A model generated the notes under the pieces. The model ran no database searches and had not been told where the DNA came from. It was given only the letters and a program-made list of their open reading frames with translations. A stretch of DNA of 64,000 nt from Lyophyllum atratum (Eukaryota > Basidiomycota > Agaricomycetes > Agaricales > Lyophyllaceae): the NCBI GenBank assembly GCA_014905825.1, contig JACGCN010000059.1, positions 1-64,000 on the forward strand, written 5' to 3'. The position numbers and the translations under genes are program-made. The first letter of the stretch is position 1, and the number at the start of each line of letters is the position of its first letter. Of this stretch, positions 1-64,000 are shown piece after piece.

Positions 1-398
1 CCGGTACCGCGCCCAGTAGGTCTTTAAAGACTATGATGAGTTGCTGTAGCAGTGGCACGATATGGTATGTTACATACGAGAGGCCCAGAAAGAGACAAGG
101 TAGTCTGGACAATTACGGGAACAAATCCCAATTCTGTCCTGTGATGAATATCGATAAATCGAACGACGAAAATGCGATAGCCGCACTGCGCGAGAGCTAC
201 CTTTATTATGCCGTATACGTGGCGGAGACGGCCGCAACCTTGATGGCACGTTGGTGAACCTCATTGTAGGTGTAACGTTGTTTTCGAAGACGATACATGT
301 CTTGCCCGAATGCTTTTCGACAGCCGATATCCAGAATGCCCTCACGGACGGCCAGAGATGTTTGTAGACGCGCTGTGAACGTCCATTGAGCAAAATAG

Positions 399-1381
399 TT
401 TCGACTTCATGAATGTGTCCGGGGGCGCAAAGGATGGCCTCGGCTGCTGGGTGTCAGCGCTCGTGGAAGGGAGTCTTACAGACGAAGACTTACTCTGCTC
501 TAGCGTTCGTATTGGCGACCACGACATCGGCTAGTAGAATGCAAAGGAAAGATTTACGATTCATATTTAGACCGCGCTTATATGGTAACGCACTTGGCTC
601 ACAAAGGGAATGGGCTGTCACTCCACGGAACTCTCCAACACTATCACGGCCAGCTTTAGGCCAGCTATCAAGGTCAGGGTTATTACAGAACAAATGATGT
701 TGGGAGACGGACCTCTCACATTTCCGCGGGAGCAAGGATTTCCGCGGTTTCTGCACTCTTACCGCATACAGATTTCTTTAACCGAGATCCTCGTCTGCTT
801 TCTGCTTCTTCGGGATCCACTTTATCCACCGAGGAAGCCCATAAAGCTTGTCCAAGTTGCGACGTTAAGCATCGTCATGAAGCTTCACACTCACTCGGAG
901 GACAAAGTTTCGCAACCCACTCACCAAGTCAGTAACTACTCGTCGAAGGTGCCTGTAGGGCTGGACTAATTTGACAGAGAAGGGTCTCATCTCCAAGTGG
1001 ATGTTGGCTCACAAGGCTGATCCCTCGGATGCGATAATGGCGGGCACACATGCTGACTGGAGCGCCTCTGAACCCATGGATATTCTGATTGCGATCAGAC
1101 TGATCAAGGAACTCCAAACGGCTGAAGGTGTTTGCAACTTTCCCGCTGATATGGCCAGCTTCTCTTCGAATTCTATCACCAGGTTCGCATGCTTCCGATC
1201 AACAATTGGTACACACACCGAAGAAAACCTATGAACGACTTACGGCTATGTACCCTTTCACCTGCCGTTGACGCTGACATCGAGATAGCCCATTGTTCAA
1301 CCTGTCACGAAAGAGCAAGCGGGTCCGAAACCCTTTGTTCCACCTAATTTCTGGAACGCTTGGAGCGTGCCTTGCGACTGA
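399..1381 (+). CDS. Unidentified protein, 3' exons of a gene near the left edge (uncertain model)
   Basis: I do not recognise this gene. Open blocks join across plausible splice sites with matching phase: 399-508, 547-584, 660-927 and 978-1182. The third block contains a CPSC dicysteine and is Ser/Ala/His rich. The fourth reads as an ordinary helical segment. A last open block with an acidic/Pro-rich end and a Trp-rich tail stops at 1379-1381, but its joint to 1182 is not resolved. Sequence before 399 is partly open but could not be joined with confidence. The gene probably begins outside the window or in 1-398, and it ends about 0.7 kb upstream of RPB3 on the same strand. A decayed gene is the alternative. 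That these blocks code is moderately likely; the exact model is weak. Confidence 0.35.
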
Positions 1382-1502
1382 CAGTATCAAGTAAGTTTGC
1401 ACTAAAGTTTTCTTGGAAAGCAGCTATGCAGGGTTTCAATCGATTATGTTGAGATCGATCCTCGGGTAAAGGCTCGACGAGATCAGAGAACCCAGTGGGT
1501 TT

Positions 1503-1960
1503 TCAATCTCCTAGTCCAAGTGTCATCTCCTTACCGCGAAGCAGGGTCATGCGAAAAAACATAGATGCTAATTCCATGAACGCCTCGCGAGGGTAGTCGC
1601 CGTCCCAATCACTTGACCCTGTGCAATGTGCGCCCTCCACGACCACGGAGGATTGGAACAGAGTGCGATCTTCGCACATCGGTCCATCAGTTGTGTGGAA
1701 TACATAGCATGATTCTACCCACCTTAGGAGCACAGTTTTTCCGTGACTGGCCAAGACAGTTGACCGTGCTGTAACGGCCATTTACAGAAAAGATCACACA
1801 GATCACCCCGAGGTATCCCGCGGTACAAACTGGCAGGCACTGGAACAGCACACTTGACCGAGCACTCGGGCAAAACGTTGCATTCGATCACGTAGTCCAG
1901 GCGCATCGCTGGCGGGAATTCGAAAAGCGGTGACGAGATATGGGACTTCACGGAAAACAT
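1503..1960 (-). CDS. Hypothetical protein, weak gene model
   Basis: The model starts with ATG at 1960 and would encode about 139 residues if a 38-nt GT-AG interval is removed near 1770-1808. Two overlapping open frames cover the stretch. It lies head to head with RPB3, about 110 bp from the RPB3 start codon. No domain is recognisable. A 38-nt intron would be unusually short for this genome, where introns are typically 48-75 nt, so either the splice or the whole gene may be wrong. It is reported because the stretch is open and sits in a gene-dense region. Fortuitous ORFs are a realistic alternative. Confidence 0.2.
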
Positions 1961-2069
1961 TTGCTATGTTGGAATGATATTTGGCTTTGTTAGGAGTTAA
2001 GGCTATTGCTCAGAATTTCCGATTGTTGGACTTGTTCAGAGCCAAGCTCACCAGCTCTACGTTATTGGA

Positions 2070-3567
2070 ATGCAAGGCCACGATGATCTCGAACCCACAG
2101 TACGTATACGCGAACTCAAGAAAGATAGAGTGAACTTTGTCCTCAAGAATGTTGATCTCGCGTAGGCTAACATCTACTTCGAATGAATATGCATCCTCGT
2201 TAAACCTTTGCTTTACTTCAGCTTCGCGAATTCTCTACGGAGAGTTATGATGGCAGATATACCCACTGTTGGTATGTTATACAGCATCTATGAGTCCATT
2301 TCTCATTGTATCCTCAGCAATTGACATGGTCGAAATCGAGATAAACACGACCGTCCTCCCCGACGAATTCATCGCTCACCGTTTAGGCATGGTGCCTCTC
2401 GGCAGTTCGAACTGTGATGAGGCTATACGGAATACAAGGGCAAGCTCTTGCAACACTAAACCTACGCTCTATCTCACGGCTTTGCATAGGACTGTACATG
2501 CTTGGCTGGATGTGATAACTGTTCCATAATGCTGGTCCTAAATGTTTCATGCAATGATCACCATACAATGGACGTGACTAGCCATCATTTGGATCTTGTT
2601 CCACCTGGAACACCGGAGATATGGAGTAACGAGGACCACGACGTGGGAGACGAGCTACAAAAACGTGGTGAAGGTTTCGGCAAGCCCGTTGGAAAAGGTG
2701 AGTAATTCTACGGACTTGAAAAGATATTTCGACTAAGAATTGCTTACAGACGATGGCTCTGCCCCCATACTAATCTGCAAAATTCGCAAAGGCCAGCAAC
2801 TGAAATTGCGATGTGTGGCCAAAAAGGTTCCCCTCATGCTTTGTCTTCTATCAGCTCCTGACTCAAGCATGAACATATAGGGTATCGCCAAAGAGCACGC
2901 AAAATGGTCGCCCTGTTCCGCAGTCTCCTTCGAATACGACCCTTACAACAAAATGCGACATACCACCTATTGGTACGAATCAGATGAACGAGCAGAATGG
3001 CCACTTAGTGCAAATGCGCAAGAAGAGGAACCCCCCCGGGATAATGAACCTTTCGATTTCAACGCACAGCCGCGGCAATTCTATTTCGAGGTGGAGACGG
3101 ATGGAAGTCTTGGGCCGCAAGAGGTGGTGATGAAGGTCCGGCTCACATTTTTCCGGTATCTGTGACGTGCATCGCTCAAGGTATCTGGTTTTCCCTTCCA
3201 GGGCTTGACAGAACTACAAACAAAACTGGCCAATCTGATTCTTGGTCTCAAAACCCAGCCGGAGCTCGATATAATGACAGGAACAGAACCTCAGACCATT
3301 GGACGCGCCCCTACTGATGCATGGGGCGGAGGTGGTGATAGTGGAGAAGGAGGAGGTGGTGGCGGTGGCTGGGGAAGTGGTGGAGGTGGTGGTGGTGGTG
3401 GTGGTTGGGGAAGTACTATGAGTCCGGCCCGCGGAGGTGCTTCGACAAGTGCATGGTCTAGTACAAGCCCCGCCAACAGCGGTGGCGCGTCAAGCGTATG
3501 GGGTGGAGGTGCTGCCAGCACTGGTTGGGGAAGTTCAGAGCAGCAGACCAATGGATGGGTCTCCTGA
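2070..3567 (+). CDS. RPB3: RNA polymerase II third largest subunit Rpb3, with GW-rich tail
   Basis: Rpb3 heterodimerises with Rpb11 to nucleate assembly of RNA polymerase II in the nucleus. Seven exons (2070-2161, 2222-2271, 2318-2439, 2490-2697, 2750-2826, 2881-3135, 3202-3567) give 389 residues. The N-terminus carries the alpha-like motifs ANSLRRVM and [12 protein letters not shown]. The zinc-binding block [10 protein letters not shown] (CxCxxxCxxC) follows, and the DYxPYN-like block SFEYDPYN is clear further on. The start was chosen because its context aligns with the short Rpb3 N-terminus of the family. Intron 3 (2440-2489) can only be removed as GC-AG, and it restores the zinc motif. The last about 95 residues are Gly/Ser-rich with repeated Trp. 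The core identification is firm; the function of the tail is unknown. Confidence 0.96.
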
Positions 3568-4169
3568 CAGTACTGTATATCTTGTATCAATATGATATTT
3601 ACGACCATGTAAAACTCGACTCCCATTTTCGACCCACTGGGGTTACAAGGTCTCCACTTACCTTATCGACGCTTCGCAGCTATTACGATACTCGATCCTG
3701 GTCCATGATCGTTATATCGCAATCTACGATAGCTATTTGTAGAATCAGGTATGTCCGAAGTCCTTTGCTTGGGGCCTTGCGTGCGATCACTGTTTCTCTG
3801 TGAGTGAAAGTGCCGGATTTGTGTCCTCGGTATAGACACCCTGTGTAGAGAGTGACCTATATGTCGGCTATAGCGTCATGCTGAAGGTGGTCGAAATGGA
3901 CACCAGCAATGGGGTCATTTCGGTCTCCCACGCCTCAAGTTTTAACGCCAGTCCATTATACGAGGAGGAGAAGCTGAGGGCTGCGCAGACGGAAGGAGGA
4001 CATGGGAACACAAGGAGTAAGCAGCATTTAAATGATGCAGTGACATTCCAGAGTCCAGATCAACCAAATCCACAGCACACTTTATGTTTTGAAATGAGGT
4101 GGAAGTATATTCATTGAAAGAACAGCGTCAGGTTCCCATCCATATTAAAAGAAAAGATGATGATAAATA
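3568..4169. other. Intergenic, convergent gene ends
   Basis: About 600 bp lie between the RPB3 stop and the stop of the MscS-type gene on the other strand. Only short overlapping ORFs occur here, the longest about 80 codons at 3878-4117 with no recognisable domain. No RNA gene or repeat was seen. Confidence 0.5.
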
Positions 4170-7100
4170 TCAAGAAAATTCCGTCCTTTCCGAGTAAGGC
4201 TCCAAAAATCCATGTACATAGATAGATGCGATAGATCGGTACGCGCTCCCATATTCCGAGCTTCTAGATCCAATGGGGGCCAGCCCTTTAGTGTCGTGTG
4301 TCATTTCGATGACATCTGTCCTGCTTCCCGAAGACGAGGCCATAGCCGGCGTGGGCATTGAAACGGCAGCCGGCACTGCAGGCCTCTGCCGCATCCCATT
4401 GCCAGGGCCAGGGCCAGGGCCGTCCGAGAGGTTCCTCCTCGGGCTTGTCATGTAGAGCTACGAAACAGAGAATATGTCAGAAAAGGTGGCTGGTGCATGG
4501 GAAGCGAAAGCGTGTCATACCTCATCTGTTTCGCCAAAACGTCATTAGAGTCGTCAACTGCATGGAGAGGGGGATTATAGTCAGATTTTCGCCGTCTTCA
4601 ACCAATGCATGATCAAAGCCTCACCGATAACGGCATGTTCATCCGTGAGCTGCCAGCCCTTCGCTGGTAGCCCCGGAGACTGGATGGCGTCATGCGCGGC
4701 TTGACGTTCCTTGGCTATGACTTCATCATACGGAACCTGGGTGTAACGCGTCGTCGACGGCGGCGCGTCTGGGTTACCCTTCGGCCCATATATAGCTAAC
4801 TCGGATAACGCTGTTTTGAGGGCACATATCCACTTGTTTCGCCGTTTTGCTATTACCAGAAATATTCATCAGAAAGTGGTGCTTTGTGTAGCAAATACGA
4901 TGTTGCGACAAACCTTTGAGGGCGCCTTGCTGCCCATTACTCTTGTACTTTATGTCAGCTGTCAGTGTCATTTTTTTCTTGCTCTGGGAAATCTGCGTAA
5001 AGGCGTCAGAGCGCTGATCGTCGAAGGAGATGCACTGAAGCGATCATCGGGCCTATCATACCTTTCACAGCAACGTCAAAGGCAGGCTGATAATCACGTC
5101 TCTCGGCTTTGATGAATTCGAGCATTTTTTCCCGCAGTCTCTCTAGATCCTCGAAGGTGGTGGCGTAGCTTACATCAAATGTGAACGTCTCCGACATCTG
5201 CATTAATCCTAGATGAGCAAGACAAGACCTCCTGAATGCGGACGAGCAATTTACCTGTGGGCTACGGCGGATATTTTGGATGAACTGCACGAGAAAAAGC
5301 ATTAGCTGCCCGAAACTCGCCAATAGAAACGCGCGGATTTGTTCACCAGGGTGTTAAGTATCGTATTTGGTGCCTGCACGAGGGTACTATTCGAGTCGAG
5401 GAAGACAGTGCTAAGAAGACGGATCTCTTTAACCGTGTAGTACTCTTTGTTGATGTTGACTCTGTCGCCGACATCGAATGGATGTTTGACAAAAAGGAAG
5501 ATGATGCTGGTGAGGACTTCTTGCAAGGTCCCACCGATAAGCCAGCTTAAACCTGCACGACGGCGATTGGAGAAACGTTGAGAATTTTTCCAGCGATTGA
5601 AAAATCCGAGGTACTGACCGAGAATGAGGGTGCCTGCCCCTGTGACTAACGTAGCAAGTTGCGCTTCCTGTCCGAAACAAAATGATAAGGAATCAAACAG
5701 GCGCACAAATGGCCAAGTGGACGCACCAACGCTACAGCAATGATAAGAACAGCAACAACGACATAGACGCTGATCAAGATGTTATCCAAACGTCCAACAG
5801 CACTATCGAGGTCCCGCATGGAGTTCTCAATGGACAGCTGCTCCCGGTGAAATTCGCTGTCGTACCACGCGAAAAGATGAGAACACGTCTCGGGGATTCC
5901 GGCACCGAGAGGTGTCCAACTAAGTGTGACTTACAGGCACGCCATCTCCACTTCGTCGCGGGATGTATCTCCATTCAGGTCCTTATCAAAGAGCGCAAAC
6001 ACCTGTTCTGCGTGTACAGGGTCTTCAAAATAACGCGCGATGTCTTCTACGACGAGATACTCTGAACCGGGTTTCGCGAAGGAGTAGAAGAGCCGACGTG
6101 CTAGCTAAAGTATGACTGTCAGCTCGGGGATCATGCCTAGCTGAAGTCCGCATGCTCGTGACGTACCAGTCTGGACTTGTTGGCAGACTCCAGAGCAGTC
6201 TTCACCATGGCCTGAGGTGAGTTAGGTTGAAGCACAGAACTATAGACCTTTCACATCAGTCGAAATTCTTATCGGGACATGCAATTAGCATGATCACCTT
6301 CCAGCGATTTCCGACGCGACGTTTCCTAAGGCCGTGGTAGTCGTGGTGGCAGCCATGCGTATACCCTGCCTGAACTTCTTGAAGAAACGTTTGGGGTTTA
6401 CGGATCCTCGTTTTCCTGGCCCATCGTGAAGCGTGTCTGATCTTCCAGGAATATCCGACGAATTACGATACAGAGTCACGAGGGACCTCACCGCGAACTT
6501 CTGGTCAGCGATGCGCTCTATCAAGGACCGCGTTCGGTCAGATTAAGATATTCACAAAATCAGAGGTAGAAATACAAACCGGCGTAAGATCGTTCATGGA
6601 ACTTCCCAGCGATCCACTGAATTGAGAACTTCTCGAACAAGAGGACACCTGAACAGAGAAAGAATGCGAAGAGCAGACGAGCCGCCGTGTCGGATGCTTT
6701 TATGCCCTTATCACCAGTATCAGGTTTCTGTCTGTTGTCAATAAGAGGTCCCCAAGAAATCCAAATGGCAAGCGTCCACGCGAATAGCGCAATGTATCTA
6801 CAAATCGGATCAGTCATGGGAACACGTACGAATGCTACAACGAAGCATCATCACCTGTGCAGAGCATGGAGCCAATCAATGTATTTCCTAGTTCCTACTG
6901 CCACAACACCAATGGTTGATCGCAGAATGGCGGGCATTATCAGCCTGGAAAAGGTGAGAAAATGTGACATCAGCGTGGGCATGGCTAGGACCACCATCGC
7001 GTCACTCACGCAAGAGCAAGTGCCGCCCACCATCCTTCATAGAATTTCAGTATCAAAGTTGAACTTTTGCGTTGTTGAAGAAAACGAACCTCCCCAGACG

Positions 7101-7794
7101 ACGCTCAGCCATACACTCCACCATAACAGCCGTACACCCCAGATCTAACGTTTGCTGAGGCTTTAGTTCTTGGGATGTACGAAGATGTGCATTCACTCCT
7201 TACATCGGTGTTAGGGAAAGTGGTAAGGGACAGGATGCCAGGAATCCACAGCAGGCCAAGTACAGGGACGATGAACAGTATCCAGCGCGTCACAATAGAC
7301 ACATTCAAGAGATAGTTGTAAAACTTGATGAACTATGAAGTGGGGAATCTCATCCAGTCAGGACGCAATCCATTTGAGATATAGAAGACAGGCCAACGCA
7401 CCTTGCTCTTGGGAATATCACCATCAGCGTACGCCAGGTGGACTTGGCTCGCGTTTCGACTGTCGAACTCCTCATACGAGTGCTCGAGCTTCTTGATGCC
7501 AGCCAGGAGGTCCCAGCTCCCAGTGCGGCTTTTCGAATGCAATGACTGGCCCGCCGGAACCTGCCCACGTTCTGCGTCATACGGGGTTGAGAATGCCACC
7601 TGGGGGTTCCGCTGTGCGTCCTGCGCTAGCGGAACTGTAGATTGTGAAGATGTCCGGCCCTCGAAGGTTGGGCGGGGTGGAGGGTAGGACATTGTTGGAT
7701 TAGAAGGAACGTTGTCGTTGGTAGACCGGCTGTCTGCGGGTGCGTGGAGACCAACTTCGTGATATCCGTCTTGCGGTGGCTGGCGACGCGACAT
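4170..7794 (-). CDS. EF-hand MscS-type mechanosensitive ion channel, +1 frameshift near the 3' end
   Basis: This is the fungal MscS family typified by S. pombe Msy1/Msy2, channels of intracellular membranes (ER) that handle calcium during hypo-osmotic shock. Eighteen exons can be chained: 7402-7794, 7204-7332, 7090-7144, 7010-7034, 6855-6944, 6580-6797, 6298-6517, 6167-6239, 5935-6104, 5727-5856, 5619-5667, 5347-5552, 5255-5284, 5062-5197, 4914-4992, 4625-4849, 4521-4557 and 4170-4443. In order they give a hydrophilic N-terminus, several membrane segments, an EF-hand ([13 protein letters not shown]), then the MscS pore and beta domain ([29 protein letters not shown]). Exon 15 needs one base removed from an A7 run (4971-4977) to read DFPEQEKMTL. 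With that change the total is 2538 nt, 845 residues. Either the gene is broken or the run is a sequencing error. Confidence 0.9.
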
Positions 7795-8374
7795 AGAGAT
7801 GCGGCTTTCGTAGGTTTAGATATCCTAGCTGCGTTCAGAAATGAGGCATTGAAGGGTCAGATAGCGAAGGTCCGGGGAGCGAACTGTTGAAAAGAAAGCA
7901 GCCAAATTGGTATGCGGTGGATGGTTGCCGTTTACCCGAAAACATTATTAGTGCTATTATTAGTCCATCGCCACCTATTAGTATTCGATCATGTCCCCCT
8001 CCGCTTCGCTGTTTGCCCCGGGTTGCCCCACTATCACTGGCTTATATCTTTTATCCATAGATGTAATGGAAGAGACTGGAAGACCGCAAACGAGGAGCAG
8101 GTACTTACCACCTGCAGTAAAAGGATGTTGAGGGATTTTTTGATATTTCCAATTTCCAATCCAGCCGTTACGCCTATACTTTCAGGCCGCAAATTCTATG
8201 TGGTTTTTTGAACATGCAATTTTCAGCCCTGGAATCGAAGGAAACAGGGTCGTATCACTAGTTGGGGGGTATGGATAAAAGCTAAAGCTTCAGCCCGGAG
8301 ATGTTCAACCTACTTAGCCTTCTTTCAATATATATGAAGACTCGGATTAGGTGTTGCTCGCCGACCGGCGTGGT
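7795..8374. other. Intergenic, upstream of the MscS-type gene
   Basis: About 580 bp lie between the MscS-type start and the stop of the first PL14 gene, both on the minus strand. The stretch must hold the MscS-type promoter and the PL14 3' end. It is AT-richer than its surroundings. No motif, gene or RNA was recognised. Confidence 0.4.
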
Positions 8375-9698
8375 TTAGATCCAAGCCGCCAATACACCAC
8401 CCAAAGCAAGCCCAATGAGCTGGGTACCAATGCCGAGCGAGGTAACACGACCAGCTGCGCCTTTGACGGGTTGTCCAGTAAGGTTGGAGGGCGCGCTCCC
8501 GCCGTACATGACAATGTTGCGATAATATGTGTGCACTGCCTTGGGTGTTGCCCAGCTATCATCAGAGCCTGAGGTGGGACGGTCAGTAGAGGTGGTGTCT
8601 GTGATCCGTTGCCTATTTTACTCACCTCCGAAGAATGTTTCTAAAGGTTAGAGACGGTAAGTAAATGTGCGACATACAAAATGGAGGTGCGTACGAAAAA
8701 TAGAATCCGTTCGCCGCTACGGAGGAAGCGCTGCGGATCTGGAGGTTCTGCTGATTGATGGCTTGGAGGTCGTTGTAGCTAGAAGGAATATCAGTTTTCG
8801 TGGTCAAGTCAACAGGTGTGCCGACAGACTATAACTGAACGTTGCCGTTGGCAATGTTTGGAGGATTGTTCAAGCGGACAAGGAGTGTGATTCGATTCCA
8901 CCTGCTTGAAGTCAACAACAGAAGATATACAATATGCGGCGTAGACTCACTGGCCACTGACAAAACCAAAGGAGCCTCGCTGGATGGAAATGCCGAAGTC
9001 TGTGTTGCACTCGATGCCGTCCTGAGAGCAAAGCTTGTTCGGAGACGGAATGTACGCGTAAACTGGAGGTTTCAATCAGCGGTGACCATACGCGTAGGTC
9101 GTGGTAACATACCTTCTCCCGCGCCATTCTTCCTCCACATCAGTCTCGTGCTAAAGCAGTCTGTGCCATTTGACTTATTGCCCCCGCTGCATCCAGTCGA
9201 ATCCAAGCCCCCCTTCAGGCCCGGAAGCTTCCCGCCCTTGACCCACTCAAAGTCTTCGTCAAACGCCACCTCGTACGAAAGTAGCATCGTCTGGAAGGTT
9301 GATCCATCCGTCGTGTTCCACAGGCTGTAGAACTGGCTGCCGCTGCCGCCATCGCTGGAGCCATAGCTGTCCGCGGGGTACGTCGCCTGCAGAACGGGCC
9401 CTGTCGGGCTCACGCCGGACGAAATGGGTACAGGCTTGTTCGGGAAGGGATCTGCGACGAAAGTGAGATGACCAGGGTTGTCTTGGATGCGCCCTTTACT
9501 CAGGGACCAGTCTGCGACAAGCAGGTTGTCCGTATCGGTTGAGCTTGCCGTGGCGCTGGGAAAGGGTAAGGATGTGCTGGTTTTGAGACCATATGCGGAG
9601 GCGATCTGCTCGACTGAAGCCCGCTGAGCGGCGGCGTAGATTGGGGTTAGGGCTAAGAGGGTATATAGGATACAGAGGGTAGGTCGTCTGCAGAACAT
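8375..9698 (-). CDS. PL14-like polysaccharide lyase 1, secreted, reading frame interrupted
   Basis: This is a secreted lyase-like protein of the basidiomycete PL14 (alginate/glucuronan lyase-like) type. Exons are 9113-9698, 8951-9062, 8830-8901, 8695-8778, 8626-8640 and 8375-8568. The ATG at 9698 starts a clean signal peptide (ILYTLLALTPIYAAA); the in-frame ATG at 9737 is less likely because the paralog shares only the later one. The body has GGKLPGL, CFSTRLMWR and FGFVSGQWNRITL, with Cys pairs. The C-terminus is hydrophobic (LIGLALGGVLAAWI), suggesting a GPI anchor. Microexon 5 is 15 nt here but 14 nt in the paralog. The extra A at the acceptor puts the conserved last exon (FFGGSDDSW) out of frame, so this copy is either disrupted or carries an assembly error. 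Without that base it would be 353 residues. Confidence 0.85.
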
Positions 9699-10199
9699 GG
9701 CTAAAGACTGTCCGAGGTACAGAGCCATGGGAGGCATGCGGGAACCGGTCCCAGAGATTGAACTTATGTTATGAATAGGTTAGACAGGAAAAGATATGGA
9801 GGACTCGAAGGGGGAAGTTGCGCACCAACTTCAAGTGGCTGCGGGCGACGGGCTCAATAAGGTCACGTGTGCCAAGTTAGGCGCGTCACGTCTCAGATTC
9901 AGAAAGTTGACGCGAGTGTCTTGATTCAGTATACATACCATTTCATTGAGGACCGAGACCCACGGGAGCGGACAAGCGTCCCTTGAGCTCTGGTCATAAT
10001 GGTATTAATTCAGACCGACAAGACCCATCGGGCCCTGTGGACAATCTCCCACAGTAAACTCCCAAATTCCATGTACAACAATACAAATAGTCTACAGGGT
10101 ATACATATACCTCAGCAAAGAAAGTGCAACTCGACAGCAAGATAATTCCAGCCAGTGGTGAACAGTGTGCTTAAATGCACAGCGCCGCCACTGCAAACC
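9699..10199. other. Intergenic between tandem PL14 genes
   Basis: These 500 bp must contain the promoter of the first PL14 gene and the 3' end of the second. No further gene, repeat or RNA was seen. Confidence 0.4.
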
Positions 10200-11505
10200 C
10201 TAAAGCAAGATAAGCAGCTGCGTGCTGAAGCTCGACACGTCTGTGCGACCCGCTGAGCTTACAACATTCCCAGTGAGGTTGGACCCAACACTGCTGCCCC
10301 ACATGCGGATACCGCGGTAGTAGGTATGTGCCTCACGCGGTGTTTCCCAGCTTTTATCGGAACCTAGGCGACAGGGGACAGTCAGTGATGGATCTACAAA
10401 CCAATGATGCGCGTGCACTACCTCCGAAAAATGTTCTGTATTGCAGACCGTCAGCTATCATGCGATAAAAAAAGGGGAAGGACACGTACGAGAAGTAGAA
10501 CCCATTGGCGAACACTTGGGAGCTCGTGCGTATCTGTAAGTTTTGTTGGTCGATAGCCTTGAGATCGTTGTAGCTACGTTACACAAAAAGTTGTCAGCAG
10601 GACCATCATTTAAACACGGGCACGGACGGACTAAAGCTGAATATTTCCATTAGCGACGTTAGGAGGGTCGTTTAGGCGGACAAGGAGTGTGATTCGATTC
10701 CATCTGTTGATCATCAGAAATGCCAAGGACGACGAGGATGAAAATACTCACTGGCCACTGACGAACCCAAAGGCCCCGCGCTGGATAGTGGTCGCCGTGT
10801 CAGTACTGCAAGTGACCCCTTGCTGAGAACAAAGCCCGTTCGTTGTAGGAATGTGTGCGTAAACTATGTGTCGAGTCAGGACTGAACCTGCTCCGAAGTC
10901 TTGAGAGACATACCTTCTCCGCCACCGTTCCTCCTCGACATTAGTCTTGTGCTAAAGCAATCCGTCGTGTTCGACTCCTTCTCTTTTCCACTACTGCAGC
11001 CAGCCAGATTTGATTTCGTCGAACCGCGTAGCCCCGGTAGCTTTCCTCCCTTGACCCAATCAAACTGTTCGTCAAATGCAACCTCGTAGGACACGAGCAT
11101 GGTCTGGAACTTATATCCAGCCGTGGTGTTCCATAGATTGTACCACTGGCTGCCACCAGTATCTGACGAGAAGCTCCCTTGCGGGTAAGTGGCTCTCAGC
11201 ACAGGACCTGTTAAGTTTAGATTCGATGGGATAGGGGCTGGTTTGCTTGGGAATGGATCGGCAACGAAGGCGAGATTGCCAGGGTTGTCTTGGATGGCCC
11301 CCTTACCCAGCGACCAGCCGGCGACCATCAGTTTTTGCGCGTCGGTTGAGGCCTGGGTGGCACTTGGGAATGGGAGTGATGTGCTGGTTGAGAGCCCATA
11401 ATCGGCCACTATTTGCTCAACGGAAGCCTGTTGTGTCGCGGCATATACGATTGGGATTGCAAGGAGGGTGAATAGGGAAGAGGGGGTGGCCCATGCTCGG
11501 AACAT
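10200..11505 (-). CDS. PL14-like polysaccharide lyase 2, secreted, tandem paralog
   Basis: This is a tandem copy of the neighbouring lyase with the same exon plan: 10914-11505, 10752-10863, 10632-10703, 10490-10573, 10422-10435 and 10200-10363. Exons 2-5 have the same lengths and phases, except that the 14-nt microexon is in frame here. The product is 345 residues with a signal peptide from the ATG at 11505, then GGKLPGL, CFSTRLMSR and FGFVSGQW motifs and TFFGGSDKSW. The annotated stop at 10200 truncates the C-terminus before a hydrophobic tail that is encoded in another frame just downstream. A 38-nt GT-AG interval (about 10219-10256) would join the two in frame and give a GPI-like end resembling copy 1. 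Which version is made cannot be decided from sequence. Confidence 0.88.
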
Positions 11506-12137
11506 GGCTAGGGGATCGCCAAGTAGGAGGTTGATAGGGGTGTCGCCAGCAGCCACGATCTATAGCTCGTGGAATCAGGATGAACAGGGAAATAATGAAG
11601 AGGGTCGTTCTACGCGACGGCCAGAGGTCGAAGTTTATTTAAGAAGGTCAAGGTGGCGCCAAGCCAACTTAGATGCAAGTTGTCAATATTTCAAATCACG
11701 TGGAAGTCATCTAAGTCCCCCAAGCTGGATGACTTTTGACTCTTGAGGCAGCGGGAAGGTCGCGAGGAACTCGATCCAACGATTTTCCGACTTGTGGCCA
11801 AGAGGAAAATACATGAGCTATACACTGTAACACTCCTTGACTTTTATAATGTCGAGTTCGGGCATCGCTCTGAAACGCGCAAAGCGACGCGATCAAAAGC
11901 GCCCAGCTTGAGCTTTTAGAAGTCAAGACCCAATGCCGGAGAAGAAGGCGCGTAGGAAATGTTTGGCAGCTGCAGTAGATGCGAGGGAGTTTAGGCTGGT
12001 GGGGCGTTTCAATTTCAATTTGAATTTCACCTACATGAAATGTCACGTGCACCCATTTCACTCAGGACTCACGTCCACTGCGACTCCGAGAGCGAACTGG
12101 AACGCTGAGCAGACAAACTCCATGAAAGCCTCATAAC
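11506..12137. other. Divergent promoter region
   Basis: About 630 bp separate the start of PL14 copy 2 (minus) from the amino acid transporter (plus), so promoters for both should lie here. A TTTATTTAAG stretch near 11634 is a possible AT-rich core element for the PL14 side. The short ORFs present (for example 11933-12136) have no recognisable domain. Confidence 0.4.
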
Positions 12138-14277
12138 ATGTTTGCAAAAATCCACAAAACGGGATCGCAATGCCCCAACTGAGGCCGAGTACTCAGAACC
12201 ACTGCTAGGCTCGCGTGACGAGACACCTGGCGACTCCCGGACAATATTCGCCGTCGAAGATGAGGATGATGAGGATGATGTGGAGGGGACGGCACTTCAT
12301 ACCGCCAGGACGGACCACAGCGTTCGCTTCCATGAGGAAGTGCAAGTTCGAGTGATAGGGCCGCCGTTGCGGTCGACCCTCGCCAGTCGCGAAGCAGGTG
12401 TGTACGTGTCTAATTCTGTTCGACCCCTGAATTGACCGATTAACACCACGACCTTTGGATCCTAGAATACGAGCTAGACTCCGATGAACTCGACGAAGCA
12501 GACGACATTGAGCATGTTACAAGGCGAGGACATACAGACCAGACCATGCCCCTTCTCGTCGGCCTTTTCGATACTTCGGCGGCACGACGAAGTCTTGACG
12601 GACCAAATGGTCATGAGATGGCAGGCGGTGCTGAGTATGATTTGGAGGAACTGGCTGCAAAGCCAACTGCGGGTGGTGGCTTGTTAGACTCCATTGCCAA
12701 TATGGCCAACTCGATATTGGGCGCCGGTAAAGTCCAGTTCAATTCTTCTTATTTTCCTCATCGCTAACTGTTCTCTAGGCATAATTGGTATTTTCCCAAG
12801 GATTATTTATACAGATCATCCCATAACCTACCTTTACCCTATAGGACTACCCTACGCAGTCAGCCAAGCTGGCTTCTTCATGGGACTACTGCTGCTCATA
12901 TTTTTGTGTGGCGTTACAGATTGGACCATCCGCCTAATTGTTGTAAACGCGAAATTGAGTGGGCGACATTCATATATCGACATAATGGACCATTGTTTTG
13001 GCTCCAGCGGCAGAGCGGCCGTCTCATTCTTTCAATTTTCTTTCGCCTTCGGAGGTGAGTTTGCATTAACCCATCTTCTCGTCGTACGCTGACACCAGCT
13101 CACAGGCATGTGTGCTTTCGGCATCATCATCGGCGACACAATACCCCATGTCATTCGCTCAATATTCCCCAATCTCTACTCAATACCCATCCTGAAGGTC
13201 TTTGCTAATCGCCAGTTCATCATTGCTCTCTGTACTATCTGTGTTTCATACCCCCTTTCCCTCTACCGTGACATCCATAAGCTCTCCCGGGCGTCTGGTA
13301 TTGCGCTTATTGGCATGCTTATAATCGTCATCTCCGTCATCATCGAAGGTCCGCATTCCGCCCCAGAACTTAGAGGTGATCCCTCCAAGCGATTCACGTT
13401 CGTCCAGCCTGGTATCTTTCAAGCAATTGGCGTCATCAGCTTTGCGTTCGGTGAGTGGCCCTCGTTTGCCAGTTCATCCTTCCATTGACCAGCATTCTAG
13501 TTTGCCATCATAACTCTCTTCTCATCTACGGTAGTCTTCGGACGCCTACCCTAGATCGGTTTGCAAAAGTGACACATATATCAACCCTGATTTCGCTAGT
13601 CTGCTGCATGACACTGGCGGTGTCGGCATATCTTGTGTTCACTGATAAGACGCAAGGGAACATCCTGAACAATTTTTCCTCGGTACATCTGTCTTGACCC
13701 CATCTTGCTAACACGTTCTGACGTTACCCTGTTCTGGTAGAACGATACCCTGATTAATGTAGCGCGTTTCTGTTTCGGTCTAAACATGTTCACCACGCTC
13801 CCCCTCGAGCTGTTTGTTTGTAGAGAGGTAAGACTTTCTCCGTGGCTTTCCTATCTGGATGTTAAACGAGTATTAGGTCATTGAACAATATTTCTTTTCC
13901 CATGAGGCCTACAATCAACAACGTCACATATTCTTCACATCCACCATCTTGCTCGCCTCCCTCATTGGTGAGTGCCCCGACCCAGGACATCTTCGCCCCC
14001 AAGCTTTACTAACATCGTCACCACAGTTGCTCTCATAACGTGCGACCTGGGAGTCATGCTGGAGATCACTGGTGGCGTCTCCGCAACAACCCTCGCCTTC
14101 ATCTTTCCCGCTGCGTGCTACTTGAAGCTCCAAGACGCTAAGGTACCCTGGTATAGCCGAACCAAACTCCCCGCCATCTTGTGTGCGGCTTTCGGTGTCA
14201 CCGTGATGATCATCTCCCTGTTCCTCGCACTAGGGAAGTCGTGGACCAAAGCAGGGAGCCCGAGAATATGCTCATAG
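12138..14277 (+). CDS. Amino acid transporter, AVT/SLC38 (Aa_trans) family, start uncertain
   Basis: This is a multi-spanning transporter of the Aa_trans family, which includes the yeast vacuolar Avt proteins. Nine exons: up to 12397, 12466-12726, 12779-12787, 12845-13054, 13106-13450, 13501-13682, 13741-13827, 13877-13967 and 14027-14277, about 563 residues. After an acidic cytosolic N-terminus come the family blocks NMANSILGAGIIGLPYAVSQ, GRHSYIDIMDHCFG, ISFAFVCHHNS and VARFCFGLNMFTTLPLE, with about ten hydrophobic segments. Exon 3 is a 9-nt microexon encoding part of GIIG. The frame of exon 1 has no ATG. The nearest ATG (12138) is in another frame, separated by an A5 run (12146-12150). Either a one-base error or an upstream exon is needed. 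Everything from the second exon on is firm. Confidence 0.92.
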
Positions 14278-14518
14278 TTGTACTCTTGTTTTATCATGAG
14301 GGCGCTACTTCTCCTCCTAGAACCAAAGCAGTAACTGTTACATACATGGTTTTGGATTCGACCTTTGGACGGACATACATTCTCTATAGCGTATACAGTA
14401 TAATAATGACCAGTTACGCGCACCGGGCGTTCGGTACAAAAAAAGGGCCCCTCAAGAAAAGATGTACAGCGGGTATTAGATATAGTCGGCCCCCCAAAAA
14501 AAATGAGAAGCCATGTGA

Positions 14519-16490
14519 TCATGATACAGTTGTTGCCTCCTTCAACCCGGGAATGGCATCCAAATTCTCCACACGCGCCCCGCCGGCAAGGCTCTCCACA
14601 ACCGACAGCGGCGACACATCGAGGTCCTTGTACTCGCTCCAGACTTGCTCGACACGCACGAGTGGTCTGACATCGGGCGATGCATCGACGGGGTCGCACA
14701 CCAGGAGCCAGATCGCGTCGTATCCGCCAGCTATGATAAAGCAATGAAGCAAAGCATGAAAGCGCAAACATTAGTCGCGGAGACTCTCCAGACACCCGAT
14801 GGGGATGGAAAGGAGCGGGACGTACCACCGGGAACGCCGCCTCCGATGATGCCGGCGAGGGAGATGCAGGCGTCGAGAAGTTGAGTCTGTTCACTCGGCT
14901 CAATCGGGACGCCGGCAAGTTCGCCCATTTCGCGCATCTTGGCTCGGATGGCCTAAAGGTACAATATCGCTGCGTCAATCCATGCGTGGACGAGGGAAGC
15001 GAAAAGGAGGTAAGGGTGACATACCTGGGAGATTTCGTGGGCTTCGTAGAACTTTGTTATGATCGGACGCTCCTCCTCGGGCTGGAAAGGATTGGCGTAC
15101 CACTAAAACAGGAAGATCAGCAAATGTACACACTTCGTGGGAAGGCACAGACCTGGATGGACTGCAGCGATGCAATGTACTTCACCGCAGTGGTATAATT
15201 TTCCGTATCCGCATCGTACAGCTTTGACAGATCAACAAGCGTCTGTGCAAGCCGCGAATTCAATTTATCGATGGCAGTCCAAAGCGCCAGCGCTAGAAAA
15301 GATAGCAAAGCAGAACACATGGTCCAATGTGAGTCCAAGAATACCACACACGCCACACAAGAAGACGGAAAAACAGGGGACATGCGCACCTTCTTCGGGG
15401 TTTTCAGCTCTCCATTTGAGAACCTTGCCCACCAGGGAGGGGGTATCGCTTCCCGCGTCGACATCGGCAAGCATGAGCCTCGTCAGGGGCGGCAGCTTGA
15501 ACGGGTGCACAGCATAGTCCCATGCCTGGTTCGTAGGCGAGAGGACCGGGTGCAGGGCCTGAGACCGGAGCTGCGCGGGGTTGAGATTGTGGATGGGGAT
15601 ATAACTTAGGAGCAGGGCACTTACGGCTTCGTCATTCATTAGTCCGTGCAGGACGGCAGGGTTGAAGCGTGTGTAGATGTGGCTGCCAAAGACGGCCGCA
15701 GAGACGTCGAAGCCGCTGCCTACCTTGCCCTGCGCGAGACAGTGCACGTATTGCGCGAGATTGTTGGCGAGCAACCTGCCATCGCTGGAGGGGCTTGAGA
15801 GGGAGGTGGCGGGGATGCTGGATAGGTGCAGCAGGAGAGCGCATACGAGAGATGTGATCAGCGCTGCTGATGACCCGAGTCCGGTTTTGTGCACTTGTGA
15901 TAGAGGGACGCCGGTGGGGGTGAAGGGTGGGATCCGGCTCAGCGACCCCAAAGTTCGGGGGAGCGCCAGCGAGGCAAGCTTTAGGATAAAATATGTCAGG
16001 AGATGCTCCAACCTTTAGCAGCAAGTCCCAACCTTTTCCCTTTGCGAATAAAAGTCGTTATCGCCGACGATACCGATGTCGATGCCTTTCGCCAACTTCT
16101 CCTTCACCGAAGCGACTCCCGTAATCTCCGAGGCAAGTGTGAGGGTGCTCTGGAGAGCCAAGTGCACAAATTTGTTCTTGCTGGCGCTGGGTAGATTTTT
16201 GTCTGTCAGTTGGTCCGCAAAGTGGGGTATTGGCGCACGTACTTGGTTGGCAATTCCTCCACGATCACCCCTGTAGCGGTCGTCGAGACTGAGTAGTCCC
16301 AAGTCGAATTCAAGAACTGGGGCGATCGCACTCTGATACGATTCGCCCCCGTTGATTCATCGTCCCGGACAACGGTGTAGAAGCGTGAAGAAGTCGACAC
16401 CACAGTCCCAGAGTATTTGGGGTCCAATACTAGATAGCCCCCAGATATGAGTACCTTGCCTGGAGAGGAGACGACGGTGGTATGGGCCAT
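14519..16490 (-). CDS. ERG8: Phosphomevalonate kinase
   Basis: This enzyme phosphorylates mevalonate-5-phosphate to the diphosphate in the isoprenoid/ergosterol pathway (GHMP kinase family). Seven exons: 16243-16490, 16033-16186, 15390-15978, 15153-15292, 15025-15102, 14826-14952 and 14519-14730, total 515 residues. The ATG at 16490 immediately precedes SSPGKVLISGGYLVLD, the N-terminal GHMP motif. The glycine-rich ATP loop GLGSSAAL lies in exon 3 and the C-terminal GHMP block GGGVPGAGGYDAI spans exons 6-7. The length fits eukaryotic Erg8. It ends 240 bp from the convergent transporter gene. Its start lies 274 bp from the end of the ferrochelatase gene on the same strand, so that short gap should hold its promoter. 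Confidence 0.95.
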
Positions 16491-16763
16491 GAGGGGGATA
16501 GATGGGGTACTCTGGGTTTAACGGGGGCCTTTATATTCGGACAACGCGTGGAGACGCGTGTAGATAATCGTTCCACCTGGTGCGGCATGAATCCAATCTG
16601 AACAAGATGTTGATCAGATGACTCAGCAAACCAACCGATCATTGACGTCGCCCCGCGGAAGAAAAACGCTGAAATTGCAAAAAAGTTTGTAGTTCACGTT
16701 ATGGCACGCGTTCTACATTACGAGACGCGTCGTATTGCCAATGTATACCCAACCTAATCAGTC

Positions 16764-18243
16764 CTATCGCCCACCACGCGCAAACCACGTCTTCTGTTGC
16801 CCACATGTCGCGTTTGTGCACCCAGGACACCGGAGGTTGAACTGTGTGCTGACGGGACCCTTCCCTGCACTACAATCCCGCAAGTGTTGAGCGGCGATGT
16901 CGGCAAGCGCTCGGATGAACACCGGCGACTCGTTCAGCGACTCTGCACGGTGAACTTCGATGCCGAGCTGTAGGGCAGATCAAATTGAATAAAGCAAATA
17001 TAATAAGACGCAGTCGTCAGTCGCGTCTTCTTCGTTTCAGGATAAAAGCGCCTCCTACCTCGCGTGCCTCTGCGGCGTACTCCAAATCAAGCTCGTACAG
17101 GGTCTCGATGTGATCGCTGGTGAACGCGATCGGCACCAGCACGACCTGCTTTTGCCCTAACCGTGCGAGGCCTTTCAGCGCCTCGCCGGTCTGCATGCCC
17201 ATCCAAGCTGATGGACCAACTTGAGATTGCCATACCAGGCGGAACGGGTTGCTATGCCCGAGCCTATCCATGACGGCAGAAACTGAAGCCGAGACCTCAA
17301 GTATGTACGGGTCTCCGCGGTTTACAACGGACATGGGCAGCGAATGTGCTGAGAATAAGAGGACGGTATCCTTCCGAGTAGAAGCAGGGAATTTCGCAAG
17401 GGCAGCCTCGATGTTCTGCGCTACAGCCTGTAGATTCGTAACGTCAGACAGCCGTTTTTTCACACCCGAGGCGAAACTCACCTCTATGAATCCAGGATGT
17501 GTCCCCCAGCGGTCAATCACACTCCATTCAACATCCCCGGCGTCACCTGCGCTCCCCCGCCGAAACATCTCGTTCAAACTGCTCCCCGTCGTGCTGCAAC
17601 TATATTGCGGATACTGTGTGAACGCAATAGCCCTCTTCACCCCGTCCGCCTTCATCTGCCGCGCAGTCTGCTCTGTCAACGGTCGGACATACCGGAAAGC
17701 CACGTACGCCTTGTGCGGGGCGGTTTCCGGATGCAGCTCATCCAGGAGCTTGGCCATGCCCTCGCCCTGGAGCTGGGTATAGTGCAAAATCGGAGAGCCA
17801 CCGCCAATTTCCGTGTATTGCTTCTCGATCTGGGGGGCGCGTCGGCGGGCGATGATCGGCGCCATGAACCGTTGAAACGGAAGGGGGATGAGGTCACCGT
17901 CGGAGAAGAGGTTCTGGAGGAAGTCCTTGGTTTCGGGCACCTGAGAGACACGTGAAAATCACGTAAAAAGGACTTCGGGGGGAGACGTACAGTTGCGGGG
18001 CCTCCCATGTTCATCATGACAACCGCTGCACTGCTGCTCAGCGCCTCCATTTGCGTGCAGTGACGCCCGGATATTAAATGACATACCTGTGGGACTTTAG
18101 TTTCTCGTTAGAGATAAATCAAGGAGGTTAGAGGTAGAGAAGTTCTCTTACCTCTTGCCTGCTGGAGGTGCCTTATGCAAGGAGGCAAACGAACGAGCCA
18201 GGCAGCGGGTAAGAGCGGTTGTCCGTGGAGCAGCCGACGCCAT
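16764..18243 (-). CDS. HEM15: Ferrochelatase, mitochondrial, [2Fe-2S] type
   Basis: This enzyme inserts ferrous iron into protoporphyrin IX, the last step of heme synthesis, at the mitochondrial inner membrane. Exons: 18152-18243, 17991-18033, 17482-17940, 17059-17427 and 16764-16967, total 388 residues. Exon 1 encodes an Arg/Ser/Ala-rich presequence typical of mitochondrial import. The body shows [39 protein letters not shown] and [12 protein letters not shown]. The C-terminal CPGCTNATC, together with the Cys in QYSCS, supplies the four ligands of the [2Fe-2S] cluster known in animal and some fungal enzymes. The intron at 17428-17481 is 54 nt, in frame and without stops, so automated gene calls may retain it. 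The acceptor of intron 1 has more than one possible position. Confidence 0.94.
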
Positions 18244-18511
18244 GGTGCGGGCTGGGGAAGGCTAAGTTACTGGGTGATGGTGCGAAGGAAACGAGGCAAG
18301 GCAGGGTCTGGCAGGGTATTACTTAAATATTTTTGGAACCTCGATTCGGAGATGCTTGCCATCCTCGATCGGACGCCGGCAATTCAAATTCGTGTGACGA
18401 TTCAGCCAATCACACCGGCTGCATAAGACGCCCGAGGACTTTTCTCAACCCACCCAGAATTCGTCTCATAGTGTCGTAAAATATCACAGAAGCACTCTGA
18501 ACTATGTACTT

Positions 18512-18880
18512 ATGATGTTCCATAGCGCTTTCGGGAATGAATTTAATTCATTCGAGGTAGTATTACTGTGTGAAGTTATTCACCTCGATGTCGCTGGGTC
18601 GTATACTGAACTTTTCTGGAAGAGGTACTCATCACATAAACCAAGGATCATGAGCGTGATGGATTTCTTAGATGAGCGGCTTAATCTGGGACACTACACA
18701 ACCTATGGTGCTCCCTTGCTTATTCACTTGAAGGCCTTTCCAACGAACGACGAGGTATCACCTTTGAAGATGCGGGCGCGTCAGCGCATGTGCACACCCT
18801 ACCCAGGGGTTCGTTGGGACAAGAACAGCCGGTGCATTGTTCCTTGGGTAGACTACCTGCAGGGTTTACCTAGAAGCTAG
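18512..18880 (+). CDS. Hypothetical single-exon ORF, 122 codons
   Basis: This is an uninterrupted ATG-to-stop frame of 122 codons in the 812-bp gap between ferrochelatase and the F-box gene. It is of mixed composition with no signal peptide, membrane segment or recognisable motif. It lacks the introns usual here, and nothing upstream suggests a core promoter. It may be a chance ORF or a relic. The rest of the gap (18244-18511, 18881-19055) holds nothing I recognise except the ferrochelatase promoter. Confidence 0.2.
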   Translation: MMFHSAFGNEFNSFEVVLLCEVIHLDVAGSYTELFWKRYSSHKPRIMSVMDFLDERLNLGHYTTYGAPLLIHLKAFPTNDEVSPLKMRARQRMCTPYPGVRWDKNSRCIVPWVDYLQGLPRS

Positions 18881-19055
18881 GGCATCATGGGGAGTGATGC
18901 CTGCTATCCTCGTTCGTAATAAGGAGCTCCCAGTGGACGGCGTCGACGTATCGATAGGGTATATAGTCAGGATAAGAATGGTTGCAGGACGAATAGCGGA
19001 ACCTGCTACAAACATGTTGATTTCGTTCTTGTGGGATGCCACCACAGCTGGTGCT

Positions 19056-19961
19056 TTATGATCGAACTAGTGGGGTCTTTACGATGGCCCGCTGGGTAAG
19101 CGCCATGATGCGCACGGTAGGTATGTATGCGAGCGATGGGTGGTTACATAGTGCGATCTCGGACGAGGAATTCTTCGGTTTAAAATAAATAGCGAGGTAT
19201 CTCAAGGATCCTGCAAGGGCGTTGATGAGATTTTCGATGGCAGGAGTCTCGTCTGCGGAAACCCCGTCGAAGGTGATTGACGAGATCAATTGCAGATTTG
19301 TCGTTGAAATGTCGTGGAGACGAAGCATCCAGAGCAAAAATTCATTGCATCCACCCATGAGCCGAAGGGCATCGAGTTTGGGCGGGAGGCGGATATCGGG
19401 AGGGATTTGGACGCTGGATGATTTCCATGTAACGCCAACGAGTTGGAGCGTGCGGAGGCTAGGAAAGGAACAAACAAAGGAGATCGCTTGTGCAGCAGTT
19501 TGAAACTGTATCCCTATGAGTTCTAAGTGGATTACGTTCAAATGCGGAGAATAGGGCAGTGGAATGGGGAGAGGTTCCTTGAAGTACGAAGAGATGCTGA
19601 GGCATTCGATGCTTGAAAAGGCGGCAAGGATGGCAGGAAATTTCTGTACAGATGTGCTAGAAAATCTAAACGAGGGGTGTCCAAATCTTAGCCTTTCAAT
19701 GCGAGAGGGGATGGTACACAGCGGCGAGGAAAGGAGCTCGTGGAAGCTGTTTGCATTCTGCGAGTTCAATTGTACCACGGAGATCCAACGCGATCTGCTG
19801 GGTGGAAGAAAGGCGCGACAAACGAGTGCGCATGCTTCAAGAGTGGCGGTGTCATGGCCTGGGATGTGGCCAACTATAGCGTCGATCAGCTCTGTTGGTA
19901 AAGTTGCAACCATACTTGAGTCATAATCAGGCCCGCTCACATAATTATGCACATTAGTCAT
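19056..19961 (-). CDS. F-box-like protein with leucine-rich C-terminal part
   Basis: A single exon encodes 301 residues. The N-terminus (LPTELIDAIVGHIPGHDTAT then LVCRAFLPPSRSRW) has the layout of the divergent F-box found in large basidiomycete families. Such proteins usually recruit substrates to SCF ubiquitin ligases. The rest has irregular leucine-rich strand segments (SLRTLQLVGV, LDALRLMGG). Related proteins are usually 400-550 residues, so the stop at 19056 may truncate this copy; the last about 25 residues do not continue the LRR pattern. A TATA-like TTATAAAT lies at 19971-19978 on the minus strand, 10-17 bp upstream of the ATG. The gene diverges from NAR1 with only 69 bp between start codons. 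Confidence 0.75.
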   Translation of the reverse strand: MTNVHNYVSGPDYDSSMVATLPTELIDAIVGHIPGHDTATLEACALVCRAFLPPSRSRWISVVQLNSQNANSFHELLSSPLCTIPSRIERLRFGHPSFRFSSTSVQKFPAILAAFSSIECLSISSYFKEPLPIPLPYSPHLNVIHLELIGIQFQTAAQAISFVCSFPSLRTLQLVGVTWKSSSVQIPPDIRLPPKLDALRLMGGCNEFLLWMLRLHDISTTNLQLISSITFDGVSADETPAIENLINALAGSLRYLAIYFKPKNSSSEIALCNHPSLAYIPTVRIMALTQRAIVKTPLVRS

Positions 19962-20030
19962 ACAGCATCTATTTATAACCCGACGATCTAAGCGATATTT
20001 TTACCTTTACCCAACTCCTCCTCTTAGTCC
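19962..20030. promoter_or_regulatory. Compact bidirectional promoter between the F-box gene and NAR1
   Basis: Only 69 bp separate the two divergent start codons. The interval contains the TATA-like TTATAAAT (minus strand, 19971-19978) and a pyrimidine-rich tract (CTTTACCCAACTCCTCCTC) just before the NAR1 ATG. Both 5' leaders must be very short, or transcription must start inside the neighbouring gene. Confidence 0.5.
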
Positions 20031-22255
20031 ATGGCCTTCTCTGGTGCACTCGTACGTCTCCTCTTTGTTCTCTCCTTGAGTAATGAACCAACATCGTCTA
20101 GACTCTCACAGATCTCAACGACTTCATCACACCATCGCAGGCATGTATCAAGCCCGTCCAACAGTCCAATAAACCGGAGGAGAAGGATCCTGGTGCTGCT
20201 GCTGTATGTATAAGTCCAATATATCATGATCTGCAATCTAAAACACTTTTTGAATGCAGACAGAAATCCAAATAGACCGGAGCGGCGCCTACTACGAGGT
20301 GGCACCGAATGGCGATTTCATACCAAATGTAAACACTCCAGCACCAAAGAAACTGGAACAGGCCCAGATAAATCTGAATGATTGTTTGGCGTGCTCGTAC
20401 GTGCAGACTTCACTCCTGATGTACCCCTTTATTGACTCTTCATGTCATCAGTGGCTGTATAACATCTGCTGAATCCGTCCTCATCACCCTTCAATCCCAC
20501 ACCGAAGTCCTTAATTTTCTCGAAGCCAACGAGAAAAATTCGGGCAACTCTCCTTCTCCCGACTCTGTCACAATCGATCCCGCGCAATCAACTCTCGCCT
20601 CGGAACCATACAAAGTACCCGTAATATCGATATCGCCGCAGACCCTCGCCTCCCTCGCCGCAGCAGCGGCTGCAGCGCCCTCTACCTCAACTTCCCCGCC
20701 CGAGCACCCAACACCACGCCAGATCCTACGACGCATCCGTGCCTTCTGCATGGAGTCCCTTGGGTTTGCCTGTGTCTTCGACACCACATTTGCGCGGCAT
20801 CTCGCTTTGCAGGAACATGTAGCAGAGTTCGAGGAACGCTGGCGCACTGCAGGGGAAGGTGGAGAGAGCGGTGATGGTGGAGGTGGAATGGAGGCAGGAG
20901 AAAGCGCCAAGGGGCTCCCGATGTTGGCAAGTTCATGTCCTGGATGGATTTGTTACGCTGAGAAGGCGCATGCGGAGATGCTGCCTTTTATCTCGCGGAC
21001 AAAGAGCCCGCAGCAGGTTATGGGTACGCTGGTGAAGAACTGGATTGGAGGTCGATGGGGGAAGCTGTACGTTTGATTCATTTGTGCACTATTTTGATCT
21101 TCGTTACTCACTAGCGCCCAACCCAGACCAAACGAGATCTACCACGTTACCGTCATGCCGTGTTATGACAAGAAGCTCGAGGCTTCCCGGACGGATTTCT
21201 ATAATGACCTTTACGCTACGCGTGACGTCGACTGCGTCATCACTACGGGCGAGCTCGAGCTCCTCATGAAGGAAAAGTCATGGGACATCACACAGCCGGT
21301 CCCAGGCGAACTAGACCCTATCAATCTCTCGATTGGACCTGAAGACGCCTTTGGTTCCTTCGGCAGAGAGCATCCTGCCGTGCATCCCATAGCCACGTTT
21401 TCATCTGGATTTGGATCTGCAGCTCAGATACCCCCGATTCACTTCCCCGAGCTCCTCACACACGTCGGTACCTCCTCCGGCTCATACCTCCATGCCATCA
21501 TCGCGCACCTTCAGACGACTTCGCCTGTCCCCCTGACGTTGCGTGCGCAGACCGTCCGGGGGGCTGATTATGAGGAATTTATCCTCTCGAAGAAGGCGGA
21601 CACACCCGGACAGGAGGAAGTCGTGGTCTTCAAGGGTGCGAAATGCTACGGCTTCCGGAACCTACAGAACGTGGTACGGAGAGTGGGGCGTGAGCGGGGT
21701 GTGCGGACGACGACTGGGGCTGCGGGAAGGCTCGGTGGGCGCGCGGGAGCTGGTGTGGCGAGGCGGTTGGGGAGGAGGGGCGCAGAGGGGAAGGAAGAGA
21801 AGGAGAGGGCGTACGATTACGTGGAGGTTATGGCGTGTCCTGGGGGATGTGTGAATGGTGGTGGGCAGCTGAAGCCTGTGATTGCTGCGTCGGACGTTGT
21901 TGCTGCGCCACCATCTTTGCCTATGATGGATCCGGAGGGATACACGAGGAACTGGGAGGGGAGCGGTGTTGCGATAGGGACACAGCCGGTGATAAACGGG
22001 TCTATTCCTGTTGATGTTACGCAGAATGCACGGTGGGGCTCGAAGGAGTGGACGAAGCGGGTTGAGGAACAGTATTGGCGGGAGCCCTTTGCAGATACGG
22101 CGAACCAGATAGCAGACGCACTGGCACGGCGGATTCGGGGCGATCTGTGTGGATTCGGGGACGATCTGGAGAGTGTTAAAACGCGGAGGCGGCTCTTCAG
22201 GACGGAATACCGTGCAGTAGAGAACGAGGTTGTTGGCCTCGCGGTTGTGTGGTGA
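20031..22255 (+). CDS. NAR1: Cytosolic Fe-S cluster assembly factor Nar1
   Basis: This is an iron-hydrogenase-like protein of the cytosolic iron-sulfur assembly pathway (with Cia1 and Met18), needed to deliver 4Fe-4S clusters to cytosolic and nuclear proteins. Five exons: 20031-20051, 20102-20203, 20260-20396, 20452-21066 and 21115-22255, total 671 residues. N-terminal cluster ligands are the Cys in SQACIKP and DCLACSGC. The H-cluster-like site is given by SSCPGWICYAEK, VMPCYDKKLEASR and MACPGGCVNGGGQ. Two low-complexity inserts (poly-Ala before residue 150; a Gly/Arg/Glu-rich stretch around 21690-21800) make it longer than yeast Nar1. The 21-nt first exon is required to reach the LNDFITP block and supplies the ATG. 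Confidence 0.96.
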
Positions 22256-22817
22256 ACGTGGATTAGGGCATCTTCAGCGAGGACAGTGTATACCATTAGA
22301 CGTAGCAGCACCAGCATATCAATACAGCACCACTATACTAGAATTACTTAGTGAGCGTCGAGAACGCGATCGCGAGATAGACGATCGAGGCTGACATCCG
22401 AACATCTGAGGGGTCTGTGGGTGGCGCTGGCCGTACTATACCGTATTCGGTGCAGGATTAGATGTTGTTGCGCCGTTTCAGGTGATGGGGATGAAGCAAA
22501 TATGATAGGGATAACGTGTATTAAGAATTACAGGATGCTCCGGGATAGATACAGTGGCTAGTGATGAAGAACTTGGTGCTACCGTCGTTATCAAGATTGC
22601 GGAGAAGATGGTATATATGATACTAAGTAGCTGGGTAGATTTACTGTATATGGTGGTACAAGACAACTAAGCATGGATTTGGTAAATGCCGATAGTCGAT
22701 TAAGCGTTGGAAAATGCGAGAGAGCGCGATAGCAAGAGCTGACAATGATGGTCGGGACGTGCACGGTATAGATGGCAATACAATGGTGACTGTGGGCGGT
22801 GGCGCCGGTGGCGAGGG
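22256..22817. other. Intergenic, convergent gene ends
   Basis: About 560 bp between the NAR1 stop and the stop of the small Cys-rich gene. Only short ORFs on the minus strand occur. No repeat or RNA gene was recognised. Confidence 0.45.
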
Positions 22818-23247
22818 TCATTTACGCGGTTTTGAGCCAGGTCCTTTGAACCAGTATTCGCAGTCGTTGCAGTAGGCCTTGGTCTCTACCGTGATCTTCT
22901 GTTCATAGTCGGGCCCATAGTACTGCAGACACCGATCAGTTAAGATAAGATCGAGTCCGATCCGGCATTGATGGTGTGGGCTTCAACTACTCACTCTTAG
23001 ACAGTGGGGGCAGTGGGGGCAATTCTCCATGTGGAGGCGAGAGTTCATGCAGTACTTTGTGCCACAATCGCGCTTCGCGACAGTTCGGGTCTATGCAGGG
23101 TGAGCGATCTAATCGGGGAGCCAAGACGGGATCGACGAACCACAATGTAATGGCCGCACCCATGGTGGGTGCCTTCGCTGGAGAGAAGGTCAGCGGTGTT
23201 CGGATGGCTGCACTATTAAGGACTACACACGTTGAGAGCTGGCACAT
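22818..23247 (-). CDS. Small cysteine/histidine-rich protein, 84 aa, spliced from four exons
   Basis: No single frame shows this gene. Four exons with matching phases (23231-23247, 23141-23177, 22995-23090 and 22818-22922) give an 84-residue protein that starts MCQLSTEGTHHGCGHY and ends WFKGPGSKPRK. Cys and His are spaced like a zinc-binding or disulfide scaffold: CGHY, DCGTKYC, CPHCPHC, then YCNDCEYW. There is no signal peptide, so a cytosolic or nuclear zinc protein is more likely than a secreted one. Small proteins of this layout are common and uncharacterised in agaricomycetes, as far as I recall. All four introns are GT-AG and 50-72 nt. The gene diverges from the glycosyltransferase gene across 775 bp. 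Confidence 0.75.
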
Positions 23248-24022
23248 CAAGTGCAGATCGGGAGGATGGTGGTGGTAACAGTCTGAGGATAAGGATGCTT
23301 GGCATCCGGCCCGAGCGGTCTGACCTCCGAGACGGCGAATCGAGTGGCTGTACACCACTTCAGGGTTCCCGAATTTCAATTGGGCCGTAACCGTCCTGCG
23401 CAAACATTTCGAAGGCTATAGTGGTAGAGTTTACAGCTCTTGCTTGAAGTATCAAGGTAAACAGAGTTCTTGATTCTGATACAGGAAGACAGAACTGCCA
23501 CTGGACGCTGGAACATGGATGCGAATTGCAACGACGGTTTTTCACCACTGTAGCTTGCTCTGGTGCACTTAATTTGACGATGGGCTTCAAAGGAACAAGA
23601 CGAAAGTAGTGACGAAGACATTTTAGGGTACAGCTGAAGCTCTCTTGACCCATAGTTGGCATAACCCATAATACACCATAAGTAACCCATTGGTTTTGGC
23701 TGCTACAACTTGGGTATTATGCTACTCTCTCATAACCCACACTCCTTCATAACCCATGGCTGCGGGTGTCCATTGAGGGTGTATGAGACAAGAGGGCTTC
23801 GACTGTACTTCAACTTAGGACCTAAATGTATGCCAAGTTGTACGAGGTGACGATAAAAATCGAGCCATAATTTGCTTGTCCGAAAGCTTGCTCAGGATTT
23901 TCCATGACAGTCCCTCCCACGAGCAACATCCATCAATCGGCTTGCCTGTACGTAGCGGTCATCAAAGGATTGCGGCTATGGGAGATATATAGGTGCCACT
24001 GGTGAACTTGGCAGCTTTCGCA
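23248..24022. promoter_or_regulatory. Divergent promoter region with repeated TAACCCA motif and a TATA box
   Basis: 775 bp separate the Cys-rich gene (minus) and the glycosyltransferase gene (plus). TAACCCA occurs at 23662, 23683, 23733 and 23750, all in the same orientation within 95 bp, with an inverted TGGGTA near 23710. Such spacing suggests clustered binding sites for one factor. TATATA at 23986-23991 lies about 35 bp upstream of the glycosyltransferase ATG. The ORFs at 23360-23690 on the minus strand have no recognisable domain. Confidence 0.45.
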
Positions 24023-26333
24023 ATGGCCAGACCTGGATATTTCTCTCGCACTCGTCCTTTACTAGGCAACCAAGACTCGGAATTTTCGGCTGTTCAGGAG
24101 AAATATGGTCTTCAACATCACTCTCCGTCACGGTGGTTCATTCCAGTGTCTCTATCGCTGCCAGGTGTAAGGACACGGCGACTTCGCCTGTTCTTCCCCA
24201 ACCCCCGACGCCTGTATCATTCCAGTGTTGTGCGTTTTGGCCGCCGCACCGGCTCTACGATCTTCTTCTTTGGACTCCTTCTACTCGCGTTCATTACGTT
24301 CGCCCTTACAAAACAACTGGTTGTTAGAGCGAAGAAAGGTTCTATCCCATTTGTCGGCAAGCCTTCAACACTGGTCTTCGAACGGGAGGATTTGAAGCGC
24401 ATTTGGCATTGGGAAATTGCCAGTGGACATTATCCCAGCTATCGTTCCAGTGAGTTAAATTTACTTGCAGTATAGTCTTTCCTTGCTTAGACTCGTTCAG
24501 TTCCGCAGCAGCTTGGTTTCCTTGTTCCACCACGCAACCCCACTATCCCATTCCGACGCGATGTCTATGAACGACCTCCTGGCGCATATGCTAACTCGAC
24601 GCGAGGAATTGGACCAAAACGAACGTACCTGGATATCAAAGCCCACCGTCCAAATGTTGCCTACCCACCACGTCCTGTTCCTGGCAGTGTGGCAGATTTA
24701 GACGTCGTCATGGATCATTGTGATCCTTGGGAGGAGAAGAAGGTGAGTCGACCTATGTTCTCTTGACTCCTGTTCTCAACACCCTTCAAGTACGTCCGGG
24801 ACTGTTTAGAACTTCTCCGAGTGGGAGGCGGTTTGGACAACGGAAATCGGCTCAGAAGAGCCAAACTGAATGAATTCAAATACATATTTATGGAAGACGC
24901 TGCGAAAACGAGCTCTGAATCGGGACCAGCAGAGCTACAAGGGCAACCGCTTCCCCCTCCCGCGCGGCATCGTCCCTATGTATCCCTTCCCACTCCATGC
25001 GACCCCGAGAATCCTCGGGTGTTTCATATGTTTTGGGCAGGCCCGTTCACCGACAAACCATATACCGCCCTTCTATCATTTCTCTTTACCCAAAACACGG
25101 GACTACATCTGGAGGTTCCCCCAGACGCCACCATATGCCGCCCGCAGATTTGGATGTGGATCAATCCGGGCCCTGCAGCTTCAGTGCCTAACCCATCTGC
25201 ACTACGCGATATGTACATCCAGCTGAACAATAATGCATGGGCTTCGCCATTCCTCCATCCTAGATTCAAGGGTATCATTGAATTCAAGCTCTGGAATACT
25301 ACAGAGCAGCTGGATGGTATCCCCCAGTTGAAAGATAACTGGCGACAGATGAACCTGTTCAACTCTGGCGGCAATGTCATCACTGTCCCACAGGACAAGA
25401 AACCAAAACATGAGGCCCCACAAGGGACAGCCACAGGAGTGGCAGATGATATTCTTGATCGTGCGGGTTCGACATCCTCCTCCACGTATGATCGCCTCAC
25501 TGTCATTTTATCCGATATGGCCCGCTTCGTCCTATGTCATCGATATGGGGGCACCTATCTCGACGCGGACACTATCTTCCTCCGTGATTGGGAAGAATTA
25601 TGGGGATGGAAAGGTGCCTTTGCGTATCGATGGTCATGGATGAAATCATACAACACTGCAGTCTTGCATATGAACAAGGGCTCCGCATTGGGGACGTTCC
25701 TGTTCAACACTGCTTTAAAGAATGGCCTCGACTTTCATCCCGAGACGATTGCTCGTTATACCAAGGACGCGTACCTGGAAGGACTTTTGCTTCGTCTCCC
25801 TGATGCATTGTTCGACTCTCCTTGGCTAAACACCGATAGGTATCAACGAGAAAGGCCTCCCCAGCCATATTTCCAAGCGTAAGCTTTCAATCGAAGGATA
25901 AAGATGCGCCCTCTAACCTCACTACGACTCTAGCTTCTCCGAATTCTTTGACACCCCAACGGTTTCCAGCGCGGCCCCTCAAGCGCTCGGGTTCAATGCA
26001 TTCTTCAAGGGTGCATATTCTTATCATTACCATAATTTCTGGTGAGCGAGCGCTCGTCCTTTTTCCAGCATCATCTAACCACGTATTCGCAGGTGGAAAC
26101 CATTTGATCCTGTAAGAAACTGGCCGGACCTGGGTACACGCTTTGCCACTGGCGAACGGATGGCTCGCGCTGCCCTGTCGCCGTCAAATCAGACAGTAAA
26201 TTTGGACGCGGAAGAGTTTCCGGACGTACCTGATAGACAAGACCTTAGCTGGGCGACAGTCACGAAAAGAACATTTGAGGCTTACATACGTGGCGAGACG
26301 CCCAACATGTATGGTGAATGGCTACAGTGGTGA
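24023..26333 (+). CDS. Type II membrane glycosyltransferase with DXD motif
   Basis: Five exons (24023-24449, 24501-24742, 24791-25878, 25934-26041 and 26093-26333) encode 701 residues. An N-terminal cytosolic tail is followed by one membrane segment (STIFFFGLLLLAFITFAL), then a luminal domain. RYGGTYLDADTIFLRD is the metal- and sugar-nucleotide-binding DXD block of the Gly_transf_sug/alpha-1,4-galactosyltransferase-like superfamily. Downstream YNTAVLHMNKGS and WWKPF fit that fold. A Golgi enzyme extending glycans or glycolipids is the likely role; donor and acceptor are unknown. The ATG at 24023 was preferred because it is the first ATG of the frame and follows a TATA box by about 35 bp. The upstream part of the frame opens with GTG. 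Confidence 0.88.
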
Positions 26334-26601
26334 TAAGTTTTACTTCGTCACTTAGATGAACAGGCCACCATTTACATCATCATCTTCTCGTCGTCTAAAC
26401 TTTACTTTATATGCTCAAATTGCTCTAGTTAGATATCTATCTGTACCTATATACCCAATATTCGTTATAACGTCTGAGTCCAACTGCCGTGGATACCTTT
26501 TTGGAAAATCATATGGTTCCGTCGCCACCAGGGGCGCCGAGTCCAGAACCACAAGTGTAAGTGCCACGTGCGCAGCATTCTAAACTTCTGTGCCTGCGTC
26601 C

Positions 26602-28100
26602 ATGTCCTCCTCTACCGCCGGCTCCTCGTCCTGCACAACCCGCTCGAGGACGGGCCTCTTTCTTTCCTACCGTGAATCCATACCTCGCACACGGACAACT
26701 ACATACGGCCGCGATGACGACGACGACGAACAGGAACGCCTCATCTCTCCACCACGGCACGTTACTCTCGATGTCGCATTACCTCCCAAGTGGTGAGTCT
26801 TCTTCCATGCTCTTCTTGTCTGTCATCTGACACCTGCTGTAGGGTCGATTTCTCGGACCAAGTGGAGTTAATCCTCGCAGACACACAAGCGAAGAGTATG
26901 TATCCCCGCGTTCCCTCGCCGGCGTTCTAGACCCTTATCATATACAGTCACTGCTCTGGACAAACTTCACGCGAAACACCTACTGCCAGGATTCTCGGAT
27001 CGCACGCTCGAAGAACGCGAGATAGACTCAATTACGACGGACGTTACGCGGGATTTCCGGCAGTGTCAATCTCTCATTCAAAAGATTGGTCTACCACAGC
27101 ACTCCTTTCCCCCATCCCAGTCTGCCAGTCAGGCCCATACGGAATCGTTAGCGGCGAAAAATGTACAGCGTGGTCTTGCGGTTAAAGTGCAGGACCTGAG
27201 CGCGGCATTTCGGAAGAAGCAGAGAGTGTACATGGAGAGTGCGTATGCCATCTTTGCATTTTGAGGCCCCTTTTCCGTTCAGCACATGTATCTTCATCAC
27301 CTTCACGTTGCGAATAACTGGTACACTATCTGACTCTTGTGCGCCCTTTCTACTCCAGAACTTCAAGGCCATGCTATCAAAAATCAGGACCTGCTAATAG
27401 CGTCGGGCGCCATCTCATTAAAGGGCTCAGAAGGGATCAGCGCTGTCGACGATGATGTTGCTGCGGCCGTACGTGACTTCCGTCTCCCTGTTTCGCCTCT
27501 ATATCCACGTAACATAATATGCAGAGACACACACAATCACAGTCACTCTCCCTCTCACAATCGCAGTCACAATCACTCCTCTCGGACTCGTATGATCAAG
27601 ACGTAGTAAACTCGCGGACGCACTCTCTCAACGAGCTCGCCAATTCCATCGCCAATCTCGCAGAACTGTTCAAGGACCTTTCGGCACTTATCATCGACCA
27701 GGGCACGCTCCTCGACTCGGTAGAGTACAATATCGAACAGACAGCCGTGCGTGTGGGCGAGGCGGTCGTGGTGCTTGAGGAAGCGAAGGGGTACCAGGGT
27801 AGGACGGGCAGGAGGCGATGTATATTGCTCCTTGTGCTTCTGGTGATGCTGGCTGCCACGGCGTTGGTCATCAAGATCAAGAGGGGGAGGAATGCGAAGG
27901 ACGAGACTCATATACCTCCACCACCGCCTGCAGCAACCGTTGGACTTCCTATCGTTAGTGTTCCGAAAAGGTACATGGAAGACTCGAAGTTCGATCCATG
28001 GGAGCCTGGACGACCACCAATATCTTCCAGAATTGTCCGAAGGGGGAGATATAGGGAGCACGGTGCAAGAGTACCTACCGTAGCTATGGCACGGACTTGA
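26602..28100 (+). CDS. TLG2: t-SNARE of the late Golgi/endosome, syntaxin-16/Tlg2 type
   Basis: This is a Qa-SNARE mediating fusion of endosome-derived vesicles with the trans-Golgi network. Exons: 26602-26792, 26843-26895, 26948-27238, 27359-27468 and 27525-28100, total 406 residues. TRSRTGLFLSYRES at the N-terminus matches the Tlg2/STX16 peptide that binds the Sec1/Munc18 protein Vps45. A helical Habc region follows, then the SNARE motif around LAELFKDLSALIIDQGTLLD with the zero-layer Gln in DQGT. The membrane anchor is CILLLVLLVMLAATALVI. Unlike a standard tail-anchored SNARE, about 75 residues follow the anchor, rich in Pro and Arg. Tlg2 proteins often carry such luminal tails. Identification is firm. 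Confidence 0.94.
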
Positions 28101-29191
28101 GTAAGCTATTAATAACTATATATTTTTTGTACGCTTCTGCCCACGTATCATAGCCGCTTTTGAATACCCGAGCTGAGTCTATACATCTAGAGCGATCCTG
28201 CTGCGGGTAGGCCTGAGTAGGCATGCAAGGCTTGAAGAAAAGCTCAGGCCGGGCCGAACCATGGGCGGTTGTTTGGCTTACGGCGCCGGAACAGATACTC
28301 TCTCAACTTGGACCGTGACCTCCACCCGGTCGAGAGTCTTAACGAACTTTTTTTCCTACAGTATATCTTGAAGGCCCCTCCAGGTAAGCTGCGTTATAAG
28401 GACATATTATGTTGACTAGTCTCGTTGCAACCAGATAATTCACCTAACAAATGTATACGCAGATTTTCATCGGACGGTCTTCGCTGGTGCTACGAGCCAC
28501 CACGAATACCACCAATCTGCATCAGCTATACACTCCCGCTGCCTTATGCTGCGTTATCTTGGGCAGTTTGTTCAACCTTTGACTTCTCGCTGGCAGCCCT
28601 CGCACGGCATATCTCCAGTGGCACATTGGGAGACCGGCCAACGACGACGCACAACTTCGATGTGGTGGCGCAGGGCTTGAAATTTGTGCGCTATCGCGGA
28701 ATTTAACTGTTGAAGAAAGAAGTGCCACCATCTCGATGTGGACATTTTACTCGTGTATTCTTGCCTGCCGATGGAACTTGGGGCGTCGTTGTATCCATGT
28801 GACTCAGAACTGTCTGCCGCAGTATTCTCCTCACTGCCCTACAAGATCTTTATACCTGGGTTATTGTCTTGCCCTGTCGTCGTTCATTCAGAGCTTCAGT
28901 GGGCGGCCAAAGTACGTGTTCCGCCCTTCCTGTACATCCAATGCTATGGCCGAACGAAGGAACTATTGATGGCGCATCACTGGGCGCATTAGAAGCCTGC
29001 CATTCCCTCCGCTCCATCTCTCCATCCCTCCAATACTTTCCTTGGTCGCCGTCGACGAGCACCTTAAGCCAGGGGATTTCCTGGATCACGTGTGCAGGAC
29101 GCGACCAGTTTGTGTGACTGTCAGCCATTCACCAGGCTTCTGGTATAAATAACCGCCCAATTGCTCAATCGCCTTTCTCCAGTTAACCACC
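28101..29191. other. Intergenic, TATA box at the right end
   Basis: About 1.1 kb without a convincing gene. Overlapping short ORFs on both strands at 28425-29128 show no domain or good splice continuation and are treated as chance. TATAAATA at 29144-29151 lies about 45 bp upstream of the next gene and is a credible core promoter. Confidence 0.45.
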
Positions 29192-30601
29192 ATGGTCGCC
29201 CCATTATTCATAATCGTTTTAGCCCTCGCAGCCCTACCCTCTGTCGGTCCTGTGGGTGCCATCGTTGCCCCACTGCCCGTCGATGCTCCCTTCATCCCCG
29301 TCCCAGCTCAGGTTCCCCTCGCCGCCATTGCCAATGCAGCCGCAGCCGACCTTCTAGTGAATGAGACTCGCCGCTGTGCGGCGGTCTCCTCGCTCGCTGG
29401 CCAAGGCGTTTTTCTCTCTCGCAAGTCCAGTCCGCTCATGGCGACTGCCACTTCGAAGAGATCAACGTCTACTGTTACCTTTACCTCCCTCATCCCAGTC
29501 CCTCACTCCTCGGTCAACCTCCACCCTCCTCCCCGCCATTCCTCGATCACAGCGTCTTCACCAACTGCAACATTATCTGCTTTTCTTACATCGTCAGCCA
29601 TCCCTGTCGCCCGCGTTGAAGCGACTGCTCTCAACGTCGCCGGGGTGCAAACTACGGCAACCCTCGAGGGATGTCATGAACTATTCTGCGCCATTGGTTC
29701 CGTCAACGATACGGACCAGCTCATCCCTCCAGGCCTAAGTCGCGGCATAAGCGGCCGACCCGTAGAGACCACCGCCTCGGTCGCCATCATCCCGCCAAAG
29801 ACTACTGTCACTTTGATCTTCGACGGTCCCACTATCGACGTTACCACTTTTGCCATCGACGCCCCATTTGCAACGGCCAATGCCACTATCGCTACGCCTG
29901 TCGCCAACAGACCACCAACGGCGACCACTACCCAAATGGATGACAACAACATCAAGTTCCACGACGTGGTAAGCTTGGCCACAGGACTCTTCGCCACTGT
30001 TCTTAGCTACTGGTGGACCGCGGCCGGTATGATTGTGCGTCTCTCACTTGCTCTTCTCCATCATACATAACCTAATGATATGCAACAGCTCGCCTTTCTC
30101 ACGTTCGGTAGGGGCTTCCCATTCTGGGTCGTAGGCGATGTCGAAATCAAAGCTATCACCGTAAGTTGCTTCATTTACTTGACATATCCTGCCTCTCACT
30201 GACATCGTGCCACGTCAGGATGACAAGCCCCCCGTTGTCGATACTGGCAACGCCCTAGTCAATAGAGGACCTATTGTATGTTTCCACCTTCACTCACTTC
30301 CTCGTCCCTCGCTCATCATCTTTTCTCTCTAGGCTAACGATGGTGTACCCCTCCCCGACATAGATATCGGAGAGGATGTTTTGGCTATTGAAAGAGTCAT
30401 CATCGTGCGCTACGTTCTCTTATTACCTCTGCAGCCCGCTGATCGCCTCTCCTGTAGATCGACAAACCTCCTGCGGGGGGATCTCCGTCGACGCCAAGCC
30501 CTGCAGCCCTGCGCCGCTCCCCTCCCGCTCGCATAGTCTGCGGCAGGCGCTACAACAAACCCAAACCCCGCTCACTCCCGAAGGTGTGCTCCGCAAATTG
30601 A
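29192..30601 (+). CDS. Unknown Ser/Thr/Ala-rich protein with signal peptide and a membrane-like segment
   Basis: I do not recognise this protein. A TATA box about 45 bp upstream, an ATG with a good signal peptide (PLFIIVLALAALPSVGPVGA) and five exons, all joined in phase 0 (29192-30034, 30089-30160, 30219-30275, 30333-30404 and 30458-30601), support a real gene of 395 residues. The long first exon is Ser/Thr/Ala/Pro rich, typical of O-glycosylated secreted or wall proteins. It ends with a hydrophobic stretch (LATGLFATVLSYWWTAAGMI) that continues into exon 2. The short exons 2-4 encode an acidic tail, and exon 5 is Pro/Arg rich. The phase-0 run of 57-72-nt exons suggests the tail grew by exon gain. 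The last acceptor is uncertain; an alternative 24 bp upstream gives another ending. Confidence 0.55.
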
Positions 30602-30787
30602 GCTCGTCAACCATCATCAACAATCATCAAGGCATCGACATCGTCTTCTATTTCTCCCGGCGCGGGCGCCCTCACGCATACACCCCCTATCACAACCTCA
30701 TTCCTCTTCCTCCACCACGACCTCTTCACCCGACCATCGACGTCAACTCAGTCCTCATCTTTCCGAAAACCGTCAGTGATTCCCACC

Positions 30788-30985
30788 CATAGTACCTGTC
30801 GACTCGGACGCGAGCTCGATGGAGAACTGTGGTGGATCAAAGACGGCCGACCCTAGTACCACGGTGACTTGGACGCAAGTTCGCTGTGAGGACCCGGTCG
30901 GACTCTCGGTTGGGGTCCCTTAGTACCATATCGTCTTGGACGCGAGTTCGACGTGCGAGCAGGGCCAGGATTCGTCGATCGGACG
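30788..30985 (+). repeat. Degenerate tandem repeat, three copies of about 66 bp
   Basis: Three copies start with AGTACC at about 30790, 30855 and 30922, and each continues with a conserved GACTTGGACGCGAGTTCG-like core about 10 bp later. Spacing is 65 and 67 bp. Similarity outside the core is low, so the array is old. No gene overlaps it. Confidence 0.6.
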
Positions 30986-31095
30986 ACCATATTCGGGGCT
31001 CAAGATTTGGATAACGGATGTGGACCATCGAACCTTTCATGATTCCTGCCTCGTGCTTCGGACCCTTGGATACTTTGCTTATGACTCGCGACTGC

Positions 31096-31280
31096 TTGCT
31101 GGAACTGCTTGGACTCATCAACGAAAGGAAAATAAAGCTGCGACTTGGATTGGACCCTGGAAGCGAAACGGAATGGATGCAAGATTGCTGGAACTGCTTG
31201 GACTCATCAACGAAAGGAAAATAAAGCTACGACTTGGATTGGACCTCGGAACCGAAACGGAATGGATGCAAGATTGCTGG
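31096..31280 (+). repeat. Tandem duplication of an 89-bp unit
   Basis: Two adjacent copies (31096-31184 and 31185-31273), beginning TTGCTGGAACTGCTTGG, differ at only about four positions. The first bases of a third copy follow at 31274 before the match ends. Because 89 is not a multiple of three, the duplication is not maintained by coding. A short GGACTT hexamer run lies just downstream (about 31325-31345). Confidence 0.8.
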
Positions 31281-32191
31281 ACCCGGGTTCTTTTATTTAA
31301 ATTATCATATAAATTATGTCTGGATGCTCGGACTTGGACTTGGACTTGGATACGAACGAACAAATTTGCGGGATCTTATCAATTATTTCTTATACATTGT
31401 ACAATTATCTGTGTCACCGTGGAATCTATAGCATCGTGGTGCCTCTCTGGCCACAAAAATCTACCTCTTCAATCATTCGCAAGGAACTTGAAGGAGACCT
31501 TGATCATCGTGGAATTTCAAGGCAAGGCAGGGTCATGCCACACAGCCTCAAACAGCACTCTGTGCCGCAAAAGCCTCGGACCGCTTGGTACTCGGTTTCG
31601 GCGGATTGTTTCTGTTAAGCGAGCAAAGCGCTTTCCAGGTGCTGAGTCTTGATAATCCTACCCACTGAGGCGTTCATCAAAGAACCTCGTGGTCCAGTGA
31701 AACGACGAACACAGAAAGTGTGTAGTCCACATGTCAACATCCTATCAATCGTTTACCTATGGCTTATTCGTGAACATGTGGCGTCCAATCAACTGAGGTT
31801 TCCCAGCCGTCCCCTGGTCCCCCCAACTTAAGTTGCGGGATGTAGTAAGCATTTAAGTTACTCAATAGGGATGAGTGGCCCTCGTGGCCCTAGTATTGAT
31901 ATCCCAATCCCAATTCCAGTCCTAACGGTTTAGACATAATTCATTAATAATCCACGCCACACTAGTACTGCAAGTGCTTTCAAAGTTGAACTTCAGTGGG
32001 ACTGTGGACATAAGTACAATTCTAGTATTGAGGTATACATTGTGAGTAAAAGAATAATCAGAAGAAGGTCAGGGGCGCGTACGAAAGCCGTTTGAATCCA
32101 TACACTACAAGCTAGTCAGATCCTATAATTTACAATGCTGGAGTAACTAGGCGGCTTTTAGGAAGCCCCCAAGTTCTTCCGATCCTTTCCT
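31281..32191. other. Intergenic, no gene recognised
   Basis: About 0.9 kb with short chance ORFs only. It contains simple imperfect direct repeats (around 31895-31920, CCCAATCCCAATTCCAGTCC) and ends at the stop codon of the RING gene. Together with the two repeats upstream it looks like a decayed repetitive tract. Confidence 0.4.
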
Positions 32192-34258
32192 TTATACATT
32201 TCCAGGTGGCCGTCGTTCTTTTTTTGCTCTCTTATCTCTCGGTAATTCAACGGCCCGCTGGCAAACCGGACACCGTCCCGACACGTCGGTCAACCACGGA
32301 TCCAGGCATGTTTTCTGCGATAAGTACATATTGTGAGCTTATGTTCAGAGGCAAAGGGACGAAACGCATGCCGCGGACTGACATGGAAAACATGGCCACA
32401 TGCTAGGAGTCTTAATGGTTGCGCGCCTTCCCCAGCGTCTGCAAGCTTCAGTTCATCTTCTCGTCGTTGCTCAGCACTAGGGGATACTACTGGGATCTCA
32501 GAGATTGGGGTATTCTGAACACCTTCCGCGGTCGGAGAACCAGCAGCAGCACCAGATGCACCTCCTATCCTTTTCGGTTCTTCAAAATCCATGAGACAGA
32601 TAGCACATGCAGCCCGGTTTCCCTCAAGCACTACGAAGGGGTATTCTCCTTGTTCCCAATGCTCCTCCCAGGTCTGTGGTTGCCCATCCCTTTCATCATC
32701 TTCAGTGCCCTCCGGAGTAGCGGGGGTACTGGTGGTATTATTGTCCTTCTTTCCTTGGAAGGATGAGAAACGTGTAATGAATTTAAATCGTGTTTTAGAC
32801 ACAGGCATGGGGGCCGGTGGTTTGGGCGGGTACCCATAGACAGGTTCAGGAATGGTAATTTTCTCTTGCAGTGGAGTATCTGGAGGAGGGGGGATATATA
32901 TGACGAGGGGGATGCGGTCGACAATCAGCTTTGGCAGCTTGCCGATCTCTGGTTTGATCATGGCGGTCGTCTGTAAAGGGTGTCTGCCGATGCAGATGAG
33001 GACAATGTTCCAAAACAACTGAAAGCGAGACATGGCATTAACAAATCGTACTCGCAGGATATAATCGGTGGACTTACGAAGAGAATCGGAGCGACAATGA
33101 AGACGACGAAACCAAGTATAACGACCTCGAGAACCATGAGATACATCAGGCACAGTATTCCAAAGGTCAGCCACCATAAGTGAGGCGATGAGTGGCGGCA
33201 TGTATTAATCGAGGTGTATTCCAGAATATGGGCAGTTAGGAACCAGCTTAGAGTCAATAACGAAGAAAGAAGTGTCAAGCTGTGATAGACATGATGCAAA
33301 AATAGAGACATTGAAGTTAGGGTCTTGGATTGCCTGATCCGGGAGTGAAACATCTTACCGAGAGTAGAGCACGGTATAAGGTAGAGAGACTGCATTATCT
33401 CGAACAGGATTATCAGAGAGATCCATAACGTGAGGCGTACTAGATGGGTTGCCCATGGGCCGAGAGGGGCTGCTTGGCGTGTCTTGAATCTCAGAACCAG
33501 TCACAGAACGACGTTGGCGTCTACGCAGATTCAATATTGGAGTTACAACGCAGGAATTTGAGACGTACGATTGCCGTTCTCTGAGGAATCCCCAGTAATT
33601 CAGACTACAAGCGAGGAACGCGCGAACCACCCAGATACAGGCCCAGACTCCCAGTGGTCGACTACAAGCCACCCATTCAGTGAGATCCGGTTCTGTTGGA
33701 CTCTTGAATACTGTCCCAGAAAGTCCTACGATGACTGTGATTACGATGATCTGCAACAATAGCCTTCAGAATGCCCATACTGCACGAAGCATTGCTACGC
33801 ACCTGTGTCGATCCTGATGCAAGGTTTAGGATGAGTCCAACGATGCTTCTCCGCTCCCGAGAGGCTCCTCTCCCAACTCCAAGGAAAGCCATGGCTCTGT
33901 AATACAATGATCTATGAGGCTGGGTATTGGGTGGCGCTGGTGGCCCCACAGGAGGCCTTTGTGTACGACTTGCTCCTCCAAGAGTCGACGGCTGAGGGTT
34001 GAACCGCGGTGCAGCCAGAGATGGTGATCGCATACTACGCTGAGCCGCCGAAGTCGACGTCTCATGGAAGTGAGAGGGCACAGTACGAGAGCCCGATCCC
34101 AGTCCTTGCTGCGCATCGCATACATCGGACTGACTATCTGAGTACCGTAGGTCTCGAGGTCGGTGGATCGGGTCGGGTTGCCGAGGAACGTCGCCGGTCG
34201 ACCTGGTCCGCCTGAGGGAACTGCTGTGCGGATGGGCGTCTACCACGACGTCCGTCAT
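32192..34258 (-). CDS. RING-H2 finger membrane protein, probable E3 ubiquitin ligase
   Basis: Six exons (33803-34258, 33569-33750, 33359-33520, 33078-33279, 32383-33018 and 32192-32314) give 586 residues. The order is: a Ser/Pro/Arg-rich N-terminus; about four or five membrane segments (IIVITVIVGLSGTVF, LTLLSSLLTLSWFL, LWWLTFGILCLMYLMV, VVILGFVVFIVAPILF); a cytosolic Pro-rich linker; then a RING-H2. The ligands are CAIC, CGHVFH, KTC and CPVC. The loop between the second and third ligand pairs is about 60 residues, longer than usual, and low in complexity. Membrane RING-H2 proteins ubiquitylate substrates at the ER or endosomes; the substrate here is unknown. An intron splits the CGHVFH and KTC ligands, so a single-frame search shows only half of the RING. 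Confidence 0.88.
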
Positions 34259-34659
34259 GGTGGTGGTGTGGGACAATTGTCCGGTTGGGCGCTAATCCCT
34301 TTGTCTCTTCTTGTACTAGGGAGGATAGCGCTGGACACGGTTGTCAGACGGAGCGCGCTGAATGTGGTTATGGTAGAAGGATGTGAGACGACAGCTCTTA
34401 TAGGAAGGCGATGAGGAGACTGTGAGCCTAGAGGCGTCAACAAGCATCAAGTCTGATTGACTTCCAAATTGCCTCATTTGACCACATGCTTGTGCAATGC
34501 CTCCGTCGTGGACTCGGATCCGGACACGTTTACTCCCTTTCCTTGTTTCATCATACATATGTACATACAATAATTATAGATGTGTTCCGTGGGTATAGGG
34601 CAACACTGTACAAGTAGCGATATAAGCATTCTCTAAGAATTGTTGGAGAAACCATTTCT

Positions 34660-36850
34660 CTAGTAATGAGAATGGTCAGCCTTCTTGCCACAAACACCCT
34701 CCCATATAGGTGTTAGTTGCTGGATCACCATCTTGTTGGCTGAGTGCAGTGTAAGCCTCTACAAGTCAATGACGGCAATTGACGAGCGACCCACCAATTT
34801 CTATACAGCCCCTCTCCGCCTCGTCCTTCACACTTTCCAAGAGTCTTCTACTGGCCCAACGGTCGGTGTGGAACCTGAGATGACTCTTGATGATGGTTTT
34901 TTTGTAGTCCATTGTGGTCATCGTCGGCTGAATAGCTTTAAAGAATTCCGCGACCGCTTGCCAGGTCACATCCTCGAGGACAAAATCCCTTGAGAGCATG
35001 GGCCATGGAACGTCATCGGCGGTCAATGGTAGCTCCTCGGAATACTTCGTCTTGTCAAATCTGTCAGCCAGCTTGCTATATCGCTCCTTCGCGCGTTCAA
35101 CAGTCCAGTGCCCGTGACTCGAACCATTTCGTTCACGCTTGGCTCCCTGACGTCGTGCCTGGTCCTGCTCAGCATAGCGCCGAGCCGCCTCCTCTCTTGC
35201 ATTTCTATACGCCTCCTCCTCCTCTCTTCTCCACCGCTCTTCCTGCTCCCTCCTTTCCTTCGCCGCGCGCTCCCGTCTCTCAGCTTCCTCAGCACGTCTC
35301 CTTGCTTCCGCCTGCGCCTCGGCCTCTCTCCGTTCTTGGGCCTTCCGTTTGGCGGCCGCCTCCTCCCACATCGGCCGATCAGCCTCGAGTTCTGCCAGTT
35401 TCCTACGCGATTCTGCAATCTCCGCTTGCCGCCTAGCCTCCTCGTCATCTGCGACATCACCGGGGGCCGGTGCTTCATCCTCTCCATCCTCCTCATCCTC
35501 GCTGCCGCTCTCCATTGCACCTGTCCCTTGCGACGCGTCTATCAGATGAGAAAGCAAAATGGAGGTCAGTATAGGTTGCGTCGGGTAGGCCATGACTGAT
35601 GTACCTGGCATATCCACGTCTGGGTTATTCCTGTAGAGTGTGTACAGCTCCTCTAGGAGCTCGGCTTCCCTGGCCTGCCTGCGGGCCTCGTGCTCCTGTC
35701 TCCTGTGCTCTGTCTTGTGCTTCTCCCGGGCCTGTCTTCCGGCTGCGAGGTTGCGTTTGGCAGCGGAAGGGGATACGGTACGCGTGCGTTTCGCGTCCTT
35801 GGTGGGTACGTAGTTCATTGTATTTCGTAGGGGTTCATCGTCCGCGGGTCGTGTCGTGCCAGGGTCGCGATCGGCGCTTGTATGCAAGTATTCGAATAGA
35901 GTGGTAACTGTCGAACGTGTCAGCTCGCAGAATTTGGAAACTTGGAGGTGGGCGTGTCGTGCCTTTCCGCTTCCCGATGGTGGGGGAGACAGGAACGTCC
36001 GATGAAGGACCAGCGGGTGCTGTGAAGGTGAACTCTGCTTCCGCATTCCCTTGCTCCGAAAGCTGGTGCATGCGACGCGCTGTGCGCTCGTGCCGCTCCT
36101 TCCTATTCATCGCTATCTTCTCCTTTAGTTTCTTCTTCCTGTCCTTCGGACCGGCCGACTTGGGTCGCTGTGATCCGTCATCAACGATCATATCCTCCAC
36201 CTCACTCTGCTCATCTTCCGATTCCGTGTGGATCTCAACCCTTCTCTTCCGGGGTTTTGGGGAATGCGCGGGGGTCTCTTCTGCGGGCGAAAACACGCGT
36301 CGTTTGTGGCCTGGGGCCGGCGAAGGAACGGTGTGGGGATGTTCGGTAGCGAGTGAGATGACGGGGACGTTTGGGGGTGCCCTGACGTAGCAGTCGTACG
36401 AGGGGTCCAGTTTGTAGAAGTCCCATTGGTCTTGGGACATCTCGTAGTATTTCCTGTTCGCGCGTACCTCAGATTAATCTAGCCGAGAGGTTCAGGCAAA
36501 GGGTGCACTAACCCACATATGTCTACCACTCTGGGCCATTTGCCTTCTTCGGTAACACCCTCCTCTCTCCGCGCACTGGGGACGAATCGCCAGGAGCTTA
36601 CGCCTGATGGTGTCGTTTCGATTACGACGCGTTTGGGGCGGTAGGACTTCTCGTTGAGTGAGAGTTCATCGATGTCGGGTTCTCCGGGATGTGAGGAGGC
36701 GGCGTGGGGGTCGAACGATGCAAAAAATAGTTTGGAGCCTCGACGACAGAGTCGGTCGAGCTGAGTGTGATCGAGGATGCCTGGATTCGGGCCACTGAGT
36801 ATAGGGGCAGACTGGGGAATGTAAGTGCCAGTGGAAGGTCCTGCAGACAT
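34660..36850 (-). CDS. Coiled-coil protein with J-like C-terminal domain, NFKBIL1-like
   Basis: Five exons (36513-36850, 35963-36453, 35605-35907, 34795-35538 and 34660-34739) make 651 residues. Features in order are a Pro/Ser N-terminus, basic and acidic low-complexity regions, a long charged Glu/Arg/Ala coiled coil (encoded about 35000-35450), then a C-terminal block DVPWP, about 35 residues, LRFHTDRW. The spacing of that block resembles the J-domain-like end of NFKBIL1-type proteins, which have been linked to mRNA processing. The last exon (QQLTPIWEGVCGKK) completes it. The join between exons 2 and 3 requires a GC-AG intron (35908-35962). The intron at 35539-35604 is 66 nt, in frame and stop-free. 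The family assignment is tentative; that the gene is real is likely. Confidence 0.7.
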
Positions 36851-37309
36851 GGTTGCCGTCGAATCGAATTGGATGGGAGAGATATGTGCGCTCTTATGTA
36901 TGGCGAGCGAGAGTTTTTGTATTTCGGGTTGCCAGGCGGACGAGCGGCATGGACCCGTACTTTTTACTTTTGTATTGTCCTCGTCAACCTCCCAGCGGAC
37001 CCAGCCGACATCATGGCTCTGAATGCAGCACCGCCACCACGTGGACCTGCTGATTAGATTGCTGATTACAACCTTCCATTGTTCCTGCTGTCATCTTGAC
37101 TCTACTGCCTGTGCATATCGCCGCCACACAAGTCCATCACCAGTCAGTCCAAGACCTCATTCACGTTGCTACAACTTCAGAGAGTATAGTCGACGTGACA
37201 CCGCCCAATTCAAATCGAGTCACATCACATCTGACGTTCCTTGACTCGCCGATCAGCACTTGAAAGCATAAATACGAACTCTTCTAGACAGCGAATCCTC
37301 ATCCATATC
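36851..37309. promoter_or_regulatory. Divergent promoter region
   Basis: About 460 bp separate the start codons of the NFKBIL1-like gene (minus) and the GTPBP1-like gene (plus). No TATA box is obvious. The short ORFs present are of the kind expected by chance. Confidence 0.35.
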
Positions 37310-40022
37310 ATGACCAGTCTACGGACGTTTCAAACCGAGATTGAGGAGATACACCACCGCGAGCTTGTCAAGCAGCGCACGCAGGCCCCCATTGATAACA
37401 TAAAGGACATCAAACACCCCGCCCAATCGTCGAAAGGAAAGGCGAAGGATGATGGCCACGCCAATAGTGCTACTGACGTGGATACAGACACCAGCCCGCG
37501 CTCCAGCATGCTCGAGCTCGAGGAGAAATTTCTGGTAGTGCTTGTCGAGCATAACCTCCTCTTACTTTAGATCTAACGAACGTATTCTTGTTCCTTGACA
37601 GGCGTTATTGCAATCGAATGTGCCCGCCGACCACGACACCGCACGCGACATGATTGCTGCGCTGCTCACCCAACACCGGGGGGAGTACGTCCTACGGATA
37701 GGGATGCAGCCATCTCATGCTCATCTATTTACGGGGGAGTTGAGCGATGCATCCGACAGCTGGACGGGCGTCCCGCGTACCGAGCAGGATTTGGATCTGT
37801 TTAAGGAGCGGGTGACAAAAACTGTTGAGGAGGTCGGAGGGAAGGTCTGTTCCTTCTGTTAGTCCTCCCGGGTACGCGTCAATAAATTCATTCTCGCGAC
37901 AGACATCTGTGTTATTCGAGACTCGGACGGGCCACCCACGGATATCCCTGCTTCTAAGATTGCCCCCTCCGAACGTGTCCCTCACACCAGAAGTGCGATG
38001 CGCAGTGGTGGGGAATGTGGACAGTGGGAAATCGACAACACTAGGTGTTCTCACTCGCGGTATGCACCACATCATGCATCTCCACTCCTCGTTGACAGGT
38101 TACCAGGCGCCTTGGATGACGGGAGGGGTCGCGCACGCGTTGGGCTCTTCCGCCACAAACACGAACTCGAGACGGGGAGGACTTCTAGCGTGGGGATGGA
38201 GGTACGAAGATCTGCACCCCCGACTTGCTTCGATCTGACGACCAAGTACCTTAGATCTTGGGTTTTGGACCTTCTGGCGCACCAATACTTCCCAATGCGA
38301 TAAACTCTACCGATCCAGATGTGATACGACGCGAGAAGCTTGGATGGGAGGAGATCTCCATCCAGGCGGCCAAGATTGTATCTTTCATCGGTAAGTCCAG
38401 TCGATACCTCAACTTTAAAGCATCGTGAGGTATCTGAAACTTTATGATCCTAGATCTTGCTGGCCATGAGCGATATCTAAAAACCACATTATATGGATTG
38501 ACATCTGGTGCCCCGTCTTGTGTTATTCTGATAGTGGGTGCAAACGCAGGCTTGATCGGGATGTCGAAAGAGCACTTAGCCATCGCGCTGGCGCTGAGCG
38601 TCCCAGTCGTTGTTTGCATAACCAAAGTAGGCTGTGGCGCAATTCATGCCTCTTTTGCTGTTGTTTAACTGACCGCCTTCACGCGAAGATCGATATGACT
38701 CCCGCCAACAAGACGGCCGAGACGATTAAACAGGTAGTCAAGATACTGAAGAGTCCTGGGTGTCGGTCCGTGACTCAATTCGAAAACATCATTCATAGTT
38801 ATAATTCGTTAATACTAGGAAAACGCCGGTGTTCGTGAATGATGTTGAGACTGCCGTCGAGCTTTCTACCTCGTTCGGCTCTGACCGGTCAGTGATTTCT
38901 CCAAAACTGTGTTATCTCGCTATCTTACACTCTTAAAGACTCTGTCCAATCTTTCAGATATCAAACGTGACAGGCGAGGGCCTCGACTACGTATGAAAGG
39001 CATCTATTTCCTCCTCGGTGCCTTACTGACCCTTTATATCAGGTCCGCACATTTTTGAATCTACTGCCGTCCAGCGAGGCCGATAACGAGAAATTCGCCG
39101 TCGACCAGCCGCTGGAGTTCTCTGTGACCGAGGTCTGGTCCGTCCCTTACGTAGGTACCGTCGTGAACGGCATCATGAACGCTGGAAGCGTCAAGACAGG
39201 AGACGCTGTGCTCCTAGGCCCCGATTCTAATGGAAATTACATTCCCACTGTCATTAAAAGCATGCAGCGGAAAAGGTGCATCCTGGTCGCTGCTTCATAG
39301 TAGGGTGGTGTACTGAACTCGGGATCAGGGCAAATGTAACGACCGCGGAGGCGGGGCAGTGTGTGTCGTTTGCGCTGAAACGTGTACGACGAGCTGCGGT
39401 GCGGAAAGGGATGGTGTTGGTCCCCAAAACCGAGGCGCCTCCACGGTGTAAGTGTATTATTTTCTTAGTTGACGCTCTGGGCGCCTGCTGATCAGGAATG
39501 CATCACAGCTACGCGTCAATTCGAAGGCCAAGTATTGATTCTGTAGTATGTGCATCTCCTGATCTTATCGCTATCCAAATATCCAACCGTCTTTTGTGAC
39601 AACAGTCATAATACGACACTGCAGAAGAACTATCAAGTATGTTGATCCTGTTCTCCAATTTGACAAGGATCGCTGATTATTCTTTGACAGGCAATGTTGC
39701 ACTGTGGTGTATGAGCACACCTATATCTTGTGATCGGGTAGTATTGACGCTGATCTTTCTAGGCTGTTCGCCAGACTGTGCGGATAGTGGGCATGGACCA
39801 CCCCCAAGGCGTGCTACGTACGGGAGACCGCGCGACGGTGCAGTTCGAGTTTATCTCGCACCCTGAATTCGTCAAGGAGGGGATGAAACTTCTTTTCCGC
39901 GAGGGCAAGACTAAGGTACGTCATCCCCTCCCCCGTTTTTTGTTTGGATTTTTGTTTTGTTTTTTTCGCATTGCCTAAAATGTGCTGTGCAGGGGCTTGG
40001 CGTGATAACGCGGCTGCTGTGA
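37310..40022 (+). CDS. GTPBP1/2-like translational GTPase
   Basis: Sixteen exons give 615 residues: 37310-37534, 37602-37844, 37903-38059, 38107-38201, 38255-38390, 38454-38626, 38689-38765, 38819-38887, 38939-38990, 39043-39275, 39329-39447, 39509-39545, 39606-39636, 39691-39708, 39763-39915 and 39993-40022. The G domain shows the P-loop [10 protein letters not shown], the GTPBP-type block [27 protein letters not shown] (G3) and CITK for the position of G4. EF-Tu-like beta domains follow ([28 protein letters not shown]). Animal GTPBP1/2 act in ribosome-associated quality control and mRNA decay; the fungal role is inferred. Exon 14 is only 18 nt. The donor at 39448 (GTAAGT) was chosen over one 2 nt upstream because only it keeps the frame. 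Confidence 0.93.
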
Positions 40023-40572
40023 TCGTCCACGGATTTTTGGTCGACTTCCTTGTCCTCGCGATGCCTGTACAGTATCATTATCATTATCATCTTGTTGTAG
40101 TATAGGACTTGTTAATCGCATCTCGATGGAGGTGTTTGTATGTATTGGGATTGGGAGCTTTTGGAAATATAATGATGCCAAGTATGGCGATCTCCGACGC
40201 GTCTATTGTTGGAGCTGGGTGGTGCCTCTTCTTATTACCGGGATGGAGCAGGCCATGTTCAGTTTTTCCGTTCAATTCTACTGTCATCTTGCTAGTCTGG
40301 ACTCAGCAATAATCTACCCGTCCATCACCTTTTTGCTGCCTCTCTCCATCGCTATCCTTTGTTTCTCGCCTGAAGAGGCTCTTGTCCCCCACTACCAGCG
40401 ATCAGTGATTACTCCACAGCTGGAAGCTTCACATTTCCGTAGTATGTAAAATCTTCGAATCACACGCCTTCGTTTCTTCGTTGCGCTCCAACTGCGCAAT
40501 CGCTCCATACCCTCATCATCATCTCTTTCTCTTACTCACTTTTCTTATAGTATACCCTTCGCTCGACTATCC
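40023..40572. other. Intergenic between GTPBP1-like and KRE6-like genes
   Basis: About 550 bp on the plus strand. It should hold the KRE6-like promoter and possibly an unrecognised 5' exon of that gene. A hydrophobic ORF at 40126-40449 has no recognisable family and no clear splice partner. Confidence 0.35.
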
Positions 40573-43171
40573 ATGGCTGGGATGTGGAAGCCACGATTCC
40601 GAGGTTCTAGTAGCACTCTGGTTCGCCAAAAAATTCTCTACTCTTCTTGGAACCATGCGTATAACTGTTGTACGGTCTTACAGGGCTCAAACTCAGATAC
40701 GCCCTACCCAGCACTACTCTCTCATTCGCCCAGCCTCACCGGCATCTCTGCTTCTGTTAGTGGCCTTCCCGTTGCTCTACACCGGACTCACCGGCTTTTC
40801 CAGTACTCCCTTCCCCCCGACCCACGACAATGGGGGTCCGATCTCTCCATGAACCTGGTCGAGCCCGACGACGAAATACACAACCCACCGCGCGGGGCCT
40901 CATCGAGGAGTGCAGACCGCGAAGGTTCTTTCTTCTCAGTTCGCGGTATGGCGAATATTGGGTGTCTCTTCGTGCTGGGCGTCGGCCTCATGGCACTGTT
41001 GTAAGTCGTCATAGAGCGCCACTCCCTGATGGACAAGTTGTTGACATGACCGTCGCTCGGTTTTAATTTAAGCGTCGGCTATCCACTTATATCCCACTTT
41101 ACGAAAACGGAGCTGTCGACGCAGGGCGGCTTTAACCTTGGTGGTATCAATGGCACTGGCCAGGTGACTAGAGCAATTCCTTTTGTTGGAACCGTCGTTT
41201 CTGAATTTACCCTCAAGGTACCGTCCATGGAAGGCGACTTCGGCCTCATCGATGTCGATACACCAAAAAATGTATATACGAAGCCAGCATGGACGAAGGG
41301 TACCTCTGAGCTTCAACTCGTGTTCTCGGACGAATTCAATGTCGACGGACGATCTTTCTACCCTGGTGACGATCCTTATTGGGAAGCGGTTGACTTACAT
41401 TACTGGGTACGCGCGGCTGCTTTCATGTCGTCGGGATGCCAACTTGAACTGTGTATTTTTCTATCGATAGGCGACCAACAACTTGGAATGGTACGATCCG
41501 GAAGCTGTCACTACAGCCAACGGGTCCCTGGTCATCACACTCGATAAGAAACCAAGCCATGGACTGGATTATCAGGGCGGTAAGCGCGCCTTTCTTTTTG
41601 GCGTAAATATCAATTGACTTGCAACCTTAGGGCTGATTTCTTCCTGGTACGCCTTCAGCTCATAATTCATTTTCTTGGTGCTTCATCTAACCAGAAATGA
41701 CCTCAGGAACAAGTTTTGCTTCACAGGCGGCTATATTGAAAGTAGCGTCCAACTCCCCGGCGCGAGCAATATCGTAGGGCTTTGGCCCGCCGTCTGGACG
41801 ATGGGCAACCTAGGACGCGCCGGCTATGGTGCCTCTCTAGAGGGAGTGGTAATATAACGTTTACTTTACCACATACTCAAATACTCACCTTTCCTTCAGT
41901 GGCCCTACAGCTATGATGCCTGCGACGTCGGCACCGCGCCTAATCAGACCATCAACGGCCAACCATCCGCCGCGGTCACCCAGGGCGACATAAACAACGA
42001 CGGCCATCTCTCGTTTTTACCTGGACAGCGGCTGTCGCGGTGTACTTGCAAAGGCGAGAGCCACCCCGGTCCACAGCACGCGGACGGCTCTTACGTCGGT
42101 CGCGCAGCACCGGAGATCGATATAATAGAAGCTTTAGTGCGTGGATGCGTTCTGTGGTGCTCGTTTATGGCTTGCTAATGTTGCCTCAGGTCGACCCGCA
42201 GACTCTGATCGGCAAAGCCTCGCAATCTGCTCAGTGGGCGGTAAGGAGTTGGATGACCTGCTTAATGTGCCGGGGCAGGCTGACGAGATTATGTAGCCGT
42301 TCAATGAGAACTACTTATGGAAGAACACCTCGGACAATTTGGCCATTCCTGATGCGTCAACGACTGTCTCCAACCCATACATAGGAGGAATCACGCAAAT
42401 GACGACTTCTGCGCTCACGCAGACCAATCCGCTGGCGTATGAGCTGACTGGGGGCCAGTTTTCGGTTTATGGATTTGAGGTGAGTATTCAAATGTTGTAA
42501 GCGATGGACGTATCTTGACCTCAAACACCTCCAGTACAAACCTGGTATGACTGCTGCTCTATGCCATAATTGACTTGCTATATTGATCCCTTCGATTTTG
42601 GGTTCTAGGTTTCGACGATGCGGTGAGTTCTTTGATCTCATTCCGTTAGCAAGTTACTTATCGACGTGTCCTGGGTAGTATATCACCTGGATTTCAGACA
42701 ACAAGCTCGCATGGACCCTTTTCGCTCCAGGCCTAGGCGCCGACGACATCGTCAAAGTATCAGACCGACCCATTCCGCTGGAGCCCATGGTACGCGCGTC
42801 CCCGCCCCATGCCTTGCAACCCTTGCTGATTTGGTACTTCCTAATGCAGTACATCATCGTCAACTTGGGCATCTCCAAGAACTTCGGGGAGGTTGACTTT
42901 GAGCACCTAACGTTCCCTACGAAGATGAGCGTTGACTACATCCGTGTCTACCAGCCGAGGGATGCAATGAACATCGGCTGCAGCCCCCCGGATTTCCCGA
43001 CAGAGGCATACATCAACACGTACGTCACTATGCTTGTGATGACGTCGGGCGCTCCTGCTGATTGTTGTCGATAGATATATCGAGGCGTACACGAATCCCA
43101 ATCTGACCACCTGGGTCGACGACTACAAACAAGCATGGCCCAAGAACAACCTCACTGTCGGATGCACTTGA
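40573..43171 (+). CDS. KRE6: GH16 beta-glucan synthesis-associated membrane protein, KRE6/SKN1 type
   Basis: This is a type II membrane protein of the secretory pathway needed for cell-wall beta-1,6-glucan. Fourteen exons give 615 residues: 40573-41000, 41073-41163, 41218-41406, 41471-41579, 41631-41646, 41707-41848, 41900-42136, 42190-42240, 42297-42479, 42535-42544, 42609-42622, 42679-42789, 42850-43019 and 43075-43171. An N-terminal cytosolic part leads to [14 protein letters not shown], a membrane segment ([20 protein letters not shown]), then the GH16 domain with catalytic [16 protein letters not shown] and [10 protein letters not shown]. Exons of 16, 10 and 14 nt are needed to keep conserved residues. 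The 54-nt interval 41164-41217 is an in-frame, stop-free intron. The start is less certain than the rest; an upstream exon is possible. Confidence 0.94.
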
Positions 43172-43626
43172 TACTCGCATTTGGACACAGCGGATCCGGG
43201 GCGGACAGAGTCCACTCTACCATACTGTGCTTCTTCCACTCACGGCATATATGCGCGCCCGTTGGCGCTGTTGCCACCATTATTGATGTTGCATGTCGGT
43301 CGCGGCCCAGCGCTCGACCAATGCAGGTGGATGACGTGGATCCGATACCATATCGGACCATCGATACCTGCCAGTATTTTTATACCGGCATTTACCTAGA
43401 TTTACTGTAGTAGACTCTCACTCACACGGACACTTCATTGCACAACCAACACATACCCTTTCGTAGTCGAACCAATGACCGAGGACTCTCATCATCAAGC
43501 GCAACTCATTTCTTTGCGTGTTTGATTGATTCAGCTACAGCTACAATACAAAAAGAATTAAACCGCCTCCACGTTTGGGTATTACACTTCAGGTAAAATA
43601 AAGTCCAGTATAAGCAGTCCCAGTGA
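43172..43626. other. Intergenic, convergent gene ends
   Basis: About 455 bp between the stops of the KRE6-like gene and the chitinase gene. Only chance ORFs were seen. Confidence 0.4.
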
Positions 43627-45354
43627 TTACTCCATGCCCTTCCTCATATTATCAAACCTGCTCCCCTCATACTTCAGCCAATTTTCATCCTTCCTCAACC
43701 CACCCATCGCCTGCTTCACGATTGCCACCAGGCTCTGTCCAGGCTGTGGCTCCTTTCCAAGTCCGCCCTCCATACCATCCCTATCCGAGCCCTTATCACC
43801 ACTCAGCTCCCAGAACATACTCCCCGCCAGCCCCTCCTTCTTGATCCAGTCCCCTTTCCACTTCGCCACCTCTTCATTATCGTAGCTCACCATCTCCTTC
43901 TTCCCATAATCATACGTCCAGCTCGCGAGCGCCTTCTCGTCGCGCATCACGTGCGCGCCAGGTAACGGTAGCGCGCGGTAGTCGTACACGCCTTGCTCCC
44001 AGCTGCCGCCACCGATTCCGGAGAAGGGCGTGCCTGGCCCCTTTGTGTTCATGAAGGAGCGCCCGTAGAGCGGCATGCCCATGACGATCTTGGATCGGGG
44101 AACGCCCTTTGCGATGTAGTAGTGGATCGACTCGGATGCGCTGATGGGCCCGCCGAAGACGTTTGCTTGGTGGTGCGCGATTTGGTCCCAAGAGCCGGCT
44201 TTATATGCGTCATGTTAGTGGAGAGTGTGGTGTGTATTTGGAAGGAGGGAGGCCGACGTACAGAAGTCGTAGGCCATCATATTCCAGAAGTCTAGTACCT
44301 TGTCCATTTCGGCAATGTGTAGCTTCTTATAGTGATCGGGACCACAGGGTGCGGCGATCTGTGGGGCGTGGGTTTTGACATGTAGGAACTGGATGAAGGG
44401 CACATACGGTGAGTAAGAACTTGTAGTTCGCGTGCTTGTCGCGTGCATGCTTGTCCAACGCAGCTCGGAGTTCGTGGAGCAGCGCGACATACCCACGAGC
44501 CTGCTCATCATTGCTCGGGTACTCGTAATCGATATCGAGCCCGTCGAGTCCATAATCTTCGAGTAGCTTGATCGACGAGCTCACGAATTTGGCGCGGAGG
44601 GCGGGATTCACGACGATGGGATGGAAGGTGGGAGAGTAGGTCCACCCGCCTATACTTAGGAGGACCTTGAGGTGTCGATGCTCCTTCTTGAGTTTGTAGA
44701 TCGCCTTGAAGTTGCCGTAGAGGTTGTCCCCGACATCGTTCCATGAGTCGCCGGGGTAGTGGATGTCTTTGTCCGCCCAGTCGTCGGAGAGGAAGACCTC
44801 GCCTGTGTTTGCCTTGAGGTTGGCGAAGGAGTAGAGGATGTGGCTGCATGGACAAGATCAGCGGGATGGCCGAGTGTGGACTATATGAGCACGTACGTGA
44901 GATCCTGGGTTGGGATCTTCGAAGGAGGGAACTTTCGTCCATAGATTCCCCTGTGGAACATGATTAGCGGTCGATGTCATGATGCAAGCATTCGGTTTAC
45001 CAGTTGACGAAGCTAAGCCGCGTCCATCAATGAAGGTCTAGAAGGACGTGAATAGGAAACTCACTAGCCAATGCTAACTTTTCCGTGGTCTGGCATTGCT
45101 GGTTCTGTTGTATTGGGTTTAGGAGTGTCTTCGAGGGTATTATTGGGAGGGGCGGTGATGTTGGTGGGAGGATGGACTTCAACGGCAGGCAGTGTTACTG
45201 ACCACTGACCGAATTTGTATGACGCAAATGCCACAACAAGTAAACCGATCACAAGAAAAACGATTCTGCGGTAGGAGGTGGGCTGCTTGGAGGGTGTTGG
45301 GGGAAGTGGAGGTGTTTCCTCGTCGGTAGGGAGTCGTGAGTAGGTTGAGGCCAT
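43627..45354 (-). CDS. GH18 chitinase, type II membrane-anchored
   Basis: This enzyme hydrolyses chitin by the retaining GH18 mechanism. Six exons (45065-45354, 45001-45012, 44897-44950, 44408-44843, 44262-44358 and 43627-44198) give 486 residues. The ATG at 45354 starts a short cytosolic tail, then one membrane segment (IVFLVIGLLVVAFASYKFG) and a Pro/Thr stalk. The catalytic domain follows, with YFVNWGIYGR, LLSIGGWTYS and the active-site DGLDIDYEYP (DxxDxDxE), then FWNMMAYDF and MGMPLYGRSF. Exon 2 is 12 nt. The anchor implies action in the secretory pathway or at the cell surface rather than free secretion, fitting a wall-remodelling role beside the KRE6-like gene. No chitin-binding module is present. 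Confidence 0.94.
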
Positions 45355-46027
45355 GCCAGTGGACGCTCTCGTCGAAATATAGTGATGGCCAAGTGATGGC
45401 ACAGACTGCGGCCATCAGCCACTGGGTTCCACTTTACTCCATCATGATCATCATCGCCGGCTGCGAGGACAGCCTACTGTAACAGCGAGGGCACTGCTTT
45501 TCTTAGGAAGCTGCGGTCTCGAGTATATGACCATGCTGTCGTCACTGCACCTGGGCTATTCCGAGATGCCATACGTGAACTCCATGCGACCTTCGTCGCG
45601 TAAACTTGAACAGCTCTTTGAACCTGAGTACTTCATCCTACCGAGGATATCTACTGGACCCTGTACATCTAATATATGGAATACCCGTCTCGCTCGTTCC
45701 CCGTCTAATCGATGCTTTCTGTGCTCGCGTCTTGCAACTTGAATGCCTGCACCGATCTGAGATCTGCTTTTGACATTTTCTCCAGCATCCTCCATGGTCA
45801 TTCCTCTCTGTCGGGAGTTCAACTGGAATTCGGAAATACTGCTCTGTCAAGTGAGCACCCCCATGCGGACCCTTTGGCTTCTCTCAGTCGATGAAGTCGA
45901 GGAAAACGCCCGACAAAATACCCGATGATCTCCCATCCGCGACATGGCCCCAATTATACACCGACTCCAGGACGCGTGCTTTATATATAGACTCAGCAGG
46001 CAGCAGCGCGATACCCCAGCTCCTCGA
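45355..46027. promoter_or_regulatory. Divergent promoter region with TATA box for the CBM1 gene
   Basis: About 670 bp separate the chitinase (minus) and CBM1 (plus) start codons. TTATATAT at 45981-45988 is about 40 bp upstream of the CBM1 ATG, a typical position for a strongly regulated secreted-protein gene. No further gene was recognised. Confidence 0.55.
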
Positions 46028-46867
46028 ATGAAATCAATCGTTGCCATCGCCGTCTTTGTATCGTTGCTCAAATCTGCGAGTGCCCAGTCCCCCGCCTGGG
46101 GTCAGTGCGGTGGCCAAGGGTGGTATGTGTTCACCTAACATGGTCCCAATTGGGGTTCTGAACAACTGTGTCCCCCTAGGTCTGGCCCAACGACATGTGT
46201 CGCGGGTTATACTTGTACAGTTAGTAACCAATGTACGTATATCCACCTTCCAAAGTCAGCCGACCTCACTGAAAAGGTCTGCATCAGATTACTCGCAATG
46301 CTTGCCTGGTACAGCCACGACGACCCCCAAGCCTACGACGACCCCTATCCCTACGACGACGACGACGACGAAGCCTGGGACAACATCTACAACGACCACA
46401 ACCGGCCCCGCAGCCAGTGGCTCTCAGATCCGCACCGTCCAAGATCCTGTCTACCACTTCTATCTCCAAAATAACGGTACGCGCCCTCTCTGCTATTGGT
46501 CCTCGCCTACCTCACACCCATAAACACAGGCGGCACTCCCATGCTCGGGCCCGAGGCTTCCTCAAGCCGCTTCACCATCGCCGGCACGATCGCCATGAAC
46601 AGCAGTGCCGGCTCGAAGTTGTACCTGAACATCGATAACAGCGGAACCCAGTCTTACAAGTCACTAACACTGGGAACGACTGCAACGACGACGAATTGGG
46701 GCCTTGAGGGCGACACGATTATCACGACCTCGCCACGCCAGCTCAACTTCATCGCGTGCCCTGGGAGTAGCACTACATTTTACAACGTCTATCTGCAGCA
46801 GGGAAACGATACACCGCCTGGGAAGACCTGTACGCTTGTTACGATGCATTTGCCGTGCTTATGTTAG
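46028..46867 (+). CDS. Secreted protein with CBM1 cellulose-binding module and a C-terminal domain of unknown function
   Basis: Four exons (46028-46122, 46180-46232, 46288-46476 and 46530-46867) give 224 residues. A signal peptide (IVAIAVFVSLLKSASA) is followed at once by a CBM1 (WGQCGGQGWSGPTTC, CTVSNQYYSQC), with the Cys and aromatic residues that bind crystalline cellulose. A Thr/Pro-rich linker (PTTTPIPTTTTTT) leads to a domain of about 130 residues starting QIRTVQDPVYHFYLQNN and ending TLVTMHLPCLC. Similar CBM1 proteins occur in wood and litter fungi, and as far as I know the C-terminal domain has no assigned activity; it is not a lytic monooxygenase. The introns fall inside and just after the CBM. 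Secretion and cellulose binding are secure, catalysis is open. Confidence 0.92.
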
Positions 46868-47167
46868 ATACAAGGAATATAGTTTTTCTTACCGAGGCAA
46901 ACGCGTCTGGCGCCCGTATTTGAGACGAGCGCTCGCTTCAAGAATTAACAACGTGTTTATGCCAGTCGTCTTTACGATCAGACTTTCAAGGTGACGAGTT
47001 CTGGTAACCAATATATGGTAAACCGCGTGTATACATACGCACAGAGCGACAATAAACACTAGATACAAAAGTACATATAATGAGGTACAAAAGTACATAT
47101 AATCCCAATATCCACAGCCTAGAGAAACACAGCACAATTATGAAGCAGAGTCTTGGACATCACCAGC

Positions 47168-48049
47168 CTATGCACCGTAAATGGGCATGTAGGGTCTGTT
47201 GCCGGCTGCCCATCGATGCCCCTTCCCAGCAGCGACGCCAGTTGTGATCACCGCAATTCCGACGAAGATACTGAGTACCCAGGCAACGATATTACAGACG
47301 TAGGCAGGGCCTTTGGACAACACGTTTTAGTCTTGCCAGAATTGATACTAGTTGAGAGACACCTACCCATATCTGCGTGCTCAAAGGTTGGGAACCGCGA
47401 CGTGACGTACATATGAGTTACAATACCAAAGGCGGCGATCTGGAATGCCGCTGGGTTGATAGTAGAGTAAGCTGCCCAGTTTGATGTATCATGTCAACTA
47501 AAACACCTACCATCAAGTAGGACAAGGCCAGCAACGACCCGCCATATTCTCCGCCTGCGAGAATGTGTTGTGACACCGAAAGCAATTGCGATCAACGTCA
47601 CCGCAGCACACCACACCGCAAGCTCCATGAGGTACCGCGCGCTCGACCACGCGGCACAGAACCCAGCGTTGTCGTCCTCGCATCCATCCCTTACCTTCAT
47701 CGGGAAGGGACGGCACTCATAGTTGGTGTATTTGAACTTTGTGCCGTGGTTCCCAGGAACGCGGGTGTAGGTGAGCACGCAGCGTTCGGCGAGGCCGTAA
47801 GTGACAGTGATTCGCGTATGCATGACTTCTGGAGTTTGGACGATGAGCCTACCAGGCCAAAGTTAGGTAGTCGCTCAAGCATTTCCTAGGTGTTACAGAC
47901 CAGTCAGGACGGAGCTCCGACAAGATATTCTGAGCGCCATGTCCATGTCAATATTTATTGGCAAACGATGACTCGAGGCAGACGAGGCCTACCAAGATAA
48001 AGACGACAAGAACCGAGAAAAAAGTAATATAGTACGAGGTTTTCCTCAT
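47168..48049 (-). CDS. Four-TM membrane protein of unknown function
   Basis: Five exons (47993-48049, 47901-47929, 47511-47848, 47367-47471 and 47168-47310) give 223 residues. The first membrane segment (YYITFFSVLVVFILNIL) starts at residue 6. An extracellular loop of about 70 residues with several Cys (YGLAERC, NYECRPF, DGCEDD, GFCAAW) follows. Three further segments come next (LAVWCAAVTLIAIAFGV, FQIAAFGIVTHMY, VCNIVAWVLSIFVGIAVIT) before a short tail. A first loop with conserved Cys between TM1 and TM2 recalls the claudin/PMP22-like topology of fungal SUR7-type proteins, but no signature proves it. Single frames show only one third of this gene. The 300 bp before it (46868-47167) hold no other gene. 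Confidence 0.8.
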
Positions 48050-48214
48050 CTTCGCGTTCGCGAGGGTAATGGTCGAGTTCAAGCCGTTTTGCAGACCGAT
48101 CACACGAGGCCGTGAACTGCAATGATGGTAGTGACGTCATATCTTCCTCATGCGATAAGCGATCTCTATTAAGTGTTGTTTGATTGAAATGATTAAGAGA
48201 TCAAGTCCATCAAG

Positions 48215-48296
48215 GTCCTTGTCGATTAGTGGTTAAATCATCTCGTTGTGGTTTACTCGCTCCGAGAAGCCGGAAGTTCGAATCCTCCCTGGGACA
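48215..48296 (+). tRNA. tRNA-His (GTG) with a 10-nt intron, copy 1
   Basis: The 82 nt fold as a tRNA: acceptor 5' strand GTCCTTG, D arm GATT/AATC with A14, G18G19 and A21, anticodon stem TCTCG/CGAGA, and T loop TTCGAAT. The anticodon loop region (TTGTGGTTTACTCGCTC) is 17 nt, so about 10 nt after position 37 must be an intron. The anticodon is GTG. The mature length would be 72 nt with A73. Mismatches at one acceptor pair (T-T) and one T-stem pair (A-C) are shared by the other copies. The base before G1 is G in all copies, which could supply G-1 directly. A TTTTT Pol III terminator follows within 10 bp. Confidence 0.8.
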
Positions 48297-48868
48297 ATAT
48301 TTTTGACCTTTCGTTGGGCTTTGTGATGGATCCGTCGAGACTCGATTATAATCTCGGTCTAGACTCTAGACTCTAGTTAAGCAGTCAGAACGGCCGAGAG
48401 CGCACAGATATGTAGCTGTAGGTGTCTGGGTGTCTGTATACCCCTAGCTTCCGGGTTGATGGAATCATCCGGAATCATTCAGGCGAAACGTCCTGAAGTA
48501 TCGATATCAACCCCATAGCAGCTACAGTCTTAACTTGAAGATCAATCTACAACGGGGGTACTCTCCACGTTAACCGAAGTGCACTGGTGTCCGGAACCTC
48601 GCGCTCCGAAAGCCCCCCAGCTCATGATGGAGAAGAGGAAGTAGGAAGTGGATGTTATCAGGAATGTACCGAGCTTTGGCCCTTCCTGAACAGTGAAGTG
48701 CTCCGTGCGCCAAAAAACAGGAGCCTCCTATATAGATACTAGGCACCCCCGGTTCTCCCCCGTCATAAGTTTTAAATTTTGAAGTCTAAGCTCGGGAGTC
48801 AGCTTTCTTAATAGAACTGTATATAATGTATCCTGGGTTGCAAAAGAGTTGGTCGATGTAAAAATTAC
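48297..48868. other. Spacer between inverted tRNA-His copies
   Basis: About 570 bp separate two oppositely oriented, near-identical tRNA-His copies. It holds a small palindromic stretch (about 48356-48376, TCTAGACTCTAGACTCTAG) and no gene. Confidence 0.4.
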
Positions 48869-48950
48869 TGTCCCAGGGAGGATTCGAACTTCCGGCTTCT
48901 CGGAGCGAGTAAACCACAACGAGATGATTTAACCACTAATCGACAAGGAC
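48869..48950 (-). tRNA. tRNA-His (GTG) with intron, copy 2
   Basis: This copy is identical or nearly so to copy 1 over the 82 nt but on the other strand, with the same intron (TTTACTCGCT), the same acceptor and T-stem mismatches, G before position 1, and TTTTT downstream on its strand (48859-48863). Flanking sequence differs from copy 1 beyond a few bases, so this is not a simple recent inverted duplication of a larger block. Confidence 0.8.
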
Positions 48951-49187
48951 CTTGTAATGAACGAAGATAGTGATACTCATACTGACATTACCCACAGGCA
49001 GTCCCGACAACCTTCACTTGGAGGAATATGTAGGGGTTCCGTATGACAACTACGTACATGGCTTCGATGTACGATACGGATGTCGATGGAATGGACCAAC
49101 CTGGCATGTTCGTACATTCCCAGACGGCGCGTGTAATTTCGGAAACTTTCTATCTCTCCGGTTACTAAAACTGCAATGTGGCGTAAG

Positions 49188-49262
49188 GTGCTTGTCGAAT
49201 AGTGGTCATACCATCTTGGTGTGGTGACTGTGACCTCTGAGAAGCCGAATGTTGAGATACAT
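49188..49262 (+). pseudogene. Decayed tRNA-His-like relic
   Basis: The 5' half aligns with the three tRNA-His copies (GTGCTTGTCGAATAGTGG, loop GTGTGG), but the D stem no longer pairs and the T loop has lost TTCGAA, reading TGTTGAG. It is therefore a pseudogene or the relic of a tRNA-derived repeat. Confidence 0.6.
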
Positions 49263-49526
49263 ATTACATCGGTTTTGGCGAAATAGTTGGCATGCAAAAG
49301 GTCGACGCAGGAATCAAAAGACTGTCTCATGATCAGGGACAATATCAACCTCATTCCTCTTCGAGTCCTAACCCTGTTTATGTTTACTATGTTTACTAAT
49401 AAGACATCTACCTCTGCTACATATGTAACTAAGGACGTACACTGCACAGCAATGTATGTACACGCCGCATAGTATGCTGAAGCCTGGCATAGCCTATAGG
49501 ACGCGACAGTCAAAAGAATCAAAACA

Positions 49527-49608
49527 TGTCCCAAGGAGGATTCGAACTTCCGGCTTCTCGGAGCAACTTGACCACAACGAGATGATTTAACCACTAATCG
49601 ACAGGGAC
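49527..49608 (-). tRNA. tRNA-His (GTG) with a diverged intron, copy 3
   Basis: It has the same cloverleaf as copies 1 and 2 with acceptor GTCCCTG/TTGGGAC. The intron portion has diverged (TCAAGTTGCT) while the anticodon stem TCTCG/CGAGA and T loop are unchanged. That is the pattern expected if the intron is under weaker selection. A TTTT tract follows on its strand. The 239-codon minus-strand ORF running through it is spurious. Confidence 0.75.
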
Positions 49609-49840
49609 CTTGCTCCTCGTCTTTCCTTGCCATGTACAGCCATATAAGCATCCGCAACATTTTCAGGCATCGGACGAAGGCAGCTCGTATGTACATCGAA
49701 GAAGGTAGGGTGGTAGGTATGATATATTGAGATTATGTGTATATTAAACCGGAGTAGTGGGTTGTGCCAAGTTCGTTACTTTGTATGTCCGTGATTCGTG
49801 ATATGTGAGTCCATTGTTCGGTAGGTACGGAAACAAGTCC

Positions 49841-52300
49841 TCAAACTCGCGGGACACCGTTCGTAACATGCGGATAGGTGGTCGCAATCAACTGTAATCC
49901 TTACGTTAATGGGGAACAAGGTATACAAGATAGAAACTTACGCCGAAAAGTTCTGGGGCTCGAATGGCCAACACCTGTGGATCCTCGGCGAGACCAACGA
50001 AACTGAGGGTGCAAGAATGTCAGGAGGTGTGACAGCGTGTGCCAACTTGGAAAACTTACATGGTGGAAACGCCAGCCTCAATGGCGGATGACAAAGTTAA
50101 AGCTAGGTGACGTTTTGCTATCAGGATGAGGCCCGGATATTGGAGGAAAATATACTAACAACATTGCAGGCCGATCAAGAAGGCGAAGAGCAAAACTGGA
50201 GCGGTGTAACTTCCATCCGCATTATATGAAGGAGCGGTGACTAGTAAACAAGAGAACAGGATGAGCGTTGATGGGGTGGTATGGTTGTGGGACATACATC
50301 GAAGGTAGAGGTAAGCAAATAGTGATGACAGTAGGCCGATGATGTATCCTCCCCAAGTCATAGCTGTGCGTCGTCAGTCAAGGGATACAACGGAAGAGGA
50401 AGGCAGGCACTCACTCATTCCCACAAGCGAGTCATTGACAAGGGCGTCGATACCTAGTTGACACGTTATTTAAATATCTCCGAGAGTAATACGAACGAGC
50501 AACGTACCGCGATCTTTGAAGAGCCTCCAAGTGTCTTTGGCTGCTTTTATGTATGGCTTTCCATAAAGTGCTAAGAACACGGATTATCAGTGAAGGCGGT
50601 AGCAGATATGGTCCCTTCGCTACTAACCGATTTCAATATAAGCATATCTGCGAAAACATGGTTTAACATCTGATGTAAGCGTCGATTGATTAAATTCACC
50701 TGTTGAAGTATTCCACCATGCTCTCAATGATTCCAACGAAACAGGCCGCACAACACGCCAAGCATGCCTCGACAGCTAGAGAAAAGGCCGTTTTCAGCGG
50801 TTGGGCACTATGGAAGTGACGAATAACATCACGCACGATGACCATCAGCGTTCGCGTTGTTGCGCGCCATGTTCAGTACCATCTTCAAGAGCTCAAGAAG
50901 CGTCACGATCAATGATCCAAAGGCGATAGAACCCAACGACAACGTAGAAGCGCGACCGAATGCAGAGGTTGTAGGATGCTTTGGCTGGGAGCAGTACACA
51001 ATCAGAGAAATGCAGCCCCGCCTTGATGTGAAGTACATACCATCTCACCAAGCTCACGCGGCCCGAAGTAGTACCACGACCCGAAGGGCCCGCCGGCGAG
51101 CGTGGCAAGGGCGACATTCTTCACAACTTGGGATGTCCAGAGGAAGGAGAAGGTCTCGAAAAAGATGAGGCCTGCGACCTTGCCGGACGAACAACTTGAG
51201 GAAGTACAGCCTGCAATTTGACAGTCAGTTCAGAGTGAATAGGACGGACAGGGGAAGGACATCAACTGACCAGGGTTCCCTGGAGTGTATTTGGCATACC
51301 TAAGAATAAGTTTGTGCACTTTAAGCATCGAAACCGCTAGTCATCAGGATGACTTACGTTGCAATGGCAGTAAACGTAAACCACCTAGAAAAATGTCGTT
51401 AAGAAACTAATTGAATGAGATAGTGGCCAGAAGAGCTTACACTGCCAGAGCCGCTTGAATAAAAAGGGCAATAAACGCGACTACGTAAACACTTTTGTGG
51501 TGTTTCGCAACGTCCATGACAACCTGTAGTAGCAGGGACGCGAGGGGTATGCGAGACCTAAAGCCGAAGTAGGACAGGACAGAGAGGACCGCGATGATCG
51601 TGAAAATGATGGCGCCAGCTGTGAGGACGAGGTAAGGGCTCAAATACTTAAGTTGTCGCGCACGAGAACGAACAGTAATATTTTGTTATCCAATAGTAGA
51701 CACAGATCCCGCTGTGAGGGTGATATCAGTACGCCTGACACCACCTTCGAATAGTGCATGACGCACATATTCAATAAGATGGAGAGAACGAGCGTGATGT
51801 GCATGATCATCCGCGTGAAAGCACGCGTGAGCATAAGGTATGCCGTGGAAAGCAGCAGCGCAGCTGCTGTAACCAGTAGAAGCAGATATACCGTACTCCT
51901 GCAAGAGCGTAAGGATGAAATGTTTGAGGTAAATTCGATTTACAGACCGATTCAAAGTGACGGCGGTGCCGCTTTGCCCACCAGACTTTCCGAGGCCGCC
52001 GCCGAGGCCACCGCTCGATACCCAGCTGGATATCACGATCCCAGATAGGGCCGCGAAACCTAGGAACTGGCAAGAGACTTTTCAATGAATTGTTTTCCTC
52101 CAAGGCAGGAGATATAAACGCACCTGAAGCACGAAGAGCACGAGGAAAATGGGGTCGTTAATCCTCTTTTTGGGCTTGAATCGGTCGCCTTCGTAGGGCG
52201 ATTTCTGGTCGTAGGATGGTTGTTGGGAGCTTGGAGCATAGCCTCCGTATCCTCCGCCATAGTTAGGCGTGGGCCCCGGATAAGGGGGGGCTTGGGACAT
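49841..52300 (-). CDS. PNS1: Choline transporter-like protein, PNS1 type
   Basis: This is a plasma-membrane protein of the CTL/SLC44 family; yeast Pns1 itself has no proven substrate. Eighteen exons from the ATG at 52300 to the stop at 49841 give 502 residues. The cytosolic N-terminus is Pro/Gly/Tyr rich (MSQAPPYPGPTPNYGGGYGG), followed by about ten membrane segments. Family landmarks are AKYTPGNPGC, FGSWYYFGPRE, KHPTTSAFGRASTLSLGS, EYFNRYAYIEIALYGKPY, the block VNDSLVGM and VGLAEDPQVLAIRAPELF. Exon boundaries: 52124-52300, 51948-52066, 51767-51898, 51674-51711, 51441-51618, 51358-51384, 51271-51299, 51041-51210, 50843-50984, 50700-50775, 50628-50647, 50508-50570, 50415-50453, 50298-50363, 50163-50240, 50060-50102, 49942-50002 and 49841-49891. 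Confidence 0.95.
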
Positions 52301-52796
52301 AGTTTTTGAGAGCAAGTAAAGGGAAAGAGAAGATCGTTAAGGTCGTAGCTGGTGATGAGCGATGTGGTGGTTGAGAAGGAAGAGGATAAAACGCGTATTC
52401 GGCCCTCCTACGTTCCAGACGTTGATGGTGGCCAGAGTGCGTGTTCTGTGACGTACTTAGACTCAGGAGTCGTGATCCGCGTCACATCACAGATGATGCG
52501 GGCGACGATCGAGGCTTGACATCATGCAGGGACCGAAGACACCAAGTCTACATTCATGCAATATTCATGATGGGGATATACAGTATATAGAATCTGGTAG
52601 TGAACTGCAACAATTCCAGTACATATGCATGCGGTTGGTGACAGTAAATTTAATGAGAAGGCAGTGCAGAATTATGCGATGAAAAATATTAAGTGTGGCG
52701 CGGACAACCCAAGAGAAGCGAGACGTTTGTCGCACTAAGTTCGCGTGTAGAAAGATACAACCAGCAGGACTCCATTGAAACCGTCCCAGGCGATGT
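52301..52796. other. Intergenic, PNS1 promoter side
   Basis: About 495 bp between the PNS1 start and the stop of PP2C copy 1, all on the minus strand. Chance ORFs only. Confidence 0.4.
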
Positions 52797-54169
52797 CTAC
52801 GCAGTCTGGGGAGCGGTATGCTTGAAGCGGACGACGATGACGGTGACATTATCCGTGGTATGATGCGACAGAGCATGCTTCAGGAGTTTCGCGCTAGCTG
52901 CTTGTGCATCGCCGATTTCACTTATCAGGTCGATAGCAGCTTGGTCGTTGACGACATCCCATAGCTAGCAAAATGCAAGTCAGAACCAGAAAACGACAAG
53001 GCACGGGATTACTTACCCCATCACAAGCCAAAACCAGAAATTCGTCCTCGTCGCAGAGTTCCGTCTCAGTAGTATAAGGCGCCCCGACCACAAATTCCTT
53101 CATGGAGGAATCTCCCAGACTCCGCGTGACAGCGAGCACACCGTTCACGCGTCCGCTCATCACGAACCCGCCAGCGTCCGTTATCCGCTTCGCCTCTTGC
53201 TTATCAGAGCCCTTGTGGTCATACGTTAAGCGGACTGCTTTCCCAGAACGACATAGCACCGCCCGCGCGTCACCCGCGTTTGCGGTATACAGCACGCGCC
53301 TTGAATCGGCAGGGGGTATAGTAACAGTTGCACCAAGTGCGCCTTCTTTCCGCAAGGCACTAGGAGACGTCGAGCGGGGTGTCGAGGGAGTCGATGTGCT
53401 TGGACTCGAAACACTGCCTGCGAGACTCTTCAGGGCTTTCCTGATCCGGCTGCTCGATGATTTCTTGTTCTTAAGCTTCTTAAGATCGGCTCCTGAGTTG
53501 CTATTGCTCTCCGCTCCGCTGCTTTGTGCGCTCTCGTGGCCGTTGCTCTGTCCCGAAACCGGCGAATCAGAGATGGGCGATGATGGGGTTGCACTTATAA
53601 ATGATTGAAGTCCGTCGGCGTCTTCAATCCGCAGAAAGGCTGTGACTGCAGTACAGCCGGAATGGATCTTCCCTTCGGACTCTTCACACATTATGGAAAG
53701 GCTCTCGTCGACGTTGTGGAAGGTCTCGTTGAGGATATCGGGCACGGGCGTGGTTGGGGAGCTGTGCAGAGCAGATAAGAGGAACTATGTTGCATATCAG
53801 ATAACCGCACAGTGCAGAGCTTTTGGTCGATGCGCACCTCGTGAAAGTGAGCTCCACAACATTCTGCGGCATGCTTGCCGGCGTGGCCGTCGAAAACAGC
53901 GAAGAAACCCTGCCCTCGAATGTTGTCGAAGTCGACGACAAACGAGTGGGAGTCTTCCATTGTTCTTCTTGCTCCCTTGTCTTCGGAGACGCCAACCTGG
54001 TACGCTGGGTTCTTCGCCGCATGTCGGTTGAGGATCTAGGAGGTTGGCAACGCGATGAACAGTATGTCAGGAGAATACTTGGCGTGGAACGTACTCCGTG
54101 GGTATCGAGCTCAACCGTGGTAATAGACTTTGAACGTGCGTTGGGAGAATCGGAGAATCGAGGTGGCAT
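52797..54169 (-). CDS. PP2C-type Ser/Thr protein phosphatase, copy 1
   Basis: This is a metal-dependent PPM/PP2C phosphatase. Four exons (54095-54169, 53838-54035, 53017-53784 and 52797-52964) give 402 residues. Metal and catalytic motifs are complete: MEDSHSFVVDF, FFAVFDGHAGK, SGCTAVTAFL, YTANAGDARAVL, LTYDHKGSD, VTRSLGD, ACDGLWDVV and TDNVTVIVVRF. A Ser/Lys-rich insert of about 90 residues (53250-53550) interrupts the domain. Copy 2 at 61.9-63.2 kb shares the 198-nt exon and intron positions, so the two arose by tandem duplication. The mobile element now lies between them. The acceptor at 53785 was chosen because it alone links FHE to LLSALHSSP in frame. Confidence 0.93.
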
Positions 54170-54559
54170 GATGTGGTTTTGTGGCGGGGCGACCTTGGAA
54201 GTTCGGATAGTGGTGCAATGCGATGCTGCGGGTTCTGATTCGGATGAATTAGTACAGCGATCCCCTCTTCCACCGCATAAGTACTGGCAACTCACGATAA
54301 GTGGATTGGGGAGATATTACGAGTTGAGGTCCAAAGAATTGACGCCTGAGTGAATAGTTAAGCTGTCTGTGTAGCCGTGTCAGCGGCTAAATGGCAATCG
54401 CAACCATGAATAGTATTCACCCCAGTCAGGTTAGGATACGGTATTCGAAGAGAGGATGAGCGAGAATTGGAGAAAGGGGAGGAGCTTGCTAGGCTATTAT
54501 TATATGACGAGTTGAGAGAGATTGGACAAGAGCCGTTGGGCAAGCCTGAATAACATCAC

Positions 54560-54562
54560 CCG
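54560..54562 (+). repeat. Candidate 3-bp target site duplication, CCG
   Basis: CCG immediately precedes the left CACTG terminus, and CCG at 58686-58688 immediately follows the right CAGTG terminus. Three bases can agree by chance about once in 64 tries, so this supports but does not prove transposition. Confidence 0.5.
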
Positions 54563-54989
54563 CACTGCGGGCATGGGCTTATATATCCCCCGCTTTTAGT
54601 TAGAATATATTTTGATGATATTTGAAATAAGTTCACCCATTAATCTGCAGAGAAAATATGGAATATATTTTCGATATCTTCAGACACATGTCCAAGGTAA
54701 AATCGACGTCTTCATCAGGAATATATTTATGATAACATCAGCTTTTAGCCCTTGGTAAAATTCTGATTAATATTCCATGAAAGCGACAGATGATACATTG
54801 AACGCATTGTGATCGAAGATCGAAGAATCTATCTCTTATATTAGTGATCTTGAAGCATCGGATGTATGATGATCTTATTCAAAATACAATCCAACGTGTT
54901 GTTGAACGTTGAGCAGGGTCGGGTCTGTTTTCGGTAATTTGTCGAGCATTGTGGCCGGGGTCCCTGGCGCCCCGTGTAAGATCTGTGAC
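54563..54989 (+). repeat. Left long inverted repeat of the mobile element
   Basis: About 427 bp match the reverse complement of 58247-58685, with a few substitutions and small indels (for example, TATATATCCCCCGCTTTTAG here against TATATAGTCTCCGATTTTAG there). It is AT-rich, with repeated AATATATTTT motifs, and ends inside at GTGTAAGATCTGTGAC. No ORF of note. Confidence 0.9.
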
Positions 54990-55154
54990 TTGCATTTCCG
55001 TAATAAATTGAGTCCGTGACACGAGCGGGGTCTCCATGAAAAATATCTCCCACCTACAAAAAAGTTGCGAGGGCGCCGTAACACAGCGAAGGGCCGTAAA
55101 ATGCTTTGCACTTGCGAAAAATCGCTTGTGAAGTCACGTGATCGTCTGATCTGG

Positions 55155-55545
55155 GCCCTTGGCTGGCATAGATCCCTCAATAACACCCGGGGGGTCAACC
55201 ACTAAGCTCTGGGTCATGTACTATTCATTTTAAGTACCTGTATGACCCTCTACATGTAGAGATTAGATACACAGCATATGTGGAAGCTACATAGTACATA
55301 ATCTGGTATTCTGTTATCTGACTCGGGCTGTAAACAATTGTAAACAATGCGCCGGGGTTGGCATGAATGCCTCTACAACATCCGGGGGGTCAGCCACTAA
55401 GCTCTGGGGTACACACTATTCGCTTTTAGTCACATTCAGGACCATATACATGTAAAAATTAGAAACACAGCATATGTGGAAGGTATACAATCTGGCAACC
55501 TTGGTCTCTCTTTCCTGTTTGAGCATGTAAACACCTGTACACAAC
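55155..55545 (+). repeat. Two tandem copies of a unit of about 195 bp
   Basis: Copy 1 (about 55155-55349) and copy 2 (about 55350-55545) share a core with CCGGGGGGTCAACCACTAAG and the block CACAGCATATGTGGAAG, and both end near TAAACA...ACAAYGCGC. Identity is roughly 75-80% by eye. Subterminal repeats next to an inverted repeat are a known feature of CACTA-type elements, where they bind transposase. Confidence 0.7.
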
Positions 55546-55594
55546 GCGCTCGACGCGTTGAATCCAATCAACAGACATTGCCATCAACACCACC

Positions 55595-55812
55595 ATGCCT
55601 GAGTATCACCAAATCCTTCGCCCTATGCTGGCTGCCCCTACAACCCTCACATTGTACCAGGTAAGTATCTCTATATTACCTTCAAAAGCTTCTTATTTGT
55701 ACTAAGACGACCCTCTGATACTCTATAGTCTTCTTTCCCTTCTGACCAGAATCCCTGCGCTAACACCCACCAGGACGCCCTCCTCTCCTTGCGTAGGGAT
55801 GTGGACGAGTGA
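55595..55812 (+). CDS. Possible 49-aa spliced ORF inside the mobile element
   Basis: ATG at 55595, 22 codons, then a strong GTAAGT donor at 55661, a CTATAG acceptor at 55728 and 27 more codons to a stop at 55812. Both exons are in phase 0. No domain or signal peptide is visible. It could be the 5' part of a captured gene or a chance combination of good splice sites. It is included because the donor and acceptor are unusually good. Confidence 0.25.
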
Positions 55813-56000
55813 AGAACAATTCCGTCATTCCTCCCAACCGCTTTGGTGGCCGGAGCCGCTCCTGCTCCTGCACGCCTCACGCCTCAATGCTGCCTGCCAT
55901 ACCGAGAAGCACGCACCACTGACAAGCTTGCCACTTCTCTAGCACACGACGGAATGGAACTGACGAGTCAGACGGGGCTGCAGAAATGACAGGGCAGACC

Positions 56001-56338
56001 CATGAAGTGGGAGAGCCGGCATGGTGCGTTCAAGGCCCTGTACTGCACGACCACTGACTCCGCCCAACACCATCCGCTCCACAGCCCCATCGCCATTCGT
56101 ATCGCGACCAGCCATCCTGCCAGCCTCCTCAAGACCGAAACTGACTGCAGCGCCGACAGTCAATGCGCCGAACATCAATTACAGCGCACACGAACACTAC
56201 CACCACGAGCGCCGCCCTCAACGACCTCAGCACGCCGCCAGCCCAGCTTTTCCCGTCGCACCCGTCGCAGCTGACCGGAGTCGATCGCATTTCCAGACCC
56301 TCCAGCCCCAGCCCCAGCCACTGCCCATCATGCACTAG
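56001..56338 (+). pseudogene. Pro/His-rich coding-like fragment inside the element
   Basis: An open stretch with biased codon use encodes a Pro/Ser/His-rich segment ending PQPQPLPIMH. No partner exon or domain was recognised. It may be part of a captured low-complexity exon. A second overlapping frame is also open, so coding is not certain. Confidence 0.2.
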
Positions 56339-56626
56339 CTCAGGTCCTGGGCTCCGAGATACCTGCATGGGTGGGGGCGGCTAGAGCAGGGCGGGTGTGA
56401 TGTAGTTATTTTTAGATGTATAATGTACCATTTTGCAACCGTACTGGGCGCTGCATAGTTAGACAGTAAGGCATCACCATAGGGTTGGTGGGTGAGTCAC
56501 TGTGTGCAAGCAGGCAAGGATGCATCACTGGATGTTCTACGGGAAGGTAAAAGTCGTCGTTTATTACGGAACCTCAAACTATATTACGGAACAGGAATTT
56601 ATTCTACGGAGTAAATTTTCCCCACT

Positions 56627-57066
56627 TTGACCAGCATAGATGGAAAGGATAAGGAATTATGGTCGTATAACTCACCGCGGCAGGACTCGATGTGTGAGCG
56701 AACATGCAACAACCCGTCCGACGCGAGATACTCACTGGATGCTTCCGTGGCGATGCCAGACAAATGGGCCCGCCACACGGCCTTCCAGAACTGCTGCGGC
56801 CCCACAGAAATCTCCAGCTGCAACACCGTCACCCCCACGCACACGCCCGGCGAGCCCCTCGCCATCGGGACGCCCATCCCCAACACCAACGTCTACATCC
56901 TCGCCGGCGGTATGGGTGTGAGCAGCGCGGGTGCAGAGGCGTCCCACTCCCACTCCCCCCCTCACCCGCATCCCAGATAGACGACTGCGACCCGCTCGCA
57001 GACCGTTTCGGCATCAACGGCCGCCCAGGCAACGAAGGCAGCGACGGCGCATACACATCTTGGAGG
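56627..57066 (+). pseudogene. Fragment of an AMP-binding adenylation domain (NRPS type) inside the element
   Basis: The translated stretch MPDKWARHTAFQNCCGPTE followed by LAIGTPIPNTNVYIL corresponds to the adenylation-domain core around motif A5 (N-x-YGPTE-like) and the loop after it. Only about 80 residues are preserved. There is no start, no other A-domain motif and no thiolation or condensation domain. A separate exon-like block flanked by AG and GT follows (56976-57066). It is best read as a captured and decayed piece of a host nonribosomal peptide synthetase or a related adenylating enzyme gene. Confidence 0.6.
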
Positions 57067-57074
57067 TACGGTGA

Positions 57075-57656
57075 TCACCCCAGTCTCGTGCCCTTGCCCC
57101 GCACAGTCGCAGACGCATCATGTCCCGACGCACCTCCCGCTGCACTCGCAATCCCAAGCTTCCGCGTAGCCGTGTCCATGGACTCCGCGTCGTCCATGCG
57201 ATTCCAATCCTCCTCCTCGCCCGTGCTACTACTTGACCGTCCCGAGGCAGTGCGCACCTGTATATGAGAGCGGTTCGTCTGGTGGTAGTGGTTGTGTTCC
57301 CGTAACTCTGGCGGGAGATCAGGCGAGGCAGGTTTAGCCTGACGGAAGATGGAAGCGAGGGAGGGACGGCGTGGGGATGGCTTGCTGGCGCTCGAAAGCG
57401 AAGAAGGACTGTAAGGCGATGTTGGCCGATCGAGACGTACTGAATCCGGGCCCGAGCTAGTCTTGGCGTGTCTGCGGCCTTGGGTGGGTGGCACCCGTGG
57501 ATGGGGGTCCCGATGGCTATCCATCGAAGAGTTATCCATCGTGCTGAGCGACGTGGTTGACATCGGCACCGGGTTCGGTGGCCGGGGTGGCAGCGCTCCC
57601 CACTCTTGAGAACGCTTGAGAGATCGAAGCACATCCCTCAACCCCGTCATCCCCAA
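57075..57656 (-). pseudogene. Ser/Pro-rich coding-like fragment inside the element
   Basis: A 193-codon open frame rich in Ser, Pro and Arg (RRPSLASIFRQAKP, SSSSTGEEEDWNRMDD) looks like the disordered part of a fungal signalling protein. It lies just downstream, in the same orientation, of the histidine-kinase fragment, but that fragment's normal continuation is absent. It may come from a different source gene. No catalytic domain is present. Confidence 0.3.
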
Positions 57657-57713
57657 CCGACTTGTAAAGGATGTGAATTAGTATACGGAACGAGGATGGA
57701 AGAAAAGACGTAC

Positions 57714-57980
57714 TCTTTGAGATGTCCAAGATGTCCTCAATGATAAAAAGCAGTGACCTCGCCAAACTGTGCAGTGTGGACAAGCAGCGAACTCTCCCGC
57801 AGGGATCGATTGAGGTCCGAGTCCAGCGTCAACTCGGTCATGCCGATGATACCATTCATGGGCGTCCTGAGGGAAGTACTCAACGTCAGTCAATGCAGGT
57901 TTCGAAAGAACACACGGATGGCATACCTGATCTCGTGGGACATGCTCGCCAAAAACTCGGACTTACTCCTGTCTAACCTC
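57714..57980 (-). pseudogene. Fragment of a hybrid histidine kinase (HisKA phosphoacceptor region) inside the element
   Basis: SKSEFLASMSHEIR is joined across a 62-nt GT-AG intron to TPMNGIIGMTELTLDSDLNR, the H-box of fungal hybrid histidine kinases with its phosphoaccepting His. Shortly after, the reading frame breaks: LLVH is followed by a few extra bases before SLARSLLFIIEDILDISK resumes in another frame. No ATPase or receiver domain follows. The preserved intron shows it was acquired as genomic DNA, not cDNA. It is therefore a decayed captured gene piece, or the stump of a resident kinase gene destroyed by the element. Confidence 0.7.
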
Positions 57981-58246
57981 CCTCCAACCTGTTTGAAAAG
58001 CCGCCTGCGACCCCCTCGGTATGTGTGATTCGGCGTTGACAGTGTATAGTCTTGATGAATGGCTTGGCAAGTTGAAAAGAACTCATTCTGTCCGAGTGAG
58101 AAGGTAGGGATAATATGCGTGGACCGCGGTCCGCCAGATCAGGCCGAGGATACGGGGCTCGGGGCCGTCTGCAATGTCGGACAAACCCATGTTCAAGACT
58201 TCAAGTTGACGACTGTGTACGGAGCAGTCGATGGGCAGGGGTCACG

Positions 58247-58685
58247 GTCACAGATCTTACACGGGGCGCCAGGGACCCCGGCCACAATGCTCGACAAATT
58301 ACCGAAAACAGACCCGACCCTGCTCAACGTTCAACAACACGTTGGATTGTATTTTGAATAAGATCACCATACATCCGATGCTTCAAGATCACTAATATTA
58401 GAGATAGATTCTTCGATCTTGCGATCACAATGCGTTCAATGTATCATCTGTCGCTTTCATGGAATAAAATTAGGAATTTAATCAGAATTTTACCAAGGGC
58501 TAAAAGCTGATGTTATCATAAATATATTCCTGATAAAGACGTCGATTTTACCTTGGACATGTGTCTGAAGATATCGAAAATATATTCCATATTTTCTCTG
58601 CAGATTAATGGGTGAACTTATTTCAAATATTATCAAAATATATTCTAACTAAAATCGGAGACTATATAAGCCCATGCCCGCAGTG
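58247..58685 (-). repeat. Right long inverted repeat of the mobile element
   Basis: Reverse complement of the left repeat over about 439 bp, with scattered differences and an additional short AT insertion (TTAGGAATTTAATC region near 58470). It ends GCCCATGCCCGCAGTG at 58685. Confidence 0.9.
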
Positions 58686-60040
58686 CCGTTAGGTAATAGG
58701 CACCACCGAGATCTCCTGGGCGCCATCATTCGATCGGTCACACAATAGCTTTTCCTCAACAATACACCCAAAGGTGTACGTAGGGGTACGTAGACGTCGA
58801 CTTTGCACCGAGCCGCGTCATGTCGCTCGCCTCTCCATTGCCCTGTGAGTTCATGATCATGTCAATTTACAGCCTTCGAGCTGTATGCAGAACTCCCAAA
58901 TTGTTTCCGGCTTCATACATAATGGGGTACTAGATATTAGCCAATGTCGCATTTGGCCAGCGCTGGCCAGCAATATGTGTACGCTGTCAAGCTCGAGAAA
59001 AATAATGTGCTGCGCTTGGGGTGGACCCACTCCATTATGATCAATGTAACACTGGATGTCCTAATTTGCTGGCTACCTTTGTTCAGACTATGCATCTCGG
59101 CAACGGCACCTCCGACTCAGGCCTACACCGGATTGGGCTGTTTCTAAGTTGAAGTAATACTCCTAGCTGGTTGTGGTGTTCTAAGCTCCAAGATTACATG
59201 CTCTTTCTGTTGCAACCTGTTGATTCAAAAGGACTGGAGCCTTTCCATTCCCTGTGCTTTCATGATTCCGTCCGCGGCTGGTCATATCCACGGGGAAGGT
59301 GATTTGATTTCAAATCTAGTCTGCGCACGCCCTTCGTTTATTTTCAATGGGATTCTACATTTTACTGATCCAGCATAATTTTTAACGGAGGCGTGCTGCG
59401 GATTCTTGAAACTGCGCAGCAATTTTTTAGAGGGTGACTTACACGTTGAATCTACTTGGCGGCGGGTGCGCATGTCATCGCATCCATTATTATCTTCTCA
59501 AAAATTTTAACCACCAATATAGGGTACTCCGGTGGCGACAACATTACCGACACCTGCTGACTTGGAGGCGATGCAGAGCACTAGATATGGATACTATCTA
59601 GTCACTCCAAAACTGCAACCTACGTATGAGGATCCGGAAAAGCAATGAACGACGGGCAGCGTTGGTTGACGAATGTTGATAAAGTAGGATCTGGGAGGAG
59701 TGAAGAGCTCATGAGTTCACACTCAGTCGGAGATCTTAGCCTTTTGTACACAATCCACTCAAACCTTGACCAAGACCAAGAGTCATTGAGCTTTGGAATA
59801 ATCACTTACTCGAGCGACGCTACCGCGTCTTTTCACGTCGGACATATAAATATAAGTAGAAGACAGATGGTCTCCGCACTGACATAGAATTAGATAAATG
59901 CATTGGGTATACAAGGACGCCACAACGTATTGGGCGATGTTTGACAAAATATGTTCTAGCCATCGCTGTCAACGAAGCCAATGCCAATGAGATAACTGCT
60001 GAAAAGATTACAATGTACGTACCAATGTTCCGGGTCACCC
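58686..60040. other. Gene-poor tract right of the element
   Basis: About 1.35 kb without a supported gene. A 67-codon ORF at 58944-59147 begins with a peptide (YVYAVKLEKNNVLRLGWT) that faintly resembles the start of a GIY-YIG/T5orf172-like domain, but nothing continues it. It may be a relic. Confidence 0.35.
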
Positions 60041-60489
60041 TCAAGAGCAAGTGGGAGGGTTGGGGTTAACGACTGCTTTCGCAGGGCAGCCATCCGCTGC
60101 TTTGCCATGACCACTTGATGCAGTCTATATCACACAAAAAGTGGTCAGTGTGACTTCAAATACTGAATGCTCATGCGATCTTACATATCTACAAGTCTTG
60201 GCTCCGTATCTAAATGATCGAATGATATTCAGGATTGGATAGTCAGACATCGCATGAAGTCCACTTACAAGCACGAGAGCGCGAAAAAACCGACGTCCTG
60301 GCCTGTGAGAGCCAGACCTTCAGGCCCAGTCTTGGGACAGCAGAACAACTGCCATGGCAGAACCAGCGTACGTCAATTACTGAACCAGTGAAAGAAGAAT
60401 ATGACACGAACTCCCAGACGAGCTGTAGAGCTAGCCTCTGCAACAACGGCTAGAGAAAGCGCGGCAGCGACAAACAGGTTAAGTTGCAT
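60041..60489 (-). CDS. Small secreted cysteine-rich protein, 88 aa
   Basis: Four exons (60412-60489, 60269-60348, 60185-60209 and 60041-60124) with matching phases make 88 residues. The N-terminus LNLFVAAALSLAVVAEA is a clear signal peptide with an Ala-x-Ala type cut. The mature part has six or seven Cys (LFCCPKTG, LSCLYGAKTCRY, DGCPAK, PPTCS), typical of small secreted proteins of basidiomycetes that act outside the cell, some as effectors or wall-associated factors. There is no hydrophobin pattern (eight Cys with two CC pairs). No single frame reveals the gene. Function unknown. Confidence 0.6.
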
Positions 60490-61873
60490 TTTCGTTGGGG
60501 CGGCGGCGGGAAGTTGAATTTAGAAATGAAAGAGTGCGTGGTAAGGGTTTTAAGAGATCTCGAAGATGGATATCAAGGGGCAGTCTGAAGGGGGTGTCAT
60601 GGAAGGAGCATCTCCGCCGGATCGATTGGGTGCAGAAAGGTTGACAGCTCAATAACCTGGGTCCGTCTGACATAAATCATGGCTTGTGCTTGCGAGCGCT
60701 TGAAGATGTTTGTCATCAGTAAGAGCCCACAGAGCATATTCTTCGAGGGAGTCTAGCACGTCTGAGCCAGAAATGAAACTGCAGTTGAGAGGTATGCCAT
60801 ATTCCTGCGTCCGAGTTTCTCATCGCCTGGGGAAGATTGCAGTGGTCAACGATTTTAGAGGGTTGTGACCGCCTTACAGTAACGTACTCGTGATCGCGAG
60901 AGTGACTGGCGCTAATCTCAATTTGATACTGGGTCCAGCTTTGCTTCCCACCATTCAAGTTTTCCAGCTCTCCTCGCTATGATTTTTGACAGCTATATTA
61001 CTCTCGTGATCCTAATCAAAATTTAGCGGTCTGACTGAGGCAACTTTTTGGACCTTACAAGTTAGCTGCAGAAAGCACATAAACTAGCGGTGGAGCGCAA
61101 CCTCTTGAAGAGAGCGACACAGCTGGACGAAACATTGTAGGCTGAACGTACCATAGATGCGCATTTTCACCTCTTCGCGACTTTGGGCCTACGACGACCT
61201 GTGGCCCTTTTCTCCGTTGCAGGAACCTCACTGATTGGGTTATCACCGCGGCGCAAGTTCAAGAAACTGAGATCTCATTGCTGGCTAGCTTTGGGCGACA
61301 CCGTGAGACGGGCGGGTTTGCCGTTTCTTGGTGTGGGACACATCCAAAATCATAATGGGCTTGCGTTGGAATACTGCGCATCTGGCTTGGGCGTTTGGCG
61401 ATTCTAGCATCTCATGACTCGGACTCCGGGATGCCACTTGTCCAATATTTCGATTTAGAATGCTGGCGCAGGGGTCGGGCATGTCTGTACTTCTCTTGTT
61501 GGTCCATTTGAGACACTCGATCTGTTGTTTATTATCGGGAACTAGCTCAGCCTTCGTCTGACGCACGATGTGGTGTACTTGGGGTCGTTGATCTCATACT
61601 TACCGTTCCTACGTGGACGAGTGGAGAGCGCATCGAGCTGAATCTCTTCTGGCCTGGAATTGCAAGATGCTAAGGTCAGAGAAAGGGGAGGTATGACTAG
61701 TGTACATAATTTGGTGCGTCGAAGCATAGAAAAGTACACATTAAGGGGAGCGCCCGCGCCCAAAGACGCTCACGTTGGGCAGTCTTTCGGCCAGCTACCC
61801 CCAAACCAGTGTATCCACGAAGTATAAATAATACGAGGCAAAGGAAAACCGAAATCACCAAGATTTAGTTGCT
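60490..61873. other. Gene-poor tract upstream of the secreted protein gene
   Basis: About 1.4 kb containing the small secreted protein's promoter and only short ORFs without domains, the longest about 90 codons on either strand at 61183-61566. A plus-strand stretch near 61236-61360 reads like ordinary coding sequence but has no start or partner exon. A relic is possible. Confidence 0.35.
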
Positions 61874-63213
61874 CTATGTCGCCCCCGCATGCTTGAAGCG
61901 TACCACCATTACTGTAACATTATCGCGTGTTCCATTTTCGAATGCGTGGTCCATAAGTATCTTGCTGGCCACCTGAGGATCCTCAGTCCCTCGAATCAGG
62001 TCAACAGCTTCCTGATCTGTAACAACATCCCAGAGCTAGAGGGAGAGATCAAGTCAGAAACGCTTCATCAGGTTCGGGAACTGCACTAACCCCATCACAA
62101 GCTAAAATGAAAAATTCCTCCTTCGCTGTCAGCTCTGTCCTGGACGTATAGGGAGTCCCAACAACATATTTCTTCAGTGAGAAGCCATCGTGGGCCTCAT
62201 GATTTCCCAGACTTCGTGTTACATTTAAGTACCCAAGAACGCGTCCTCGGAAGATGATGCCATCTGCTTTCCTCACACGATCGATTTCAGTCCTTTCCGA
62301 GGCTTTGTGGTCATAGGTCAAACGCTCCGCGCGACCATCCCTGCAAATTACCAGGCGAGTATCGCCCACGTTGGCACAGTACAGTACCCGTCTAGCTGTG
62401 GAAGGAGGAGTGATGGCTTCGACTTTTGGTGCAGAAGATATTGGATTGAGAGAATCGTTCAAGACCGAAGGGCCAGTGGCGAAGGACTGACCCCCATCAG
62501 CGTCTTCGATTCTGAGGAAGGCAGCAACCGCGGTGGACCCTGACGCCGCCATAGTCGCAGATGCCTGAGATAGCTCTGACAAGTCGTCATCCATAGAACC
62601 AAACATCGCGCTTAACACATCTGGGGTGGGTGTTTTAGGTTTTTCATGGATATGTCGCAGAAGGTGCTGGATTTGAATGGACATTGTAAGGGATGCACTG
62701 TGGGTCCCCGAAAGAGGGAGCCCGGCACAAAAGCGGACACACCTTGTGAAATTCAGCGCCACACCACTCAGCAGCGAGCTTGTTCCCGTGGCCATCGAAC
62801 ATGCCAAAAAGCCCCTGTCCGCGTATTGAATCAAAATCGACTATAAATCCATAGCTGTCTTCCATAGTAGCTCGTGGTCCTTGGCTATGGGAGATGCCGA
62901 TTTGGTAAGATCTATTCGTGGCTGGGTGTTGATTCAGGGTCTGACAGAACATCATTATACGCGACTCAGACGCTGCGGAGACGACGCACTCCGTATGTGT
63001 CATTGCTTCTCGCGGTTGTTATGGGTTCAATATGTGCATTCACGGAATCACTATCGCACAGAAAGATTATAAGGACGAAAGATAAAAATGGCGGAGTGCG
63101 CCACTCACAGAGCGGGGCCGGGGGTACTGGGCGTCTCAGGATCTGATTTCAGATTAGATGTCAACCTACATTGCTGGTAAAGCAGGTTCCTTACAGTTAT
63201 CTTGAGACTGCAT
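61874..63213 (-). CDS. PP2C-type Ser/Thr protein phosphatase, copy 2
   Basis: A paralog of copy 1 at 52.8-54.2 kb. Six exons (63195-63213, 63109-63142, 62990-63050, 62743-62940, 62091-62666 and 61874-62035) give 349 residues. The 198-nt exon and the introns after FHK and after ACDG match copy 1 exactly. Motifs: ATMEDSYGFIVDF, LFGMFDGHGNK, YCANVGDTRLVI, LTYDHKASE, ACDGLWDVV and RDNVTVMVVRF. Two positions differ: the GCT of the SGCTA motif is GST here, and VTRSLGD reads VTRSLGN, so an acidic residue conserved in active enzymes is Asn. The Ser-rich insert of copy 1 is mostly missing. Activity may be altered. The 19-nt first exon was chosen because it supplies the only in-phase ATG. Confidence 0.88.
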
Positions 63214-63682
63214 GGTGGGGTGGAAATTAGAAAGAAGTGATCGAATGCAAGCAACCTCGCAGCTTTATAGGGTCGTGAGTGCAGCTGACAAGTCACAATC
63301 AGAATCCGATGGCAATAAATGGTATTCCTGGCAATAAGCTGCGAGTCAGTCGTGTAAGGATGGGCGGAAATGGTAGGCTGTGCTTCGAAACGTAAGCGCG
63401 GCTATGTATGACTCGACCACAAATACCGCGACGATGGGATAGATTGGCTATGAGGAACTCACAGGAGGAAGCAAAAAGCAGATTACAGTTATCTGAGAGT
63501 AGTAAAGAAGCTGTGGTGGGGCATAGTGCGTGTACAGGAGTAATGCACATATTGGTGTTGAATGCAGTGCTCAACTGTTGCTCGGCATTGGCCGAAGTGC
63601 TGTCCGATAATCTAATCCAGGACAAACATCGAAAATCCTGCTGCATTCTCCTTCTCTGTCCGAGCGTCTTCGAGGCCTGTAT
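63214..63682. promoter_or_regulatory. Divergent promoter region
   Basis: About 470 bp separate the start codons of PP2C copy 2 (minus) and the BZW-like gene (plus). A TATAAA at about 63264-63269 (reading TATAAAG on the minus strand) lies 51-56 bp upstream of the PP2C ATG. Other ORFs here are chance. Confidence 0.4.
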
Positions 63683-64000
63683 ATGTCTCAGCAATCCGCC
63701 GCGCCAAAGCCTTCGTTACAGGGTGTCAGAATCAAAGCAAGGAAAGGGGCCGTAAAGGCGCAGGCAAAGCACGAACCCACAGGTAAATCACTCATTTCGA
63801 TCGACACATTGCCCACTAAAACTGCCGCAGTCTTCAGAGACCAACTCTACAAACATCTAGAAACCGTACCAGAAGCCGACTTTGATTCATTTGCTACCAA
63901 GCTAGTACAAGCCGGTTCCCAACTCGAATTCCTCAAATATGCAGACGGTCTCTTTGAAATCATCCTCGTCGGCGGTCTCATCCAGCCAGGTGGCAGCTAC
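63683..64000 (+). CDS. eIF5-mimic protein (BZW1/2 family), N-terminal part, cut by the window edge
   Basis: BZW/eIF5-mimic proteins have a HEAT/MIF4G-like N-terminus and a W2 domain that competes with eIF5 for eIF2 and eIF3. They tighten start-codon selection. Exon 1 is 63683-63782 and exon 2 runs from 63831 to the edge. The visible part starts MSQQSAAPKPSLQGVRIKAR and continues VFRDQLYKHLETV, DSFATKLVQAGSQLEFLKYA and LFEIILVGGLIQPGGSY, the family's conserved N-terminal helical repeat. The C-terminal W2 domain is beyond the window. The gene diverges from PP2C copy 2. Confidence 0.9.
   Translation, partial: MSQQSAAPKPSLQGVRIKARKGAVKAQAKHEPTGKSLISIDTLPTKTAAVFRDQLYKHLETVPEADFDSFATKLVQAGSQLEFLKYADGLFEIILVGGLIQPGGSY

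Follow-up and report, generated by a model that had tools for sequence, protein, structure and literature searches.

A gene-fragment-carrying CACTA-type element in the mushroom Lyophyllum atratum and its transposase-bearing relatives of 40-54 kb

The 64,000-nucleotide stretch of the Lyophyllum atratum genome analyzed here (the window) contains a 4,123-bp element, at 54563-58685, which is very probably a non-autonomous member of the CACTA (EnSpm) group. A tnp2-type transposase encoded by relatives of 40-54 kb, which have its ends in common, would excise and insert it in trans. Short homology presumably guided the DNA repair or template switching by which it acquired its cargo, and in most lineages one long end would have been recopied from the other. 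The features on which we build this reading were all directly observed: ends common to the family, target duplications of 3 bp, empty sites, relatives with a transposase, and host-gene donors of a cargo in which an intron is kept. An initial annotation had proposed a non-autonomous CACTA carrier of Pack type, within boundaries (54560-58688) that take in both flanking CCG trinucleotides, and this assignment is borne out by the ends, the duplications, the tnp2 relatives and the donors of three host-gene fragments. The large relatives, and the homogenized appearance of the ends in most elements, lay beyond its view.

Table 1. Features of the window element, in window coordinates
Feature	Position	Strand	Evidence
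Target-site duplication CCG, left	54560..54562	.	Letters at both flanks; single CCG at uninterrupted C108 copy
Left terminal inverted repeat, 427 bp on this side; first 23 bp, CACTGCGGGCATGGGCTTATATA, form the conserved core	54563..54989	+	Inverted-arm alignment, 23-mer search
Stretch common to dispersed loci on C102, C13 and C2	55066..55617	.	86-90% DNA identity
Second piece matching the C102, C13 and C2 loci	56531..56641	.	81-88% DNA identity
AMP-binding (adenylating) enzyme gene fragment, 147 bp	56757..56903	+	Donors C46:334538-334684 (95.9%), C13:1089630-1089776 (94.6%)
Fragment of gene with 692-aa ORF, 721 bp	56942..57662	-	Donors on C79 (88.6%), C75 (88.3%)
5-bp overlap CGACT at fusion point	57658..57662	.	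Found in C79 donor and C35 donor alike
HAMP-HisKA-HATPase histidine kinase gene fragment, 313 bp, intron kept	57658..57970	-	Donors C35:7338-7644 (82.1%), C116:13870-14158 (81.9%, from 57677 on)
Subterminal stretch of long end	57973..58246	-	Right end common to 12 ends of other elements past repeat
Right terminal inverted repeat, 439 bp on this side	58247..58685	-	Inverted-arm alignment
Target-site duplication CCG, right	58686..58688	.	Letters at both flanks

The termini read CACTGCGGGCATGGGC...GCCCATGCCCGCAGTG, with CCG on either side, and the two ends match at 95.4% over 439 columns of a single gapped alignment; alignment (427/439 bp) and letters together confirm the inverted repeats of about 430 bp, the CACTG/CAGTG ends and the flanking CCGs that were initially described. 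Three inverted arms, 209, 63 and 174 nt long (97%, 89% and 99% complementary, respectively), pair between 54562-54989 and 58247-58686, and one pair of 44-nt direct repeats (70%) lies inside the inverted repeat at 54660 and 54718. In CACTA elements subterminal repeats are common but do not define the group. Past the right repeat, three of the four matches shown reach 713 bp from the terminus, and that to C119a continues further by way of shared cargo. The junctions of the window element, inspected base by base, have an uninterrupted counterpart on an allele-like contig, C108, which bears one CCG, agrees exactly for more than 40 bases on each side, and is 94% identical to the right flank over 2.3 kb. 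The empty site that had been suggested for related strains is thus present in the same assembly, probably on the other haplotype rather than in a related strain.

The search for further copies, also suggested at the outset, returned 39 genomic matches to the window inverted repeat, 32 of which form 16 facing pairs delimiting elements of 4.1-53.9 kb. Inverted repeats in this family span 370-582 bp, the outer 23 bp being their most conserved portion; this core has 35 exact sites among 44 with up to three mismatches (reversed-pattern control, 0). Termini are CACTG...CAGTG in 15 of the 16 pairs, in agreement with the CACTR...YAGTG pattern of CACTA/EnSpm elements, and CACCG...CGGTG in C119b. The target duplication is exactly 3 bp in all 16 paired members and 4 bp in none, and displacing the right boundary by 1-8 bases, as a control, lowers the agreement to 0-3 of 16. 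For 13 elements the joined flanks are spanned by an uninterrupted match elsewhere in the genome, which in C62, C35, C67 and C63 is a repeated flank and not an allele, and in C46, C119a and C77a departs by some 14-20 bases from the length of the joined flanks; no genomic match across the joined flanks was found for C82, C77c and C130. The members C77b and C77c lie 3.8 kb apart, and C1 bears a rearranged cluster in which three ends have the same flank.

No transposase had been seen in the window element initially, and tblastn with a 559-aa piece of the family transposase likewise gave no match in the window at E 1e-3. Full-length relatives with a CACTA transposase, the existence of which had been raised as a check, were found at four of the 16 sites: a tnp2-type enzyme is encoded by an element of ~40 kb present at three of them (C67, C63 and C60) and by the 53.9-kb C119b. 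Among the transposase matches listed, none falls inside the other 12 elements, smaller carriers of 4-23 kb; mobilization of the window element would accordingly depend on an enzyme supplied in trans, presumably that of its large relatives. The 559-aa piece is 100% identical in C67, C63 and C60, and 72% in C119b, where it matches PF02992 at 2.9e-10, over the cut-off. Taken alone, the C67 piece has no Pfam match, PF02992 included, and is linked to the transposase by its identity to C119b and by a DUF4218 match in the next ORF, below the curated cut-off. The CMC transposase signature D, D, C(2)C, H(3-4)H, E (as defined in PMC12730594) is recognizable among 19 sequences with catalytic residues putatively assigned, the first D being conserved in at least 90%, the second D and C-x2-C being invariant; in both C119b and C67, the second ORF contains HAALH or HVALH, and FYERYINFF. 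Flanks differ among the three ~40-kb copies, whose target duplications read TTA, TTA and TAA; compared with C67, C63 is 99.5% identical over 8.7 kb, with about 430 bp absent from C67, and C60 is 99.9% identical over 2.5 kb. An SPT5-like gene is a further component of the giant members, and modeling of its product gave only an unreliable structure (mean pLDDT 40.5, 4 sequences); by title, no report of a transposon-borne SPT5 was among the results listed in our literature search. Ten further ORFs of C67 matched no Pfam family.

The coding fragments had been noted to lie in both orientations, and they do: the AMP-binding piece on the forward strand, those of the 692-aa ORF and histidine kinase genes on the reverse. 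Host-gene donors were identified for these three fragments, as the Pack-TYPE designation demands; the C46 donor ORF of the AMP-binding fragment corresponds to PF00501, and the 692-aa donor ORF has no Pfam match. Retention of an intron in the kinase fragment marks the capture as one at the DNA level. The second and third cargo fragments occur in C119a also, at 90%, which implies that the element took its cargo along when it moved, or that the two were copied together. Sampled ORFs of C82, C77a, C64, C130, C77c, C114, C62 and C77b matched no Pfam family and those of C119a gave mainly coiled-coil matches, so that the identity of the cargo is known for only part of the family. A near-complete copy of ATG4 lies inside C46.

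The relation between the two ends of an element was assessed in 13 members (those other than C63, C60 and C119b). In 10 of these, over 350 bases, an element's own two ends are mutually closest (C77a, C35 and C46 being the exceptions), often by margins of one or a few bases, as in the window element (97.3% vs 96.7%). A tree of the ends likewise pairs 10 of 13, leaving the window's own ends, C35 and C46 unpaired and joining those of C77a with support of 0.44. In 10 of 13, moreover, one end is shared past the repeat (at least 40 bp) with at least seven other ends and the opposite end with two at most, a count to which members of one lineage contribute non-independently; the pattern is absent in C82, C46 and C67, and depends mostly on a short overhang in C77c and C130. 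Judged from such comparisons, the two ends of most elements look homogenized, and their mutual closeness suggests recopying. One long end may have been recopied from the other in most lineages, which would yield near-identical repeats with a length varying between elements.

That the inverted repeat is instead a segmental inversion, or an assembly duplication of one region, had been named among the outcomes that would overturn the transposon assignment. The length of the repeat, and the C1 cluster, are all that favor it; exact 3-bp duplications in every pair, the different flanks in which the pairs sit, the uninterrupted counterparts of 13 elements and the single-CCG site on C108 speak against it. 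We reject it, on the strength of that site and of the duplications, as having practically no chance of being correct. Other cut-and-paste superfamilies occur in this genome, Plavaka and KDZ among them, and an origin from one of these has in its favor the abundance of those two (at least 73 and at least 109 matches, respectively) and a weak Plavaka match on C24 lying some 5 kb away from a decayed end. Among the matches listed, however, no Plavaka match falls inside any of the 16 pairs, and KDZ has one inside, at C119:1999167, about 5 kb from the C119b tnp2 gene, and none in C67, C63 or C60. The published Plavaka ends, TGT..ACA or CATCA..TGATG (PMC12730594), also differ from those of this family. 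We saw no complete transposon of either superfamily bounded by CACTGCGGGCATGGGC ends, and two copies of one Plavaka locus, on C103 and C73, each have one CACTGCG, no CGCAGTG and no long inverted repeat. Match positions and published ends thus lead us to reject this origin, too, as very improbable.

A different question is how the gene pieces entered. In Arabidopsis, Pack-CACTA elements are proposed to arise from a hybrid of two neighboring copies (PMC13317346, PMC8903248), and the proximity of C77b and C77c, together with the mixed ends of C77b (one like C62, the other like C77c), would suit such a route, although a single neighboring pair is no proof. The donors of the window fragments lie on other contigs, however, and the fragments are short, two of them adjoining with a 5-bp overlap; we consider the hybrid route rather unlikely here. 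The cargo would be better accommodated by template switching or repair guided by short homology, the microhomology being that of one junction.

The initial annotation remarked that gene capture by such elements is little described in basidiomycetes. Capture as such is already known there, Pleurotus Helitrons being an instance (PMC4289320); no report of gene capture by a fungal CACTA element was among the results listed in our literature search (titles and abstract starts, most subscription journals lying outside it). Here, gene fragments captured by CACTA elements of a mushroom can be followed within one assembly that also contains their donors, the empty sites and the source of the transposase, which makes the family a ready system for testing gene gain. 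The recopied ends, if true, provide a testable way to make new carriers. The occurrence of the ~40-kb copy at three sites, near-identical where sequences were compared (10 kb and 2.5 kb), suggests that a classical DDE transposon is able to mobilize much longer DNA than the largest CACTA elements considered for comparison, which reach about 20 kb. As a speculative and rather unlikely extension, CACTA elements of Lyophyllaceae might constitute a giant 40-54 kb cargo-moving system, in which the SPT5-like elongation factor is kept as a selected passenger (perhaps for transcription through, or escape from, host silencing) and new gene carriers are founded by copying one long end across captured host DNA.

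Cryptococcus neoformans is also a basidiomycete fungus. Its CACTA element CNIRT6 (PMC12810828) likewise has CACTG ends and a CMC-type transposase, but is about 7.5 kb long with 24-bp inverted repeats, and cargo is not mentioned in the portion of that account available. The soybean element Tgmt* (20.5 kb; PMC2613891) is similarly large, with a tnp2 transposase and 3-bp duplication; its inverted repeats measure 13 bp, its subterminal repeats are asymmetric, and it is about half the size. Measured against these elements the family repeats of 370-582 bp depart from a short-repeat norm (13-24 bp, not defining), as the initial annotation had supposed. Enlarged EnSpm elements of Chondrus crispus (16-20 kb, cited in PMC6431247) are also oversized CACTA elements with additional ORFs, yet smaller, and the available extract makes no mention of gene-fragment carriers. 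Starships (PMC13066641) are fungal, tens of kb long and cargo-bearing, but employ a tyrosine-recombinase captain, of which a general Pfam search found no match in the sampled ORFs of this family, where a tnp2 (DDE-type) transposase and 3-bp duplication occur instead. Pack-TIR elements of animals, for which gap-filling and FoSTeST models are proposed (PMC8277862), resemble the present case in gene capture and breakpoint microhomology, in other hosts and other elements. The plant Pack-CACTA and Pack-TYPE elements (PMC8903248, PMC13317346) are alike in having CACTA ends, no transposase and several host-gene pieces; the present family differs from them in its fungal host, its long repeats, its carriers of 4-23 kb and its transposase-bearing relatives of 40-54 kb.

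The stretch from 54563 to 58685 belongs to a dispersed family, which lends it an interest beyond that of the 4.1-kb element alone. When the genome containing the window (64.76 Mb in 151 contigs, the window being C107:1-64000) was searched with the left repeat, 39 matches were recovered, of which 32 form 16 facing pairs, the unpaired ones on C1 (four), C103 (two) and C24 (one) being incomplete or rearranged. The 23-bp terminus, allowing up to three mismatches, occurs at 44 sites (35 exact), and a reversed-pattern control at none. Family lengths run from that of the window element to 53.9 kb (C119b). All 16 members carry an exact 3-bp duplication and none a 4-bp one; with the right boundary moved by 1-8 bases as a control, the duplication agreed in 0-3 of 16. 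The CACTA-like element described in the initial annotation is therefore real, with its inverted repeats of about 430 bp, its CCG flanks and the duplications of its kin; its two ends align with each other at 95.4% over 439 columns.

Coordinates and lengths of the window element, its cargo and the SPT5-like genes of the giant members
Feature	Position	Description
Window element	54563-58685	4,123 bp; termini CACTGCGGGCATGGGC...GCCCATGCCCGCAGTG; CCG flanking each end
Fragment 1 in window element		AMP-binding gene, 147 bp
Fragment 2 in window element		gene with 692-aa ORF, no Pfam match, 721 bp
Fragment 3 in window element		HAMP-HisKA-HATPase histidine kinase gene, 313 bp
SPT5-like gene	C67:475205-476212
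SPT5-like gene	C60:102168-103175
SPT5-like gene	C63:359623-360630
SPT5-like gene	C119:1964800-1965807

Empty sites were sought by joining the two flanks of each of the 16 elements into one query. A junction-spanning match, at 82-100%, was found elsewhere for 13 (C107, which is the window element, C119a, C77a, C62, C77b, C64, C114, C35, C46, C67, C63, C60 and C119b); those of C62, C35, C67 and C63 fall in further copies of a repeated flank, and those of C46, C119a and C77a deviate in length from the joined flanks by some 14-20 bases. The same search of the genome gave no junction-spanning match for C82, C77c and C130. At the window's junction, the one inspected base by base, C108 has more than 40 identical bases per side and one CCG, so that the empty site anticipated initially lies within this same assembly. 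The right flank has a 94% second copy on C108, and each of the three cargo donors (the matching host loci) is present as two loci of similar identity, which argues that the assembly probably holds both haplotypes. Two direct repeat pairs (70% and 83%) with a spacing of about 9.07 kb, at window positions 52818-53107 and 61889-62181, may represent paralogous genes flanking the element.

Other family ends have more complex contexts. In a rearranged cluster at C1:1653874-1726234 one flank is common to three ends, broken transposase pieces lie beside two of them, and a different tnp2 match occurs in the duplicated flank. Single ends at C141:290789, C122:112136 and C68:782607 have an identical 25-base flank on all three contigs; the terminus search, at up to three mismatches, found no partner ends for them, and 13 kb inward of the C122 end there is an SPT5-like match. 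Two short elements whose facing ends are related, at C24:1076814-1077076 (263 bp) and C71:768835-768983 (149 bp), resemble miniature elements.

The kinase fragment in the window element retains the GT..AG intron of its donor; therefore the captured material was DNA rather than RNA. At the junction between fragments two and three, the C79 and C35 donors have the 5-bp CGACT in common, and both fragments recur in C119a, at 90%. ATG4 (Peptidase_C54) matches cover profile positions 4-275 in C46 and 187-275 in C35, with loci on C141 and C127 as the probable host genes; by profile coverage the copy at C46:967437-969058, inside a 22.7-kb element, is near-complete. ORFs of C35 also match MIOS and APH domains, in stretches 81-86% alike in C77a, whose sampled ORFs had no Pfam match. 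Donors and these domain matches thus place host-gene DNA, or stretches in common with an element carrying it, in five of the 12 smaller elements (C107, C119a, C35, C46 and C77a), cargo in the remainder having been sampled by Pfam only. C114 and C46 probably contain nested LTR retrotransposons, as direct repeats of 321-323 bp flank long ORFs.

The four giant members carry the transposase. The C119b ORF is Transposase_21/tnp2 (PF02992, 2.9e-10), and C67, C63 and C60 are related: a 559-aa ORF of C67, 100% in C63 and C60 and 72% in C119b, has no Pfam match, yet its sequence looks like that of a tnp2 transposase; the ORF that follows it in C67 matches DUF4218 below the cut-off. Among the matches listed, the 559-aa ORF is inside none of the other 12 elements; pieces on C1, at 93% and with stops, lie about 1.5 kb from family ends. 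With tnp2 relatives having the same ends, and host-gene pieces with donors, the reading of the window element as a Pack-type CACTA gene carrier holds. A database search with the C119b protein gave 289 relatives at E values of 1e-3 or lower; where organisms are named among the best 120, they are Agrocybe, Hypsizygus and Candolleomyces, all Agaricales. Between C67 and C119b, dN/dS is 0.11 and 0.04 for two ORFs, with dS saturated. D, D and C-x2-C are conserved in an alignment of 19 sequences, and the second ORF of C67 and C119b has HAALH or HVALH, then FYERYINFF; this order is that of CMC transposases in the description given in PMC12730594.

Ends were compared in 13 elements, leaving out C63, C60 and C119b. 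The two repeats within one element are 370-582 bp long and 82-100% alike. Over 350 bases an element's own ends are nearest each other in ten (the exceptions being C77a, C35 and C46), by margins often of one or a few bases (97.3% versus 96.7% for the window element); in a tree of the same aligned ends, own ends again pair in 10 of 13, with those of C107, C35 and C46 unpaired and those of C77a joined with a support of only 0.44. In 10 of 13, elements of the same lineage not being independent, one end extends at least 40 bp past the repeat into sequence common with at least seven other ends, and the opposite end with at most two. This pattern is absent from C82, C46 and C67, and in C77c and C130 the overhang common to most ends is short. 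Taken together, the nearness of own ends and the extension of one into widely common sequence argue, with moderate weight, that one end has often been recopied from the other, the stopping point varying by lineage.

All four transposase-bearing elements also contain a 337-aa NGN-KOW ORF matching residues 189-527 of an SPT5 chain (PDB 9j0n_Z, 8e-30), with relatives in the other Lyophyllaceae Tephrocybe rancida and Sphagnurus paluster. In comparison with a 65% relative its dN/dS is 0.25, and for the C67-C119b pair it is 0.31. Of its 28 genome matches, one on C67 has another transposase relative at a distance of about 8 kb, and two, on C66 and C92, have KDZ genes at about 3 kb; most others, by eye, are not near a transposase among the matches listed. 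Because the SPT5-like DNA of C67 and C119b is 96.8% alike while their transposases differ at 28% of residues, the two modules probably had separate histories.

Over the roughly 10 kb and 2.5 kb compared of some 40 kb, C63 matches C67 at 99.5% (8,744 bp, 12 mismatches), with about 430 bp extra that is absent in C67, and C60 matches it at 99.9% (2,501 bp); the three have different flanks, with the duplications TTA, TTA and TAA. By eye, the joined flank of the 40-kb insertion at C63:355208-395704 resembles a tRNA gene. Across 10 kb of the C67 body, C119b aligns in collinear order at 81-93%. At 40-53.9 kb, these giant members contrast with the largest CACTA elements described in the relevant passages of two sources, at 20.5 kb (PMC2613891) and 16-20 kb (as cited in PMC6431247).
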